From positions 141,890 to 205,889 of the forward strand of contig NZ_DS989905.1 in assembly GCF_000155595.1 (NCBI RefSeq): a stretch of DNA of 64,000 bases. Direction: 5' to 3'. Below the pieces are notes generated by a model. That model searched no databases, was not told the origin of the DNA, and saw only the letters and a list, made by a program, of their open reading frames with translations. Source of the stretch: Synechococcus sp. PCC 7335 (lineage in GTDB: Bacteria > Cyanobacteriota > Cyanobacteriia > Phormidesmidales > Phormidesmidaceae). A program made the position numbers and the translations under genes. Shown here one piece after another: positions 1 to 64,000 of the stretch (position 1 is its first letter; every line of letters begins with the position of its first letter).

Positions 1-89
1 AAGTGCGTTTTTCCCACCCCGCTCGCCCCGAAAAGTAAGCAACAGGTGGCACTATCAATCCAGGTCTTTCCTACGCTCAGCAGGATAGC
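1..89 (-). pseudogene. IstB/DnaC-like P-loop ATPase fragment, cut by window edge
   Basis: The minus strand from 89 down to 1 reads TWIDSATCCLLFGASGVGKT, ending in a clear Walker A motif (GASGVGKT) followed by His. The spacing and surrounding hydrophobic strand resemble IstB, the ATP-binding helper of IS21-type transposition. A TAG stop lies directly upstream at 90-92 and no start codon is visible in this frame, so the piece is either a decayed gene or the rest is out of frame. The C-terminal part would lie to the left of the window. A DnaC-like helicase loader is the main alternative. Confidence 0.4.
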
Positions 90-395
90 CTAGTCTTCAC
101 GCCTATGCAGCCGCGCCTGGACTTAGTTGTCGGAATAGAAGAGATGACGCATCCTGACGGACCTAGTTTCGCTGAACTGGAGGCGCTGGTTATTGCTGAG
201 GGGTTGTTGTGAGTAGTCATCAGTTTGCTGCAGATGACGCTTATGGTGGGCTGTGTGATTGCCTATGACGGGTTTATGCAATCGCATAGTTAAACTCAAA
301 ATCACTTGCATTAATCTATAGTTTAAAAAGTTGGTGTCCACAAAACAGATTTCGTGATCTAGCATTAGCTGTTTGCTCAATCCTCCTCCTATCCT

Positions 396-1223
396 TCAGC
401 ATTGCGAGAAGAACCAACCTTTTGGTTCACTCTTGGAAGGCTGAACAAAAATATAGCCTGAGCCACAACCCAGGTTAGGACCGCTAAATAGCCAAGTCCC
501 ATCTTCTATCCACTGCCACTCACTGCGTGGTTTACTATAGTCACCTTCTTGCAATCTTCTGAACGCATGAATGTGGTTTCTCTGCATCAAGTCAAGCGTG
601 GCAGAATCAGTTGCAGTAGGTTTTTCCTCTAGCTTGAACTGTTCGTCCAGCTGGGCAACGAAGTTCCAGTTGGGAGAGGGAGCCTCCCCCTGATCTTGAA
701 CCCAGGCGGGCGCACCACCCAGCTTAGTACCGACGTAAGCTCTATCACACAGCTTGAAGTAGGCATCGGTGTCCATATCCTCATCTGGCAGACTCCATAT
801 TTGTCCGTTAGGCGTCACATTTCTATCTGGAATGCCGTCATCGTGCGCAGTCCAGTTAACAATCTCAGCCTCGATACCCAGTTCTGGATTGTCTGCGGGC
901 AGTGGCGTCATCTCGCAGATCAGGTCTTCGGGTTCTAGTATCAAGCAGGCATTTGCGCCATGGCCACCCGCCCAGGTTTGACAATAACCAGCAGGTTCAT
1001 AGGTGCATTGGAAAACCAGTAGTGTTCTACCGGGTTTACCTAGGTCGAGGCGCTCTGGATGATGAACTAGCTGAATGAGCAGTGTTTGGCTTCTACCGCA
1101 GTCACTACAGATGGGGTACTGCTGTGGAGGAAGCCCCCAAGGAAGTCCACCTACTTTTTCTTTCAATTCTGTTTGCGGCGGCAGATCTGCGCTGAGTTTG
1201 AATGTAGGCGTGAAGTACTTCAT
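396..1223 (-). CDS. DUF1963/YwqG-like protein
   Basis: This 275-residue soluble protein has no signal peptide. It shows features I associate with the DUF1963 (YwqG) family: an early KVGGLPWG segment, a Cys pair in ICSDCG, a central LGGAPAWVQ segment followed by FVAQLDE, and a C-terminal glycine-rich LGCGSGYIFVQ ending in a Trp-rich strand. The biochemical function of the family is unknown; members are often scattered accessory genes. The gene stands alone. The ATG at 1223 has no strong Shine-Dalgarno sequence. The family call rests on pattern recognition only. Confidence 0.6.
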   Translation of the reverse strand: MKYFTPTFKLSADLPPQTELKEKVGGLPWGLPPQQYPICSDCGRSQTLLIQLVHHPERLDLGKPGRTLLVFQCTYEPAGYCQTWAGGHGANACLILEPEDLICEMTPLPADNPELGIEAEIVNWTAHDDGIPDRNVTPNGQIWSLPDEDMDTDAYFKLCDRAYVGTKLGGAPAWVQDQGEAPSPNWNFVAQLDEQFKLEEKPTATDSATLDLMQRNHIHAFRRLQEGDYSKPRSEWQWIEDGTWLFSGPNLGCGSGYIFVQPSKSEPKGWFFSQC

Positions 1224-1496
1224 TCTCTAGTACTGATAGGAGAGATAGTTATGGAGCGGACACAGCTGACAAAAAACTAATTAGTACAAAACTACCATAG
1301 ATTCACGACAGGGTTCTTGACACTGTGAATTCCGCTTAGAAACTATGTTTTTAAACGCAAAGAAACTTGTCTAGAAACCAAAGCTCAGTAAGTCCCTCCC
1401 GCTTATCTTTCTTAGCTGGTTGTTCTAATGCTTATTCGCAGCTCATAGACTGGACTGAGAACAATGGGAAGAGCATAAGAGAGCGCTAGACGACAA

Positions 1497-2678
1497 CTAC
1501 ACAGCTCGTTTGATAATACCTGCTAGTCTCTGACTGCCAACGACTAGCGCACCTGCTACAATTCCCCAAAAGGCCGACCCAACGTTTAATAACGTCATAC
1601 CCGAGGCAGTTACCAAGAAAGTGACTAAGGCCGCTTCTCTGTCCTTCTCTTCAGATAGGGCGATCGCTAAGCTTTTACCAATCGTACTGAGCAGCGCAAG
1701 TCCTGCAATCGCTAGCACTAGCTCTTCTGGTAGCGCGGAGAACAAGCCTGCAACGGTCGCACCGAATAGACCCACAACAATATAGAAGATACCCGCTGCT
1801 ATCGCGGCAACGTATCGCTTATCTGGGTTTTCATGTGCTTCCTTTCCCATCGTAATCGCCGCTGTGATCGCCGCAAGATTGATAGCGAACGCACCGAATG
1901 GCGCAAGCAATAGCGTCGCTACACCTGTCCAGCCAATCAGCGGTGAGATCGGCGTGTTGTAGCCAAATGCCCTGATTGTCGCAACCCCCGGTACGTTCTG
2001 AGAGGCCATTGTGACAACGAACAACGGTAGACCAATCCCAACGATGGCGGCGAGCGAGAACTGAGGCATCGTGAATATAGGCTGTGCCAATTGCCACTGC
2101 ATATTTTCTAAGGTGAGCAATCCTTGAGCACCTGCAATCATCACTCCAACTGTCAACGCCGCTAAGACGGTATAGCGAGGAACCACTTGACGAACGAGAA
2201 GGTAAACGCAGAACATGACAAACGTCATCACAAACTGCGTCTGCATCGCAGCGAACACGTTCAGGCCGAAACGGAGTAGGACGCCGCCTAACATCGCAGA
2301 GGCTAGCGGTAGTGGAATGGCGTTCATGACTCGCTCAAACCAACCCGTGAAGCCGCAGATAGCGATCAGCACTGCGCAGACAAGGAACGCACCAATCCCT
2401 TCAGACATGGAAACGCCCGCAGCGGCAGGAATGATCAGTGCGGCACCTGGGGTAGACCATGCTGTTACCACTGGCATCTTGTAGCGCCACGAGAGTAAGA
2501 TGCTCGTTAGCCCCATTCCCAATCCTAACGACCATATCCAAGAGCCAATCTCAACTGGAGTCGCCCCTAGTGCTTGTGCGGCTTGGAATACAATAACGCC
2601 AGCACTCGTGAAGCCGACCAAGACTGAGACAAACCCAGCAGTCACTGCAGATAGTGAAAAGTCTTTAGCAAGCGTCAT
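1497..2678 (-). CDS. benE: benzoate/H+ symporter BenE family protein
   Basis: The 393-residue protein is almost entirely hydrophobic, with about eleven to twelve predicted membrane segments and short loops, as expected for the BenE family of aromatic-acid/proton symporters. The N-terminal region (LVGFTSAGVIVFQAAQALGA) and the following TAWSTPGAAL motif are typical. It acts in the inner membrane; the family imports benzoate, but the substrate here is not proven. The gene lies 103 bp downstream of an AraC-family regulator on the same strand, which is a plausible inducer-responsive activator. The last residues before the stop are basic, consistent with a cytoplasmic tail. Confidence 0.85.
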   Translation of the reverse strand: MTLAKDFSLSAVTAGFVSVLVGFTSAGVIVFQAAQALGATPVEIGSWIWSLGLGMGLTSILLSWRYKMPVVTAWSTPGAALIIPAAAGVSMSEGIGAFLVCAVLIAICGFTGWFERVMNAIPLPLASAMLGGVLLRFGLNVFAAMQTQFVMTFVMFCVYLLVRQVVPRYTVLAALTVGVMIAGAQGLLTLENMQWQLAQPIFTMPQFSLAAIVGIGLPLFVVTMASQNVPGVATIRAFGYNTPISPLIGWTGVATLLLAPFGAFAINLAAITAAITMGKEAHENPDKRYVAAIAAGIFYIVVGLFGATVAGLFSALPEELVLAIAGLALLSTIGKSLAIALSEEKDREAALVTFLVTASGMTLLNVGSAFWGIVAGALVVGSQRLAGIIKRAV

Positions 2679-2781
2679 CGCTCGAACTCTATTAGGTAGC
2701 AGTGTCAGTCTATGCTCTACAAGTAAGCAAATGCTTGGACAAAATTGACTCTTTAACGATTAGCGTCAAACTGCACTGCAT

Positions 2782-3615
2782 CTATCTGTGCGCTTTTCTG
2801 TACTGACCAGGGGTTAGACCATACGCCTTCTTGAACGCCCGATTCAGATGGCTTTGGTCGTAGAAGCCACAGCGAAGCGCAACCGTTGCGATTGCCGCCT
2901 CTTCGTTGAGTGAATGTTTCGCTTTTATCAGTTGGCATTGTTGTTTATAACGGTGAGGCGGTAGCCCTACTTGTTTGTGAAAGCAACGGATCAGGTAGTA
3001 GGGATTGAGATGCACCAGCGAGCCCAGCTCTTCCACCGTAATCGCTTCTGCGCAGTGGGCTTCAAGATATGCTCGGACTTGCTGAATCGCCTGATATTCA
3101 CGCCTTGCAGGATGGTTGACTGCTGGCGGTCGAAGATGTCTAGATAACAACTGGGCCAAGAAGTGCAGAAGCGTAGTTTGTTGTGCTAATGTCCCAGCGG
3201 ACACATCTATCAGAGAACAAAAAGCTCGCTGAAAAGCTTGTTGAAGCGAGGGGTCATCTACAACCATTTGCGAGAAGCAAGGCAGTTGGCTTTGCGCTGA
3301 CTGGTCTAACTGAGTCAAAATCTGCCTTAGCGCAGAAGGGGTGATATAGATGTTCTGAAAGAACCAGCGGTCGCTATGGGACGCAACTTCTCCTGTATGG
3401 ACTTCTGATGGATTGATGCAGTTAAAGCTACCGGGATGATGGTAGTGCCTCTGGCCTTGATGAATACACTGTCCAGTACCGCTACGGTTCATTCCGATTG
3501 TGTATTCATCGTGAAAATGCTTATCAAAGCGATGGCGATATAGTTGAGCTGCATAGCATTCAACCCCATGTAGAGGCGTTTTCCAAAGTTGAACTTCGTC
3601 TGCATGGTTGCTCAC
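2782..3615 (-). CDS. AraC-family transcriptional regulator
   Basis: A 277-residue protein with the two-part AraC layout. Residues ~1-150 form a cupin-type ligand-binding/dimerisation region rich in His near the start (HRFDKHFHDEYTIG). Residues ~175-277 form a double helix-turn-helix with the family's signature, including AIATVALRCGFYDQSHLNRA and a final FKKAYGLTPGQYR. It binds DNA as an activator in most relatives. It precedes benE on the same strand with a 103-bp gap, so I infer that it controls uptake of a small aromatic or organic acid. The ATG at 3615 is the first in the frame. Confidence 0.85.
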   Translation of the reverse strand: MSNHADEVQLWKTPLHGVECYAAQLYRHRFDKHFHDEYTIGMNRSGTGQCIHQGQRHYHHPGSFNCINPSEVHTGEVASHSDRWFFQNIYITPSALRQILTQLDQSAQSQLPCFSQMVVDDPSLQQAFQRAFCSLIDVSAGTLAQQTTLLHFLAQLLSRHLRPPAVNHPARREYQAIQQVRAYLEAHCAEAITVEELGSLVHLNPYYLIRCFHKQVGLPPHRYKQQCQLIKAKHSLNEEAAIATVALRCGFYDQSHLNRAFKKAYGLTPGQYRKAHR

Positions 3616-4241
3616 TCATCCCGGTCATAAGCTACAGGTAGTAGTTTAATCTTCTCTGTCTCACTACATACATTGGCAAGCTTGTACAACTGAGTGGGGA
3701 TATACGATTCTCATCCTATGCACTATCGCAGAAACGAAGATTTTCGGAACGCTCATACGTACTAAATAGTTCGTTAACAATGTCTGAGATGTACATACAG
3801 AGGAAGTAGGAATTCACCCGACATACCCTCCTTCCACTAATCTTTAAGCAGTTCAGTTCTAAGGAAGACGTAGGCTGCAGATAGGGGTACGAGTAGTTTT
3901 GGAATAGTAACCTGTGCTGAGGCTGAAAACCTACAGTGAAAGGGGTTCAAAACTCGATTTTCTGAATAACTAAAAGTCATCGCTATGTACCAGTTAAATA
4001 CCGGGCTAATTGGTACATAAAAATAGAACGGTATACCAAGGGTTTCAGCACCTCTCTACAAGATAGGTTTGATTGGTACAGATCTAAGGGACGTTTAGCG
4101 CAGGTTTCTGTTCCGATGATACTGAACCCCCTATACACGAGCCTACTTGAAACTTGATAGGCAGTCTCCTGAGTGTATTCAGAAGACTGCTTTACATCTG
4201 ATTTTGTTGAATTCTAGTCTGGTTGCCATCAGACGGCACGA
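3616..4241. other. intergenic region with a 13-bp dyad
   Basis: No convincing gene lies in these 626 bases between the start of the AraC gene and the end of the TPR gene. There is one clear dyad at 3984-4019, with arms TATGTACCAGTTA and TAATTGGTACATA. The arms match at 12 of 13 positions, the exception being a G-T wobble, and the spacer is 10 nt. A further ATTGGTAC occurs at about 4073. The dyad is a candidate operator or a small relic of a mobile element. A terminator-like hairpin near the right end is listed separately. Confidence 0.5.
4161..4190. terminator. hairpin downstream of TPR gene
   Basis: The arms GCAGTCT and AGACTGC enclose a second inner stem CTGA/TCAG with symmetric single mismatches and a 6-nt loop. 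TTTA follows on the plus strand; the minus strand has no U-tract. It lies about 50 bp beyond the stop codon of the minus-strand TPR gene, so it may end that transcript, but the lack of a minus-strand U run lowers the certainty. Confidence 0.45.
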
Positions 4242-5930
4242 TTAAGACTGAATTAGCTTGTGTGCTTTGTCCAAAAGAATTACCGCTTCTGAAGATTCAG
4301 GAGCGTTGCCAAGCACAATCTGGAGTAGACGGGAGATTCTTTGCGCCCATCGCGCCCAAAAAGAGCTGACTGGTAGGTTGTGCTGTGCTGCGATTGCGAT
4401 CAAAGTATTCACTTTCCTATCTGTCGACGTTACTGACTCGGCCAGCGCTGTTGCCCGGTCAAACTGGTGCTGTTTGGCAAACTCAATGGCGGCGCACGAC
4501 CGCAACCAGCCCGCTCGCTCAGGGTCCGATTCTGATAAAAGATCAATGATAGGCAGAACACCTTCAGGCTGACCAATCTCGCATAGAGCCGACCCGACAC
4601 TAGACAATTCGCCTATTTGCTCCGCAATCTGCTGTGCCTGCACATACTGCTCAGTTTCTAAGTAGGCCCACATGATAGGTGTTAGCGAGAACTGCTCCAG
4701 CCCAATCGATTCAGCCACGCGGGTTGCCTCTTCTACCTGGCCGGCTCTAGCATAAGCCGTCGCGATGTCTGTGTAAGCTGTCTGACTCGTTTGAACATCG
4801 TTGATAGAGGCCGCTAGCTCCTTCGCCTGGTCAAACTTGCCTACTTCGGCATAGCCTCGCACAATCGTATTCTGCGCGAATTGGTGCGTAAGATTGGGCG
4901 CTATCTGAACCTCATCTGGTTCAAATTGGCGGGTAGAATTCTCAGAATGCTGAGACAGGCTAGCTTCAGCCGCCGCAAAGACTTCGGCTGCTTGAGCACT
5001 GCCTAGCTCGCTGTAAAGAACTGCCGCATCGATCCATTCACTGACTTCGTCTAGTGGCACGTCTAACGCCTGAATGTTGGCAACGACCTCATTAATAATA
5101 GCCAGTGCCTGTTCCGATTCACCTAGACTGATTAACAGCTTGGCCCTATCTAGCCTTTCATAGTTTTGGAATGTGCTGTCTAATTCGTCAGATGATAGGC
5201 GCTGTATAAGATTGCCTTCTTCAACTACAAAATTTGCGGCTTCAAAGTTGTCTTGTTGGATTAGGTGCGTTGCCATTGCCATGAGCAACCTATCTCGATA
5301 GTTAGGCTGGTCAAGTGCTTCGGTGTCCTGTTTGGCTTCCTGCTCAGCGCCTAGCTCAGCTGCTAGCTCAATGGCATCTGCCACTATACTATTCGCCTTG
5401 CGCTCTTGACCGTCCTCATAAAAATCGTTGGCAATTTTTACTAGAGTGATGGGTGCAAAAAAGCTATTGACTTGTTCTGCGACGTGCGCTGCTAGATCCA
5501 GATGACCTGCTTCGGCATACTCTAACGAGCGATTCAATAGGGATTCGCCGGGTGTTGTTCCACTACCTGCACAGTTTTCTAAATCACGCTTGGTTGCCAT
5601 ATCACGGGCCTGAGTGAGAAAGTCTTCTCCTTTCTCTAGCTGCCCTACGGTGCGATAGCCAACGCCAATTTTGAGCCATACATTCGCCTCAAAACAGTCT
5701 CCTCCTGCGTAGGTTTCTGCCTGTTCTAGGAGAGAAATTGCCTTTTCGGACTGCTCTGCGATCGCATAGCCAAACGCTAGGTCTGCCAGTTGCCGAGCCT
5801 GGCCGCGTTTGACTTGTTCAGTTGGCTGGGCTATTGCAGATAAGCCAGTTCCTATCAAGGTCAGCAACGCTAAACCGCCGCCTGCTGAAAGCCTTCCGAT
5901 TGAAAACTTTGAAGAGAGTTTTGACATCAC
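4242..5930 (-). CDS. exported TPR-repeat protein
   Basis: The 562-residue protein starts with a basic, then hydrophobic signal region ending at an Ala-X-Ala-like site (about residue 34, ...LSAIAQP). The rest is alpha-helical with repeated tetratricopeptide-like units, for example LADLAFGYAIAEQSEKAISL and AKELAASINDVQTSQTAYTD, continuing to residue ~500. Motifs such as AxxYxxxGxxexAxxxA recur at about 34-40 residue spacing. Such proteins act as scaffolds in the periplasm or at the cell surface; no catalytic domain is visible. The specific partner is unknown. The gene is monocistronic and divergent from murJ. Confidence 0.7.
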   Translation of the reverse strand: MMSKLSSKFSIGRLSAGGGLALLTLIGTGLSAIAQPTEQVKRGQARQLADLAFGYAIAEQSEKAISLLEQAETYAGGDCFEANVWLKIGVGYRTVGQLEKGEDFLTQARDMATKRDLENCAGSGTTPGESLLNRSLEYAEAGHLDLAAHVAEQVNSFFAPITLVKIANDFYEDGQERKANSIVADAIELAAELGAEQEAKQDTEALDQPNYRDRLLMAMATHLIQQDNFEAANFVVEEGNLIQRLSSDELDSTFQNYERLDRAKLLISLGESEQALAIINEVVANIQALDVPLDEVSEWIDAAVLYSELGSAQAAEVFAAAEASLSQHSENSTRQFEPDEVQIAPNLTHQFAQNTIVRGYAEVGKFDQAKELAASINDVQTSQTAYTDIATAYARAGQVEEATRVAESIGLEQFSLTPIMWAYLETEQYVQAQQIAEQIGELSSVGSALCEIGQPEGVLPIIDLLSESDPERAGWLRSCAAIEFAKQHQFDRATALAESVTSTDRKVNTLIAIAAQHNLPVSSFWARWAQRISRLLQIVLGNAPESSEAVILLDKAHKLIQS

Positions 5931-6260
5931 AAAATCACAAAAGTATGAGAATCGTTTATTGGCAAGCGTTTGTCTCTAGGCAGCTATAGCAAATGTTCTA
6001 GTAGATTAGGACATTTAATCAGAAGCGTTGCTTATCTGCTATGGGCTGTAGTCTTTAGTCTTTCGATAGGTATCTCAAGCAACGTTTAGACTATTGTAGG
6101 TGACAAAAACTGAACTTGTCACTTCGCTATTAAGCTAGCAATTACCCTAGAAAGAGTGTGCTGGCAATCGATCATCTTCTTTGAAATTTAACAATCTGTG
6201 TTGTTGTCAATTTACGCTATTACTTGGAAGGATGACGCCATTTGAACGGTTCTGAGGATG

Positions 6261-6294
6261 GCATAAGATAGGCTGCGACCAGGCTATCTTATGC
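6261..6294. promoter_or_regulatory. long palindrome between divergent genes
   Basis: The arms GCATAAGATAG and CTATCTTATGC are perfect over 11 bp. A G/G mismatch and a further CTG/CAG pair then close on a 4-nt loop. The element sits in the 505-bp space between the divergently transcribed TPR gene and murJ, so it is not at a gene 3' end. It could be a dimer-binding operator or a leader hairpin on the murJ transcript. I see no other feature in 5931-6435. Confidence 0.4.
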
Positions 6295-6435
6295 ATACAA
6301 AGTCAGAGACTATGCATTCTTTAGACGGGAACAGCTAGAAAACTGCGCTCGTAAAATGTACAGCATCTATAAAACGTTGAATGTCCCGACCTACCCGACT
6401 CCCCGCTAGTCCAGTAAACTCTACCTTCAAGCAGC

Positions 6436-8067
6436 ATGATCAATGCGTCTAGGAGTAGCCGTCGCTTGGGTAAAAAGTCATTAGCAGGCATCGCGGGCAT
6501 TGTGGCAGCGGCTACCTTGCTGAGCAAAGCATTTGGATATTTAAGACAGGCATCAATTCTAGCGGCCTTCGGGACGGGGCCAGTCACAGATGCTAATGCC
6601 GCTGCCTATGCATTACCTGCGTTCATGCTGGTTCTTTTAGGTGGTGTTAACGGCCCGTTTCACAGCGCCATCATCAGCGCGATCGCCAGAAAAAAGAGAG
6701 AGGAGGTCGCGCCGATTGTCGAGACGATTACCACTATCGTTGGTATCGTCTTAGCCGGTGTAACTGTTGCTATCATTCTGTTTGCACCCGCCGTAATCGA
6801 TCTCTTTGCGCCTGGTTTCGGAGAAACGGATGTCGGCCTGCTGGTGACGCGGCCTATCGCGATCGCCATGCTGCGAGTCATGGCACCAATTGCTGTTTTT
6901 GCTGGCTTCATTGGCATCGGGTTCGGCAGTCTCAACGCGGACGATCAGTACTGGCTTCCATCTGTTAGTCCCCTTCTTTCTAGCGTTACGGTTGTTTTGG
7001 GACTGCTCATCTTACGATTAGTACTAGGTGAACAGATTAGCGATCCTAGTTACTTCATGACTGGCGGTATAGTCGTTGCCGGAGGAACACTGACAGGCGC
7101 TATGCTTCAGTGGCTCGTCCAGGTTCCCGCGCTGGCGAAGTCTGGCCTGGGGCGTCTGCGACTTCGCTTCGATATCCACAACCCCGGTGTTCGTGACGTG
7201 CTGAAGGTGCTGGTGCCTGCAACGCTCTCTTCTGGCACACTACAAATTAACGCGCTGACTGACTTGCGCTTTGCGACCTATATTCCTCAAGCACCAGCGG
7301 CGCTAGAGAGTGCCAGCCTCTTAGTTCTAGCCCCTTTAGGCATTATCTCTAATGTTGTTCTAGTTCCATTCTTTCCTGTTTTCTCAAGGCTGGCCGAGCC
7401 TGCGCTATGGCCAGACCTAAAGCTGCGAATTCGCCAAAGCTTGATGCTAGTAGCGCTCACGATGATGCCTATCAGCGCACTTATCATCACACTCGCGAGA
7501 CCAATCGTTACCGTCGCCTACAGGTACGGGGCTTTTGACGAAGACTCCGTAGAGATAGTCTCTAGCCTTCTAATTGCTTACGGCATTGGAATGTTCGTCT
7601 ACCTGGCACGAGACGTGATGGTTCGGGTATTCTACGCGCTTGGGGATGGACAAACACCCTTCAAAATTAGCTTGGTGAATATTGTGATTAACTTCGCCTT
7701 AGATTACGTCTTCCTCAAACTGATGGGCGCACCCGGCTTAGTCATCGCTACCGTTGGCGTTAATCTGGTTTCCTTGATAGCAATGACTATTCTACTCGCA
7801 AGAAAGATAGGCGGACTGCCACTTATTGAATGGACGGGTGCAATCACTACCGTCTTCGCTGTCAGTATGGTTAGCGGTCTCTCCTGCTGGCTAACGTTAG
7901 GTGGCCTCGCCAGCGTATTAGGGTCTGAAGGCTTCGTGACTAACTTAGTTCAGGTGTGTGTTGCTGGCGCTGTCGGTAGCACGACGTTCGTATTGATCGC
8001 AGTTGTTCTGAAGATTCCCGAAGCAGAGCTATTGATACAACAGGTACGTCAACGTTTCAGCCGTTAG
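6436..8067 (+). CDS. murJ: lipid II flippase MurJ (MviN family)
   Basis: This 543-residue protein has about 14 membrane segments of the MOP exporter superfamily. The N-terminal region contains AAATLLSKAFGYLRQASILA and ANAAAYALPAF, both typical of MurJ/MviN, and the central part contains positively charged residues inside membrane segments (for example DLRFATYIPQ). MurJ moves lipid-linked peptidoglycan precursor across the inner membrane during cell-wall growth. The N-terminal extension MINASRSSRRLGKK is basic and cytoplasmic. The start at 6436 lacks a strong Shine-Dalgarno sequence; a later start within the first 15 codons is possible. The gene is monocistronic. Confidence 0.88.
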   Translation: MINASRSSRRLGKKSLAGIAGIVAAATLLSKAFGYLRQASILAAFGTGPVTDANAAAYALPAFMLVLLGGVNGPFHSAIISAIARKKREEVAPIVETITTIVGIVLAGVTVAIILFAPAVIDLFAPGFGETDVGLLVTRPIAIAMLRVMAPIAVFAGFIGIGFGSLNADDQYWLPSVSPLLSSVTVVLGLLILRLVLGEQISDPSYFMTGGIVVAGGTLTGAMLQWLVQVPALAKSGLGRLRLRFDIHNPGVRDVLKVLVPATLSSGTLQINALTDLRFATYIPQAPAALESASLLVLAPLGIISNVVLVPFFPVFSRLAEPALWPDLKLRIRQSLMLVALTMMPISALIITLARPIVTVAYRYGAFDEDSVEIVSSLLIAYGIGMFVYLARDVMVRVFYALGDGQTPFKISLVNIVINFALDYVFLKLMGAPGLVIATVGVNLVSLIAMTILLARKIGGLPLIEWTGAITTVFAVSMVSGLSCWLTLGGLASVLGSEGFVTNLVQVCVAGAVGSTTFVLIAVVLKIPEAELLIQQVRQRFSR

Positions 8068-8239
8068 GTAAAACTGATGAACAATGTAGTGTCAACCTTC
8101 TCTTACTTAAAACAGCTAAGAAAGAATTGCCTTATTGGAGAAATTCAGTTTCTAACGAAAGCTGGTTGTTTTACCAGTCTCACAACTTAGTCCTTTCTAT
8201 ACTCCCAGGAAATATGTCTCATTGAATGTCTCAAAATTA

Positions 8240-8264
8240 CTGTCTCAATGCGTCTTAGAGACAG
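8240..8264. terminator. weak hairpin between convergent genes
   Basis: The arms CTGTCTC and GAGACAG pair perfectly (7 bp) around an 11-nt loop. The hairpin sits between the convergent murJ and nucleotidyltransferase genes. No U-tract is present, so assignment as a bidirectional terminator rests mainly on position. Confidence 0.35.
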
Positions 8265-8272
8265 CGATACTC

Positions 8273-9094
8273 TCAACCTACTAACTGCTTGGTGACAAGC
8301 TCTACCGCATAAGTATCGTTCTCCAATGACCTCCGCAAATCAAAACGACTATGAAGCTCAGGTATTTGCTCTGAAAGTACCTTGCTCAGCTCTATAGTCA
8401 CAGATTCGAGGGTGATCGCTTCCAGCGGTGCGTATGACGATATCAACACAGCTCTAAGGCGATCACTAATTCGGTGTTCTATCTTGAAGTCGGCTACGGT
8501 AACCGGCTCAAAAGAACGAAGCCAGTCTTCCATCTGAATTATGTATGAGCGTAGACTCTCTATCAACGACTGCGCGTAGAATAGCTCCCCACGCTTTGCT
8601 TTACGGAGGGCTTCATGGGCACAGGCTAGTGCCTTGCTGATTACTCGGCTGACTTCTGTCGTCTCTGGTGTTGGAAACGTTAGTAGCGCAGACCGATTAA
8701 GCAGCTCTTGTACCTGTCCAGTACGATCAAAAAGAATATCAGCAGCGAACCGAAGAGACGGCGAAGGCTCTAGTGTTTCTACATTCCAATAGAAAACATC
8801 AATCTTAAGGAAGGGGCGAAAGTGCGATACACAGTGTTGCGTTCCGCTACGCCACTCATTGAACAACCAGTTGCCCCAGAGAACAGGGATATCAAACTTC
8901 TCACTGACAAGACGTTCCTGTCCAGTGGGTGTAGCGACCACTCTCAGATCAATATCAGAGTAGGCATCGGCCGAACCATTAGGAATAGAACCAGCAACAA
9001 AAACACCTACTACATCTTGTTGTTGAGAGAAGTAAGCTGATGCCTGCTGAAGAAGTTGTGTCCTTTCTAAAACTAGCTGCTGCTGTGAGATCAT
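8273..9094 (-). CDS. nucleotidyltransferase-domain protein
   Basis: The 273-residue protein begins with a DNA-polymerase-beta-type nucleotidyltransferase core. The segment VFVAGSIPNGSADAYSDIDL at about residues 30-50 carries the GS...D.D metal-binding signature. The C-terminal half is helical and resembles the four-helix domain of kanamycin/streptomycin adenylyltransferase-like proteins. Such enzymes transfer a nucleotide from NTP to a small molecule or protein; the acceptor cannot be told. It may be an aminoglycoside-modifying relative or a house-keeping paralogue. It stands alone, with a hairpin upstream separating it from the S41 peptidase gene. Confidence 0.7.
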   Translation of the reverse strand: MISQQQLVLERTQLLQQASAYFSQQQDVVGVFVAGSIPNGSADAYSDIDLRVVATPTGQERLVSEKFDIPVLWGNWLFNEWRSGTQHCVSHFRPFLKIDVFYWNVETLEPSPSLRFAADILFDRTGQVQELLNRSALLTFPTPETTEVSRVISKALACAHEALRKAKRGELFYAQSLIESLRSYIIQMEDWLRSFEPVTVADFKIEHRISDRLRAVLISSYAPLEAITLESVTIELSKVLSEQIPELHSRFDLRRSLENDTYAVELVTKQLVG

Positions 9095-9154
9095 AGTTAC
9101 TTCTATACCGAATAGGCGCGATACTATGCAATCAAACTACACTTTTCTCTGCTT

Positions 9155-9181
9155 GCCTAGTTGCGAAGGGCGCAACTAGGC
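9155..9181. repeat. perfect 11-bp hairpin, GCCTAGTTGC family
   Basis: The arms GCCTAGTTGCG and CGCAACTAGGC flank a 5-nt loop. It lies beyond the stop of the minus-strand S41 peptidase and before the nucleotidyltransferase, so it may terminate the former. The same GCCTAGTTGC core, or its complement, recurs at 16000 and 26730, which suggests an interspersed repeat family. Confidence 0.5.
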
Positions 9182-9239
9182 GAAGCGCCTGTGAGCACCT
9201 CATAGAATGAGCGCTTACGTTAAAGTCAAAATTCTTGCT

Positions 9240-10499
9240 TTAACGAATCTCGTCGAATGCAACCTCGATTGCAGCTTCTTTTTGTGGGTCAGCACCTTGA
9301 GCATACGCTAAGGGTGCTGCAACTTCGATCGTCGGCTCAATACCAGCGCCCTCTATACGTACATCACCGTCAACCTGGATGTCAGCTATAGCTAGATAAA
9401 GAATACTGCCATCATTCATAACGTACAAGTTGCCCTGCACAACTGCACCAGCCGTTTTAGTGCCAACGATAGGGCCGATGCCATGCTTACGAAATCCATA
9501 GGCTAAGATTTCCTTGCCACTTCGACTTCCTTCATTTACTAGCATCACGACTGGCTTACTCCAAGCAGAGCTAGCGGTGGAAGGCGGACGGTTGCGAGCC
9601 GTACCCGTTATCGCTATGTTTTGAGGTGTATAGAAGTTGAGATAGGAAGCAGAGGCCCCACCCCACCCATCTCTCAAATCGAGAGTGAAGCTATCCACAT
9701 CTTTCAATTGGCCGTAGAGTAGCTCGTTCTTTAGCTGCTTGTGAAACTTTTCTCCTGCATATGACCAGAGGTGAACATAGCCTACTTTTTGGCCCGCTCG
9801 CTCAACAACGTCAACGCTCGCCTTCATCGCGTCCATGAACATTTCTGTTGTATCCAACATCTCTGGAACAACCACAATCTCCTCTTGAACGTTAGGTGAT
9901 CGCTCAACTAAAATACTGGTTGGCTGGCCTACTTTCTCAAGGAATGACCCGATAGGATGAAACGGTTGCCCATCAACGCTGAGTAGCTTATCTCCTCTCA
10001 TCAGTCCAGCTCCCTCAGCAGGACTACCGTCTAAGACAGCTTCGACGAAAGTTCCTGTGGCGGTTTGTTTTGTGAAGATACCGATGCCGCTGTACTGCGG
10101 CTTTCCGTCTGGTAAGTGGGTTTCTATCTGTGGCTGTAGGTCTGGTAGGAGCGGTAGAAAAATACCGAGTAGTTGATAGTATGCCTTATCCTCTGGCGTG
10201 TAGAAGTGCGTATGCGATGTCTGCAACGCAGAGAGCATCCGATTGATGACCTGAGCACGCTCCGTCTCTGACTGTGCCGCATCTGCCAATGGCTTGTACT
10301 GTGCTTTGGCAGCAAGCCAGTCAACACCGTTGAAATTAGGATCGTAGAAGTTGTCGTTCACCGTCTGCCAAACCTGTTCAAAGGGACTACTATCAGTTTG
10401 GCTAGCACTCGGAGCAGTAGTGACTAACAGCCCACTGAGAAAGAAGGTGACAGTACATAGCAGTAGAACGGAGAATCTACGAATACGAAGCATAGACAA
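9240..10499 (-). CDS. S41-family carboxyl-terminal processing peptidase, exported
   Basis: A 419-residue protein with an N-terminal signal peptide (hydrophobic LLLCTVTFFLSGLLVTTAPS, cleavage near residue 33). It has a PDZ domain around residues 135-205 (GSPAEGAGLMRGDKLLSVDG) and a C-terminal S41 protease fold. The catalytic serine is expected in NEGSRSGKEI and the lysine in GTKTAG. S41 enzymes cleave proteins near their C terminus in the periplasm or thylakoid lumen. The divergent signature (GSRSGKE instead of the CtpA-type GSASASE) and an early tricorn-like helical region place it outside the CtpA/B/C group that matures D1 protein. The substrate is unknown. Confidence 0.8.
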   Translation of the reverse strand: MSMLRIRRFSVLLLCTVTFFLSGLLVTTAPSASQTDSSPFEQVWQTVNDNFYDPNFNGVDWLAAKAQYKPLADAAQSETERAQVINRMLSALQTSHTHFYTPEDKAYYQLLGIFLPLLPDLQPQIETHLPDGKPQYSGIGIFTKQTATGTFVEAVLDGSPAEGAGLMRGDKLLSVDGQPFHPIGSFLEKVGQPTSILVERSPNVQEEIVVVPEMLDTTEMFMDAMKASVDVVERAGQKVGYVHLWSYAGEKFHKQLKNELLYGQLKDVDSFTLDLRDGWGGASASYLNFYTPQNIAITGTARNRPPSTASSAWSKPVVMLVNEGSRSGKEILAYGFRKHGIGPIVGTKTAGAVVQGNLYVMNDGSILYLAIADIQVDGDVRIEGAGIEPTIEVAAPLAYAQGADPQKEAAIEVAFDEIR

Positions 10500-10582
10500 G
10501 TCGCTGAGCGCTGGATATTAACTGCTGCCATAATACAACTGCTGTGATGTATGAGCCTGCTACGCTGACGTCTCAAAGACTG

Positions 10583-11146
10583 TCAGCTCTTGAGTTTAGG
10601 CGCAACTTGCCGATAGTAGGTAGAGCGACTACATCCTATCTGCTCACAAATTTTGTTGATCGTCAGTTCGCCTGCTTCAGCCAGTGCGATCGCCACCTTC
10701 ACCTGGCTTTCGTCCAGCGCCTTCGGTCGGCCACCGTTACGGCCACGCGCACGCGCCGCTTTCAATCCTGCCATTGTTCGCTCTCTGATGAGGTTGCGCT
10801 CATACTCAGCCATTGCTCCAATTACAGAGAACACCATCTTTCCTGATGCAGTAGACGTATCGAAGCCATCTTGAATGCTATGAAAGTGTGCGCCGCGCTC
10901 CTTCAAGTACTCAACGATGCCTAGCAAATCTCTCAGCGAACGGCCCAGCCGATCCAGCTTCCAGATAACCAGAGTGTCCTTCTTTCTGATGTGTTCAAGC
11001 GCTTTATCTAGTCCAGGCCGCTCAGCCTTTGCTCCGCTCACCCCACGATCGCTATAGATCTTCTCGCAGCCTACCTGCTTCAGAGCATCCGTTTGCAGGT
11101 CTAAATTCTGGTCAACGGTCGAAACTCTGGCGTATCCTATTTTCAC
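10583..11146 (-). CDS. small serine recombinase (Tn3-type resolvase/invertase)
   Basis: The 187-residue protein begins MKIGYARVSTVDQNLDLQ, with the nucleophile serine in ARVST, then carries the DRGVSG and RLGRSLRDL motifs, and ends in a short helix-turn-helix (INKICEQIGCSRSTYYR). Length and layout match Tn3-family resolvases and DNA invertases rather than the large integrases. It would cut and rejoin DNA at a res-type site. No Tn3 transposase is visible beside it, so it may be an orphan or part of a plasmid- or phage-derived stability module. A 12-bp inverted repeat just upstream (11173-11184 and 11254-11265) may be part of its site. Confidence 0.88.
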   Translation of the reverse strand: MKIGYARVSTVDQNLDLQTDALKQVGCEKIYSDRGVSGAKAERPGLDKALEHIRKKDTLVIWKLDRLGRSLRDLLGIVEYLKERGAHFHSIQDGFDTSTASGKMVFSVIGAMAEYERNLIRERTMAGLKAARARGRNGGRPKALDESQVKVAIALAEAGELTINKICEQIGCSRSTYYRQVAPKLKS

Positions 11147-11848
11147 TGTCGCAAAACTCGCAAAGCGCCTCTGTTTTTGGGACTTTGATTATGACACAGC
11201 TTTTGGTACGCAAATATAGCTCAAAAAGCGGCTTTTTAGCGGTTTCGCTCAATAGTTCCAAAAACGGTGGTTTTGAGACAGTAGTACAGAATCTGATTAT
11301 AAACTTACTCTGACGCCAAGGGGGCTGTTACTGATCCGTTATTCGCGTATTGCTTGAGCCACGCAATCGAAGCTTGTTTTACTTTCACTTATTAGTCATC
11401 GAAAGCCTCCGAATCCAGAGAAAAGAAGTGTGTAATCACTAACTCAGGTAATATCTCTATCTTTCTTACTAGAGCCTGGCGTTTTTTTAGCGATCCTCTG
11501 AAACATCTGAATTACAGTGGATTCAGGGATTGTCAATAAACTTTCACTGTTGAGAGCATGAACGAAAGAATAGGGGGTTTCCAGCCTCTCAATTGCATCA
11601 AATGTTAAAATCTGCCAGAGTCCAGTTTCTTATACACTCCGCTGCTTCGCTCTGTAGAACACTTGGCAGTGCTGCTAGTAAATTCGCGTCCCAAATACCA
11701 TTGACTGTTTCTTACTTAGGGTAGTGTCTAACTCTAACAACTGTGGAACATATTGATAAATTACACTACAGGGTACTGTCGGATAGGCACCTAAAGCTCG
11801 ATAATTTAACCCCATAGAGAGCAATAGTCACCTATTTAGGTTGCTGAA
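11147..11848. other. intergenic region upstream of resolvase, possible res site
   Basis: These 702 bases carry no supported gene. Close to the resolvase start there is an inverted pair: GTTTTTGGGACT at 11173-11184 and AGTTCCAAAAAC at 11254-11265, matching at 11 of 12 positions. Position and spacing would fit subsites of a resolvase recombination site that also holds the promoter. The remaining stretch up to the astacin gene shows nothing I can name. Confidence 0.35.
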
Positions 11849-14392
11849 ATGCGGATCACACCTATAGTCTTACGGAATCTGTTCCTAGCTATTCTGAGTT
11901 TTACACTCGCTTTAGCACTCGCCCTACGTGCTCAGACTGAGGAACTCGCTAACCCTGTTGACCTTAATACAGCAGAGGTTGCGTCCGTTTTCGTCGCTGA
12001 CGATGGTGGCCTTGTTTACCTCAAACAGCAGGGAGATATCGTGTACTGGTTTGCAGAACACCCTGGACGCAGTTACGCCCACGTGTTCCGTGGTCGCCGT
12101 GACGGCACACACATCCGTGGTCGCTTCATTTCAGTTCCCAAATACACGTCAACCGCTACGGGCAGTGTGACGATGCGCATAGGTACTGGCGGTATGCTTC
12201 ACCTCGACGGTTCCCAAAATAATCTACCCTTTACGCAGCTCGAACCAAAGAGCATGACAGAGATTAAGGATCGCCTTCCACTACAAACGGATAGCGGATT
12301 TCGCGCTCAGTCTAGCAACGATACCGACGGCAGCTATGAAGATGCAAGAGGCCGTCGCTACTACCTGCGTACTGTAGATGACAAAGTTATCTTCTATGTA
12401 GAATCTGCTTTTCAAAGTGGCAAACGGCCAGTTGCCTCTTATGTTTACTGGGGTACCCGCGTTACGGCATCTCCCAACTTCGTTACAGGGCCTTTAGTGC
12501 CCATGCCTAAGGGACAGCGTCGTGCGGCTGGTAACTTCAGTATGGGCTTCAACAATACACCTGCGATCTCGGGTCGGAGCGATTTTCAGCATCTTGAGAG
12601 TGTCTTAGCCCTGCCACTCGGACAGAACATACCAGTTCGCCTAATTGGTGAAAACACCGCAACTACTCGCATGGTCAGTAAACGGGAGAATACGCTGACC
12701 GTCGAGGGAGACATTGCCGTAGCAGAGCTGCCGACCAATCCCCAGGCTCTAGCCAATGTTTCCTATGCACTTGCAGTCGCAGATGGAGGGCGACTCTGGC
12801 CAAATGGTGAGGTGCCTTACGAGCTTGAACTCAACTCACTCGTGGTTGGGCTAGATGACAGTGAGATTGAACTTCGAGACCGCCGTGGAACGGTTCGTAC
12901 GCTGGCGGATGCGAAAATACTGACCCGACGGCGTCTTCAGAGTGCTATTGACTATGTAAACACTCAGACTCCCTTTAGGTGGCGGCCACGCCGAGCAGGC
13001 GACAATAACTATGTCAAATTTCAGGGATTTGAAGCACCCTGCGAATATCTAGACGACGAGAAAGAGCAACCCATTACCTGTGGCACCTCATGGGTAGGTA
13101 TGAAGGGCGGACAGCAGCTCATCAGCTTCACAATTCCAAGTGCTAACGCACCGAACCTTTTAGGTAAGGGAACCTTTGTTCATGAGATGGGCCATGCGAT
13201 GGGCCTTGGTCATGAGCAGAATCGCATCGACCGAGACAATCATGTGCGTGTCAATTGGAATGCCATATATCCGCACGCTAAAGGAAATTTTGAGAAGCGC
13301 ACACAGCACCACATTGAGCTGGGTGCTTACGATATCGAATCTATCATGCACTATGGTTCGCGCAGCTTCAGTCGCAATGGCCAACCCACTCTCGTACCCA
13401 TCGTCGAGGGACAGCGGATAGGACCGCTCTCAGACGAATTTTCCGATGGCGATCTTGCTGCCCTGAATGCCATGCTCCCAACTGTGGAAGAGGTTGATGC
13501 TCAGTCTCGTCGTGGTCACGGCGGTGGCATTGCACTAACCAATCTCGACAACGACGCTCAGCCCGAAATAGTCCTGATGACTTATGACGATGCTGAAGGA
13601 GAGAATGAGTTCAAACTCCGCATTTGCGAATTCAGTAGCTTTTACAGTCGTGCAACCTGCGAGTCCTCAATCAAGCTTGGTGGTCTCGGGCACCGCGGTG
13701 AAGGTGCGGGTATTGCCTTTGGTAACCTGGATGGATTTCAGGGTGATGACATGCTAGTTGCTGCCTACGACACAGGTAATCAGGTGAAGTACCGTATCTG
13801 CCTTAACTTTGCTGAGGAACGACTTGGCAGATGCTTTTCCGGTAGAACAGCAATCGGGGGACAATCGCTCGGCAACAGTATTGACGGTTTAGGTGTTGCG
13901 ATCGGGGATATCGTTCCTGGTGACGAAGATGAAGTGATAATTGGTATTTACGATGATCCTGAAGGACAGAACGCTATTAAGTACATTGTCGGTCGCAACA
14001 TGACTAACTTGGGCGATTTTACTTGGGGCGGACCGTTTCAGGAAGACGGACTCAGCCATCGTGCTGACGGATTTGGCGTTGCTCTATTTAACACCGATAG
14101 CAATCCTCGACCTGAGCTGATGTTTGGCATCCTAGACGACGCACAAGGGTCTGACTTGTTTAAGACGGTGACGCTTCACAACATCACGACAAACGGCGTA
14201 TCAAGCGGTAGTCGGCTAGATCAAAGATTCCACGCTCATTCAAGTAGCTCAGATGGTGCGGGAATTGCTGCCTGGGATTTCAATGCTGATGGTGGCCCGG
14301 ACCTTGTCTTGATGTCGGTTGACGATCCGGATAATGATGACAGTCGAAACAACCGTTACAAACTAAGAGTTGTTTTTTCAGGCGCGCAGTAG
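11849..14392 (+). CDS. secreted astacin-type (M12A) metalloprotease with FG-GAP-like repeats
   Basis: This 847-residue protein begins with a signal peptide (hydrophobic stretch to about residue 28, LALALALRAQ). Around residue 445 it carries VHEMGHAMGLGHEQ, which matches the astacin zinc motif HExxHxxGxxH-E, followed about 50 residues later by the Met-turn SIMHYGS. The family cleaves extracellular proteins with zinc bound by three His. After the protease, residues ~550-847 hold five repeats with xGxGIAxxxxDxDxxPExxxMxxDD patterns, reminiscent of FG-GAP/VCBS propeller blades (for example GHGGGIALTNLDNDAQPEIV). The N-terminal ~330 residues are unassigned and may be a propeptide or binding domain. 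It is monocistronic. The host substrate is unknown. Confidence 0.82.
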   Translation: MRITPIVLRNLFLAILSFTLALALALRAQTEELANPVDLNTAEVASVFVADDGGLVYLKQQGDIVYWFAEHPGRSYAHVFRGRRDGTHIRGRFISVPKYTSTATGSVTMRIGTGGMLHLDGSQNNLPFTQLEPKSMTEIKDRLPLQTDSGFRAQSSNDTDGSYEDARGRRYYLRTVDDKVIFYVESAFQSGKRPVASYVYWGTRVTASPNFVTGPLVPMPKGQRRAAGNFSMGFNNTPAISGRSDFQHLESVLALPLGQNIPVRLIGENTATTRMVSKRENTLTVEGDIAVAELPTNPQALANVSYALAVADGGRLWPNGEVPYELELNSLVVGLDDSEIELRDRRGTVRTLADAKILTRRRLQSAIDYVNTQTPFRWRPRRAGDNNYVKFQGFEAPCEYLDDEKEQPITCGTSWVGMKGGQQLISFTIPSANAPNLLGKGTFVHEMGHAMGLGHEQNRIDRDNHVRVNWNAIYPHAKGNFEKRTQHHIELGAYDIESIMHYGSRSFSRNGQPTLVPIVEGQRIGPLSDEFSDGDLAALNAMLPTVEEVDAQSRRGHGGGIALTNLDNDAQPEIVLMTYDDAEGENEFKLRICEFSSFYSRATCESSIKLGGLGHRGEGAGIAFGNLDGFQGDDMLVAAYDTGNQVKYRICLNFAEERLGRCFSGRTAIGGQSLGNSIDGLGVAIGDIVPGDEDEVIIGIYDDPEGQNAIKYIVGRNMTNLGDFTWGGPFQEDGLSHRADGFGVALFNTDSNPRPELMFGILDDAQGSDLFKTVTLHNITTNGVSSGSRLDQRFHAHSSSSDGAGIAAWDFNADGGPDLVLMSVDDPDNDDSRNNRYKLRVVFSGAQ

Positions 14393-14583
14393 CCAACTAA
14401 CAGCTCCCATATGTAATTTGAACATTGAAGAGGGAAACATCTGTCAGTTTCTCCTGTGTGTTTCAAAATATCTAAGACTCTTTGAGAATCGTGTCTTGAG
14501 ACATCAAATGAGACGTACTTTTTGATCATTCTTAACAGGGATGATTTTTGATACCAATGGTATTCAAAATCTCGTATTAAATC

Positions 14584-15324
14584 TCAACTGAAAGATTCAA
14601 TAGTTGCATTTGCCTTCAATAGCATTTTGTCAGGTAGTACCAAGATTTGCGTTAACTTAAGCGTCATCTCTCCGAGATTGAAGGTGCGAAAGTCCAGCAG
14701 GTCTTGTATGGTATCAATCAGTAATCGAGTTAACGCTGGCATGTCGGTGTTTTCATTGAGATATCGCACATCCTTTAGAGCAATACCGTATCCACCATCT
14801 ATCAACTCCGGCTCAGCAGAAAACTCAACATGGTGAGTTTCTACTTTTTCCATCACCATGACATCAGCTGATACGGCAATTCGTCCTTTCTCTGGGATAG
14901 TGAAAGTAATATTGCTAAAGTCGGTGGTGACCTGATCGCCAGAAGCAAGCGTTACCTTTGTGCCTCTCATCTTGTTCTTTACAAACTAGCCATTAAAAGC
15001 CGATTGAACATCAGTTGTCTTAAGTGCGATTTCTGTTGTTGCCGAGGCGGCTTCATCAAGGGCAACTTCACCTATCATCAGCTTCATAATACTAACGTCA
15101 ACAGCACTTGTTTCTAGGACCAGAGACTCGGTTCGCAGGTCGTTTTTGACAACCAACCCCTGGCCTTTAACAACGAGACTTTCAATTTCTCCTTGAGTCA
15201 GACTAAGCGTGTCAGTCCGTATTTCTACATCAAGCGCATCAAAGGTATCTAGCTGAGAGGAAATTACGGTTTTAACAAGGTCACTGACGGCCTCTTCACC
15301 AATGTCTAAACCCTGTACGCTCAT
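14584..15324 (-). pseudogene. DUF2993 (LmeA-like) gene interrupted by one in-frame TAG
   Basis: Two open stretches (15324-14986 and 14970-14584) lie in the same frame, separated by a single TAG at 14986-14988 and five sense codons (FVKNK) before the next Met. Joined, they give about 246 residues, the usual length for DUF2993 proteins, which bind phospholipids or act in the periplasm. The junction ...DVQSAFNG*FVKNKMRG continues a typical family segment (AFNxxFVxxKL), so the stop replaced one codon of an intact gene. No frameshift is seen. It is either a young pseudogene, a stop-readthrough case or a sequencing error. Confidence 0.7.
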
Positions 15325-16111
15325 ACACCTACCCTGAGTGATTACGATCAGAGCTTACGAACATACTCAGTCCCGCGCAGACTACCGCAAGACAGATCAG
15401 TAAATTTATGCAGTACATGTGGTGATGTACTTCTACCTCATTCGCAGAAAGCGAAGGTTTACTGCCTCTGTCTCAGCTGCTATCAAGAGATGTCAAACTT
15501 ACAGTCGTTCTCTTCTGACAGCAGACAGCGGTTTACCGAACAGCCCACAAAGCAAGTTACATCAGCTTAGTGGGACAAACATCGCGCGTACCTCAGCAGT
15601 AACAGAGTCGTTGAAACTCAGCATAGCCAAAGGTTTTCACCACCTAAACAAGGTTCACAAAGAGGCGGAAGAGATGCCTAAACCCAACATAGATAAAGCT
15701 TGATAGCAGAAAAGTCGAAAAGTTAACCGTACACAAGAAACCCTAAACCCTACCACATAAGATATCTTTCCTGTGAAGAAAAACTAATTTTCTTAATATT
15801 AAGTTACACTGTAGTTCATAAATCACAGAGGAGTCTTCTGACCTCTGGTGGTTCCAGTCGTGCTGGCAGCGCAGCGCCACTGTCTGCCTTTGCTCAGATG
15901 TATAAGTTTCCTTGTTCTTAAATCCCTCGTCTCTGACTTCACTCGTTTCCGCTCACACGTATTAGTCAGAGAGCTAACTAGAGGAAGTTTTTAATACTGG
16001 CCTAGTTGCATGGGCTTCATTGCTCATGTAGCTAGGCGCTTATTAGATGTAGTGCGTTGTTGTTGTTCTGTACCTGTCATTCCTTCCGTTTATAACCGCT
16101 AAACAAAGTCC
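15325..16111. other. intergenic region upstream of histidine kinase
   Basis: No firm gene lies here. A plus-strand reading frame at 15419-15703 would give a basic 94-residue protein with no recognisable family, and I do not trust it. The AT-rich stretch at 15775-15815 could hold a promoter. A 16-bp hairpin at 16000-16037 is listed separately. Confidence 0.4.
16000..16037 (+). repeat. 16-bp hairpin in leader of histidine kinase gene
   Basis: The arms GCCTAGTTGCATGGGC and GCTCATGTAGCTAGGC pair over all 16 positions in the plus-strand RNA, with three G-U wobbles, around a 6-nt loop. The element lies about 75 nt upstream of the kinase start codon. Its GCCTAGTTGC core is shared with the hairpin at 9155 and with 26723-26734. 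Confidence 0.5.
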
Positions 16112-17317
16112 ATGAATAAGCCCCGCGTTCTCTCTTTGATAGGCGAGAGTAGATATTCACTACTGTTAGCAGACTACCTAAAGCCCTTTGAGCTCACTGC
16201 CTTCTCGCTCAAAGACATCGATGTCACCGAAATCAAAGACGAATTTGACTTCGCTATCCTTGATTTAGAAACGTTGGTTCTCTACCGTCAAAAGATAGCG
16301 GACTGGCGTGACCACCTTCCGCCTGAACGACTTCCTCTCTTAGTAGTAGCGTCTGCGAATGCCACTAGCTCTCTAGCAACTAGTACGATTGAGTGCATTG
16401 ATGCGTTGGTTGTTGAGCCGATTAACGCAACCGAGCTAAGCATCAGCATCGCAGCTTTACTTAGGATAAGACAGCTCTTCTATAAGCTTCAGCAGAAACA
16501 GCGTGATTTGACGGCGGCAAAACAGCTTAAGTCTCGGTTCATCTCAGCAATTGCCCACGAGTTTCACAATCCTCTACACGTCATCTCTGCGGTTGTTCAA
16601 CTGCTACTACGGAAGGGTGAGACATTCTCTGTAGAAAAAAGGCAAGACAGTCTACGGCGTGTGCAAGTAGCGGTGGTTAGACTGACTCATATGATGAATG
16701 AGCTGTTAGCTTTCAACCGTAATGCTTCTACACAAGCAACATTCCAGCCCAAAGTTGTTGATCTAAAGGCTTTCTGTCAGACAGTCTTAGAAGACGCAAC
16801 GTTAGTCAATGAAGGCATTGAGCAGATCACGTTTCAGGTGGACGGTGATCTAGAAGAGGTCTGTATAGATACAGAACTGGTGAGAACTATCTTGAAGAAT
16901 TTGCTCTCCAATGCGGTGAAGTACTCACCGGCAGGTAGCCCTATCAGCTTACGGATACAGCGGCACGAAAGGCAGGTCACGATAGAAGTTACTGATTCAG
17001 GTCGGGGAATTCCAAAGGAAGATCAGTCCACCTTATTTGAAGCGTTCTTTCGCGCTCGCAACGTTGACACTGTCAAGGGGACAGGACTAGGGCTTAGTAT
17101 CGTCAAACAGTGTGTAGACCTACATCAAGGAACTATTGATGTTCGTAGTCAGCTCGACCAAGGTACGACGTTTACGGTTGTTCTACCTTTAGAGGTGCGC
17201 TCAGCAGTAGATCATCCTAATTCGTTCACAAACCCCACAAAGATAGTCAGTAGAATCAAGACCTCTTCCGAACAAAAGTCGCAGCCAACCAGCTCGCGGA
17301 ACATCGTGAACGATTGA
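16112..17317 (+). CDS. sensor histidine kinase with degenerate N-terminal receiver
   Basis: Residues ~1-125 of this 401-residue protein fold like a response-regulator receiver. The usual Asp region reads FAILDLETL, and the conserved Lys region reads VVEPINATEL, with Lys replaced, so it is probably a pseudo-receiver. A coiled segment follows, then a HisKA domain with the phosphoacceptor His at about residue 148 (AHEFHNPL). The HATPase domain has an N box (NLLSNAVKYSP), G1 (DSGRGIP) and G2 (GTGLGLSIVK). No transmembrane segment is present, so it is a soluble kinase. The partner regulator is not adjacent. The 36-residue tail after the ATPase is Ser/Thr-rich and unassigned. Confidence 0.88.
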   Translation: MNKPRVLSLIGESRYSLLLADYLKPFELTAFSLKDIDVTEIKDEFDFAILDLETLVLYRQKIADWRDHLPPERLPLLVVASANATSSLATSTIECIDALVVEPINATELSISIAALLRIRQLFYKLQQKQRDLTAAKQLKSRFISAIAHEFHNPLHVISAVVQLLLRKGETFSVEKRQDSLRRVQVAVVRLTHMMNELLAFNRNASTQATFQPKVVDLKAFCQTVLEDATLVNEGIEQITFQVDGDLEEVCIDTELVRTILKNLLSNAVKYSPAGSPISLRIQRHERQVTIEVTDSGRGIPKEDQSTLFEAFFRARNVDTVKGTGLGLSIVKQCVDLHQGTIDVRSQLDQGTTFTVVLPLEVRSAVDHPNSFTNPTKIVSRIKTSSEQKSQPTSSRNIVND

Positions 17318-17318
17318 G

Positions 17319-17579
17319 TTATCTTGGCTCGTTGACTTCCATCTGTTTCACGAACCAAGTGTAACTAACTTGACCTTTCGATTTTGCGCATAGCCTTAAT
17401 AGCTCACTAAGGTCGGGCAGGACACTTGGCAGTTGACAATCATATTCAAGGTATTCAGACTCTAATGCTAGCCAGCGAGCGACTAAATCAAGTTGCTCAG
17501 CATTCAGGACCTCTACGACATCGAGCAAAGCTATGTGCGCCGGATGAGGGGCAGTCTTATGAGAGAGTTGACTATTCAC
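17319..17579 (-). CDS. small hypothetical protein
   Basis: An 86-residue frame that begins at GTG (17579) and stops one base past the end of the convergent histidine kinase gene. The sequence is acidic in the middle (LALESEYLEYDCQL) and shows a helical pattern, VVEVLNAEQLDLVARWL. I do not recognise the family, and no Shine-Dalgarno sequence is visible. It may be a real small regulator convergent with the kinase or a chance frame. Confidence 0.35.
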   Translation of the reverse strand: MNSQLSHKTAPHPAHIALLDVVEVLNAEQLDLVARWLALESEYLEYDCQLPSVLPDLSELLRLCAKSKGQVSYTWFVKQMEVNEPR

Positions 17580-17944
17580 TTTTATTATTAAATTTTGTTA
17601 ACGATATAAACATACTTGCATATTCATATGTTTTTAGCCTTTGTCGAATAGCACAGAGGCAACCGCTGTTTTTGTAGTGTGACTGTGCTACTTCCCAAAT
17701 ACATACTCATCGTTCAGGGCAATATTTGAGGGTGTCTTTGATGATTAATACAGCTGGCTGTCTTGAGACAAGGACATAGCTGCTCGCACTTTGTACACAA
17801 GTTAGTACATAAAGAGATATTGCTATGCTTTACAATCAGAAACAATTTAGCTGACATCTCCCTAGAGACATAGACCGACTGAGGGCGCTTGCGTCATTTG
17901 GGCAGATACAAACTATCGAACGAAACCACAGATAGCTTTGAACC
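17580..17944. other. AT-rich intergenic region without visible gene
   Basis: The 365 bases between the small hypothetical gene and the next small frame are AT-rich at the left end. I found no strong hairpin, repeat or coding pattern in them. Confidence 0.4.
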
Positions 17945-18145
17945 ATGCGCCTACACACAGAAGAATCTATGCTTCCTCAGTGCTACGACTACGCCGCTCT
18001 CGCTCAGCAGCGAGAAAGAGAAGCCTTGCTGACACTTGATCCAAGTCGAAGATATTCTCTTCAGATCGCTGCACGATATGCCCGTAGGCGAGTGGCCGGA
18101 GCTACGCACCAGCTTTTATTTCCAAAGGTTGAATCGCGAAATTAA
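17945..18145 (+). CDS. small hypothetical protein, Arg/Ala-rich
   Basis: A 66-residue frame encoding a basic, helix-forming protein (LAQQREREALLTLDPSRRYS, then AARYARRRVAG). No family is recognised. The composition looks like a real soluble helical peptide rather than a random frame, but there is no Shine-Dalgarno sequence and no operon partner, so support is weak. Confidence 0.35.
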   Translation: MRLHTEESMLPQCYDYAALAQQREREALLTLDPSRRYSLQIAARYARRRVAGATHQLLFPKVESRN

Positions 18146-18524
18146 TATGGCAATCGTGGATTGCGCTCTTCAGTTTTAGGGGTTGAAAGACGCTTTTGGC
18201 ATTTGGATGGTATCCACTTCGACATCGATAACACTACAAAACTCTGGCTCTAAATGAAGGGAACTAGGGTACGCTCCCGACTCATGCAAATCCGACCATA
18301 GAATGAAAGCGTTGCGCCATCTGAACTACAGATGTCAAGAAGTAGACAAATCTAAAACTGATTTCCAAATCCAAATAAAAGCTTAAGGACTTATGTTATC
18401 TTTATTAAGAAATGTAAATAGACTGCTTCCTTACGAGCACTGCTGTTCTCTGAAGCGCTCTTTGTCTTTTCAATCCGATAAAAACCGCTAGCTTGCTAGC
18501 CCTTAAATATCCCTCTAAAGCTAT
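18146..18524. other. intergenic region with a tRNA-like but unfoldable stretch
   Basis: No gene is supported. The minus strand around 18255-18345 contains pieces resembling a tRNA D-arm and T-arm, but I could not build a cloverleaf with a proper anticodon stem, so no tRNA is called. At 18487-18500 GCTAGC occurs twice around two bases. Confidence 0.35.
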
Positions 18525-18566
18525 CTGAATGATGTTCCGTACTGATTTGTACGCAACATCACTCAG
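18525..18566 (+). promoter_or_regulatory. leader hairpin that may mask the ribosome-binding site
   Basis: The arms CTGAATGATGTTCCGTAC and GTACGCAACATCACTCAG pair over 16 bp with two single mismatches around a 6-nt loop. The 3' arm ends 8 nt before the ATG at 18575. The only Shine-Dalgarno-like bases (CAGG at 18564-18567) lie at the base of that arm. In RNA the fold would cover the ribosome-binding site, a layout used by RNA thermometers and translational switches. Confidence 0.55.
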
Positions 18567-18574
18567 GTACCTTT

Positions 18575-18937
18575 ATGACTGTCTTTAAGAAGCCTGAATT
18601 TCCTTTTCCTATGACTGTTCTAGATGCCTTGTGCCACTTTCTTGCAGGGCAGTTCCCGTTTTGGGGATGTTGCAAGATACGGTTCTTTCCCGAAGAGGAA
18701 ACCCTTTACATACATTGTCAGATTCAGCAGAGTAGAGCGTTCGTGATTAAGGATCGTTTTCGGCTAGCAGCGCTGGACATCGGCCTTGAACGTTTAGTCG
18801 TGACGCACCCTAGCCATCCTGACTTGACGATTTCGATGGCCGGCTGCACTCCGTTCCCTTCAGCGCAGCTCCCTCATCATGTAGAAGATCAGCCGTTTCG
18901 TTATCGGCCCTCGGAGCAGGCTCAAGGCAATGATTAA
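18575..18937 (+). CDS. hypothetical protein of about 120 residues
   Basis: The protein has a mixed alpha/beta pattern: a hydrophobic N-terminal helix (TVLDALCHFLAGQFPFWGCC), then strands (KIRFFPEEETLYIHCQIQ and LERLVVTHPSH). It has a Cys-Cys pair near residue 32 and no signal peptide. I do not recognise a family. The start codon sits just after a strong leader hairpin, which supports the idea that the frame is translated and controlled. It ends just before the IS630 element. Confidence 0.45.
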   Translation: MTVFKKPEFPFPMTVLDALCHFLAGQFPFWGCCKIRFFPEEETLYIHCQIQQSRAFVIKDRFRLAALDIGLERLVVTHPSHPDLTISMAGCTPFPSAQLPHHVEDQPFRYRPSEQAQGND

Positions 18938-18968
18938 CTTGCCAGAGGCCTCTCTAAATAGATCTCAT

Positions 18969-20114
18969 ACCAAATCCGCGTAGTTGACCCCCGAAATAAC
19001 GAGCGCTGAGATTATGGCCACCAGTCATAGTTGGTCAGTGCTCTAATTTCATCGGTCATCGATAGCAGCGTGACGCAGCGTTCGCAGAGAATATCTTCCA
19101 ACTCATCAATTGTGTTGAAGCTTCTGTTGACAAGCGGTTCGTCAGCGATTCGCCATAGCCGCTCGGCGGGTTGCAACTCAGGAGAGTAAGGTGGCAACAG
19201 TTCTAGATGAATGCCTTCTGGTAAGACGACTTGGTCGCTTCGGTGCCAGCCAGCCCCATCGACCACCAACAGAATCTGCTTGTCCGTGCCCGCACCTACC
19301 TGTCGTGCAAACACCTCAAGTGATTGGTTGAACCACTCAGCGTTTACTCTGGGTAAAATCAACCATTCTGTCTTGCCCGTTGACGGCTCGACAAAACCAT
19401 AGAGATACGTCCATTCGTAGCGATAGTTGACCGCTGCGACAGGGCGTTCACCAACCCGTGCCCACACCTTTCTAAGGATAGGTTTGAGCCCTAAACGAGG
19501 CTCGTCAAACGACCATACCTCGACGGTTGCATTTGGGAACTGTTGCGCTAGTTCGGTTTTACGTTCTGGCAAGTTTTTTTGAATGCCGATTGAGCTACTT
19601 TGTCTGCTTCATCATGACGTGGCCGAGGTGACTGAGAAGAGTAGCCTAACAGCTTGAGATATTCCCAACCTCGCTGTGGCCATACATGCTCGCGCCCAGT
19701 CATCGCAGCGATGATTTGCGCCACTTTTGGGCCACTCCAAACGCCACCGTCAGCTGGGGGGCCTGAAGTCGTTCGTCTAGTGCTTCACACTGCTCTATCG
19801 TCAGCACCCCTTGCATCGAATTAGGACGACTATCTTTTCGCCGATTCCTTAAACCCTCTGCACCTGCTGCGTTGTAGTTGCTTACTATCTCGCGAGCATA
19901 GTGGTAGTTGTCAGCGATCACTTCGGCGGCTGCCGTCAGCGTTTTGCCCTCACTCACCAACCAGATAAGCTGCCAGCGCCTAGCTTCAACGGGGTCAAAG
20001 CTCGCCCGATAGCGAGCTTTCAGTTCGTCAACTGAATAGTGAGATTTAATCTGAAGTTTTCTACCCATACCTTCAGATTATTATATTTAAGGGGTGATTA
20101 GTTCGGATTTGGTA
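18969..20114 (-). mobile_element. IS630-family insertion sequence, about 1.15 kb
   Basis: The element runs between two TA dinucleotides (18969-18970 and 20113-20114), the usual IS630 target. Its ends are inverted: CCAAATCCG on the left and CGGATTTGG on the right. The similarity continues weakly inward to a shared CCCC/GGGG block about 25 bp in. It carries a single transposase region on the minus strand, broken into pieces. The right end abuts a HlyD relic, so the insertion or a later deletion removed the rest of that gene. Confidence 0.75.
19012..20068 (-). pseudogene. IS630-family transposase with two -1 frame changes
   Basis: The N-terminal piece (20068 to about 19760) holds the helix-turn-helix region (TLTAAAEVIADNYHYAREIV). 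The middle piece (to about 19575) reads GPKVAQIIAAMTGREHVWPQ in another frame. The C-terminal piece (to 19012) has the DDE catalytic set: Asp in WSFDEPRLGL, Asp in VVDGAGWH and Glu in PAERLW. The first frame change lies at a run of six C (minus strand, near 19756) and the second at a run of seven A (near 19574). Both are repaired by slipping back one base. One may be a programmed frameshift; having two suggests decay or homopolymer sequencing error. Confidence 0.75.
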
Positions 20115-20115
20115 T

Positions 20116-20345
20116 AACTCGCGTTGACGAGTGTTTTCCAGGGTTTGTGCCATTTCTAGCTCGCGACGAGAAACGCCTCCCTGGCTTTCTAGCTGGGCAG
20201 TGCGATCACGATCTCTTTTGGCTTACTCCCACTGCGCTTCGGTCCTAGCTACCTCAGCCACGTCGGCCCGCTGCTCTGCCCGCGCCGATTGCAGTCTAGC
20301 CTGCGCCTGAACCAGCTCTTGCGACTTGGGTCTTTGGGTCTCTAC
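20116..20345 (-). pseudogene. relic of a HlyD/DevB-type membrane-fusion protein
   Basis: Reading the minus strand from 20345 leftwards gives a continuous coiled-coil sequence, including QAQARLQSARAEQRADVAEV and TAQLESQGGVSRRELEMAQT, interrupted by one TAA where a CAA (Gln) is expected. This is the alpha-helical hairpin of a periplasmic adaptor of the HlyD/DevB family. The sequence ends at the IS630 right end, with no continuation on the other side of the element. It is dead coding sequence and is not a copy of the intact HlyD gene at 46283. Confidence 0.65.
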
Positions 20346-20489
20346 GCCATTGATTATGAGGAAATAGCTGTGAGCAAAAAGTATCGGCCCAGCAAAACAA
20401 TCCTTGGGCTGATTAAAACAGAGAGATTGATACCGTGCTGGCGAAACTAGAAGCTCACGAAACTGGACAGAACTAAGCTTAGCCGCCTT

Positions 20490-21160
20490 CTAAGACAAGT
20501 TCTGTAACTGTCTTAGCGGTGCCTGATAGGTCCTTAGAAACTGCGTAATCGTTTTGAGTGCCTGACTAATGCCTGTTTTTGCCGTAGAAGAAAGTTCCTT
20601 TGCAAACCCAAAATCTTCTGTTGGCACTTTCAGTAGCCAGCTTTGAGGGCAGGCGTTGTACAACTGCTGAGTCAGCTTTAGCAAGGTATGGGGACTACAC
20701 GAATTCGCTTCAATCTGCATCGCTTCTGAGCGTGGATTTCTCGCAATAATAGGGGAAATCTGTACGGTGCAGGCGCGATTACCCTGGTTGAAAGACTTAG
20801 CGCAAGGTTCAACAAAGATAACATAGTCAGCCTTGGCTAACGCTATAAAAAGGGCTGGCGTTAGCCGGGCGTTAGCCGATTGATTGCGACTGCCTTGACT
20901 GACTCTAACTGCCAGTCCGATATAGCCTTCGCTACCATCGGGCCAACAGCAGCGTCCCCCTGCAATTCATTGCCACGACAAACAATTAGAAACTGATCTT
21001 GGCATTGACTCGGCTGCCGTCGGGGAATCGGCTGAGCAACCCGTCGCGAGAACTCTTTAGGAATATCTCGAAGAGTTTCTTTAGGAATTTCTCTGGAAAC
21101 TTCTCTGGAAACTTCTCTGGGAGTTGCTGTGGGAATCGTAGTGGTATAAGTCATGGCCAA
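20490..21160 (-). pseudogene. hydrogenase maturation protease (HoxW-like), frameshifted
   Basis: The first part (21160-20861) has a repetitive ~50-residue N-terminal extension (REVSREVSREIPKE), then the protease core FLIVCRGNELQGDAAVG. The frame breaks at an 11-bp tandem duplication (20857-20878). Removing one copy restores RLTPALFIALAKADYVIFVE and runs on into the C-terminal part (20720-20490), which carries CSPHTLLKLTQQLY and AKELSSTAKTGISQAL. Proteases of this family clip the large subunit of [NiFe] hydrogenase after nickel insertion. Nickel-ligand positions look altered: the usual GDD/GDE reads GDA, and the central Asp region reads VEPC. The gene lies about 7 kb from hoxEF. Both the frameshift and the missing ligands point to loss of function. 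Confidence 0.65.
20857..20878. repeat. 11-bp perfect tandem duplication
   Basis: The unit GGCGTTAGCCG occurs twice with no spacer, inside the hydrogenase-protease relic. The extra 11 bp shift its reading frame. Confidence 0.9.
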
Positions 21161-21249
21161 TTTACGATAGTTGCTTTTCTAGAGCATAAGCAGTGAATAT
21201 GAAGATACCGTGAGGCAGAGGGGCCGATCAGACAGCAGTTAGGCCCAAC

Positions 21250-21273
21250 CTCACAAATCAGCTCACAAATCAG
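21250..21273. repeat. 12-bp perfect tandem duplication
   Basis: The unit CTCACAAATCAG occurs twice with no spacer, in the 322-bp space (21161-21482) between the protease relic and the beta-barrel gene. Apart from this and the repeat at 21364, I see nothing else in that space. Confidence 0.9.
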
Positions 21274-21363
21274 AAAGCCCTCTGCATAGCATTGAACTCT
21301 CTTTCCTTTGCAAAGACTCCTCCCCAGATGCAATCGAGGAGGAGATTTTAGCGTAGCTATCAA

Positions 21364-21391
21364 AAAAAGTAGTCGATAAAAAGTAGTCGAT
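21364..21391. repeat. 14-bp perfect tandem duplication
   Basis: The unit AAAAAGTAGTCGAT occurs twice back to back, downstream of the outer-membrane protein gene (minus strand). Confidence 0.9.
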
Positions 21392-21482
21392 AGGCTGCTC
21401 TTAGATTCGACGACTAGAGCGCGACAGCCGGCTCTCGTGAAGCTTGTTCAAGCACTTGGATTCTCACACAGGTTAGATGGGC

Positions 21483-21974
21483 TTAGTAGCTACCACCAAA
21501 GGTGTAGCCGACCCCCAAGCTGAAGTCAACTTCGTCGCCATCGGCAAACGGAAGATAGTTGACAGCGCCGTTAGCAACCCAGCGGTTGGCGAATCGGTAG
21601 TCTACTCCACCTGTAATCGCAAAGTCGATTGTGCTGTCGTCGCCCAGATCGCCACCGAGGCCTGCCCCTACGAAGGGATAGACCCTGCCACCGCCATCTA
21701 CAGCATTGAGGTCGTAGGTGATGGGCAAGAGATAAGACACATCTTCACTATCGTCAAAGTCAAAGTCGGTAGCAACCGATGGCCTAATAGAGAAATTGTC
21801 ACCGAGGGTAATCTTGCTATTGATGACAAAACCGTCATCGCCACCCCCGAGCCCTACATAGCTGTAGTCGGGAAGCTGCTGTGCAAAGGCGCTCAGCGGC
21901 AGTGCTGCTAGTGCGGCAGTTGCTAGGCAGACGCCCGAAAAACGAGCAGAAGCTAGAGAAGTAGTACGTTTCAT
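21483..21974 (-). CDS. small outer-membrane beta-barrel protein
   Basis: The protein is about 163 residues from the ATG at 21974, which I prefer over the upstream one because AGGAGG lies eight bases before it. A signal peptide ends near AFAQQLPDYS. The mature part alternates hydrophobic and polar residues in about eight strands rich in Gly and Asp (YVGLGGGDDGFVINSKITLG, YPFVGAGLGGDLGD) and ends with an aromatic-containing strand, GVGYTFGGSY, as in OmpA/OmpW-type barrels. It probably sits in the outer membrane as a small porin or structural protein. The gene is divergent from ppsA. Confidence 0.7.
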   Translation of the reverse strand: MKRTTSLASARFSGVCLATAALAALPLSAFAQQLPDYSYVGLGGGDDGFVINSKITLGDNFSIRPSVATDFDFDDSEDVSYLLPITYDLNAVDGGGRVYPFVGAGLGGDLGDDSTIDFAITGGVDYRFANRWVANGAVNYLPFADGDEVDFSLGVGYTFGGSY

Positions 21975-22026
21975 GATGTAACCTCCTAACGCAGTACGAA
22001 CAAGGAGCACAGGTCGAAATTCTTTT

Positions 22027-22054
22027 GTTTGAGTCTCTTTGTTTGAGTCTCTTT
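22027..22054. repeat. 14-bp perfect tandem duplication
   Basis: The unit GTTTGAGTCTCTTT occurs twice, followed by a partial third copy (GTTTAAG). It lies in the promoter space (22011-22421) shared by the beta-barrel gene and ppsA. Confidence 0.9.
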
Positions 22055-22234
22055 GTTTAAGATTGATTCGAGCGAGTGGTTCTCTCCTTATCGCTTGTCT
22101 TTATTGTAGTTTCTTAGCTCAGACCGATTGCGATATCACAGGCCATTTCACCAGCTATCCCCCTCACAAATTTCTCATGCTTTTTCGATAGGCTAACAAT
22201 AGAGCATGACAAGAAATTTCCCCTTAAAGAATAT

Positions 22235-22262
22235 AGATAAAAAGAAACAGATAAAAAGAAAC
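22235..22262. repeat. 14-bp perfect tandem duplication
   Basis: The unit AGATAAAAAGAAAC occurs twice with no spacer. It lies in the same divergent promoter space, about 160 bp upstream of the ppsA start. Confidence 0.9.
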
Positions 22263-22341
22263 AAAGTTGAGAAAGTGTGCCAAAACTGACGGCTTCTCCA
22301 AACGACGAGTTGAGAAATTGAACCCTCATGACTTCCCCAAA

Positions 22342-22367
22342 CTTCTTCTCTATAAATAGAGAAGAAG
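22342..22367 (+). promoter_or_regulatory. perfect 11-bp dyad upstream of ppsA
   Basis: The arms CTTCTTCTCTA and TAGAGAAGAAG pair perfectly around the 4-nt loop TAAA, ending 54 bp before the ppsA start codon. The position suits an operator for a dimeric regulator or a hairpin in the ppsA leader RNA. The flank toward ppsA is not U-rich, so a simple terminator is unlikely. Confidence 0.5.
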
Positions 22368-22421
22368 CAGATATACGGATACCTAGTCCGCTGCTATGAC
22401 CCTCTTTGAGAGACCGTTCTT

Positions 22422-24911
<2,490 letters not shown>

Positions 24912-24988
24912 ATATTTTCTGTTCAGTTTGTTTCGCCTAGCGTTCGGCTTTTTACCATTCACTTCTTGCAGTCAGGAGAATTATCCCT

Positions 24989-25525
24989 ATGTTAAACAAG
25001 ATTTTGGTCGCCATTGATGAATCGGCTGCTAGCCAGCGAGCGCTAGCCTCGGCGATAGAATTTGCCTCAGCGCTAAAGGCGGAGCTGGTGCTAGTACATG
25101 CCCTAGACGTCTTCGCCCCCTCTAGCCCAGAACGGCCCTCTCTCTCTTTTAACAGCTATTCGATGGCATTAGAAAAAGCGGTTCAAGAAACCTATCAGAG
25201 TGAATGGAACCAGTTTGTCAATCACTACGACGCGCTGCTAAAGCAAAAAAAAGAAAAGGCAAAAGCAGTAGGCATAAAAGCTAGCTACGAACAGCCCTAC
25301 GGTCGGCCTGGTCCTGCCATTTGTGAAGTGGCAAGAAGCCATAAGGTCGATTTGATTATGATTGGTAGCCGTAATCACACTTACCTAAAAGAGCTAGTGC
25401 TAGGCAGCGTTAGCAACTACATCATTCATCATGCGCCCTGTTCAGTAACGGTAATCCATTCCGTGCCCCCTCAGGAGACCTCCCTAGCAAAACGCGCAGA
25501 GCTAGCCTCTATTGGCCAAGCTTAG
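24989..25525 (+). CDS. universal stress protein (UspA family)
   Basis: A 178-residue protein with one Usp domain. The N terminus ILVAIDESAASQRALASAIE is typical, and the C-terminal ATP-binding motif reads GSRNHTYLKELVLGSVSNYI, matching the G-x2-G-x9-G-S pattern with changes in the first glycines. Usp proteins bind ATP and help cells endure starvation or oxidative stress. The start has a good Shine-Dalgarno sequence (AGGAG). It follows ppsA by 77 bp and precedes a second Usp gene, so the three may be co-transcribed. Confidence 0.88.
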   Translation: MLNKILVAIDESAASQRALASAIEFASALKAELVLVHALDVFAPSSPERPSLSFNSYSMALEKAVQETYQSEWNQFVNHYDALLKQKKEKAKAVGIKASYEQPYGRPGPAICEVARSHKVDLIMIGSRNHTYLKELVLGSVSNYIIHHAPCSVTVIHSVPPQETSLAKRAELASIGQA

Positions 25526-25634
25526 GAATAGCAAGCCGCCCATACATTCGCGCATCTATCGAATCACTAAGCGAATTACTGAGCCAGTTATTTCTCCTTT
25601 TCAGAACAACTCCAACTCACAGCGAGGAAAGACT

Positions 25635-26171
25635 ATGTATAAGACAATTCTGGTCGCCTTAGACACCGACGAAGACTGTTCATCTGTCTTTGACCAAGCG
25701 CTCGATTTGGCAAAGTCAACTAACGCGACACTAGATCTATTGGGCGTTCTGACACCCGCCAACGACGATACAATTCCGCTAACTGCCTACTATCCTGATT
25801 TCGGTGGCTATCCACTCACTGTCGACGCTGAAACCTGGGAGAGCTGTCGGAAGCGCTATAAGGCCTACAAGGAAAATGGGAAAGCGGTGCTGATGCGCTT
25901 TGCCGAACAGGCTGCAGCAGTGGGCGTACAGACGAAAGTCACTCAAGCAGAAGACACCCCTGGGCGAGCCATTTGTGATCGCGCCAAAGCCAAAGCCATT
26001 GATCTGATCGTCGTCGGCAGCCATGGACGCAAGGGTCTAAGCGAGATATTCATGGGCAGCGTCAGCAACTACGTCATGCACCGCGCCCCCTGCTCTGTGC
26101 TAGTCGTGCATACACCACCCAATAATCAAAAGCAAAACACAACTGCTGAAGTCGCTGAGTCGGTAGCTTAA
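25635..26171 (+). CDS. universal stress protein (UspA family), second copy
   Basis: I place the start at 25635 (MYKTILVALDTDEDCSS), preceded by GAGGAAAG, although the frame stays open upstream into the previous gene. The protein is about 178 residues and carries the full ATP-binding signature GSHGRKGLSEIFMGSVSNYV. It shares the fold of the preceding gene but is clearly diverged. The pair probably responds together to energy or oxygen stress. Its transcript likely ends at the hairpin at 26211. Confidence 0.9.
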   Translation: MYKTILVALDTDEDCSSVFDQALDLAKSTNATLDLLGVLTPANDDTIPLTAYYPDFGGYPLTVDAETWESCRKRYKAYKENGKAVLMRFAEQAAAVGVQTKVTQAEDTPGRAICDRAKAKAIDLIVVGSHGRKGLSEIFMGSVSNYVMHRAPCSVLVVHTPPNNQKQNTTAEVAESVA

Positions 26172-26210
26172 GAACAACAAGCCTCACGAAAGATCTCGCA
26201 GAGAGAATGT

Positions 26211-26241
26211 AAAGGATGAGAGTGCTAAGTTCTCATCCTTT
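26211..26241. terminator. bidirectional terminator between uspA and VOC gene
   Basis: The arms AAAGGATGAGA and TCTCATCCTTT (11 bp, perfect) surround a 9-nt loop; TGTTCT follows on the plus strand. The hairpin lies between two convergent genes, so it can serve both. Confidence 0.7.
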
Positions 26242-26244
26242 GTT

Positions 26245-26727
26245 CTAAGTCAAAAACTCGTTAAAGAACGTTAACTCCACGCTAATACCAGCTGGATCTC
26301 TTACAAACAGCTGAGTTTGTCCAGTATCCAAAACAGTCGCAACTCTATAAGGGATTTCCGCCTCCTGTAGTCTGGCGATCGCATCCCTCAACCCCACACA
26401 GCTTAGCGAAACATGACTCAAAAATCCCTTTTGCTCTCCCGCTTCTGTCAAGTGAGCACGAGCGCTCAGATGCAAAATAGGAGAGCGCCCCGCATACAGC
26501 CAGTATCCCTCATGGTCTAACCGGGCTCTTGGGCCCACCGTCAGGCCAACAATCTCAACATAAAAGCGCTTTACCTGCTCTATCAACGCTGGCGAAGCAG
26601 AAATATTAATGTGATTCCAACCCAGCACACGTAGCGAAGGCCGTTCTGCGGTTTCTGGCCGTGCGATCACATGTGCAGTTTCAATACTCGTCCTACCCAT
26701 AATGTCTCCTACTTTCAAGGAGCGCAA
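26245..26727 (-). CDS. VOC-superfamily (glyoxalase/dioxygenase-fold) protein
   Basis: The 160-residue protein has one vicinal-oxygen-chelate domain of two beta-alpha-beta-beta-beta units. The first begins GWNHINISASPALIEQVKRF with a metal-type His; the second has HLSARAH, LSHVSLSC and a final Glu in GISVELTFFNE. Such proteins act on small molecules (methylglyoxal, catechols, fosfomycin) through a bound metal; the substrate here is unknown. Residues 1-30 are an extra N-terminal part. A start at the second or later Met is possible, since no clear Shine-Dalgarno sequence supports 26727. Confidence 0.75.
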   Translation of the reverse strand: MRSLKVGDIMGRTSIETAHVIARPETAERPSLRVLGWNHINISASPALIEQVKRFYVEIVGLTVGPRARLDHEGYWLYAGRSPILHLSARAHLTEAGEQKGFLSHVSLSCVGLRDAIARLQEAEIPYRVATVLDTGQTQLFVRDPAGISVELTFFNEFLT

Positions 26728-27145
26728 CTAGGCAAACCAGCTAGGAAAACCGCTTTGCTTGCTAATCAGTCTAACTGCCTTGCCTCTCCTTAGTTGCCCT
26801 TACTTTGCTAATTTGTCCCTAGCTTACGCTCAAAACATGAGTAACTTATGAGCAGTGCGCTATAGACAGAAATTTGAAACAATGTAGATGGAATAGATAG
26901 CAGCGAAACCTTATGGAAACTTACCCGCCGGAAGCCAATCTAGCCCACCGATTTTGGAGCCTGGCTCATACTAATGGTAATTGTAGCAGTCCGCATTAGT
27001 TCACCACGAGTCACCTGTAGCATTCGCCAGCTTGCTGTACAGGTTTTCAATAGGTAAAACGCTTGCCACTACGGGACACTGAATATTCTTAGGAGACAGC
27101 CAACGTTCGGATGAATCCGACGCTAACCGTATGGAAGCTGTAAGC
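26728..27145. other. intergenic region with GCAACTAGGC repeat
   Basis: At 26723-26734 the sequence GCGCAACTAGGC repeats the arm of the hairpin at 9155. A partly matching CCTTAGTTGCCC follows near 26785, so a loose inverted pair is possible. A 28-codon frame at 26913-26999 (METYPPEANLAHRFWSLAHT) is open on the plus strand but has no recognised family. Confidence 0.35.
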
Positions 27146-27391
27146 TTACTCATACTTCAACGTTTCCTGCCAGCAGTGCTCTAGCTTCTTTCGACTAATC
27201 TCCATCTCACAGTCTTTTTTTAGACATCTTTCTAGATACCTGAGTTGATAATAGGGCAAACCGTCAGTAGATCTGTCAGCAGGCTGGTCAGTAGGCTTGT
27301 TGGGAGATTCTGAAGAGCTACTCACCATTAAACGCTTAAAATAATTTAACAGCCAGGAGAAGAAGGAGAGGTCTTTGTCTTGTTTGTTCAT
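27146..27391 (-). CDS. small hypothetical protein near hoxF
   Basis: I choose the ATG at 27391 because AGGAGG lies upstream of it, giving about 81 residues; the frame is open for a further 29 codons upstream. The protein has an amphipathic N-terminal helix (LSFFSWLLNYFKRLM), a Ser/Pro/Asp linker, and a charged C-terminal part with two Cys (YLERCLKKDCEMEISRKKLE). No family is recognised. It lies downstream of hoxF on the same strand but beyond a hairpin, so co-transcription is doubtful. Confidence 0.5.
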   Translation of the reverse strand: MNKQDKDLSFFSWLLNYFKRLMVSSSSESPNKPTDQPADRSTDGLPYYQLRYLERCLKKDCEMEISRKKLEHCWQETLKYE

Positions 27392-27481
27392 GGCCAGCGG
27401 CCTCCTCAGTATACGTATGAACTTCTGTAATATAGGGAAATCGAACAAAAGCGAACAGATACTAAATGCGGCAATCAACGC

Positions 27482-27514
27482 GTAATTAGCCTGACAAATA
27501 GGCAGGCTAATTAC
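27482..27514. terminator. 12-bp perfect hairpin downstream of hoxF
   Basis: The arms GTAATTAGCCTG and CAGGCTAATTAC pair perfectly around a 9-nt loop. On the plus strand the hairpin is followed by AGCTTATTTTCG. It sits about 290 bp past the hoxF stop and about 90 bp before the next minus-strand start, so it may end the hoxEF transcript. The rest of 27515-27807 shows nothing else. Confidence 0.5.
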
Positions 27515-27807
27515 AGCTTATTTTCGACAACCTAACAGATTAAAGCGTAGGCTAATAGTTTGAGAATCTTATGAAGGTAAAGCCAAAGTGAAAACAGTTC
27601 AACAAAACTCAGCCCCGCTTAAAAGAAAAGAAAGGAGAGTACTTATCGACACGCATCCATTTCGGAGTATGGCCGTTGTCTGGTGCATTCGCCTGACGGC
27701 TAGCCACTAAGCCCACAGTACGGAACAGTTTTATTGATTGCTCTTTTATTGACCGATTTTTATCTTTTGTTCTCTATGTAGCGAACTAGGTAGCCCAATC
27801 CATGTTG

Positions 27808-29424
27808 CTACATCAGGGCCAGATATTCTCCTCTAAAGTATTGCAAAGTACTAATCACCGGATTAGGCGCAGCCTGACCTAATCCGCACAGGCTGGTATG
27901 TTTCACCATATCGCAAAGCTGTTCTAGCTGGGTCAAATCAGCGCTATTTGCCTGCCCTTGTGTGAACTTGCACAGTAGCTGATAGAGCTGCACCGTACCC
28001 GCCCGGCAGGGAATGCACTTGCCGCAAGACTCCTCCATGCAGAACTCCATAAAATAGCGAGCCACATCGACCATGCTGGTCTGATCGTCCATTACAATCA
28101 ACCCACCCGAACCCATAATCGACCCTAGCTGCTTGAGCGATTCGTAATCGACAGAAGTTTCAAAAGCCGAGGCTGGAATGCAGCCGCCCGAGGGACCGCC
28201 CGTTTGCACTGCCTTGACACTGCGACCCGCCGCTGCTCCCCCGCCAATGTCGTCAACAATTGCTTGCAAAGAGATCCCCATCGGCACTTCAATCAGCCCG
28301 GCATTTTGAACTTTTCCGGTGAGCGAAAAGACTTTGGTGCCCTTGCTTTTCCCAGTGCCAATACCCGCAAACCAGTCCGCTCCATTCCGAATGATGGGCG
28401 CAATGTTAGCGTAGGTTTCCACATTGTTGATTAAAGTCGGGCGGCCCCACAGCCCCGACTCGGCTGGATAGGGCGGACGCTGTTCTGGAATGCCGCGTCT
28501 GCCTTCGATAGAGGCCATGAGCGCGGTTTCTTCTCCGCAGACGAAGGCGCCTGCCCCAATCCGCAGATCAATTCGAAAATCGAGCGGAGAATCAAAGATT
28601 TGGCTGCCAAGCAATCCGTGCTTTCGGGCCTGTTGGATTGCCGTTTGCAAGTGGTTAATCGCCAGCGGATACTCACCTCGCACGTAGATATAGCCTTGGG
28701 TAGCGCCGACTGCGTAGGCCGCGATCGCCATGCCTTCTAACACCCGATGCGGATCGCTCTCTAACACGCTACGATCCATGTAGGCACCTGGATCGCCCTC
28801 GTCGGCATTGCACACCACATACTTTTGACCCGGCGGCATTTTTGCCACTGTCTCCCACTTCAGCCCGGTAGGATAGCCCGCCCCACCCCGCCCTCTCAGT
28901 CCGCTCTGGGCGATCGCTTTAGTCACTTCATCAGGCGAATACTCTCGCAGCACCCGGTACAGCGCCGCATAGCCTTGAAGGGCGACGTAGTCTTCTATTT
29001 TTTCAGGATCGACCTTGCCACTGTTCTCTAGAACGATGTGCTGCTGCTGCGTGAAAAAAGGGTGCTGGTCGGGCTGAAAGTCGGAGGGGCGAATGCGTGG
29101 TTCAGATAGATCATCAGACCAGCTGCTATCAGTAGCCATCTGGACGAGCTGTGTGGCTTGCTCAGGTGTGACCTGCTCGTACAGCCTGCCGTCTGGATCA
29201 ATTTGCACTAAAGGGCCTTTGCTGCACAGTCCCAGACAGCCGACGCCCTTCACCTTCACTTGCTCGGCTAAGTGATGGTCAGCAACCGCTGTTTGCAGCG
29301 CTGTTTTGACCGCTAAGCCATTAGCTGACAAGCATCCACCCACCGTGCAGCAGCGGATGCGACAGGGCGTTTTGGGCTGGGCTAATGTCTGTTGTAAATT
29401 ACTCAAATTCATGGGCAGATTCAT
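27808..29424 (-). CDS. hoxF: bidirectional [NiFe] hydrogenase diaphorase subunit HoxF
   Basis: This 538-residue NuoF-like flavoprotein is close to cyanobacterial HoxF in length. Residues ~15-90 are a thioredoxin-like [2Fe-2S] domain ([11 protein letters not shown], then [12 protein letters not shown]). The FMN/NADH region has [13 protein letters not shown] and [20 protein letters not shown]. The C-terminal [4Fe-4S] site shows [13 protein letters not shown] with a final Cys in SLCGLGQ. HoxF oxidises or reduces NAD(P)H and passes electrons to HoxU and the hydrogenase, or possibly to another partner. It overlaps hoxE by 26 bp. No hoxU, hoxY or hoxH follows; the next gene is unrelated, so the catalytic half must lie elsewhere or be absent. 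Confidence 0.92.
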
Positions 29425-29977
29425 GAGCTGGTTTGTCCTGTAAGCTGGCGTCTATTCGCTGAATAATAGTCTCAGTCGTTTGATGGCCCGCGATCGCATC
29501 ATCTACCACCACTACTGGCGCAATTCCACAGGCCCCTAAACAGCGAGCTGTCGAAAGCGACATCTCTCCATCTGCCGTTGTCTGTCCGGGCTGGATGCCC
29601 AAACGCTGTTCTAACTTAGCCAGTAGCTGCGCTGCCCCCTTGACATAGCAGGCCGTACCCAGGCAGACCGTACAGCTATGATGGCCGCTCGGGGCCAAGG
29701 AGAAAAAGTGATAAAAGGTGGCAACGCCGTACACTTGGCTGAGCGGCAACTGCAGAGACTTTGCGACTTCGGCCAACAGCGTCGGACTAAGATAGTCAAA
29801 CAGCTCCTGCGCCTTGTGCAAAACTTCGATGAGCGCATCTGAGCGATACTGATGGCGCTTCATCGTCGCTGCCAACAGCTGCCATCGTTTGTCTTCTAAA
29901 TCTCCCTCTACCGAATGGCCCTGTACAGGTGTCGATTCAGTCGATGTGGGTTGTGTGGATGCTGGGGAGGTGGGCAT
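29399..29977 (-). CDS. hoxE: bidirectional [NiFe] hydrogenase subunit HoxE
   Basis: A 192-residue NuoE-like protein with a thioredoxin-type [2Fe-2S] domain: [14 protein letters not shown] at mid-length and [13 protein letters not shown] later supply the four cysteines. The N-terminal ~35 residues are polar and Ser/Thr/Pro-rich. HoxE bridges the diaphorase module to ferredoxin or the membrane in cyanobacteria. It is the first gene of the hoxEF pair. The upstream space (29978-30208) is shared with the divergent CBS-CP12 gene, hinting at common control under dark or low-oxygen conditions. Confidence 0.92.
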
Positions 29978-30208
29978 GCGACATCGCCTAGTTAGTCTGG
30001 CCTAGATAGCCTGATTTGTCCGAGATAAACGGTAGTACGAAGAGTTGAAGATCTTGTGAGGGATGTAATCGTTCTGTTTTTCTTTTGATCGGCTTGCTTG
30101 CAGCTCTGTACCTTCACAAGTTCGCCAAGTTGTTGCTTTACGCTCTCGTATGAGAGGGGAGCAATATACAGTCTCAAGGCGAAATACCTTATTAGGAGAT
30201 TCTCAACA

Positions 30209-30832
30209 ATGAAAGTATCGGATATTATGACAACCGACGTGGTCACCATTCGTAGTTCGGCAACGGTCGCAAAAGCCGCTACCCTAATGCGCCAAAAGGG
30301 CGTTCATGCACTGGTAGTAGAGCGCACAGATGAATTGGATGCTTATGGCATTGTTGCCATTGGCGACATTGTGGGTCAGGTGATTGCCTTTGGCCGTGAT
30401 CCCAATCAGATACGGGTGTACGAGATTATGTCTAAGCCCTGCGTTGTGCTCAATCCGAGTCTAAGAGTCGAGTATGCGGCGCGTTTGCTCACGCAATCTA
30501 ACCTTCACAGTGCGCCAGTCATTCAGTCTGAGCTACTGGGCATTTTGTCCGTTTCTGATATTTTAGAGCGCGGTAGCTCGATAGAAAATCCACGCGAGCT
30601 GTTGCTAGTCGGCGAGATCGAGGCACTCTCTGAGGCGGCAGAGCTGGTGTGCGAAGATAAAGGGCCAAATTCTACCGCTTGCGCCCAAGCTTGGGCACGA
30701 GTCGATGCGCTACAGGCAGAGCTAGCCCATCAGCATTCTGTATCGCTCGATCATGTGGCCTCTGAGCTATTTTACGAAGACTATCCAGAAGCCTTTGTGG
30801 ACAGAGAGTACGATGCCTGGTGCAGTGGCTAA
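30209..30832 (+). CDS. CBS-domain protein with C-terminal CP12-like domain
   Basis: The start at 30209 has TAGGAGA upstream and gives about 207 residues. Residues ~1-125 are a paired CBS domain (VSDIMTTDVVTIRSSATVAK; MSKPCVVLNPSLRVEYAARL; LGILSVSDIL), which senses adenine nucleotides. Residues ~138-207 resemble CP12: a Cys pair around LVCEDKGPNSTACAQAWARV, then DALQAELAHQ and a YEDYPEAF segment with one final Cys. CP12 is a disordered redox switch that clamps GAPDH and phosphoribulokinase of the Calvin cycle in the dark. The second CP12 Cys pair looks incomplete (a single Cys near the end). CBS-CP12 fusions are known only in cyanobacteria to my knowledge. It is divergent from hoxEF. Confidence 0.85.
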   Translation: MKVSDIMTTDVVTIRSSATVAKAATLMRQKGVHALVVERTDELDAYGIVAIGDIVGQVIAFGRDPNQIRVYEIMSKPCVVLNPSLRVEYAARLLTQSNLHSAPVIQSELLGILSVSDILERGSSIENPRELLLVGEIEALSEAAELVCEDKGPNSTACAQAWARVDALQAELAHQHSVSLDHVASELFYEDYPEAFVDREYDAWCSG

Positions 30833-30902
30833 AACTCTTCACAAGTCTCTCAACATTGATGACTATTCTGTAGATAAAGACAGAAAGCAGTAGAGGAGCG
30901 CT

Positions 30903-31133
30903 ATGACCACACAGCTCAGACCAAGAGTTTATACCCTTGATATGCTTCGTGATGAGGCTCGTGCCTTAGTCGATCGACATATCGTTGATCGGCAGCAGCC
31001 GATTCACGCACTTTGCCGATTTTTGCCCGACGAAGGCTGGAAGTGCATTGAAGTCGCACTAGAAGAAGACGAGTTTTTGCTGCGCGATCGCATTATCGAT
31101 CTGCTTGCAAAAGAGACTTGGGAAGAAGATTAA
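30903..31133 (+). CDS. DUF4327-family small protein
   Basis: The 76-residue protein matches the DUF4327 pattern I know from cyanobacteria: LRDEARALVDRHIVDRQQPI, then CRFLPDEGWKCIEVALEEDE and LLRDRIIDLL. Function is unknown; relatives are small acidic cytoplasmic proteins. It lies 70 bp after the CBS-CP12 gene on the same strand and is probably co-transcribed. GAGGAG appears just before the ATG. Confidence 0.8.
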   Translation: MTTQLRPRVYTLDMLRDEARALVDRHIVDRQQPIHALCRFLPDEGWKCIEVALEEDEFLLRDRIIDLLAKETWEED

Positions 31134-31193
31134 CGTAACGTTCTTTCAGCTCCGTTCAATCGACTAGTCAATCTGCGGAGTATAGCTATTTCT

Positions 31194-33712
<2,519 letters not shown>

Positions 33713-33720
33713 GTGCCGCT

Positions 33721-34128
33721 ATGAGCCAGCTGACTGCCATGAACTTACAAATTACCTTGCCTCACCATCTACTTTTAGAAAAAAGGATCAAGAGGCTATT
33801 GGCTGAGGGTGTACATGGCTCATTTGGGCTACGACCTAATCACCTTGACTGCCTATCTATCTTGCAGCCAGGCATCTTCGTATACGAGGCTTTAGATGGT
33901 GTAGAACATTACCTTGGTGTGGGGTCAGGAATGCTGGTAAAGCAAGGCAGCCGGGTATTTGTTTCGGCCTCGAACGCAGTTCCGGGCGATGATTTAGCGC
34001 AGTTACAACAGGCGGTAGCAAAGCAGTTTAACCAGCTAGATGAGCAGGCTCGGCTAGTGGAATCAGCCCTAGCCCGACTGGAATCAGGATTAGCTCGCCA
34101 CTTTAGCATTTTGGTAGAAGGAACCTAA
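33721..34128 (+). CDS. atpC: N-ATPase subunit epsilon
   Basis: This 135-residue protein, 8 bp after atpD, has the N-terminal beta-sandwich of F-type epsilon (MNLQITLPHHLLLEKRIKRL; SFGLRPNHLDCLSILQPG) and a C-terminal helical hairpin. It is shorter on regulatory features than house-keeping epsilon and typical of N-ATPases. It would couple the rotor c-ring to gamma and regulate hydrolysis. Position and length support the call more strongly than single motifs. Confidence 0.85.
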   Translation: MSQLTAMNLQITLPHHLLLEKRIKRLLAEGVHGSFGLRPNHLDCLSILQPGIFVYEALDGVEHYLGVGSGMLVKQGSRVFVSASNAVPGDDLAQLQQAVAKQFNQLDEQARLVESALARLESGLARHFSILVEGT

Positions 34129-34132
34129 AGAG

Positions 34133-34438
34133 ATGAAGCCAGAGCACCCTCACCGTCAGCGACAGAAAGAAGATTTTCTCAAGAAGATTTCAAGAAAATC
34201 ACAGCGCAAGCTAAAAGCGCAGCGCAGTCGCAGCCAAGCGTGGATAGGCATGAGAATGTTTGGCCTGGTCGGCTGGGCTGTCAGCATCCCTACACTCATA
34301 GGCATTGCTCTGGGCGTATGGATCGATCGCCAAGTTCAAAGTCAGTATTCCTGGACGCTGATGCTATTGATCGTGGGTATCGCACTAGGGTGCTTTAACG
34401 GTTGGTATTGGATAGAAAAAGAGAGTAAAGGAGATTGA
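34133..34438 (+). CDS. atpQ: N-ATPase accessory protein AtpQ (AtpI-like)
   Basis: The 101-residue protein has a long basic N-terminal tail (KKISRKSQRKLKAQRSRSQ), then two membrane segments (GLVGWAVSIPTLIGIALGVW and WTLMLLIVGIALGCFNGWYW). This is the layout of AtpI-like proteins that help assemble the c-ring. It follows atpC by 4 bp and precedes atpR. The symbol follows the published N-ATPase gene order. Confidence 0.8.
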   Translation: MKPEHPHRQRQKEDFLKKISRKSQRKLKAQRSRSQAWIGMRMFGLVGWAVSIPTLIGIALGVWIDRQVQSQYSWTLMLLIVGIALGCFNGWYWIEKESKGD

Positions 34439-34497
34439 ATTTAGGCTATTGGAGAATCACGGACAGGGGGAAGGAGACGGATAGATGGGAGGTCTAG

Positions 34498-34836
34498 ATG
34501 ATCAGTGTGATCGTGCTGTGGTTAGTCGGCTTAGGGCTAGGCGGTCTCTATTTTGGTGGACTGTGGATGACCCTGCGTCGACTGCCTCGGTGGCATCACC
34601 CTTTTCTAGCCATGGGGCTCAGCTTGCTGTGTCGGCTGGTTGTACTACTCGGAATGGGTGGCCTGTTTTTACGGTATCCAATCGCCTCTCCTTTTCAGAC
34701 TGTGCTGACTATCAGCTTCGGGGTATGGCTCAGTCGAATGATGCTAATCTCTGCGGCGCTGTCAATCTCAAAGAGATCAGTATCGAAGGGATTAGTCTTA
34801 AAGAGTGACGAAGTCAAGAAAGTGTTGGATGCATAG
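34498..34836 (+). CDS. atpR: N-ATPase accessory protein AtpR
   Basis: A 112-residue protein with about three hydrophobic helices (VIVLWLVGLGLGGLYFGGLW; HPFLAMGLSLLCRLVVLLGM; VLTISFGVWLSRMMLISAAL) and an Arg in the second, matching AtpR of N-ATPases, which is proposed to handle ions or c-ring assembly. In other genomes atpB follows directly; here the operon breaks after atpR and 17.8 kb of unrelated genes intervene. The last residues (KSDEVKKVLDA) are hydrophilic and may have been altered at the junction. Confidence 0.8.
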   Translation: MISVIVLWLVGLGLGGLYFGGLWMTLRRLPRWHHPFLAMGLSLLCRLVVLLGMGGLFLRYPIASPFQTVLTISFGVWLSRMMLISAALSISKRSVSKGLVLKSDEVKKVLDA

Positions 34837-35682
34837 GTGTATATAAGAAAAGCTATCGTGACTTGGAGAGTGCGCTACAGACTTAGGGTCAGCGGTTGAC
34901 TCCGCCACCTATGAGCAATTTTTGATAGTAATTAGAACAATACAATAATTCACTGACACTATCGGTGACAACGTTAGTGTCTTGCTTACGAAAACATCAT
35001 AGATCAACCCGTGCTAGTTTTGGCCTAGCCAGCAGCATGATCCTCGTCACAACAAAGTTGAAGATATGCTCATAGTCTGCTACAACCTTTCCGTAGACAG
35101 GAATGTAGCTCATATACTTCAGCCTATCTTCTCAACTATTGCGCGATCGCTTTTTCCCTTTCTTACGTTTCATCAAATTTTATTGGAATGTTCACACAAC
35201 TCCTCCCCATCATTCGGTATGTTGGACTTATCAGGGAAGCGATACCGATGGCTGAAGGAGCACTATTGCTTTTGGTTTTCTCTTTTCATCTTTTATACAT
35301 ATGGAAGCTGGCACTGATAGATGCGCGGTAGAGACTCCTTCTTCTCTTACCGTCGGCAGACTATCAGTTTCAACAATCTATTCTTCGTACTGATACAACA
35401 GATGTGCTCGTTGTTACTAAGTGCTGATCTCTGCGATCGCCAACGAGATTACCAACATCAATATGTTCATTCTTACTTTTACTTGAGAGACCTATGCTGA
35501 TGCCGGCTCTTGCTTATATACTTCCGCAGCCCAGACTAGAACTGAGCTGTTCTAGACAGTTCACCGCATGTCGTGATGGTACTACCGCAGGGACGGCGAT
35601 CATAGACGATAGTCCTCCTTAGTGATGTGATTAGGCAGGTGCTACGGGTAGTGGGCGACTGACCCGCGATAGATGAAAGATT
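34837..35682. other. non-coding junction between atpR and RTX cluster
   Basis: I find no supported gene in this 0.85-kb stretch. A short dyad (GACACTA 34955-34961, TAGTGTC 34975-34981) follows atpR and could terminate the upstream half-operon. Two GCGATC-containing octamers occur (near 35141 and 35437). A frame at 35066-35317 has no coding character. Confidence 0.45.
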
Positions 35683-35739
35683 AAAAAACGGCTTGCGTCA
35701 ACAGGCCGCTGTAGTTGTAAACAAAAGGATGATAGCAAA
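35683..35739 (+). repeat. RTX leader repeat, copy 1
   Basis: Fifty-seven bases directly before the RTX gene 1 start are nearly identical to those at 38428 and 45169. They hold a hairpin (CGGCTT...AGGCCG, 35689-35708, with one G-U pair), the invariant GCTGTAGTTGTAAAC block, and a Shine-Dalgarno block AAGGATGATAGCAAA. The hairpin ends exactly 31 nt before the ATG in all three copies. Confidence 0.85.
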
Positions 35740-38382
35740 ATGACTCTTTCAGTACGGTTTAATTTAGTCTCCCTCGATGGCAGCAACGGCTTCGTGCTCA
35801 ATGGCATCGATGAATTTGACAGCTTTGGGAGTTCGGTGAGTAGCGCAGGCGATGTGAATGGCGATGGTCTTGATGACCTTATCATTGGCACCCCTGACGG
35901 CGACCCCAACGGCAGTTCTTCGGGCGAGAGCTATGTAGTGTTTGGCTCAGACGTGGGCTTTGATGACGCTTTTGAGCTTTCTAGCTTGGATGGCAGCAAC
36001 GGCTTCGTACTTACTGGTATCAATGAAGGTGACCGCTCAGGCTTTTCGGTGAGCGGCGCAGGCGATGTGAATGGTGATGGCATCGATGATCTCATCATTG
36101 GTGCAGCTAATGCTAACGAGAGCTATGTGGTGTTTGGTTCTGATGTAGGCTTTGGCCCTACCCTCGAGCTTTCTAGTTTAGATGGCAGCAACGGCTTCGT
36201 ACTTACTGGCATTAATGAGTTCGACAGTTCCGGACGTTCGGTGAGCGGTGCGGGTGATGTCAACGGCGATGGCTTCGATGACCTTGTCATCGGCGCACCT
36301 GGCTCTGACCCTAACGGTAGTGGCTCAGGCGAAAGCTATGTAGTGTTTGGTTCTGATATGAGCGTTGATCCTACTTTCAACTTGTCTAACTTAGACGGTA
36401 GCAACGGCTTTGCGCTCAATGGCATCAATACATTTGACAGCTCTGGACGTTCGGTGAGCGGTGCGGGTGACGTCAACGGCGATGGCTTCGATGACCTTAT
36501 CATCGGCGCACCTGGATCTGACCCTAACGGTAGCGGTTCAGGCGAGAGCTATGTGGTGTTTGGTTCTGATGTAGGCTTTGGCGCTACCCTCGAGCTTTCG
36601 AGCTTGGATGGTAGCAACGGTTTCGTGATTAGTGGTATTGATGCAGGTGATGTCTCTGGTTATTCAGTAAGCGGCGCGGGTGATCTCAACGGCGATGGCT
36701 TCGATGACCTTATCATCGGCGCACCTGGGGAACGTTTTAGGGGGGATACTTCCGGCCAGAGCTATGTAGTGTTTGGCACCGATGCAGGCTTTAGCGCTAC
36801 CCTCAACTCCTCTATGTTGGATGGTAGTAACGGCTTCGTAATTAATGATATCGATGTAGGCGATCGCCTCGGTGATTCGGTGAGTAGCGCGGGCGATATC
36901 AACAGCGATGGCTTCGATGACCTCATCATCGGCGCGCGCCGAGCCGACCCCAACGGTGACGTCTCCGGTGAGAGCTATCTAGTGTTTGGTTCTGATGTAG
37001 GCTTCGGTGCTACCCTCGAGCTTTCTATGTTAGATGAAAGTAGTGGCCTTATTTTTGAGGGCATTGATGCATTTGATAACTCCGGTAGCTCGGTGAGCGG
37101 CGCGGGCGATGTCAATGGTGATGGCATTGATGACTTAATTATTGGTGCATCCAACAAGAGCTATGTGGTGTTTGGCGCTGCTGATATTAAGCCACCCACA
37201 CGTACGCTCTTCGGCACTAATGGCAACGATACGCTTGTCGGGGGCAGGAAAGGAGATATCTTCTTCGGCTTAGCGGGTAACGACTTTCTCTTCGGCGGTA
37301 TCAACAACGACGTGCTAGCTGGAGGCCGGGGGAACGACATTCTCGATGGTGGTCGGGATAAAGACTCGCTTGACGGCGGTGATGGCAACGACATTCTCTT
37401 CGGCGGTGACGGCAAAGACACTCTGACCGGGGGTAGAGGTAACGATACGCTCAACGGCGGTCGGGGCGACGATACGCTTGACGGCGGTCGGGGTCAAGAT
37501 GCTCTCTTCGGCGGTAATGGTAACGACATCCTGATTGGGGGAGCAGATAACGATACGCTTGACGGCGGTGATGGTAACGATACGCTCAAAGGCGGTCGGG
37601 GCAACGATACGCTTGACGGCCGTATAGGCCAAGACGCTCTCTTCGGCAGTAATGGTAACGACATCCTCTTTGGTAGGGGTGGTAACGATACGCTAGATGG
37701 TGGGAATGGCAACGATACGCTAGACGGCGGTGATAGCAATGACCTTCTGAATGGTGGCAAAGGCAGCGATACGCTAGACGGCGGTAACGGCAACGATACG
37801 CTGGACGGTGGCCGGGGCCAAGACGCTCTCTTCGGCGGTAGTGGTGACGACGTCCTGGTTGGGGGAGCAGACAGCGATACGCTAGATGGTGGGAATGGCA
37901 ACGATACGCTAGACGGCGGTGATGGCAACGATACACTGGACGGTGGTCGAGGCAGAAATGCTCTCTTCGGCGGTGATGGTAACGACACCCTCTTTGGCGG
38001 GGTTGACAACGATACGTTAAACGGCGGTGATGGCAACGATACGTTAGACGGCGGTCGGGGCAGCGACATCCTCACGGGCGGTAACGGTAGAGACGTGCTT
38101 CTAGGCGGCGATGGCGACGACACCCTCATCGGTGAGGGCAACAACGATACGCTTACCGGCGGTAACGGTAGAGACACGTTTGTCTTATCAGTTGGTGACG
38201 GCGTTGATACCATCACCGACTTTGACACGAAAGACTTGATTGGCCTAGCCGGCGGACTAGGTATTGGCGACCTCTCCTTTGTCGGCAACGACATTATTGC
38301 TACTGATACCAACGAAGTGCTAGCGACCCTTACTGGCATTGATACGAATAGTTTGAACAACAGTCAGTTCGTACTGGTCTGA
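35740..38382 (+). CDS. FG-GAP seven-blade propeller / RTX Ca2+-binding protein 1
   Basis: This 880-residue acidic protein lacks a classical signal peptide. Residues ~1-485 contain seven repeats of about 65-70 residues, each with [12 protein letters not shown], [20 protein letters not shown] and ESYVVFG. These are FG-GAP blades with Ca2+-binding DxNxDGxDD loops, and seven is the number in integrin-alpha propellers. Residues ~487-805 carry some 30 RTX nonapeptides of the type GGxGNDTLD that bind Ca2+ after export. The C-terminal ~70 residues ([20 protein letters not shown] onward) are the usual RTX cap with a type I secretion signal. It is probably a secreted or surface Ca2+-dependent adhesin. 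No type I exporter is present in the window. Confidence 0.88.
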   Translation: MTLSVRFNLVSLDGSNGFVLNGIDEFDSFGSSVSSAGDVNGDGLDDLIIGTPDGDPNGSSSGESYVVFGSDVGFDDAFELSSLDGSNGFVLTGINEGDRSGFSVSGAGDVNGDGIDDLIIGAANANESYVVFGSDVGFGPTLELSSLDGSNGFVLTGINEFDSSGRSVSGAGDVNGDGFDDLVIGAPGSDPNGSGSGESYVVFGSDMSVDPTFNLSNLDGSNGFALNGINTFDSSGRSVSGAGDVNGDGFDDLIIGAPGSDPNGSGSGESYVVFGSDVGFGATLELSSLDGSNGFVISGIDAGDVSGYSVSGAGDLNGDGFDDLIIGAPGERFRGDTSGQSYVVFGTDAGFSATLNSSMLDGSNGFVINDIDVGDRLGDSVSSAGDINSDGFDDLIIGARRADPNGDVSGESYLVFGSDVGFGATLELSMLDESSGLIFEGIDAFDNSGSSVSGAGDVNGDGIDDLIIGASNKSYVVFGAADIKPPTRTLFGTNGNDTLVGGRKGDIFFGLAGNDFLFGGINNDVLAGGRGNDILDGGRDKDSLDGGDGNDILFGGDGKDTLTGGRGNDTLNGGRGDDTLDGGRGQDALFGGNGNDILIGGADNDTLDGGDGNDTLKGGRGNDTLDGRIGQDALFGSNGNDILFGRGGNDTLDGGNGNDTLDGGDSNDLLNGGKGSDTLDGGNGNDTLDGGRGQDALFGGSGDDVLVGGADSDTLDGGNGNDTLDGGDGNDTLDGGRGRNALFGGDGNDTLFGGVDNDTLNGGDGNDTLDGGRGSDILTGGNGRDVLLGGDGDDTLIGEGNNDTLTGGNGRDTFVLSVGDGVDTITDFDTKDLIGLAGGLGIGDLSFVGNDIIATDTNEVLATLTGIDTNSLNNSQFVLV

Positions 38383-38427
38383 GCACCTTTAGCCTAGGCT
38401 CAGGCCCACTCGAATATCTTGAATATG

Positions 38428-38484
38428 GAAAAACGGCCTGCGTCAATAGGCCGCTGTAGTTGTAAACAAAAGGATGATAGCAAA
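38428..38484 (+). repeat. RTX leader repeat, copy 2
   Basis: Copy of the leader at 35683. Its hairpin (CGGCCT at 38434-38439, AGGCCG at 38448-38453) is fully Watson-Crick paired. The 31-nt distance to the ATG and the Shine-Dalgarno block match copy 1. Confidence 0.85.
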
Positions 38485-40701
38485 ATGGCTTTTCCAGCAC
38501 AGTTTGATTTAAGCTCTCTCTATGGTGGTAACGGCTTTGTACTCAACGGGATCGATGGAGGCGATCGCTCTGGTCTTTCAGTGAGTGATGCCGGTGACAT
38601 CAATGGTGATGGCTTCGATGACCTGATTATTAGTGCACCCAATGCTGACCCTGATAGTCGTTCCTCGGGCGAGAGCTATGTCGTGTTTGGTACCAATGCC
38701 GGCTTTGGTGCTGCTATAGATCTATCAGGTTTAAATGGTAGTAACGGTTTTGTACTCAATGGCGTTGACGAATTTGACTCTTCCGGTCGTTCGGTAAGCA
38801 GCGCGGGTGACGTCAACGGCGATGGTTTTGATGATCTAATTATTGGTGCGCCTTACGCCGATCCTAGCGGCGATGGTTCAGGTGAGAGCTATGTCGTGTT
38901 TGGTACCGACGTGGGCTTTGATGCTGTTCTAGATCTATCAGATCTAGACGGTAGTAACGGTTTTGTGCTCAGCGGCATTGATGCAGGTGACCATTCCGGT
39001 CGATCGGTAAGCAGCGCGGGCGACGTCAACGGCGATGGTTTTGATGATCTAATTATTGGTGCGCCTTACGCCGATCCTAACGGCGATGATTCAGGTGAGA
39101 GTTATGTCGTGTTTGGTACCGACGTGGGTTTTGATGCTGTCTTTGAGCTCTCTAGCTTGGATGGGAGCAATGGCTTTGTACTCAAAGGCATTGGTGGATT
39201 CTACTACTCTTCTGGATATTCGGTGAGCAACGCTGGAGATGTCAACGGCGATGGCTTCGATGATGTGATTATTGGCTCATATAACAATAACGGTGACACT
39301 TATGTCGTGTTTGGTACGGACGTGGGCTTTGATGCTGCCTTCGAGCTCTCTAGCTTGGATGGGAGCAACGGCTTCGGGTTTATTGGCAACGACTTTGACT
39401 TTTCTGGTCGTTCGGCAAGTGGTGCAGGCGACATTAACGGTGACGGCTTCGACGATGTAATTATCAACGCTCCTACCGCCATATATGGTGCCTCTTATAA
39501 CGTTTCCTACGCTGGCACTAACTACGTTGTATTTGGCAGCGATTCAGGCTTTAGTCCGCTCCTCAGACCCAATAGCTTAGATGGTAGCAACGGTTTTATC
39601 ATCGAAGGTACCAAGGTCTACAGCGAATCTGGATTTTCGGTAAGCGGAGCAGGTGATTTCAATGGCGATGGCTTCGATGACCTGATTATTGGGGCGCCCT
39701 ATACCAGTACCGGTGCTTATGTTGTCGAGAAAGGCGACGAGCCAGGCGAGAGCTATGTAGTGTTTGGTACTGATGCAGGCTTTGGCGCTGTCTTCGAACT
39801 CTCTAGCATAGATGGCAGCAACGGCTTTGTACTCACAGGTATTGATACAGACGATAGCTCCGGATTTTCGGTAAGCGGAGCAGGCGATATCAACGGTGAT
39901 GGCTTCGATGACCTAATTGTCGGTGCGCCTTACGCCGATCCTAACGGCTCTGGGTCAGGCGAAAGCTATGTGGTGTTTGGCGCTGCTGATATTGACTCAA
40001 ACACATCTACGCGCTTCGGTACTAACGGCAACGATACGCTCATCGGTGGGAAAAACAAAGACATCTTGTTCGGCCTAGCAGGGAACGACTTTCTCGATGG
40101 CAGCAACGGCGACGATACGCTCGATGGCGGTCGAGGGAGAGACACTCTCTTCGGTGGCAATGGTAACGACACCCTCATCGGTAGGGCGGATAACGATACG
40201 CTTGATGGTGGCAAAGGCAACGATACACTTGATGGTGGCAAAGGCAACGATACACTTGATGGTGGCCGGGGTAGAGATGTTCTCTTTGGTGGCAATGGTA
40301 ACGACACCCTCATCGGTAGGGCGGATAACGATACGCTTGATGGTGGCAAAGGCAACGATTTGCTAGACGGGGGGCGGGGTAACGACTTGCTTACAGGTGG
40401 TAGCGGTAGAGACTTCCTGCTCGGCAACGACGGTGACGACACCATCGTCGGTGGGGGCAACAACGATACGCTTACGGGCGGTAACGGTAGAGATACGTTC
40501 GTCCTATCGCTGGGTAACGGTATTGACACCATCACGGACTTTGACACCAAAGACCTGATTGGCCTAACGGGCGGACTCAGTCTCGGCGCACTCTCCTTTA
40601 TTGGCAGTGACATCTTGATCTCCGATACCAGCGAGGTGCTAGCCACCCTTACTGGTATCGATACGACCAGCTTGAACAGTAGCCGGTTTGTGCCGGTCTA
40701 A
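38485..40701 (+). CDS. FG-GAP seven-blade propeller / RTX Ca2+-binding protein 2
   Basis: I set the start at 38485 ([11 protein letters not shown]). The frame is open to 38419, but the shared leader places its Shine-Dalgarno block just before 38485. The 738-residue protein again has seven FG-GAP blades (residues ~1-510), some diverged, for example blade 5 with [14 protein letters not shown] shorter RTX region (~511-665) and the same C-terminal cap follow. It is a tandem paralogue of the preceding gene, 102 bp downstream. A strong hairpin terminator follows it. Confidence 0.88.
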
Positions 40702-40734
40702 GAATGTGGTGTTGAGGTTGATCGCACGACTCTA

Positions 40735-40774
40735 TTTATCAGGCGACAGCTATCTTAAGTTGTCGCCTGATAAA
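40735..40774. terminator. 14-bp perfect hairpin after RTX gene 2
   Basis: The arms TTTATCAGGCGACA and TGTCGCCTGATAAA pair perfectly around a 12-nt loop. It sits 33 bp past the stop codon, with an A/T-rich stem base, and is a likely intrinsic terminator although the U tract is short. Confidence 0.65.
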
Positions 40775-40821
40775 GCAATGCCGCCGCTGTACCATCACCC
40801 TATAGATAACTAGGAGAAAGC

Positions 40822-41125
40822 ATGGCAAATCCAGAAACCGCTACAACTGCTTTCATGCACCCTTGGACAGCACACTACGCAAAGCTCATTGCGATCGCAC
40901 TCATCTATAGCGCAATGGTTCACCTGGGCAATATTGCCGGACTTACAGGAACACCCTAGCTATCAACCCCTATGGCACTAGATAAATATCACACGCTTGA
41001 TTCTCAATGTCGTAGCAGCAACCAGTCTGTGGCGAGGGTTTTCCTTATCTATGTGGTTGTATTTAACGATGTTGTTATATTTCATTTTGTGTCGTATATC
41101 TAGTTCTGTTGCAAGAAGCTATTGA
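40822..41125 (+). pseudogene. degraded duplicate of the 133-residue membrane protein at 52018
   Basis: From the ATG at 40822 the sequence matches the gene at 52018 closely (MANPETATTAFMHPWTA, then KLIAIALIYSAMVHLGNIAG) for 45 codons. It then meets TAG where the intact copy has TGG (Trp). Similarity continues for about 165 more bases with small indels and then fades. The ~45 bp upstream also match the upstream region of the intact copy (TGCCGCC...ATCAC.CTAT...TAGGAGAA). One copy therefore lies near each end of the interval that carries RTX gene 3 and the exporter. Confidence 0.8.
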
Positions 41126-41987
41126 AGGATGAAAGGCTCCACTGTTCATTCTTGGTTGTGTAGCAACTCCGAAAATTTGGTTACGGAGATCTGTCTCATG
41201 ACATATTCTTTATCAGTATCTTGAATTTACTCCTCCCGAACTATATTCATCACCTGATAGCCTTTGATAGTCCACCGATCTGTACTGTATTAAATGAGCC
41301 CAACCCTAGGTCGGACTTGACACGACGCTTTATGACTCTATGGTCTTACTCTACCGTAATTATTCAGATACTTGCTCTGCCGAGTTTCTGTTGTTTCAGG
41401 CAGAGCTTCATCAGTTTTCAGGTGTGATCGCGCGGTCGCTGACTTGGCGGTTCGCAAGTGGATAGGCTGCTAAACCTCTTTCATAATTCAGTATGGATTT
41501 AACGACCTGATAGTGTTTGGTTGAACTTATGATTATGGTCTATCTTATTCAAACATGAAGAACAATCAGGCTTGATTTCCTCATATGATCCTCAGCCTTT
41601 TTGCCTACTTTTGAATTGTAAGCAAGACCAGAGCGCTAAGCAAAGATGCTTATGAGTCTCTCAATCAGCCTTTACACGGCCGAATCTACTGCGCCGACCA
41701 AGACAACAGAGTCCTGCTGAGCGCAGGCTAGGCTATTCCTATAAGGACAGAACCTTGATGCTTGCTGGCTCTCAAAGGATGTTGAAGAGTGTATAAGCCG
41801 CTGCATCATACTTTTAATCTCATTGGTTGCATTTTCGACAGCATATAGCGTCGTGTGTTGTTCTTTATCTATACATAGCTCCTTCTTGGAAATGTAACTG
41901 AGATGTGCATCAGAATACGACTCTATGCTGACTGCAGCCGCATGACTGTAAATACAACGGAACTTTTGAAATTTTAGGAGAACAGAA
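41126..41987. other. long non-coding stretch upstream of RTX gene 3
   Basis: The 862 bases lack a credible gene; short frames at 41221 (+) and 41672 (-) have no coding character. No leader repeat of the type in front of RTX genes 1 and 2 is present. The start of RTX gene 3 is preceded by TTTTAGGAGAACAGAA, a normal ribosome-binding site. Confidence 0.5.
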
Positions 41988-44900
41988 ATGGATAATATCT
42001 TTACACTTCCTTCAGCCAAAAGTCTGTCCCATGATGAGCCGTCTCAAACAGAGTCTTCTGACGACGCCTGCGGCTGCGAAGTAGTAGACGGACAGACAGT
42101 GAATACAACTTGGCTAGATGGCGACGGTCCTAATGCCTTAGAAAATCTAGAGCAGCGCGGACTACTAGAAGAACCTGCTGCCTCGCGAATCAAATTACCT
42201 GAATACGACGGTTCAGGCGTATTCGACATTTACGTGGAAGCAGGTCTTCTATCAGGTATTGAAGAGGCTGTAGATACCTATGTAGATGATCTAGAAGGTG
42301 AAGGCTATCAGATTAGTGTTCAAGAATTCTCAGGAGATGCTGAAGCTCTGAAAACGAGGTTACAGTCCAGCTGGCAAGAGAAGGGACTGGAGGGAACGCT
42401 GTTTATAGGGGATCTACCCCACGTTGAGTTCACCAGCGAAGACAACTTTAATGCCTCTGGCAGGCAAGTTACCTATCCACATGATTTGTACTTTATGGAT
42501 CTTGATGGTGACTACGATCTCAACGATGTTGGACTTGATGGTCACACAGGCGAAGTCAGTCCCGAAATCTACGTTTCTCGCCTAACCACAGGCAACCTGT
42601 CGGGAATAACAGGACAGACTGAGACTGATCTGATCAACGACTACTTTGCTAGAAACCACGCCTATAGAACTGGGGAACTCACATTTAGAAATCGTGGCAT
42701 CGTCTTTGCCGATGACGATTGGAGTCATTGGGGAGCTGATAGAATGCAGGCTCTCTATGAAGAAGTCTTAGTCCTGAACAATGCTAGTGAGACGACTAAG
42801 GACAATTATCTCAATACTCTCGGTTTGAATTATGAGTCTATTTTAGAAGCTATCCACAGCTCTCCGACTAGTCATTCGCTGAAGGTGAACGATAGATGGG
42901 AGCGAATTAGTAGTCAAGAGATTGTTGAGACTAATCCTAGAGTCGGATTCTACAACTTATTCAACTGTTCCTCTGCTGACTTCACGGTTCCAAATAATTT
43001 AATCGGTGCCTATGTTTATGGCGGTGAATTTGGGTTGAATGCCATTGGCAGTACCAAAACGGGAAGCATGCTTAATTTCTTTGATTTCTATCAACCTCAG
43101 GGAGAGAATGATAGTGTTGGCCAAGCCTTTTTGCAATGGTTTGATCAATATGCGGCAAGTACCGACAACCCCAGCCAGGACTGGCGTTTGGATTGGTTTA
43201 ATGGCATGACCATGCAGGGTGACCCCACTTTGAAGCCAGCTTCGATGGGAGATGCTCCTGGTGAACTTATAGGAACAAAGTGGAATGACCTCAATGGCGA
43301 TGGCATCCGCCAAGCGGAAGAACCGGGTCTCGCGGGTTGGGTCATTTATCTTGACCAAAACCAAAACAGCCAGCTCGATGAAAATGAGGCTTCAACTGTC
43401 ACTGACTCTGACGGAAACTATCGGTTCTCAGCGCTGCTGCCTGGTACCTATACAGTGACAGAGCAACCACAGCCTGATTGGAGTCAAACCAAGCCCATTG
43501 GGTTCGACTATGATTGGTCGGATAGCGATTCAACAGAATTGCCCTTTGACTGGGTAGAGATTTCAGAGGTGGGAACTGCGCTCACGTTAGGAGACGATGA
43601 GGGTATTCAAATTGATTTGCCGTTTGAGTTTCCCTTCTACGGCGAGACGCAAAAAACCGTTAAAATTTCGTCTAATGGCTATCTCAGCTTTGGCGAGGAT
43701 GCGTTTCAATTCGACAATGAGTCGATTCCTCAACCTACCCAGCCTAACCAGATAATCGCGCCCTTCTGGGATGATTTAAACCCCACCCAGGGTGGCAACG
43801 TTTACTATCACTACGATGCGGACAATGATTGTTTCATTGTTCAATACGACGAAGTTCCTCACTACTCTGACGAAGGCGCTTATACGTTCCAAGCTATCCT
43901 TAATGCCGATGGCACTATTCTTTATCAGTACGACACTCTTACTGGTATTTTAGACAGCGCTACTGTTGGCATAGAAAATAAGGATGGAACAGATGGCGTA
44001 CAGATTGCGTTTGATCAAAGCTATCTTCATGACGATCTGGCGATCGCCCTGAATCCAGTCCCCAATAGTCCCCAGCCCTATACAGTTTCAGTAGTCTCAG
44101 GTGAGACCATTACCGACCTCGACTTCGGCAACCAGCAACGAGCCCTTAATATCATCAATGGCACCAGTGGCGACGACACGCTCTTCGGTGGCAAGCGCGA
44201 CGACATCCTATTCGGCCTAGCAGGCAACGACTTTCTCGATGGCGGTAACGGCGACGATACGCTAGACGGAGGCCGGGGTAACGACACCCTATTCGGCGGT
44301 AACGGTAACGACATCCTCATCGGGGGGGCAGACAACGATACGCTCGATGGCGGTAAGGGCAACGATACGCTAGACGGGGGTCGGGGGAATGACCTGCTCA
44401 CGGGCGGTCGGGGTAGCGACTCGCTGCTCGGGAGTGATGGCAACGACACGCTCTTTGGTGGTGGGGACAACGATACGCTAGACGGCGGTAAAGGTAACGA
44501 TACGCTCAATGGTGACAAAGGTAACGATACGCTAGACGGCGGTCGGGGTAGCGACGCTCTCTTTGGCAATGATGGTAACGACATACTCAGTGGCGGGGCA
44601 GACAACGATACGCTCGACGGCGGTAAGGGTAACGATACGCTCGACGGCGGCCGAGGGAATGACCTGCTCAACGGTGGTCGGGGCTTAGATGTGCTCTTTG
44701 GCAATGATGGCAATGACATCCTCAGCGGCGGGGCGGACAACGACACGCTCAATGGCGGCAATGGTAACGATACGCTGAACGGTGGTAAGGGTAACGATAC
44801 GCTCGATGGCGGCAAAGGTAGAGACCTCCTGCTCGGCAACGATGGCAACGACACCCTCATCGGTGGGGGCAACAACGATACGCTTACCGGCGGTAACGGT

Positions 44901-45113
44901 AGAGATACGTTTGTCCTATCGCTGGGTGACGGCTTCGATACCATCACCGACTTTGATACTAAAGACCTCATTGGTCTAGCAGGCGGGCTCAGTCTCGGCG
45001 CACTTTCCTTTGTCGGTAATGACATTTTCGTAACTGATACTAGCGAAATGCTAGCTACCCTGACTGGCATCGACACTTCTAGCTTGAACAGCAGTCAGTT
45101 CGTGCTGGTGTAG
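41988..45113 (+). CDS. gingipain-like (C25-type) peptidase / SdrD-B / RTX protein
   Basis: A multi-domain 1041-residue protein. Residues ~55-425 resemble the caspase-like fold of C25 cysteine peptidases: TLFIGDLPHVEF, then a His-containing HSSPTSHSL (about residue 293), YNLFNCSSADFT (Cys about 327), GEFGLNAIGSTKTGSM and a closing MQGDPTLKP. Residues ~426-500 are an SdrD-B-type Ca2+ domain (KWNDLNGDGIRQAEEPGLAG). Residues ~510-700 resemble a nidogen-like beta domain (KISSNGYLSF; IIAPFWDDLNP). Residues ~724-970 are RTX nonapeptides, and the last 70 residues are the shared cap. It is likely exported by a type I route and active outside the cell. Confidence 0.82.
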   Translation: MDNIFTLPSAKSLSHDEPSQTESSDDACGCEVVDGQTVNTTWLDGDGPNALENLEQRGLLEEPAASRIKLPEYDGSGVFDIYVEAGLLSGIEEAVDTYVDDLEGEGYQISVQEFSGDAEALKTRLQSSWQEKGLEGTLFIGDLPHVEFTSEDNFNASGRQVTYPHDLYFMDLDGDYDLNDVGLDGHTGEVSPEIYVSRLTTGNLSGITGQTETDLINDYFARNHAYRTGELTFRNRGIVFADDDWSHWGADRMQALYEEVLVLNNASETTKDNYLNTLGLNYESILEAIHSSPTSHSLKVNDRWERISSQEIVETNPRVGFYNLFNCSSADFTVPNNLIGAYVYGGEFGLNAIGSTKTGSMLNFFDFYQPQGENDSVGQAFLQWFDQYAASTDNPSQDWRLDWFNGMTMQGDPTLKPASMGDAPGELIGTKWNDLNGDGIRQAEEPGLAGWVIYLDQNQNSQLDENEASTVTDSDGNYRFSALLPGTYTVTEQPQPDWSQTKPIGFDYDWSDSDSTELPFDWVEISEVGTALTLGDDEGIQIDLPFEFPFYGETQKTVKISSNGYLSFGEDAFQFDNESIPQPTQPNQIIAPFWDDLNPTQGGNVYYHYDADNDCFIVQYDEVPHYSDEGAYTFQAILNADGTILYQYDTLTGILDSATVGIENKDGTDGVQIAFDQSYLHDDLAIALNPVPNSPQPYTVSVVSGETITDLDFGNQQRALNIINGTSGDDTLFGGKRDDILFGLAGNDFLDGGNGDDTLDGGRGNDTLFGGNGNDILIGGADNDTLDGGKGNDTLDGGRGNDLLTGGRGSDSLLGSDGNDTLFGGGDNDTLDGGKGNDTLNGDKGNDTLDGGRGSDALFGNDGNDILSGGADNDTLDGGKGNDTLDGGRGNDLLNGGRGLDVLFGNDGNDILSGGADNDTLNGGNGNDTLNGGKGNDTLDGGKGRDLLLGNDGNDTLIGGGNNDTLTGGNGRDTFVLSLGDGFDTITDFDTKDLIGLAGGLSLGALSFVGNDIFVTDTSEMLATLTGIDTSSLNSSQFVLV

Positions 45114-45168
45114 TCTCTTTGGCTTAGATACAGGCCTGCTCGGATACACAGACGAAAGATACGGATAA

Positions 45169-45225
45169 GAAAAACGGTCTGCGTTAACAGGCCGCTGTAG
45201 TTGTAAACGAAAGGATGATAGCAAA
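45169..45225 (+). repeat. RTX leader repeat, copy 3 (in front of a stub)
   Basis: The leader recurs 56 bp after RTX gene 3: the hairpin CGGTCT/AGGCCG (45175-45194, one G-U pair), the TGTAGTTGTAAAC block, the Shine-Dalgarno block and 31 nt to an ATG. Here it leads into only 16 codons. Confidence 0.85.
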
Positions 45226-45276
45226 ATGGATTTTCCAGCACAGGTAGAAGCAGATCGCGAACACGAGCAAGGGTAG
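45226..45276 (+). pseudogene. stub of a fourth RTX/FG-GAP gene
   Basis: ATG at 45226 starts MDFPAQVEADREHEQG and stops. The first residues match the start of RTX gene 2 (MAFPAQ), and the leader is conserved, so this is the 5' end of a deleted fourth gene fused to unrelated sequence. Confidence 0.75.
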
Positions 45277-45377
45277 ATAGCCATGAATTACCAAAGCGAA
45301 AACGTCGTAATGTAAGACGCTGACGAAAAAACTGAGGCGACTAGCTAGAGCCGATGCTCTTTTGGGCGTGCTAGGAA

Positions 45378-45554
45378 ATGTCTCGTAGGAGTATGTTTTT
45401 GACGTCGATTTTAGTTGGCTCTGTTGTGATGATGATTTACACCATTTTGTTCAGCTATGCGGCCGCTGGCAGAAATTATCCCAAACATATGGATTCAAGA
45501 CCTGTTTCGGTCGCTGTTATATTTGTACTTTTAAGACGAGAACCAGTTTACTAA
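45378..45554 (+). CDS. small single-pass membrane protein, 58 residues
   Basis: From ATG 45378 the frame gives MSRRSMFLTSILVGSVVMMI followed by YTILFSYAAAG, i.e. a basic start and one membrane helix, then a polar tail ending LLRREPVY. TAGGAA precedes the start. No family is recognised, and its shortness makes chance possible. It lies between the RTX stub and the next small gene. Confidence 0.35.
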   Translation: MSRRSMFLTSILVGSVVMMIYTILFSYAAAGRNYPKHMDSRPVSVAVIFVLLRREPVY

Positions 45555-45606
45555 TATTTTTTCGGTAACATAGACTACAGAAATCGAAAAATATTTGGTT
45601 ACGACT

Positions 45607-45840
45607 ATGAATGCTGCTGCCGTTAAGTCTGCTCTGCTGCCTGAGTCTCCAAGCGACCATGCGCTCTTTAAGCCGGAAAGCGGCCTATGGGTAACTTTGC
45701 GCAATGCCCCTAGCGACTATAGCCACCACGAAGCCCTGCTGCTCTGCGAAACGTTTTCTGGAGAGTGGGTGTCTTGGGTGCCCGGATTTGGAGAAATTAC
45801 GCTCAGCCGAGGCCAGTTTCATCAAGGTGAGCAGGTTTAA
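45607..45840 (+). CDS. small hypothetical protein
   Basis: I prefer ATG 45607 (MNAAAVKSALLPESPSDHAL), four codons inside the open frame, giving 77 residues. The second half looks like a small beta barrel (GLWVTLRNAPSDYSHHEALL; ETFSGEWVSWVPGFGEITLS) with several Trp. No signal peptide and no recognised family. A terminator lies downstream, supporting a real transcript. Confidence 0.5.
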   Translation: MNAAAVKSALLPESPSDHALFKPESGLWVTLRNAPSDYSHHEALLLCETFSGEWVSWVPGFGEITLSRGQFHQGEQV

Positions 45841-45980
45841 CTGATTCAGGCATGATTCAAAGTCTCAACGACAGTTGTTTCTTAGAAGCAGTCTTTGTTG
45901 TCGTGGAAAGCTTCGACGACTGCTCGGCATTGAGTAAATGATTTGTCATAAGCTGAGTTCAGTCAAAGATCTCATTCATA

Positions 45981-46017
45981 GAGCCAAGCATTCGATCTTA
46001 ATCAAAATGCTTGGCTC
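45981..46017 (+). terminator. intrinsic terminator before the ABC exporter genes
   Basis: The arms GAGCCAAGCATT and AATGCTTGGCTC (12 bp, perfect) are followed by AGCTTTTAC. It is placed 140 bp after the small hypothetical gene and separates it from the exporter operon. The rest of 45841-46282 shows only two GCGATCG octamer-like sites. Confidence 0.7.
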
Positions 46018-46282
46018 AGCTTTTACAGGCGATCGCGCTCTAACACTTCAATGCGATCGTCGTTGCTATTGGTGCATTGCTCACTCTATGCGGCCAGCTA
46101 GCGTTCAATAGCAACTGGTTCAGGATAGGTCTGCGAATTTTGTAGGCGGCCTACTCAGGTCTAATGTGTGGTTGTTATAAAACGGCTCATACTGCTAACC
46201 GAGTAGCTGACTAGCCCCACAAGATCGTCATATTCGAGCTGTACGGTGAGTAGAGTGTAGGGTTTGTGAGCAGAAATCTGTA

Positions 46283-47590
46283 ATGACTCAGCTGTTGCCT
46301 CCTTCCAATTTCGTACAAGATGCTGGATTAGTGGTGCCGAATAGCAAGCCAGCACACAAGCCATTCAGCAACAGGATGAAAAAGCTGCGGGTGCTAATAC
46401 CAGTGGGGCTGTTACTAGTTGTCGCAGGGCTAGGGGTGCGCTATCGATTTAATCGGCCCGATGACAGCACAATTTCGCTGAGCGGGCGAATTGAGAGCTA
46501 TGAGAGTGACTTGGGGGCCAAGGTGGGGGGCCGGGTAGAGTCGATTGCGGTGCGTGAGGGCGATGGGGTAACGCAAGGGCAGGTGATTGCGACCCTTGAT
46601 GATAGTGAAACTCGCGCTAGGCTGGAGGCGGCTAAAGCCAGAGTTAGCGCAGCCGAACAGCAGATTACGCAAGCTGAGCTACAAATTGAGGTGGTGGCTA
46701 GCCAAGTAATAGAGGCGCAGCTAAGCCTGGCTCAAGCTCAGGGCGATACTGTCGGTCGAATGGGCCAGAGCGAGGCGTCTGTCGCGGCTGCTCAAGCTCA
46801 GTTAGCTGCAGCCGAAGCCCAGGCACAGCAAGCCGCATCTACTCTAAGGCTGGCACGGGTGGATCGCGATCGCTTTGCGATGTTGGTGGATCAAGGTGCG
46901 ATCGCCCAGCAGCAGTTTGACCAAGCACAAACCCAGTTTGAAACCGCTCAAGACACGCTCAGCGCCCGTCAAGCTGCCGTCACCGCCGCCCAACAACAAG
47001 TCAATGCTGCCCAAGGCGCGCTCACCCAAACTCAAACCAGCCAACTAAACCCCGAGATTCGAGCGGCCCAAGTCAACCGCCTCCAAAAGCAACAGGCCCA
47101 GGCTCAGACCCAGCTAGCAGTCGCCCAAGCAGAACTCAAACAAGCCCAAGCTGACCAGGCCGAGATTGAAGCGAGAATCAATGATCTTGAGATTAAAAGC
47201 CCTATTGATGGCGTTGTGCTCACCCGCACCGTAGAACCGGGCGAAGTCATTTCTACCGGTACCTCCGTGCTCACGGTAATCAATCTTGAAGAGGTCTATC
47301 TGCGCGGCTATATTCCCGAAGGTCAGGTGGGTGCGGTGCGCGTGGGCCAAGCTGCTCAGGTATTTCTTGATTCTGCGCCCGATCGGCCCCTCGCCGCGAC
47401 CGTGACGGCGATCGATACTGAGGCTTCTTTTACCCCCGAAAATATTTACTTTGAAGATGACCGGGTGACTCAGGTGTTTGGCCTGAAGTTGACGATTGAT
47501 AACCCACAGGGCTTTGCCAAACCGGGTATGCCTGCTGATGGAGAGATTCTGTTGGAAGCTGGTGTAGAGGCGGTGGAATTAGAACAATGA
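46283..47590 (+). CDS. HlyD-family periplasmic adaptor of an ABC exporter
   Basis: This 435-residue membrane-fusion protein has one N-terminal membrane helix (residues ~35-52, VLIPVGLLLVVAGLGV). A biotinyl-lipoyl half-motif follows (GAKVGGRVESIAVREGDGVT), then a long Ala/Gln-rich coiled-coil hairpin (~100-270), the second lipoyl half (KSPIDGVVLTRTVEPGEVIS) and a beta-barrel. It links an inner-membrane ABC pump to an outer channel. Its stop overlaps the ABC gene start by 4 bp. The closest layout I know is E. coli YbhG in the ybhGFSR export operon. The cargo is unknown. Confidence 0.88.
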   Translation: MTQLLPPSNFVQDAGLVVPNSKPAHKPFSNRMKKLRVLIPVGLLLVVAGLGVRYRFNRPDDSTISLSGRIESYESDLGAKVGGRVESIAVREGDGVTQGQVIATLDDSETRARLEAAKARVSAAEQQITQAELQIEVVASQVIEAQLSLAQAQGDTVGRMGQSEASVAAAQAQLAAAEAQAQQAASTLRLARVDRDRFAMLVDQGAIAQQQFDQAQTQFETAQDTLSARQAAVTAAQQQVNAAQGALTQTQTSQLNPEIRAAQVNRLQKQQAQAQTQLAVAQAELKQAQADQAEIEARINDLEIKSPIDGVVLTRTVEPGEVISTGTSVLTVINLEEVYLRGYIPEGQVGAVRVGQAAQVFLDSAPDRPLAATVTAIDTEASFTPENIYFEDDRVTQVFGLKLTIDNPQGFAKPGMPADGEILLEAGVEAVELEQ

Positions 47591-49581
47591 CGTTAGAAAG
47601 GTTAATAACAAAAGGTTTAACGACAGAAAGCGATACAGAAAATTGTGCGATCGCGGTTCACCAACTATGCAAAAACTACCATCAAACAGCAGCGCTCAAA
47701 GAAATTAACTTTTCGGTAAATCACAGTGAAATTTTTGGGCTGATTGGCCCCGATGGGGCTGGTAAAACCACCGCGTTTGGCATTCTCGCCGGGGTAATGG
47801 AAAGCAGCTCAGGAGAGGTCTCGGTACTGGGCGATCGCCCCCGCGAAGCACGGCTAAATCTGGGCTATGTAACTCAAAAGTTTTCGCTGTACCCAGACCT
47901 GAGCATTGCAGAAAATATGCGATACAGTGCGGGGCTGCGGCAGGTGCCGGATGATGCGTTCGAGAGGAGGGCAAAAAGACTGCTACAAAGCGTAGATCTG
48001 CACCGATTCACAAATAGACTTGCCAGACAGCTTTCTGGTGGTATGAAGCAAAAGCTCGCTTTGTGCTGTGCCTTGATTGCCCAGCCTAAAGTGCTTTTAT
48101 TAGACGAGCCCACTACAGGGGTTGACCCGGTTTCTCGACGAGAATTCTGGGACTTGTTAGCAGCAGTAGCCGCAGATGGGGTCACGGTTGTGGTGGCTAC
48201 GCCCTACCTGGATGAAGCGGAGCGCTGTCACCGTATTGCTCTAATTTACGCGGGCGAAATTCAGCAAATTGGTACGCTCACCGAACTGCGAGATAGTTTG
48301 GGGCTAAGCCGAATTGAGGTGAGAGCCCAGAACCTATTGGCGGCTGAGGCGGCCTTAAACGAGCGAAGTGCAGCCGACAGGCAAACTATTGTCGATGTTC
48401 AAACCTTTGGCGATCGCCTAGACGTAATGGTCACCGACGCCGACTTGGGCCAACAACAGATCCGCGCTGTTCTCACACGCCACCATCTACCGTTCAAAGA
48501 TATGCGACCAGACGCAGCCACCTTAGAGAATGTGTTTGTCAACCGTCTACGACAGCAGGGGTCAGATCCGGCTTATATTCAGTTTCCGGCCTATCGAACT
48601 GGCCAAGAGAAAGGCGCGATCGCGATCGCTACCCACAAGCTTCAAAAGATATTTGGAGACTTTCGCGCTGTCAAAGATTTCGACATTACCGTCCGCTACG
48701 GCGATATTTTTGGTCTGCTCGGTGCCAATGGTGCGGGTAAAACGACCGCGATTAAGATGATGTGTGGACTGCTGCCAGCTAGCGGGGGTGGCATTCAGTT
48801 AGCAGGAAAAACAAGCGATCTTCATCGGGCTGAGGTGCGCTCGCGCATCGGCTATATGAGTCAAAAATTCACCCTGTACGACGATCTGACTATTCTTCAA
48901 AACCTAGACTTCTACTGCGGTATCTATGGCGTCCCGCGAAAGCTGCGGCGCGAAAAGATTGACTGGGTGCTAGAAACCTGCGGCCTCGTAGGGCAAGAAA
49001 AGATGCTTACGGGCAGGTTGCCAGAAGGGTGGAAAAAGCGGGTGGCCTTTGGTGCCTGTGTCATGCACGAGCCGGATATTTTGTTTTTGGACGAGCCCAC
49101 CTCTGGAGTAGATCCGCTGGCCCGCAGGCAGTTTTGGCGATTGATTCGAGACTTTGCCCGGCGGGGAACGGCGATTTTGGTCACCACCCATTACCTAGAA
49201 GAAGCCGAAAACTGCAACGATATGGCCTTTATGGTGGCGGGCGAAATCGTAGCGCGGGGCTCTTCTAGCGAGATCAAAACCCAACAGCCGGGGCAGTTGA
49301 TTGAATTGACTTCCCCACAAACGCAGGCCGCCTCAGACTTGCTCAAGGCGCGTTTAGAGGATTGGCGAGTATCTATTTTTGGTGATCGCCTGCACCTCGT
49401 CCTGGATGATCCAGACCGCGATTTGCCCCAGGTTCGGCAGTGGCTCCAGGCTGAAAATCTTACCCTTAGCGCCACTCGCCCGATTCCCTTTTCACTAGAA
49501 GATGCCTTTATTGGGATTGTTCAGCGGGCAGTGCAGCGGCCGAGTCAGCGGGCAGTGCAACAGACGGCAACTAGGAAATAG
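47587..49581 (+). CDS. ABC exporter ATPase with two fused nucleotide-binding domains
   Basis: A 664-residue protein, YbhF-like. The first domain has GPDGAGKTT, the signature LSGGMKQKL and LLLDEPTTGVD. The second (from about residue 345) has GANGAGKTT, a degenerate signature LPEGWKKRV and LFLDEPTSGVD. The altered second signature is common in this tandem family. There are no membrane segments, so it pairs with the two ABC-2 permeases downstream. The C terminus has a near-repeat encoded by TCAGCGGGCAGTGCA twice (VQRAVQRPSQRAVQ). Confidence 0.9.
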   Translation: MTLERLITKGLTTESDTENCAIAVHQLCKNYHQTAALKEINFSVNHSEIFGLIGPDGAGKTTAFGILAGVMESSSGEVSVLGDRPREARLNLGYVTQKFSLYPDLSIAENMRYSAGLRQVPDDAFERRAKRLLQSVDLHRFTNRLARQLSGGMKQKLALCCALIAQPKVLLLDEPTTGVDPVSRREFWDLLAAVAADGVTVVVATPYLDEAERCHRIALIYAGEIQQIGTLTELRDSLGLSRIEVRAQNLLAAEAALNERSAADRQTIVDVQTFGDRLDVMVTDADLGQQQIRAVLTRHHLPFKDMRPDAATLENVFVNRLRQQGSDPAYIQFPAYRTGQEKGAIAIATHKLQKIFGDFRAVKDFDITVRYGDIFGLLGANGAGKTTAIKMMCGLLPASGGGIQLAGKTSDLHRAEVRSRIGYMSQKFTLYDDLTILQNLDFYCGIYGVPRKLRREKIDWVLETCGLVGQEKMLTGRLPEGWKKRVAFGACVMHEPDILFLDEPTSGVDPLARRQFWRLIRDFARRGTAILVTTHYLEEAENCNDMAFMVAGEIVARGSSSEIKTQQPGQLIELTSPQTQAASDLLKARLEDWRVSIFGDRLHLVLDDPDRDLPQVRQWLQAENLTLSATRPIPFSLEDAFIGIVQRAVQRPSQRAVQQTATRK

Positions 49582-49583
49582 CG

Positions 49584-50693
49584 ATGAAAAGAGTGTGGTC
49601 GCAGTGCATCAAAGAACTCAATCAGTTTCGGCGCGATCGCCTGACCGTCGCCCTGGCCTTCCTGCTCCCCCTGGCCATGCTGCTGATTTACGGCTACGCC
49701 ATTCGCTTGGAAACCAAAAATATTCCCATCAGCATTCAAGACTTTGATAACAGCGCCCTCAGCCGCACCTATGCAGCCAGACTCTTCGCCACCAACCAAT
49801 TTTTACCCGCGCCCTTAATCGACAACAATCCAATTGCTAGCCTTAACCAAGGCGTAGCCAAAGCAACGGTGATTATTCCGCCTGATTATGCCAAAGCGAT
49901 TAAGTCTCATCAGCCCGTCACCGTGCAAGCTTTAGTGGACGGCACCGATGGCAACAACGCCCGCATCATCCAGGTGAGCCTGCGAGCCACCACCCGGTTT
50001 TTCATGCGGAGCAGTCATCTTGTGCCCGCAGCCGCGCAGCCGCTGATTCAGGCCAACGTCCGCCTGTGGTTTAACCCTGGGCGGAAGGAATCGCTGTACA
50101 TTGTGCCGGGCATTTTCAGCGTCATTTTGTGGGTGTTTCCCTCTATGCTCTCTGGCATTGCCCTAGTGCGTGAAAAAGAAGAGGGGACGGTGGCTCAGGT
50201 CTATGCCTCTGACTTGAGTGCAACAGAGTGGCTGCTGGGCAAAGAGTTAGCCTACGTCATCGTGGGCTTGGGAGAAGCGCTGGTGGTGATTATGGTAGCG
50301 GTTGTTTTGTTCGGCCTGCGCATTCAGGGAGACTTTACAACAATGCTGGTGGGCACTGTGCTTTATCTGGCAGCGAGTGTGGCCTTTGGCCTGCTGATCG
50401 GGGCGCGGGCGAGTAATCAAACCGGGGCAGTTCAGGGGACTGCGATCGCCGGTTTTCTCACCGCCCTCTTACTCTCCGGCTTTATCTACCGCCTGGAAAA
50501 TATTCCCTTCCCGCTTTCGCTGCTACCCAATATCATCCCTGCCCGCTACTACGTTGAAATCACCCGCGATGCCTTTGTGCGGGGTACTGGCTGGATTGGG
50601 GTTTGGTATGCACCACTGGCGATCGGCGTGATTGGTTTTTTATGCTTTCGCATTGCGAGCAATATCCTCAAGCAAATGCAGTTTTCAGACTGA
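49584..50693 (+). CDS. ABC-2-type permease subunit 1
   Basis: This 369-residue protein has one N-terminal membrane helix (LTVALAFLLPLAMLLIYGYA), a large external domain (~50-180), then about five helices (LYIVPGIFSVILWVFPSMLS; VIVGLGEALVVIMVAVVLFG and others), as in YbhS/YhhJ-type ABC-2 permeases. The start lies 2 bp after the ATPase gene. It contains the cytoplasmic RexKEEGTVAQVYASDLSA-like loop (VREKEEGTVAQVYA) that contacts the ATPase. Confidence 0.88.
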   Translation: MKRVWSQCIKELNQFRRDRLTVALAFLLPLAMLLIYGYAIRLETKNIPISIQDFDNSALSRTYAARLFATNQFLPAPLIDNNPIASLNQGVAKATVIIPPDYAKAIKSHQPVTVQALVDGTDGNNARIIQVSLRATTRFFMRSSHLVPAAAQPLIQANVRLWFNPGRKESLYIVPGIFSVILWVFPSMLSGIALVREKEEGTVAQVYASDLSATEWLLGKELAYVIVGLGEALVVIMVAVVLFGLRIQGDFTTMLVGTVLYLAASVAFGLLIGARASNQTGAVQGTAIAGFLTALLLSGFIYRLENIPFPLSLLPNIIPARYYVEITRDAFVRGTGWIGVWYAPLAIGVIGFLCFRIASNILKQMQFSD

Positions 50694-50697
50694 TCTC

Positions 50698-51822
50698 ATG
50701 AATCTTCTCCGCTCACTGCTCGACACCCGACTCTGGCCGCTCATTCTCAAAGAAGTGCGGCAAATTCTTAAAAATAAACAGATCATCTTTCTGCTGCTGT
50801 TTCCACCCACTATCCAACTGCTTGTCTTTGGCCTGGCCCTCAACCCAGACGTCAGCCACCTCAGCCTGGGTGTCGTAGACTACAACAACAGTCCGGCGAG
50901 TCGAGACTTCGTCGCTGCTCTCGTTGCCAACGACTCATTCGATATCAGCGGCTATCCAACCCGCGAAGCCGACCTGGGTCGACAGGTTCGCAAGGGTGAA
51001 ATTTCTACCGGGCTGGTGATTCCGCCAGACTTTGATCGGCGGCTAACCGCTGGTAAATCGGTAGATGTGCAGGTGTTGATTGATGGCGTGGATGCCAACA
51101 CCGCCGGGATTGCTAGCGGATATATCAAACAGATTATTAATCGCTATGGTCTGGGCCTAAAAGCAACAGACTTTGTGCCACCTGTACAGACAGCGGTGAA
51201 CTTTTTATACAATCCTGGTTTACTGAGTAGCTGGTTCTTTGTACCGGGTGTGATGGGTGTAGTGCTGACCCTAACTGGCTCGCTGGTGTCGTCAGCCACG
51301 GTGATTCGCGAGAAAGATGTTGGCACGCTAGAGCAACTTTTGATGACGCCAGCGGCGGGCTGGGAGATTTTGACCGCTAAGGTTGTCCCTTTGTTTGTAT
51401 TGCTGATGGGTGATGTATTACTGGCCTCGGCTTTAGGTCGGTTTGTTTTTAATCTGCCCTTTCGCAGTAATTATTTTTTGTTCTTGGCTCTATCTGGCAT
51501 TTATGTGTTTGTGGCGATTGGCATTGGTATCTTGATTGCCACGATTGCTCGCAATCAGCAGCAGGTGATTTTGACCTCGTTTTTCTTTAATGTGCCGTTG
51601 ATTCAGCTGTCAGGTGCGATCGCGCCAATCGAAAGTATGCCAAAATTCTTTCGCGTTCTCTCTTTCTTCAATCCGCTACGTCACTACGTCACCATCGCCC
51701 GTAGCCTCATCCTCAAAGGCGTTGGCATCAGCGCCCTATTACCAGAAGTCACGGCTCTCGTCGTTTTCGCGACGTTATTACTAGGGCTTAGCATCTATCG
51801 GTTTCGCGCTCAGCTCAATTAG
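50698..51822 (+). CDS. ABC-2-type permease subunit 2
   Basis: I start this gene at 50698 (MNLLRSLLDTRLWPLILKEV), 4 bp after the previous stop, not at the upstream in-frame codon inside it. The ~374-residue protein repeats the YbhR layout: one helix, an external domain, then five helices, with the coupling loop VIREKDVGTLEQLLMTPA. Together with the first permease it forms the heterodimeric channel. It closes the exporter operon. Confidence 0.88.
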   Translation: MNLLRSLLDTRLWPLILKEVRQILKNKQIIFLLLFPPTIQLLVFGLALNPDVSHLSLGVVDYNNSPASRDFVAALVANDSFDISGYPTREADLGRQVRKGEISTGLVIPPDFDRRLTAGKSVDVQVLIDGVDANTAGIASGYIKQIINRYGLGLKATDFVPPVQTAVNFLYNPGLLSSWFFVPGVMGVVLTLTGSLVSSATVIREKDVGTLEQLLMTPAAGWEILTAKVVPLFVLLMGDVLLASALGRFVFNLPFRSNYFLFLALSGIYVFVAIGIGILIATIARNQQQVILTSFFFNVPLIQLSGAIAPIESMPKFFRVLSFFNPLRHYVTIARSLILKGVGISALLPEVTALVVFATLLLGLSIYRFRAQLN

Positions 51823-52017
51823 CCCTATTCTATTCCCCATTCTATCCGTAGATAAACACATACTCACTTAAAATCTATCAAAAACCTATCTACCAAGCGG
51901 CAATGCTAGCCGTGTCAGCCGCCGCGCGGCAGATTTTTAGCGATCTCCTGCCAAAGTGATGCCGCCACTATATCATCACTCTATGGACGAAATAGGAGAA
52001 GCAACATAGGAGAAAAC

Positions 52018-52419
52018 ATGGCAAATCCAGAAACCGCCACCACTGTTTTCATGCATCCTTGGACGGCACGCTACGCAAAGCTGGTTGCGATCACACTCCT
52101 CTATGGCGCAACGGTTCACTTGGGCAATATCGCCGGACTGACAGGAACGCCCTGGCTATCAACCCCGCTGCTATGGCGCTGGATGGATATTGCCCTCTTG
52201 ATTTTCAATATCGTATCAGCGGTCAGTCTGTGGCGAGGATTTTCCTGGTCTGTATGGTTTGTGTTTGGGGGTATTATTCTGTTTCAGTTTGTGCCATATA
52301 TCTTCTTGCGGTCACAATTCATCCTCAAACCCGAAGATGCTCAAACTCTCAATGGTTTGTTAGGAACAGAAGCTATCTTACTGTCAATCTTTGCGCTACT
52401 GCTGTGGCTAAAAAAATAA
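52018..52419 (+). CDS. four-helix membrane protein adjacent to atpB
   Basis: The 133-residue protein has about four membrane segments (AKLVAITLLYGATVHLGNIA; MDIALLIFNIVSAVSL; WFVFGGIILFQFVPYIFL; LGTEAILLSIFALLLWL). I do not recognise the family. A degraded copy lies at 40822. It precedes atpB by 207 bp, so it may or may not share a promoter with the second half of the N-ATPase operon. The upstream leader has two AGGAGAA blocks; the nearer one (ATAGGAGAAAAC) serves the ATG. Confidence 0.7.
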   Translation: MANPETATTVFMHPWTARYAKLVAITLLYGATVHLGNIAGLTGTPWLSTPLLWRWMDIALLIFNIVSAVSLWRGFSWSVWFVFGGIILFQFVPYIFLRSQFILKPEDAQTLNGLLGTEAILLSIFALLLWLKK

Positions 52420-52626
52420 CAGAAACATCCTATGGTCTTAAGTCCTAGCTTCGAGAACGAAAGCTCTCAAAGAGCGGATGTTTCAGTTTCTATATCAGCT
52501 CACAACATCCTCATATTTCAGTTTTAGGGTGAACCAGTGCTCAAGCTTTAATCCACGCCGTTCTCTCACAGATTTTTATCTTTTACGGATTCTTGAGCAT
52601 TAGTCTCCCTATCGAGAAGTATCGCA

Positions 52627-53367
52627 ATGGATCCAGCCGCGTCTCTGACGCCCGATCTTATTCCTATCCACTTAGGGCCATTTACCGTTAGTGCAACCGT
52701 CTTTTTCACCTGGCTGATTATGCTGTGGCTCGTATTAGGCGCTTGGTGGATCACGCGCAAGCTGTCGGCGGCTACGCATCTGCGCCGGGGACAGAATCTG
52801 CTGGAGGTATTGGTATTGGGTATCTGCCATCAAATAGAAGAGATTAGCGAACAGCCTGCCGAGCCTTTTTTGCCCTTTATCGGTACGCTGTTTATCTTTA
52901 TCGCTGTGTCTAACGTATTGGCTATTTTGCCAGGGTATCATCCCCCGACCGGATCGCTTTCTACCACAGCGGCCCTAGCAATCTGCGTGTTTTTTGCAGT
53001 GCCTATTTTTGGGATAAAGCGGCAGGGGTTAAAGGGCTATCTCAGCAGCTATGTGCAGCCCAACCCGATCATGCTGCCGTTCAATATTATTGGTGAACTC
53101 TCTCGAACTATTTCGCTGTCGGTGCGGCTGTTTGGCAATGTGATGAGCGGCACGATGATTGTCGGTATTTTGCTGTCAGTTGCACCGCTGTTTGCCCCGG
53201 TGGTGATGCGCGCCTTTGGGTTGCTGACGGGACTAATTCAAGCCTATATTTTTGCGATTTTGGCGATGGTGGCGATCGCAGCCGCTACCGAAGCCCAAAA
53301 CCGCCAAGCTCCGGCCACTCTAGCAACTAACCATTCAGATTCCAACAGTTCAAATTCCAGTTATTAA
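52627..53367 (+). CDS. atpB: N-ATPase subunit a
   Basis: This 246-residue protein has five to six membrane helices. The essential stator Arg lies in SLSVRLFGNVMSG near residue 172, and the last helix, TGLIQAYIFAILAMVAIAAA, is typical of F-type subunit a. It carries ions to the c-ring. It restarts the ATPase gene set 17.8 kb after atpR. The Asn/Ser-rich tail is probably a harmless extension. Confidence 0.92.
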   Translation: MDPAASLTPDLIPIHLGPFTVSATVFFTWLIMLWLVLGAWWITRKLSAATHLRRGQNLLEVLVLGICHQIEEISEQPAEPFLPFIGTLFIFIAVSNVLAILPGYHPPTGSLSTTAALAICVFFAVPIFGIKRQGLKGYLSSYVQPNPIMLPFNIIGELSRTISLSVRLFGNVMSGTMIVGILLSVAPLFAPVVMRAFGLLTGLIQAYIFAILAMVAIAAATEAQNRQAPATLATNHSDSNSSNSSY

Positions 53368-53386
53368 ACTCGCTAGGAGAACATCA

Positions 53387-53665
53387 ATGGACAACGTCGT
53401 ACTCATCGGTATTGCCTCTATTGTTATGGGCGGTCTGACGATTGCCGTTGGCTCTATCGCCCCGGCTCTGGGGGAAGGCCGGGCGCTCGCTCAGGCGCTG
53501 ACTGCCTTGGCACAGCAGCCCGATGAAGCCAACACCATCACCCGCACTTTGTTTGTCGGGATGGCTCTGGTCGAATCAACCGCCATCTATTGTTTTGTGA
53601 TCACCCTGATTTTGCTGTTTGCAAATCCATTCTGGGCCTATGTCACAGCGACAGCAGGGGGCTAA
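53387..53665 (+). CDS. atpE: N-ATPase subunit c with Na+-binding signature
   Basis: This 92-residue hairpin has helix 1 (IASIVMGGLTIAVGSIAPAL, then GEG with Glu30) and helix 2 (GMALVESTAIYCFV, with Glu63, Ser64, Thr65 and Tyr68). The E-S-T-x-x-Y pattern is that of the Na+ c-rings of Ilyobacter-type ATPases, where Gln32 in helix 1 completes the site; here a Glu takes that place, as in N-ATPases. The segment LILLFANPFW also matches. So the ring should translocate Na+ (possibly also H+). Confidence 0.93.
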   Translation: MDNVVLIGIASIVMGGLTIAVGSIAPALGEGRALAQALTALAQQPDEANTITRTLFVGMALVESTAIYCFVITLILLFANPFWAYVTATAGG

Positions 53666-53668
53666 ACG

Positions 53669-54451
53669 ATGCTACCTCAGTCCTGGATTGTCCTAGCAGA
53701 AATCATTAACTTTTTGGTGCTGGTAGCCCTATTGCAGCGCTTTTTATACAAGCCGATTATGCGAGCGATGGCACAAAGAGAGCGCTCGATTGCCGATCGG
53801 CTGCAGTCGGCAGAAGTTCGCGAGGCAGAGGCCCAAGCGGCCAGGGCACAATATGAACAGCTGCAGGCTGACTGGGCAGCAGACACAAAGGCTAGACAGC
53901 ATCAGATGCAAGAGCAGGTGGCAGCCGAGCGCACCGATCGGATAGAACAGGTTCGTGCTGAGCTAGAAACGCAGCGCGCTCAGTGGTATGAAGCGCTTCA
54001 TCAAGAACAGAAAGCCTGTTTGGTCAATTTGCGAGATCGAGCGAGATCGCAGCTCATTCAATCTATCCGAGCGGCGCTCAATGCCCTAGCCGACACTACG
54101 CTAGAACAGCAGATCGTTGAAACCTTTTTGCATCAGCTACCCAGTCTCAGCGCCTCCGAGCGCGACTCACTGCTCGCGGCAGCCGCCCGCCAACCAGAGT
54201 CGCCCCACTGGGTGATTCGGACCACTTTTCCTTTATCAGAATCGCTGCAAAGCCGCTTGGTTAAGGGCATTCAGTCTCACCTTCCTCCCCAGGTGCCGTT
54301 TGAATCATTTATCTTTGAAACCTACCCCGACTATCCCTGCGGCATCGAGCTGCAAACCAAGGGCTACAAGCTAGCTTGGAACATTGAACATTATCTCAAC
54401 AGTTTAGAAAGTCAGCTTGCCTATGCCCTCAACCAAGTGCCCGTATTGTAA
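53669..54451 (+). CDS. atpF: N-ATPase subunit b (long form)
   Basis: The 260-residue protein has one N-terminal membrane helix (WIVLAEIINFLVLVALLQRF) and a long charged coiled-coil (residues ~35-150, with QRERSIADRLQSAEVREAEA). A C-terminal ~100-residue domain (LPLSE... region with PESPHWVIRTTFPLSESLQS) likely replaces the delta subunit, which is missing from this operon. The stator joins a to alpha3beta3. The start follows atpE by 3 bp. Confidence 0.88.
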   Translation: MLPQSWIVLAEIINFLVLVALLQRFLYKPIMRAMAQRERSIADRLQSAEVREAEAQAARAQYEQLQADWAADTKARQHQMQEQVAAERTDRIEQVRAELETQRAQWYEALHQEQKACLVNLRDRARSQLIQSIRAALNALADTTLEQQIVETFLHQLPSLSASERDSLLAAAARQPESPHWVIRTTFPLSESLQSRLVKGIQSHLPPQVPFESFIFETYPDYPCGIELQTKGYKLAWNIEHYLNSLESQLAYALNQVPVL

Positions 54452-54485
54452 AAGCGTTTTGTCAGCCTTTTTGGGAGCATGAACG

Positions 54486-56072
54486 ATGAGAGAAACCAGT
54501 CATCCTTGTCGTTCAGATCCGCCGCCTGCCAAAAAAACGCCCAGCCAAACAACGCCTGTATCAAAGGTGTTCAACACTCTGTTCAATACCTTTGATACTC
54601 TGCTGGAGCAGTCACAAGTTTCTCTAACTTTAGAAGAAATTGGCACCGTCACTGCTGTAGGTCATGGCGTCGCCCACGCCACTGGCTTACCCAATGTTCA
54701 AGCGGAGGAATTAGTCCGCTTTCCCAACCAGCAGTTTGGCATTGCTTTTAACCTGGATAAAGAGGAAGTCGGGATCGTTTTACTTAATAATGGCAGTAAT
54801 CTCAGTGCGGGGTGTGAAGTAGGCCGTACCGGGCGGGTGATGGATACACCTGTCGGGGAAGGACTGCTGGGCCGCGTTCTCGATGCGACTGGGCAGCCGC
54901 TGGATGGCAAAGGAGTAGTCGCTTATGCTGAGCGTCGCGCCATTGAGCGCCCGGCCCCCGCAATTATGGATCGCGCCTCGGTCAGTGAGCCTTTGCAGAC
55001 GGGAATTAAGGTAATCGATGCGCTGATTCCGGTGGGGCGCGGCCAGCGAGAGTTGATTTTGGGCGATCGCCAGACTGGAAAAACTGCGATCGCCATCGAC
55101 ACCCTTCTCAATCAGCAAGAGGTAATTTGCGTGTATTGCGCCATTGGTCAGCGCAGCTCTACCACTGCAAAGCTGATTGCAGACCTGCGCGATCGCGGGG
55201 CGATCGACCGCTGCATTGTCGTGGTTGCCAGCGGTGAATCTACTCCCGGCTTGCAGTACATCACACCCTATGCGGCCACCACCATGGCTGAATATTTCAT
55301 GGAAAAAGGGCAGGATGTTCTAATTGTGTACGACGACTTGACCCAACATGCTAGAGCCTACCGAGAACTCTCTTTGCTGCTCAAGCGTCCGCCTGGGCGC
55401 GAGGCCTTCCCAGGCGATATCTTCTATCTGCATGCCCGCCTGCTAGAGCGATCCACTCGGCTTTGCGAAGCTTTGGGCGGCGGTTCTCTAACGGCGCTGC
55501 CGATTCTCGAAACTGAATCCGGTAATCTCTCTGGCTATATTCCCACGAACCTAGTTTCTATCACCGATGGTCAAATTTATCTCTCACCGTCGCTATTTCA
55601 AAAGGGAATTTTTCCTGCTGTAGATGTTGGCATTTCTGTTTCTCGGGTTGGCGGCAGAGCGCAGCTTCCTGCCTATCGCGCCGTCACTGGCGATCTACGA
55701 CTCACCTATTCTCAATTCCAAGAGCTAGAGAATTTTGCTCGCTTTGGCACCCGCCTAGACGACGCCAGTCAAACTACCCTGGCCCGAGGCGCGCGCATCC
55801 GAGAAGTTTTGAAGCAGCCGCAAGCCTATGCCATTCCTGTCCCCGTGCAGATTGCGCTGCTGCTGTTACTCAACAGCGGTCAGTTAGACCATTACCCAAT
55901 CGAACAGATTGCCACCCTAGAAGCTCAGCTCATACAGCATTTGCCTCAGAAACTGCCCGATATTTTTAGTCGTATTCAGTCCGCTCATCCTATCACCGAT
56001 GCCGAAAAGCAAACCATTCTCACCGCCGCAAGCGATATTCAACAAAGTATCCCCTTACCTGCCTCAACCTAA
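54486..56072 (+). CDS. atpA: N-ATPase subunit alpha
   Basis: This 528-residue protein has Walker A GDRQTGKT at about residue 193 and the alpha signature [17 protein letters not shown] near residue 380. The N-terminal ~55 residues are an Arg/Pro-poor extension before the usual [19 protein letters not shown]; an internal start is possible, though upstream spacing fits the first ATG. It pairs with AtpD to form the catalytic hexamer. It lies 34 bp after atpF. Confidence 0.92.
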
Positions 56073-56111
56073 CAACAAACCTATCATCGTCTCTGTCACC
56101 TGTGCCCACCC

Positions 56112-57029
56112 ATGCCTACCCAAAGCGTTCTCCAGCGACAGCTCCGCAGCGCCCAGGAGCTTCAGTCTATTGTTAGAACCATGAAGGCGCTGGCCGCTGG
56201 AAACATTCACCAGTATGAAAACGCCGTACAGTCGCTGGCTACCTTCAACCGCACGCTGAAGCAGGGGCTACAAATCTTTTTGATGCACTTTCCCGAAGCG
56301 CTACAGCAAAGTTATACCGCGCCTCAAGAAGGACTTGGCATCGTTGTCTTTGGGTCTGATCAAGGCATGTGCGGTCGATTTAATGAACAGATGGCGACTT
56401 ATGTAGGACGTCATCTCAGGCGCAGTCTATCAGAGGCTGACATAGGGAGCGAAAAAAGAGCCGAAAACAGGCGAATGATTGTGGTAGGAACTCGCCTTGC
56501 CGATCTGCTAGCGCGAGAAGGCTATGTCCCCGATCGCCGCTTAGCCGTACCCAGTGCGCTAGGCCATGTCAGTCAGCAAGTCCAAGCCATTGTGCTGCAG
56601 TTAGAACAATGGCGCAGTGAACAATCAGTCGATCGCATCTGGACGTTTTATCACCATCCCCAGCGTGGCCTGTCTACGCCTAGGCTGCGACAGCTGTTTC
56701 CCTTCGATCCGGTCATGTTACGCACGCTTAGCGAAACGCCCTGGCCCTCTCGCTGTCGACCGATGATTTTTCAGGAGAAAACGCCTCTGTTTCTAGCCCT
56801 CTTTCGACAGTTCTTTTTTGTGGGTCTCTATCGGGCCTGCGTCGAGTCCTTGGCTAGCGAAAATGCCAGTCGATTAGCCTCTATGCAAATGGCTGAAAAA
56901 AATATTAATGAGCGCCTAGAGATGCTGAATCGACTGTATCAACAGCAGCGTCAAACCTTGATTACCTCAGAACTGTTGGATATTGTCTCAGGGTTTGAAG
57001 TTCTGAAAGGAAAAGCGGATCGCTCTTAG
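56112..57029 (+). CDS. atpG: N-ATPase subunit gamma
   Basis: A 305-residue protein with the coiled N- and C-terminal helices of F-type gamma (LRSAQELQSIVRTMKALAAG at the start; RLASMQMAEKNINERLEMLN near the end) and the central Rossmann-like segment (GIVVFGSDQGMCGRFNE). It is the rotor axle and the last N-ATPase gene. No delta gene follows, as expected for N-ATPases. Confidence 0.9.
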   Translation: MPTQSVLQRQLRSAQELQSIVRTMKALAAGNIHQYENAVQSLATFNRTLKQGLQIFLMHFPEALQQSYTAPQEGLGIVVFGSDQGMCGRFNEQMATYVGRHLRRSLSEADIGSEKRAENRRMIVVGTRLADLLAREGYVPDRRLAVPSALGHVSQQVQAIVLQLEQWRSEQSVDRIWTFYHHPQRGLSTPRLRQLFPFDPVMLRTLSETPWPSRCRPMIFQEKTPLFLALFRQFFFVGLYRACVESLASENASRLASMQMAEKNINERLEMLNRLYQQQRQTLITSELLDIVSGFEVLKGKADRS

Positions 57030-57185
57030 CATCACCAAAGAGCATCACTAAAGCGCGACATTGAAGATAGTCTGCAACAGACTAAAGGATGTGCGCTCAA
57101 TAACATATTGGCTATGCATCGATACGCTGTAAGGTCATAGCATATAGGCGATCCAACAAACCTAAGTCACTGCCGAGACGATTCC

Positions 57186-57204
57186 CCTACCGTGGAACGG
57201 TAGG
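57186..57204. terminator. hairpin between atpG and the convergent TauE gene
   Basis: CCTACCG and CGGTAGG pair (7 bp, perfect) around TGGAA. It lies between convergent genes. There is no U run on either strand, so the terminator role is inferred from position. Confidence 0.4.
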
Positions 57205-57317
57205 AACCCGCGTCGTCGTACTCCGTGATCATGACTGTTTCTCCAGATCAACGACTACAGGGTAAGCAATATTTTTGAGGAAGTTGTGAAGGTAAGTCGG
57301 ACTAGAAGGCTGTATTT

Positions 57318-58168
57318 CTAACGCTGTACCAATACAAAAACGGCGACAGCTAGCACGAAGTAGCCAAACCCCTTTTGCAGCTTGCTCGCCTCAATTGATT
57401 TAGAAAGCTGGCTGCCTAAAACAGTCCCTAGCCCGGCGGCCAGCGTAAAAGACAGCGTTAGCCCCCAGCTGATAGAGACCTGATCGAGATAGCCCATAAA
57501 GCCTACTGCGGAGTTCAATGCAATGATCAACAAAGAAGTGCCTACCGCTGTCTTCATTGGAATTTGGCTGAGCAGTACCAACACTGGGATAATCAGGAAG
57601 CCGCCCCCACGCTCACAAACCCAGTCACAACGCCGACACCCAGGCCCTGCACTGCAATTGTCAGCCAGATAGGAAATCTTCGAGTAAATAGTCTTTTTGA
57701 TCCAGATCTTTTCGATTCGAATCTTCTTGATTTGGGTCTCTTCGATCCAGAGTTGTTTGATCGAGACAGTGCCGCGCTAACTTCTGGGCGCTTGGGCCGA
57801 CTTGATCCCTTTGTAATCATCAGCAAGCTAGCGGCCAACATCACTAGCCCAAAGCAAACTAGCTGCACAGCATCCGTAATAAAAGGCAGCTTCACTAGCT
57901 GAGTGCCTAGATAAGCGCCTACCATTGCAGCGGGGGTAAACCCTGCAACGATTTGCCAGCTAACGTGACCCTGCCGGGCATAGGGAATTACGCCTAGCAA
58001 GCTAACGCAACCCACAATGAACAAACTCATGGCGATCGCACCTCGGCTACCTACTCCCATCACATAGACCAAGATAGGCACCGCCAAGATAGATCCACCG
58101 CCACCAATCAGGCCCAGACTCAGGCCAATGCCAATCGCTAAAATATGGCCTAAAACGATCACTTTCAT
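57318..58168 (-). pseudogene. TauE/SafE-family sulfite exporter, one-base frameshift
   Basis: The N-terminal part (58168-57593) begins MKVIVLGHILAIGIGLSLGL with the GLIGGGGSILAVPILVY motif. The C-terminal part (57584-57318) continues with QIPMKTAVGTSLLIIALNSA. The frame breaks at a run of five G (minus strand, 57604-57608). With six G the sequence reads VTGFVSVGGGFLIIPVLVLL, the second family motif, so one base was lost or misread. Between the halves a ~55-residue basic linker (SGSKRPKSRRFESKRSGSKR) replaces the short cytoplasmic loop. TauE/SafE proteins export sulfite or related anions. It is the last gene of the sulfur cluster. Confidence 0.75.
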
Positions 58169-58214
58169 CTGGGTCAGATCCTTTAGAGACTAGCAAGGAC
58201 ACTCAAGCTAAAAG

Positions 58215-58931
58215 CTAAGCGGCTTTTTTACCGCAGTGTTCATTAGCAGGCACTGCTTCCATAATCTTCTTCGGATCGGGCAGGTCTAGGTTGTTCATAA
58301 GCTGAACAAAGTCTGCGCGTTCACGCAGATGTGATGGGTCGGCATCCGTCTCTACAAACCGAGGATTCCAGCGCTTTTCTTCACCGATGGTGGATACCGT
58401 TTGGCCGTGATAGTCGTGAGCTGGATATACCCGCGTGCTATCGGGCAAGGTGAACAGCCGCTGCGTAATGTGGTCATAGAGCGTTTTGGCACTGCCCCCT
58501 TGAAAGTCCGTGCGGCCACAGCCGCGAATCAGTAGCGCGTCGCCAGTCAGAACTCTGTCTCCTTCTACTAAATAAGCCATATGACTATCGGTATGGCCAT
58601 GCGTTTCAATTGCCTCGATAGTGACACTGCCAACTTTTAAGATCTGGCCATGCTTTACAAATTCACTAGCGCAGTCTGTATGTGCATTTTCAGGAACTAG
58701 CCCCTTGCAGCCAGTGCGGTCTCTGATTTTGCCAGTTCCGGTAATGTGGTCAGCGTGAATATGCGTTTCTAAACAGAACAAGAGAGTGAGATCTAGCTCA
58801 CGAATAAGCTTCAGATCTCGATCTACATTCTCTACGACGGGATCGACCAGAACTGCTTCCTGAGTCTGCGGATCGGCAATCAGGTAGGTGTAGGTACTTG
58901 ACTCGTCATCAAACAGTTGGCGAAATAACAT
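58215..58931 (-). CDS. persulfide dioxygenase, ETHE1-like MBL-fold protein
   Basis: The 238-residue metallo-beta-lactamase-fold protein has the metal motif THIHADHITG, with further ligands in ETHGHTDSH and GDALLIRGCGRTDFQGG, and the His of YPAHDYHGQ. The GCGRTDFQGG stretch is characteristic of ETHE1-type persulfide dioxygenases, which oxidise glutathione persulfide to sulfite with one Fe. The exported product would suit the neighbouring sulfite-exporter-like gene. The order with YeeE/YedE and ArsR genes supports a sulfide-detoxification role. Confidence 0.85.
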   Translation of the reverse strand: MLFRQLFDDESSTYTYLIADPQTQEAVLVDPVVENVDRDLKLIRELDLTLLFCLETHIHADHITGTGKIRDRTGCKGLVPENAHTDCASEFVKHGQILKVGSVTIEAIETHGHTDSHMAYLVEGDRVLTGDALLIRGCGRTDFQGGSAKTLYDHITQRLFTLPDSTRVYPAHDYHGQTVSTIGEEKRWNPRFVETDADPSHLRERADFVQLMNNLDLPDPKKIMEAVPANEHCGKKAA

Positions 58932-58999
58932 GATAAGAATCTCCTATTCTTTGTTGAAGTGGTTCTTTGAAGTAGTATGAGTAGCGGCTTTGAAAAAAT

Positions 59000-59428
59000 T
59001 TACTGGCGAGCTTCGTAGTAACTAAAAGCAAACATGCCAGCGATGAGGGCTAGGACAAACAGTACCGGATTCCAGCTACCGAGCACCAGCGCGGTAATGC
59101 CAGGCCCAGGGCAATAGCCCGAAAGACCCCAGCCAATGCCGAATAGAGCAGCGCCCAGCACCAGCCTGCTGTCAACGTCGTTGCGGCTGGGCACATAAAA
59201 TTTGTCTGCTAGCAGCGGCGTTTTACGGCGTAGCACAAAGCGAAATGCAACAACCGTAAAGGCCACTGCCCCCGCTAGTACAAACAGCAACGTCGGATCC
59301 CAGGTGCCCGCTAGGTCTAGAAACCCCAGCACCCGCTGCCGATCGATCATTTGCGAAAGGCCCAGTCCGACGCCAAAGACGATGCCCGAACCCAACGCCA
59401 AAAAGTCTTGTTTTATAAGCTGTTTCAT
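59000..59428 (-). CDS. YeeE/YedE-family membrane protein (DUF6691-like), second half
   Basis: This 142-residue protein has four hydrophobic helices and the family motif GIGWGLSGYCPGPGITAL with the conserved Cys. Proteins of this type import thiosulfate or other sulfur species. In many bacteria two half-length proteins work as a pair, and the partner lies directly upstream here, 18 bp away. The gene is probably co-transcribed with the persulfide dioxygenase. Confidence 0.85.
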   Translation of the reverse strand: MKQLIKQDFLALGSGIVFGVGLGLSQMIDRQRVLGFLDLAGTWDPTLLFVLAGAVAFTVVAFRFVLRRKTPLLADKFYVPSRNDVDSRLVLGAALFGIGWGLSGYCPGPGITALVLGSWNPVLFVLALIAGMFAFSYYEARQ

Positions 59429-59446
59429 TGTGGTCTCTCTAAGGTC

Positions 59447-59863
59447 TTAGAATAAATGTCGCGTGATAAATACAGTAATAAACCCGGTGGCCAAAAAGGT
59501 CAGCACCGCCACCAAAGAGCGAAATGACAGTCGGCCCAGTCCGCATACGCCGTGCCCACTCGTACAGCCATTGCCCAAGCGTGTGCCAAAGCCGACTAAT
59601 AGCCCGCCTGCAATCATAGAAACTGGCGCGAATTCAGATACTGGGGTCGGCTGAGGTGCGATCGCCCCTTCGTACAGCCCGCCGCCTAACAGCAGCCCAG
59701 CGATAAACAGCCATCGCCAGCGACTATCACGCCCCAAGCGAATGGCACCGTTCACAATGCCGCTAATGCCCGCAATTCGACCGTTGAACAGCAGCAACAA
59801 AGTCGAGCTTAGGCCAATCAGCAGGCCGCCTAGCAAAGCCGTCGTCAAATTAAAATCCGCCAT
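59447..59863 (-). CDS. YeeE/YedE-family membrane protein, first half
   Basis: A 138-residue protein with four membrane helices and the motif GFGTRLGNGCTSGHGVCGLG, which contains the conserved Cys residues of the YeeE/YedE sulfur channel. It forms a pair with the next gene. It is first in the cluster downstream of the ArsR regulator, and a candidate operator lies about 100 bp upstream of its start. Confidence 0.87.
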   Translation of the reverse strand: MADFNLTTALLGGLLIGLSSTLLLLFNGRIAGISGIVNGAIRLGRDSRWRWLFIAGLLLGGGLYEGAIAPQPTPVSEFAPVSMIAGGLLVGFGTRLGNGCTSGHGVCGLGRLSFRSLVAVLTFLATGFITVFITRHLF

Positions 59864-59963
59864 AGCAGCGATTCTCCAAATAGTGGAAACTATTCAATCT
59901 TGTTTAATCCATGGAGCGAATATTCGCTTTGCCATAGTGATTTGTCGAATTAGCTTTATATTT

Positions 59964-59980
59964 ATTATATAACTATATAA
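59964..59980. promoter_or_regulatory. candidate ArsR operator before yeeE genes
   Basis: The AT-rich palindrome TTATATA-AC-TATATAA (59965-59980) lies between the ArsR gene and the yeeE gene. It matches 15 of 17 bases of a site upstream of arsR at 60548. The shared motif is ATTATATnACTnTATAA. Confidence 0.5.
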
Positions 59981-60032
59981 TTATACAAAATGAGCTATTG
60001 TATTTAGAATCTCTAAAAGGCGGTTGAAGACC

Positions 60033-60437
60033 TTACGAGGTAGCCGTGAGTTCTTCAACCCGACGAGTTTGTTGTTCAAGCTGAATAGAGAGCGACTCGC
60101 ACACAATTTCACAGAGCTGGAAGAAAGCGGGATTAGCAATTTCGTAGTAGGCCGATACGCCACGAGGCTGCCTTGAGACAATGCCTGCTTGAGAAAGTAG
60201 CTTTAGATGTTTCGAGACGTTTGCTTGACCTAATCCTGTTTGTTCGATAATCTCGGTGATATTATGCGGGCCAGTCTTGAGGGTGCAAACAATCTGCAAC
60301 CGACTGGGTTCGGAGAGCACTTTGAAGAAATTGGCAATCAGCGCTAGCGACTCAGGAGAAAGCTGAGCTACTCTATTCGCAGAAGTCGCTTTAGCTGGCT
60401 GATCCTTCCTAGCCGATTTTTTAGTCGCTCTCGACAC
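60033..60437 (-). CDS. ArsR-family repressor of the sulfur cluster
   Basis: This 134-residue winged-helix protein has the recognition region NITEIIEQTGLGQANVSKHL and the wing QPRGVSAYYEIANPAF. Cysteines occur in IVCTLKTG and LCEIVCES, so a SqrR/BigR-like persulfide-sensing disulfide is possible. It probably represses the yeeE-yeeE-dioxygenase-tauE genes downstream until persulfide appears. The N-terminal ~25 residues are a basic tail. Confidence 0.85.
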   Translation of the reverse strand: MSRATKKSARKDQPAKATSANRVAQLSPESLALIANFFKVLSEPSRLQIVCTLKTGPHNITEIIEQTGLGQANVSKHLKLLSQAGIVSRQPRGVSAYYEIANPAFFQLCEIVCESLSIQLEQQTRRVEELTATS

Positions 60438-60547
60438 GGTGAGTCTTTTCCTTGTAGTATCTGCCTTCAGTATTTTTCTTCGGTACCTTCATCCAGTACT
60501 TTCGTTCAGTACTCTGGTAAATACAGAAAACAGCTTTATTTACCTCC

Positions 60548-60564
60548 ATTATATTACTGTATAA
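60548..60564. promoter_or_regulatory. candidate ArsR operator before arsR gene
   Basis: ATTATATTACTGTATAA matches the site at 59964 with two changes, giving an imperfect TTATA...TATAA dyad. It lies ~110 bp before the arsR start, consistent with autoregulation. Confidence 0.5.
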
Positions 60565-60608
60565 CGATTAAGCAATCAGTTTGTAGACGCTTTCTAGCGC
60601 AGGCAAAC

Positions 60609-61580
60609 CTACACAAGAACCGCCTCAATTGGCCTTCTCAGCGAGCTGGGCATCGGCTGAGCCCGGCCAAAGCGAACCAACAAATCCGGTCTGACCTGGC
60701 CTAGCCCTAACGCTTGAGTGAGTCGCGATCGCAGATCAGACTCTTCAACTGGCTGGTTGATAAACGCATTCCGAATGCCTAGAGCGGTAGCTTGAAGGGC
60801 AAATCGTTCGTAGCAGCGGCCTACCTCTATCCAATGAGTCCGGTCATTTACCTCAGAGACAAAGACGGCCACGCCTGCAGAACTGCGGATATGGCGCGCG
60901 TACTTTTCATTTTCGGCGGGCACTTGCAGCAGCAGTGGAAACAGCGGCTCGCCTAGCCAACGGGGAATAGATGGCTTGCCAGATGTTTTACCAGATAGGC
61001 CGTCTCCTTTTTTAGCAGCTTCGCGATCGCTAAACCGAATCCAAGACTTCAGCTCTTGTAAAAAAACGGAATTGGTCATTTGAGCAGTATTGCCTTGCAC
61101 CACATATTTGATTATGGTTTCGATCTCCTCTGGCTCAGTGAGCATCACAACACGTACGCCGTTGCCAGTGCCAGCAGATTCTAGCTTCCGAAGCTCGTAT
61201 TCTCTCAGCGGCTGTCCATCGTACTCACTGCGCGTACACTGTCGAACGGGAATCGCTTCAAACAGGGGACTGGTCTTAACGGCAGCAGGCTCAAGCTCGA
61301 TGTTGATTGTCCCTGCGCCTGTGTCGTCAAAAGTGACTTGCCCAGAGAGGCCAAAGGCATCGGCAGCCTGAACCAGATTTTCGGTGGCGCAGCCCAGCGA
61401 AACATAGAGATGATGATTGTCTGGATCGACGACCGGACAGCGCCGAGACAGATCTGGCAGGATGGCGATCGCATTCTCTTTGATCTGAAACTGCCAGCAC
61501 TGAGTATTGTGGCTAGAGGCCGCTAAGGTAGCGTATTCAATCAGTTCCTTTAGCTGAGCTTCGGTAGGGTGTCGCATCAT
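60609..61580 (-). CDS. Acg-family nitroreductase-like FMN protein
   Basis: I set the start at ATG 61580 (MMRHPTEAQLKEL), preceded by GAGGTGA; a TTG two codons upstream is less likely. The ~323-residue protein starts with a typical LAASSHNTQCWQFQI nitroreductase/Acg region and later has YERFALQATALGIRNAFINQ and LLVRFGRAQ. Acg-type proteins bind flavin but often lack enzymatic activity; a role in flavin storage or hypoxia survival was proposed in mycobacteria. It is divergent from an alcohol dehydrogenase, and its 5' end is duplicated beyond that gene. Confidence 0.8.
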   Translation of the reverse strand: MMRHPTEAQLKELIEYATLAASSHNTQCWQFQIKENAIAILPDLSRRCPVVDPDNHHLYVSLGCATENLVQAADAFGLSGQVTFDDTGAGTINIELEPAAVKTSPLFEAIPVRQCTRSEYDGQPLREYELRKLESAGTGNGVRVVMLTEPEEIETIIKYVVQGNTAQMTNSVFLQELKSWIRFSDREAAKKGDGLSGKTSGKPSIPRWLGEPLFPLLLQVPAENEKYARHIRSSAGVAVFVSEVNDRTHWIEVGRCYERFALQATALGIRNAFINQPVEESDLRSRLTQALGLGQVRPDLLVRFGRAQPMPSSLRRPIEAVLV

Positions 61581-61645
61581 CGTCAATCACCTCGCACAAC
61601 ACACAAAAGCTACAGACAACTTGTGAGAAACCTGTGAAGATCGAC
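61541..61645. repeat. direct repeat A: nitroreductase 5' end and upstream
   Basis: About 80-100 bp, spanning the first codons of the nitroreductase and its upstream region, recur in the same orientation at 62762-62866 with point changes (shared TTTAGCTGAGCTTCGGTAGG). Confidence 0.8.
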
Positions 61646-61752
61646 TAGCCAACACCTCACCCAACTATCGTTGTTTTACAACAATTTAGACATCACAAGA
61701 TCCTCATCTTTTCCATAGACTCTGGTATAAACGGGTCATTGAGAGAAAGACT

Positions 61753-62751
61753 ATGATGCGCGCCATGCTATTGAATAAACCAGGTCAACCTCTGCGGCTA
61801 GCCGAACTGCCCATTCCTCAGCCGGGGCCGCATCAGGTGCTGCTGCGCGTTAGAGCCTGTGGGGTTTGTCGCACCGACTTGCACATCATAGATGGTGAAC
61901 TGACCGCGCCCAAGCTGCCGTTAATTCTAGGCCATCAAATAGTCGGCACAGTCATCAAAACAGAGAATCACGCTTCTGTGTTTAAACCCGGTCAGCGAGT
62001 CGGCGTTCCTTGGCTAGGCCAAACCTGTCAGCACTGCCGCTATTGCCTCAACCATCAAGAAAACCTTTGTGACAATGCGCTATTTACTGGCTACACCCTG
62101 AACGGTGGCTATGCGGAATATGCGATCGCCAACCAGCAGTTCTGCTTCCCTATTCCAGACACCTTTCCCGACTTGCAGGCTGCGCCGCTGCTATGCGCTG
62201 GGCTCATCGGCTACCGGGCCTATCGAATGGTCAAAGACGCCAAACGTATTGGATTTTACGGCTTTGGCGCAGCTGCCCATATACTCGTTCAGCTCGCCCG
62301 GTTTCAGTCTCGCGAAGTTTATGCCTTCACCAGGCCTGGAGACGTAAGCAGTCAACAGTTTGCCAAGCGACTGGGCGCCGTCTGGGCAGGCGGCTCTGAT
62401 GAGCCACCGCCGGAGTTATTAGATGCTGCGATTATCTTTGCACCTGCCGGATCACTGGTACCTGCGGCGCTCAGGGCAGTCATCAAAGGTGGCATTGTTG
62501 TTTGCGCAGGCATTCACATGAGTGACATTCCAGCTTTTTCCTACGATATTTTGTGGGGAGAGCGGCAGGTACGCTCTGTGGCTAACCTTACTCGTCAAGA
62601 TGGCGAAGACTTTCTTCGACTAGCGCCTCAAGTGCCGATCAAAACAGAAGTGACTCGCTTTTCGCTGGAGGCTGCTAACGACGCGATCACCGCCTTACGT
62701 GCAGGCCATATAGACGGCGCGGCAGTTCTAGTCCCCGAGACTCATCGATGA
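61753..62751 (+). CDS. zinc-dependent alcohol dehydrogenase
   Basis: This 332-residue medium-chain dehydrogenase has the catalytic-zinc Cys in CGVCRTDLH and the His in LGHQIVG. The four structural-zinc Cys lie in CQHCRYCLNHQENLC, and the Rossmann segment is GFYGFGAAAHIL. It would interconvert alcohols and aldehydes with NAD(P). The usual GHE is GHQ, found in this AdhA-like subgroup. The start is either ATG of MMRAML. Its stop codon abuts a truncated nitroreductase copy. Confidence 0.88.
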   Translation: MMRAMLLNKPGQPLRLAELPIPQPGPHQVLLRVRACGVCRTDLHIIDGELTAPKLPLILGHQIVGTVIKTENHASVFKPGQRVGVPWLGQTCQHCRYCLNHQENLCDNALFTGYTLNGGYAEYAIANQQFCFPIPDTFPDLQAAPLLCAGLIGYRAYRMVKDAKRIGFYGFGAAAHILVQLARFQSREVYAFTRPGDVSSQQFAKRLGAVWAGGSDEPPPELLDAAIIFAPAGSLVPAALRAVIKGGIVVCAGIHMSDIPAFSYDILWGERQVRSVANLTRQDGEDFLRLAPQVPIKTEVTRFSLEAANDAITALRAGHIDGAAVLVPETHR

Positions 62752-62754
62752 ATT

Positions 62755-62866
62755 GATATTTAACGAGTTCTTTTAGCTGAGCTTCGGTAGGGTGTCTCAT
62801 CATAATCAACCATCTAGCACAGCATACAAAAGCCACAAACAATTCATCAGAAGTCTGTGAGTCACT
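62755..62866 (-). pseudogene. truncated copy of the nitroreductase 5' end
   Basis: On the minus strand MMRHPTEAQLKELVKY repeats the first 16 codons of the Acg-like gene at 61580 with two changes near the end, then runs into the 3' end of the dehydrogenase. The upstream ~55 bp also match. It is direct repeat B. It is a remnant of a duplicated nitroreductase, not a functional gene. Confidence 0.75.
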
Positions 62867-62995
62867 GTAGAAGAACGTAGCGCTAAACACATGCGTAAAC
62901 AGATTACTAAGCTACCTTTGCTTTGACTGCCACTGCCCAAATATCTTAGCTCTGCTGACTAAGAATTGTATTGACCAGCATGGGAGAGTCATAGA

Positions 62996-63118
62996 ATGTG
63001 CGAAACTACAGAGAATCTTAAGAAACATAAGACCTTCAAATCGCAATTCTTTTTAACCAAGCCCAATAAAAACTTAACGGAGGCTCGAAAGAAAGCCGTA
63101 GAGAAGTTTTCTTCCTAG
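62996..63118 (+). CDS. possible 40-residue basic protein
   Basis: ATG 62996 opens a frame reading MCETTENLKKHKTFKSQF and later TEARKKAVEKFSS, a short Lys-rich protein. GGGAGAG lies upstream. The stop is 11 bp before the next gene's start, so it might lead that operon. No family is recognised, and chance cannot be excluded. Confidence 0.3.
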   Translation: MCETTENLKKHKTFKSQFFLTKPNKNLTEARKKAVEKFSS

Positions 63119-63129
63119 CTAGTTCCATT

Positions 63130-64000
63130 ATGAAAATCCTGATTCTGGAAAGCGGCCACAGTATAGGCCATTTTCCACAGAACAGTTCTTTGGGCGATCG
63201 CTACGAGCTAGATACGGCAAGATATACAGAGGCCAAATCTCAGCTAATCATGGAACCAAATAGAAACACTGCTGACTACGATCTGATCGTATTAGATACC
63301 GCACATCAAGATAGCTCGGGATTGGCTGATTCGAATCTAAGTGGGATTGCTCTATGCCAGCGGCTACGCGCCCAAAGCATCGAGACGCCCATACTGCTGT
63401 TGATAGACCCGCAAGATAACTGCGAGGACATTGCTGCGATCACAGCGGACGCAGATGATTATGTGACAAAGCCCTTTGACCAGAAGACGTTACTTACTCG
63501 GATTGCGTTTTTGTTGCACCGTGAGCGTCACAAGCGATCGCAGCAGCAAGCACAAATGTATCAAGCGTTGGTAGAGACCTCACCCAACATCATCGAGCGC
63601 TTCGATACAGACTTGCGTCATCTCTATGTTAGTCCTCAGTTAAAAGAGATTACAGGCATTCCGGTAGAACAGTTCGTTGGCAAGACCTGTCGTGAGCTGG
63701 GCCTGCCGACAAGCATGGTAGATCGCTGGGAGAGCGCAGCGCGTCGGCTATTGAGCGAAGGTCAGACCCAGACCATCGAGTTTGAGCTACCTACGGATGC
63801 GGGTCTACGTTACTTTGAAATGCAGCTAGCGCCAGAGCTAACCAAAGGGAAAGTCATCCAATCAATTCTGTGTATCTCACGAGACGTGACGACTCACAAA
63901 CAGGTTGAACTAGCCTTGAGAACGCAAAAAACCAAGCTGCAAGGGCTTGCCAACAATGTACCCGACATGGTTCACCAATACATTTTGCGCGCTGATGGCA
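63130..64000 (+). CDS. receiver-PAS signalling protein, incomplete at window end
   Basis: From ATG 63130 the frame stays open to the window edge (290 codons). Residues ~1-125 are a response-regulator receiver, with the phospho-Asp in DLIVLDTAHQ and Lys in DDYVTKPFD. A short coiled linker leads to a PAS domain at ~140-265 (ALVETSPNIIERFDTDLRHL; ISRDVTTHKQVE), and a second PAS begins near the end (LANNVPDMVHQYIL). Such proteins usually continue into a histidine kinase or GGDEF domain, which lies outside. Input signals are unknown. Confidence 0.85.
   Translation, partial: MKILILESGHSIGHFPQNSSLGDRYELDTARYTEAKSQLIMEPNRNTADYDLIVLDTAHQDSSGLADSNLSGIALCQRLRAQSIETPILLLIDPQDNCEDIAAITADADDYVTKPFDQKTLLTRIAFLLHRERHKRSQQQAQMYQALVETSPNIIERFDTDLRHLYVSPQLKEITGIPVEQFVGKTCRELGLPTSMVDRWESAARRLLSEGQTQTIEFELPTDAGLRYFEMQLAPELTKGKVIQSILCISRDVTTHKQVELALRTQKTKLQGLANNVPDMVHQYILRADG

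Follow-up and report, generated by a model that had tools for sequence, protein, structure and literature searches.

Short tandem duplications across the genome of Synechococcus sp. PCC 7335 carry a break-point signature that points to a type IA topoisomerase

The genome of Synechococcus sp. PCC 7335 contains many short tandem duplications (about 7-16 bp, up to 24 bp) that were probably written by a type IA topoisomerase; the chromosomal TopA is the likeliest candidate. We put the probability of this reading at roughly two in three. We infer the role of topoisomerase I from sequence, namely from the match between the break points and the cleavage motif of the enzyme. In vivo, E. coli topoisomerase I (TopoI) cuts at T^A, four nucleotides downstream of an obligatory C (PMC9352719), and this -4 C rule is held by topoisomerase I, not by topoisomerase III (PMC11999072). 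Moreover, the E. coli topA mutation R168C gives rise to head-to-tail duplications of 2-19 bp, which are independent of existing repeats and fall into strong hotspots (PMC6954433). At these hotspots, Bachar et al. (2020, NAR) detected no cleavage motif, and they stated the mechanism as unknown (PMC6954433). We favour an error of cleavage and rejoining by topoisomerase I because the -4 C rule and the duplications of the R168C mutant combine in this explanation.

The starting point is a cluster in the window, by which we mean the whole 64-kb stretch of DNA analysed; it lies on the 774.5-kb contig C2 of a 5.97-Mb genome, the main contig of which (C1) measures 4.72 Mb. An exhaustive scan of the window for exact tandem repeats (unit of at least 10 bp at the cluster) identified six perfect tandem duplications at 20857-22263, with units of 11, 12, 12, 14, 14 and 14 bp (Table 1). 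An earlier note on this DNA had listed five repeats of 11-14 bp; all of them are present, so that its count was one short. The repeat that it listed at 22027 exists, but the array starts at 22024 and has 2.5 copies. The repeats near 21066-21122 that it called imperfect do form a degenerate repeat, with a 24-bp unit (21048-21120, near the 5' end of the protease-like gene), but this repeat includes the perfect array at 21089-21120. Two duplications fall within the protease-like gene and two in its upstream gap, one directly upstream of the outer-membrane gene, and one between the outer-membrane and phosphoenolpyruvate (PEP) synthase genes; the gap upstream of the latter contains two of the six. 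In the rest of the window, perfect tandem repeats with a unit of at least 9 bp are limited to a 27-bp unit of RTX type and a 9-mer. A large RTX-like repeat region at 35925-44909, built of 27-bp units and 135/213-bp super-units, is unrelated to the short duplications.

Table 1. Tandem duplications of the cluster and the genes around them (window positions).
Feature	Unit	Positions	Strand	Remarks
Tandem duplication, 11 bp x 2	GGCGTTAGCCG	20857..20878		perfect; frameshifts hydrogenase-protease-like gene
Tandem duplication, 12 bp x 2.67	TTCTCTGGAAAC	21089..21120		perfect, in frame
Tandem duplication, 12 bp x 2	CTCACAAATCAG	21250..21273		perfect; upstream of protease-like gene
Tandem duplication, 14 bp x 2.07	AAAAAGTAGTCGAT	21364..21392		perfect; intergenic gap shared with 21250-21273 duplication
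Tandem duplication, 14 bp x 2.5	TTTGTTTGAGTCTC	22024..22058		perfect; directly upstream of outer-membrane gene
Tandem duplication, 14 bp x 2.07	AGATAAAAAGAAAC	22235..22263		perfect; between divergent outer-membrane and PEP synthase genes
Hydrogenase maturation protease-like gene (HoxW/HycI superfamily)		20490..21160	-	split by 11-bp duplication
Outer-membrane beta-barrel gene (PF13505)		21483..21974	-	intact; between duplication groups
Phosphoenolpyruvate synthase gene		22422..24911	+	divergent from outer-membrane gene

The claim that one duplication breaks a gene was borne out: the extra 11-bp copy shifts the frame of the protease-like gene and splits it between 20861-21160 and the frame that follows; related genes are intact. 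Relatives match the superfamily model TIGR00072 (hydrogenase maturation protease). The homologue in a sister species (G006) is intact, is 61% identical across the C-terminal part and is without the repeat-rich N-terminal stretch; the stretch encoded by the 21089-21120 array has no counterpart in it. Since an intact protease paralogue adjoins hoxH and hypA at 237 kb of contig C2 (L045:12676-13239), the split gene is a spare copy and its loss is tolerable.

Perfect tandem duplications of 10-60 bp were then counted in 2.864 Mb (48%) of the same genome. The sample contains 217 of them (0.076 per kb, or about one per 13 kb), and order-3 Markov sequence yields about 5 per 3.2 Mb. Such duplications thus abound throughout the genome, at about 50 times the chance level, and the process is genome-wide and not locally acting as previously proposed, although the density in the cluster is indeed exceptional. 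The units are unrelated to each other and of all lengths from 10 to 24 bp, which agrees with the earlier view of a mutational process instead of one repeat family. Noncoding DNA has 0.158 per kb and coding DNA 0.024 per kb (by a crude gene call), and the unit lengths of coding duplications are mostly multiples of 3. In noncoding DNA, the excess over the Markov model covers units of 7-15 bp and drops beyond 16 bp; a bigger excess is seen at 6 bp. Decayed copies are in excess as well (168 against 6, with at most one mismatch), and perfect copies make up about 18% of the chance-corrected genome-wide total with up to two mismatches.

The short tandemly repeated repetitive (STRR) sequences of filamentous cyanobacteria are a known kind of repeat that also forms short tandem arrays in cyanobacterial intergenic DNA. 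They are one family, with units in multiples of 7 bp and long overlaps, whereas the units here are unrelated, 10-16 bp long and mostly present in exactly two copies. Membership among the heptanucleotide STRR was therefore rejected, in view of the unrelated units of all lengths from 10 to 24 bp; STRR-like units of 14, 21 and 28 bp were encountered in the comparison data.

The scan for enrichment that the earlier note had suggested as a check sets the cluster apart: outside it, no 1.5-kb span of the 2.86 Mb sampled holds more than two duplications, compared with six in the cluster. When the duplications were placed at random with the coding/noncoding split kept, five within 1.41 kb arose in 7 of 2000 trials and six in none, figures that apply to 48% of the genome and to a site chosen because it looked clustered. 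General clustering was not found outside this site (21 pairs less than 1.5 kb apart, against 24.2 +/- 3.8 at random). All five cluster arrays with units of at least 12 bp are perfect, and a search next to the cluster arrays for decayed ones with up to two mismatches gave none. The cluster looks young because all its arrays are perfect, compared with about 18% genome-wide, and it has the appearance of a recent local burst rather than of an old hotspot.

The case for a topoisomerase comes from the break points, which were analysed for duplications with unambiguous ends (main set: 92 noncoding duplications). Base counts by position show a strand-symmetric pattern. In 70 of 92 duplications, compared with 35.5 expected, the left flank has a C at -4 or, which amounts to the same, the right flank has a G at +4 (p=3e-13). 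The unit end, when both strands are considered, has a C at -4 in 57 of 92 (p=5e-6). From -1 to -10, the nine remaining positions all fail to reach p<0.01. The two Cs tend to lie on the same strand: this is the case for 44 of 102 duplications against 9.6 expected, with at most 14 for every other offset. Association on the same strand is positive (odds ratios 2.7 and 2.5, p=0.02 and 0.04), whereas association on opposite strands is negative (odds ratio 0.44, p=0.05). After orientation by expectation-maximisation, which gave a fit of 220 compared with 71-102 at random sites, the left break has the consensus C(61%) T(50%) N T(58%) ^ W, with A or T at +1 in about 75%. The unit end has a weaker motif than the left break, with C (51%) at -4, avoidance of C at the next two positions, and no bias of the T^A type.

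The signature is present in both size classes and in coding duplications taken alone (same-strand Cs at -4 in 11 of 22, compared with 3-8 at other positions). Duplications of 7-9 bp include many chance matches and show it weakly (p=0.016). The strand of the motif shows no clear bias relative to the direction of transcription. The absence of the signature from 17 unambiguous duplications of other genomes counts against an artefact of detection, and we rejected that explanation on this ground and because the motif is confined to -4.

Within the cluster, only the 11-bp duplication has an unambiguous break with C at -4 at both ends, both on the - strand (CAAT^ and CGCC^). The other five have a -4 C at one end, or under some placements only. 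The duplication at 21250-21273 has a break at CTTT^ on the - strand, and one possible placement of that at 22235-22263 also gives CTTT^ on the - strand; the break position is uncertain by 1 nt at 21364-21392 and by up to 7 nt at 22024-22058. It is by their size, perfection and context that the cluster arrays are assigned to the genome-wide class; their own break points contribute little proof.

Together, the data suggest a model in which TopA would nick one strand of underwound DNA at C-N-N-T^, the 5' end staying on its tyrosine. The free 3' end could then be lengthened by 10-16 nt by a polymerase, with displacement of the strand ahead, or it could be exchanged for the 3' end of the sister strand, cut at a second site downstream. 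TopA would join the longer 3' end to the held 5' end, favouring one with a C in its -4 pocket, and the following round of replication would fix the extra copy. If one and the same pocket selects the 3' end that is accepted, this end should bear a -4 C. Extension and exchange fit the present data alike. That a topoisomerase I with wild-type residues itself performs the whole sequence, cutting, accepting a longer 3' end with a -4 C and rejoining, is in our estimate an even bet. A second type IA topoisomerase gene is found on contig C4 (G000:C4:95568-96830; 724-codon open frame), and its enzyme is a possible contributor.

In this model, the six duplications of the cluster would stem from a recent burst of such events, in DNA underwound by transcription around the promoter gaps that serve the protease-like gene and the divergent pair of outer-membrane and PEP synthase genes. 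In E. coli, Sutormin et al. (2022, PMC9352719) found TopoI to be enriched upstream of active genes, which fits the promoter position of the cluster. Genome-wide, divergent gaps have slightly more duplications than convergent ones (0.177 and 0.107 per kb); the direction of this preference agrees with the upstream enrichment of TopoI, but it is weak.

The resemblance to E. coli topA R168C lies in the de novo formation of short head-to-tail duplications, with a hotspot and without need of existing repeats. There, however, a laboratory point mutant was studied and no cleavage motif emerged, whereas here a natural genome with R168 kept shows a clear -4 C at both breaks; moreover, the hotspot here is single, without general clustering. 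The equivalents of R168, R169 and R173 are all conserved in the TopA of this strain, without any R168C-like change, and the enzyme is therefore not simply the E. coli mutant. A mutator TopA of the R168C type was rejected for this reason, but the conservation of R168 lowers the case for the same mutant, not for an enzyme that works like it. With the TopoI motif of E. coli, the break points have in common the C four nucleotides upstream and, as a tendency at the left break, the T before the cut and the AT-rich context, although cleavage complexes were mapped in that study (PMC9352719) and mutations here. Our literature search for topoisomerase-linked duplications in cyanobacteria gave nothing relevant, and a plasmid search revealed no close cyanobacterial source. 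In eukaryotes, topoisomerases 1 and 2 give rise to indels, in the form of 2-5 bp deletions and 2-4 bp duplications. As in our model, the short indel that results from a miscarried reaction bears a sequence signature; the enzymes there are of types IB and IIA, the events are shorter and the motifs are different.

Among the other explanations, a different nicking or priming activity with a similar preference, such as an HUH transposase, the C4 type IA enzyme or the start sites of primase, is the most probable, though still unlikely. The presence of the type IA gene on C4 speaks for it; bacterial topoisomerase III, however, lacks the -4 C rule, as mentioned above. The unit length of the duplications is close to that of RNA primers (about 10-12 nt), but primase would be expected to leave its motif at a single end, not at both ends on one strand.

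Replication slippage or microhomology repair, which the earlier note had proposed, would let the polymerase re-anneal at a short repeat and copy the intervening stretch twice. Slippage is what textbooks give as the cause of tandem repeats, and it can lengthen arrays of at least 2.5 copies after they have formed. As an origin of the duplications, however, it is improbable. Junction overlaps (the bases that match past the two exact copies) of 0, 1, 2, 3 and 4 nt were found in 92, 41, 16, 4 and 2 cases, compared with 87, 44, 17, 6 and 2 expected without any homology (chi-square p=0.92). Nor does slippage lead one to expect a C at exactly -4 or the pairing of Cs on the same strand with mismatching bases between them. 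Hairpin-driven duplication was rejected too, as neither units nor flanks exceed random sites in self-complementarity (mean stem 3.83, against 3.88 at random sites).

Still less probable are the scars of transposons or of staggered double-strand cuts, in which a target-site duplication stays behind after excision, or filled-in 5' overhangs are joined. The lengths of 10-16 bp do resemble long target-site duplications, and an IS630-type element is close by. IS630-type elements, however, duplicate TA only, which disfavours a scar of this kind. Both types of event predict an inverted motif at the ends, whereas pairing of the -4 Cs is below independence on opposite strands and above it on the same strand. 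In addition, a search of the genome (assembly 95% complete) gave no match to a Ku gene, which speaks against end joining as well as against the repair that the earlier note had in mind.

An artefact of assembly or sequencing, to which a single assembly and a very local cluster might point, is hardly credible, since assembly would not yield a -4 C signature, decayed copies are found genome-wide, relatives' assemblies have similar arrays, and coding duplications favour multiples of 3, so that selection must have acted on real DNA.

The signature bears on the question of how tandem repeats first arise from non-repeated DNA. Same-strand Cs at -4 of both breaks tie the duplications to the chemistry of type IA topoisomerases in a natural genome, and they separate them from slippage, microhomology repair and transposon scars. 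If our reading is correct, this is a natural, readable and previously undescribed mutational signature and a general source of new tandem repeats, which suggests that a housekeeping enzyme can make new repeats in nature. The signature can be searched for in any genome or mutation-accumulation data set.

The load of duplications differs between replicons (0.092 per kb on C1, 0.043 per kb on C2, and two in 120 kb on C3-C5). Short loci from relatives in the genus (e.g., L003, L253, L259 and L281) have 13 perfect arrays in about 31 kb, many of them multi-copy and too few of them unambiguous for a test of the signature; several are in-frame expansions with at least three copies. Other genera of the family have fewer, with 8 arrays in 151 kb. 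An archaeal locus of 22 kb (L212, Methanosarcina sp. DH2) contains eight short tandem duplications and may represent a second high-load lineage.

Some further observations concern the genes of the window. The IS630-type element (19012-20068, - strand) is split between two ORFs, a DDE_3 part and a helix-turn-helix part, and adjoins a fragment with an internal stop (20095-20400) that resembles a membrane-fusion (HlyD/DevB-like) protein. A second PEP synthase-like gene on contig C1 (G000:C1:3659657-3660093, L097) matches the start of the window copy with 73% DNA identity across 437 bp. NuoE- and NuoF-like ORFs of the HoxE/HoxF type are located at 27808-29977 (- strand), about 68 kb from hoxH and hypA on the same contig.
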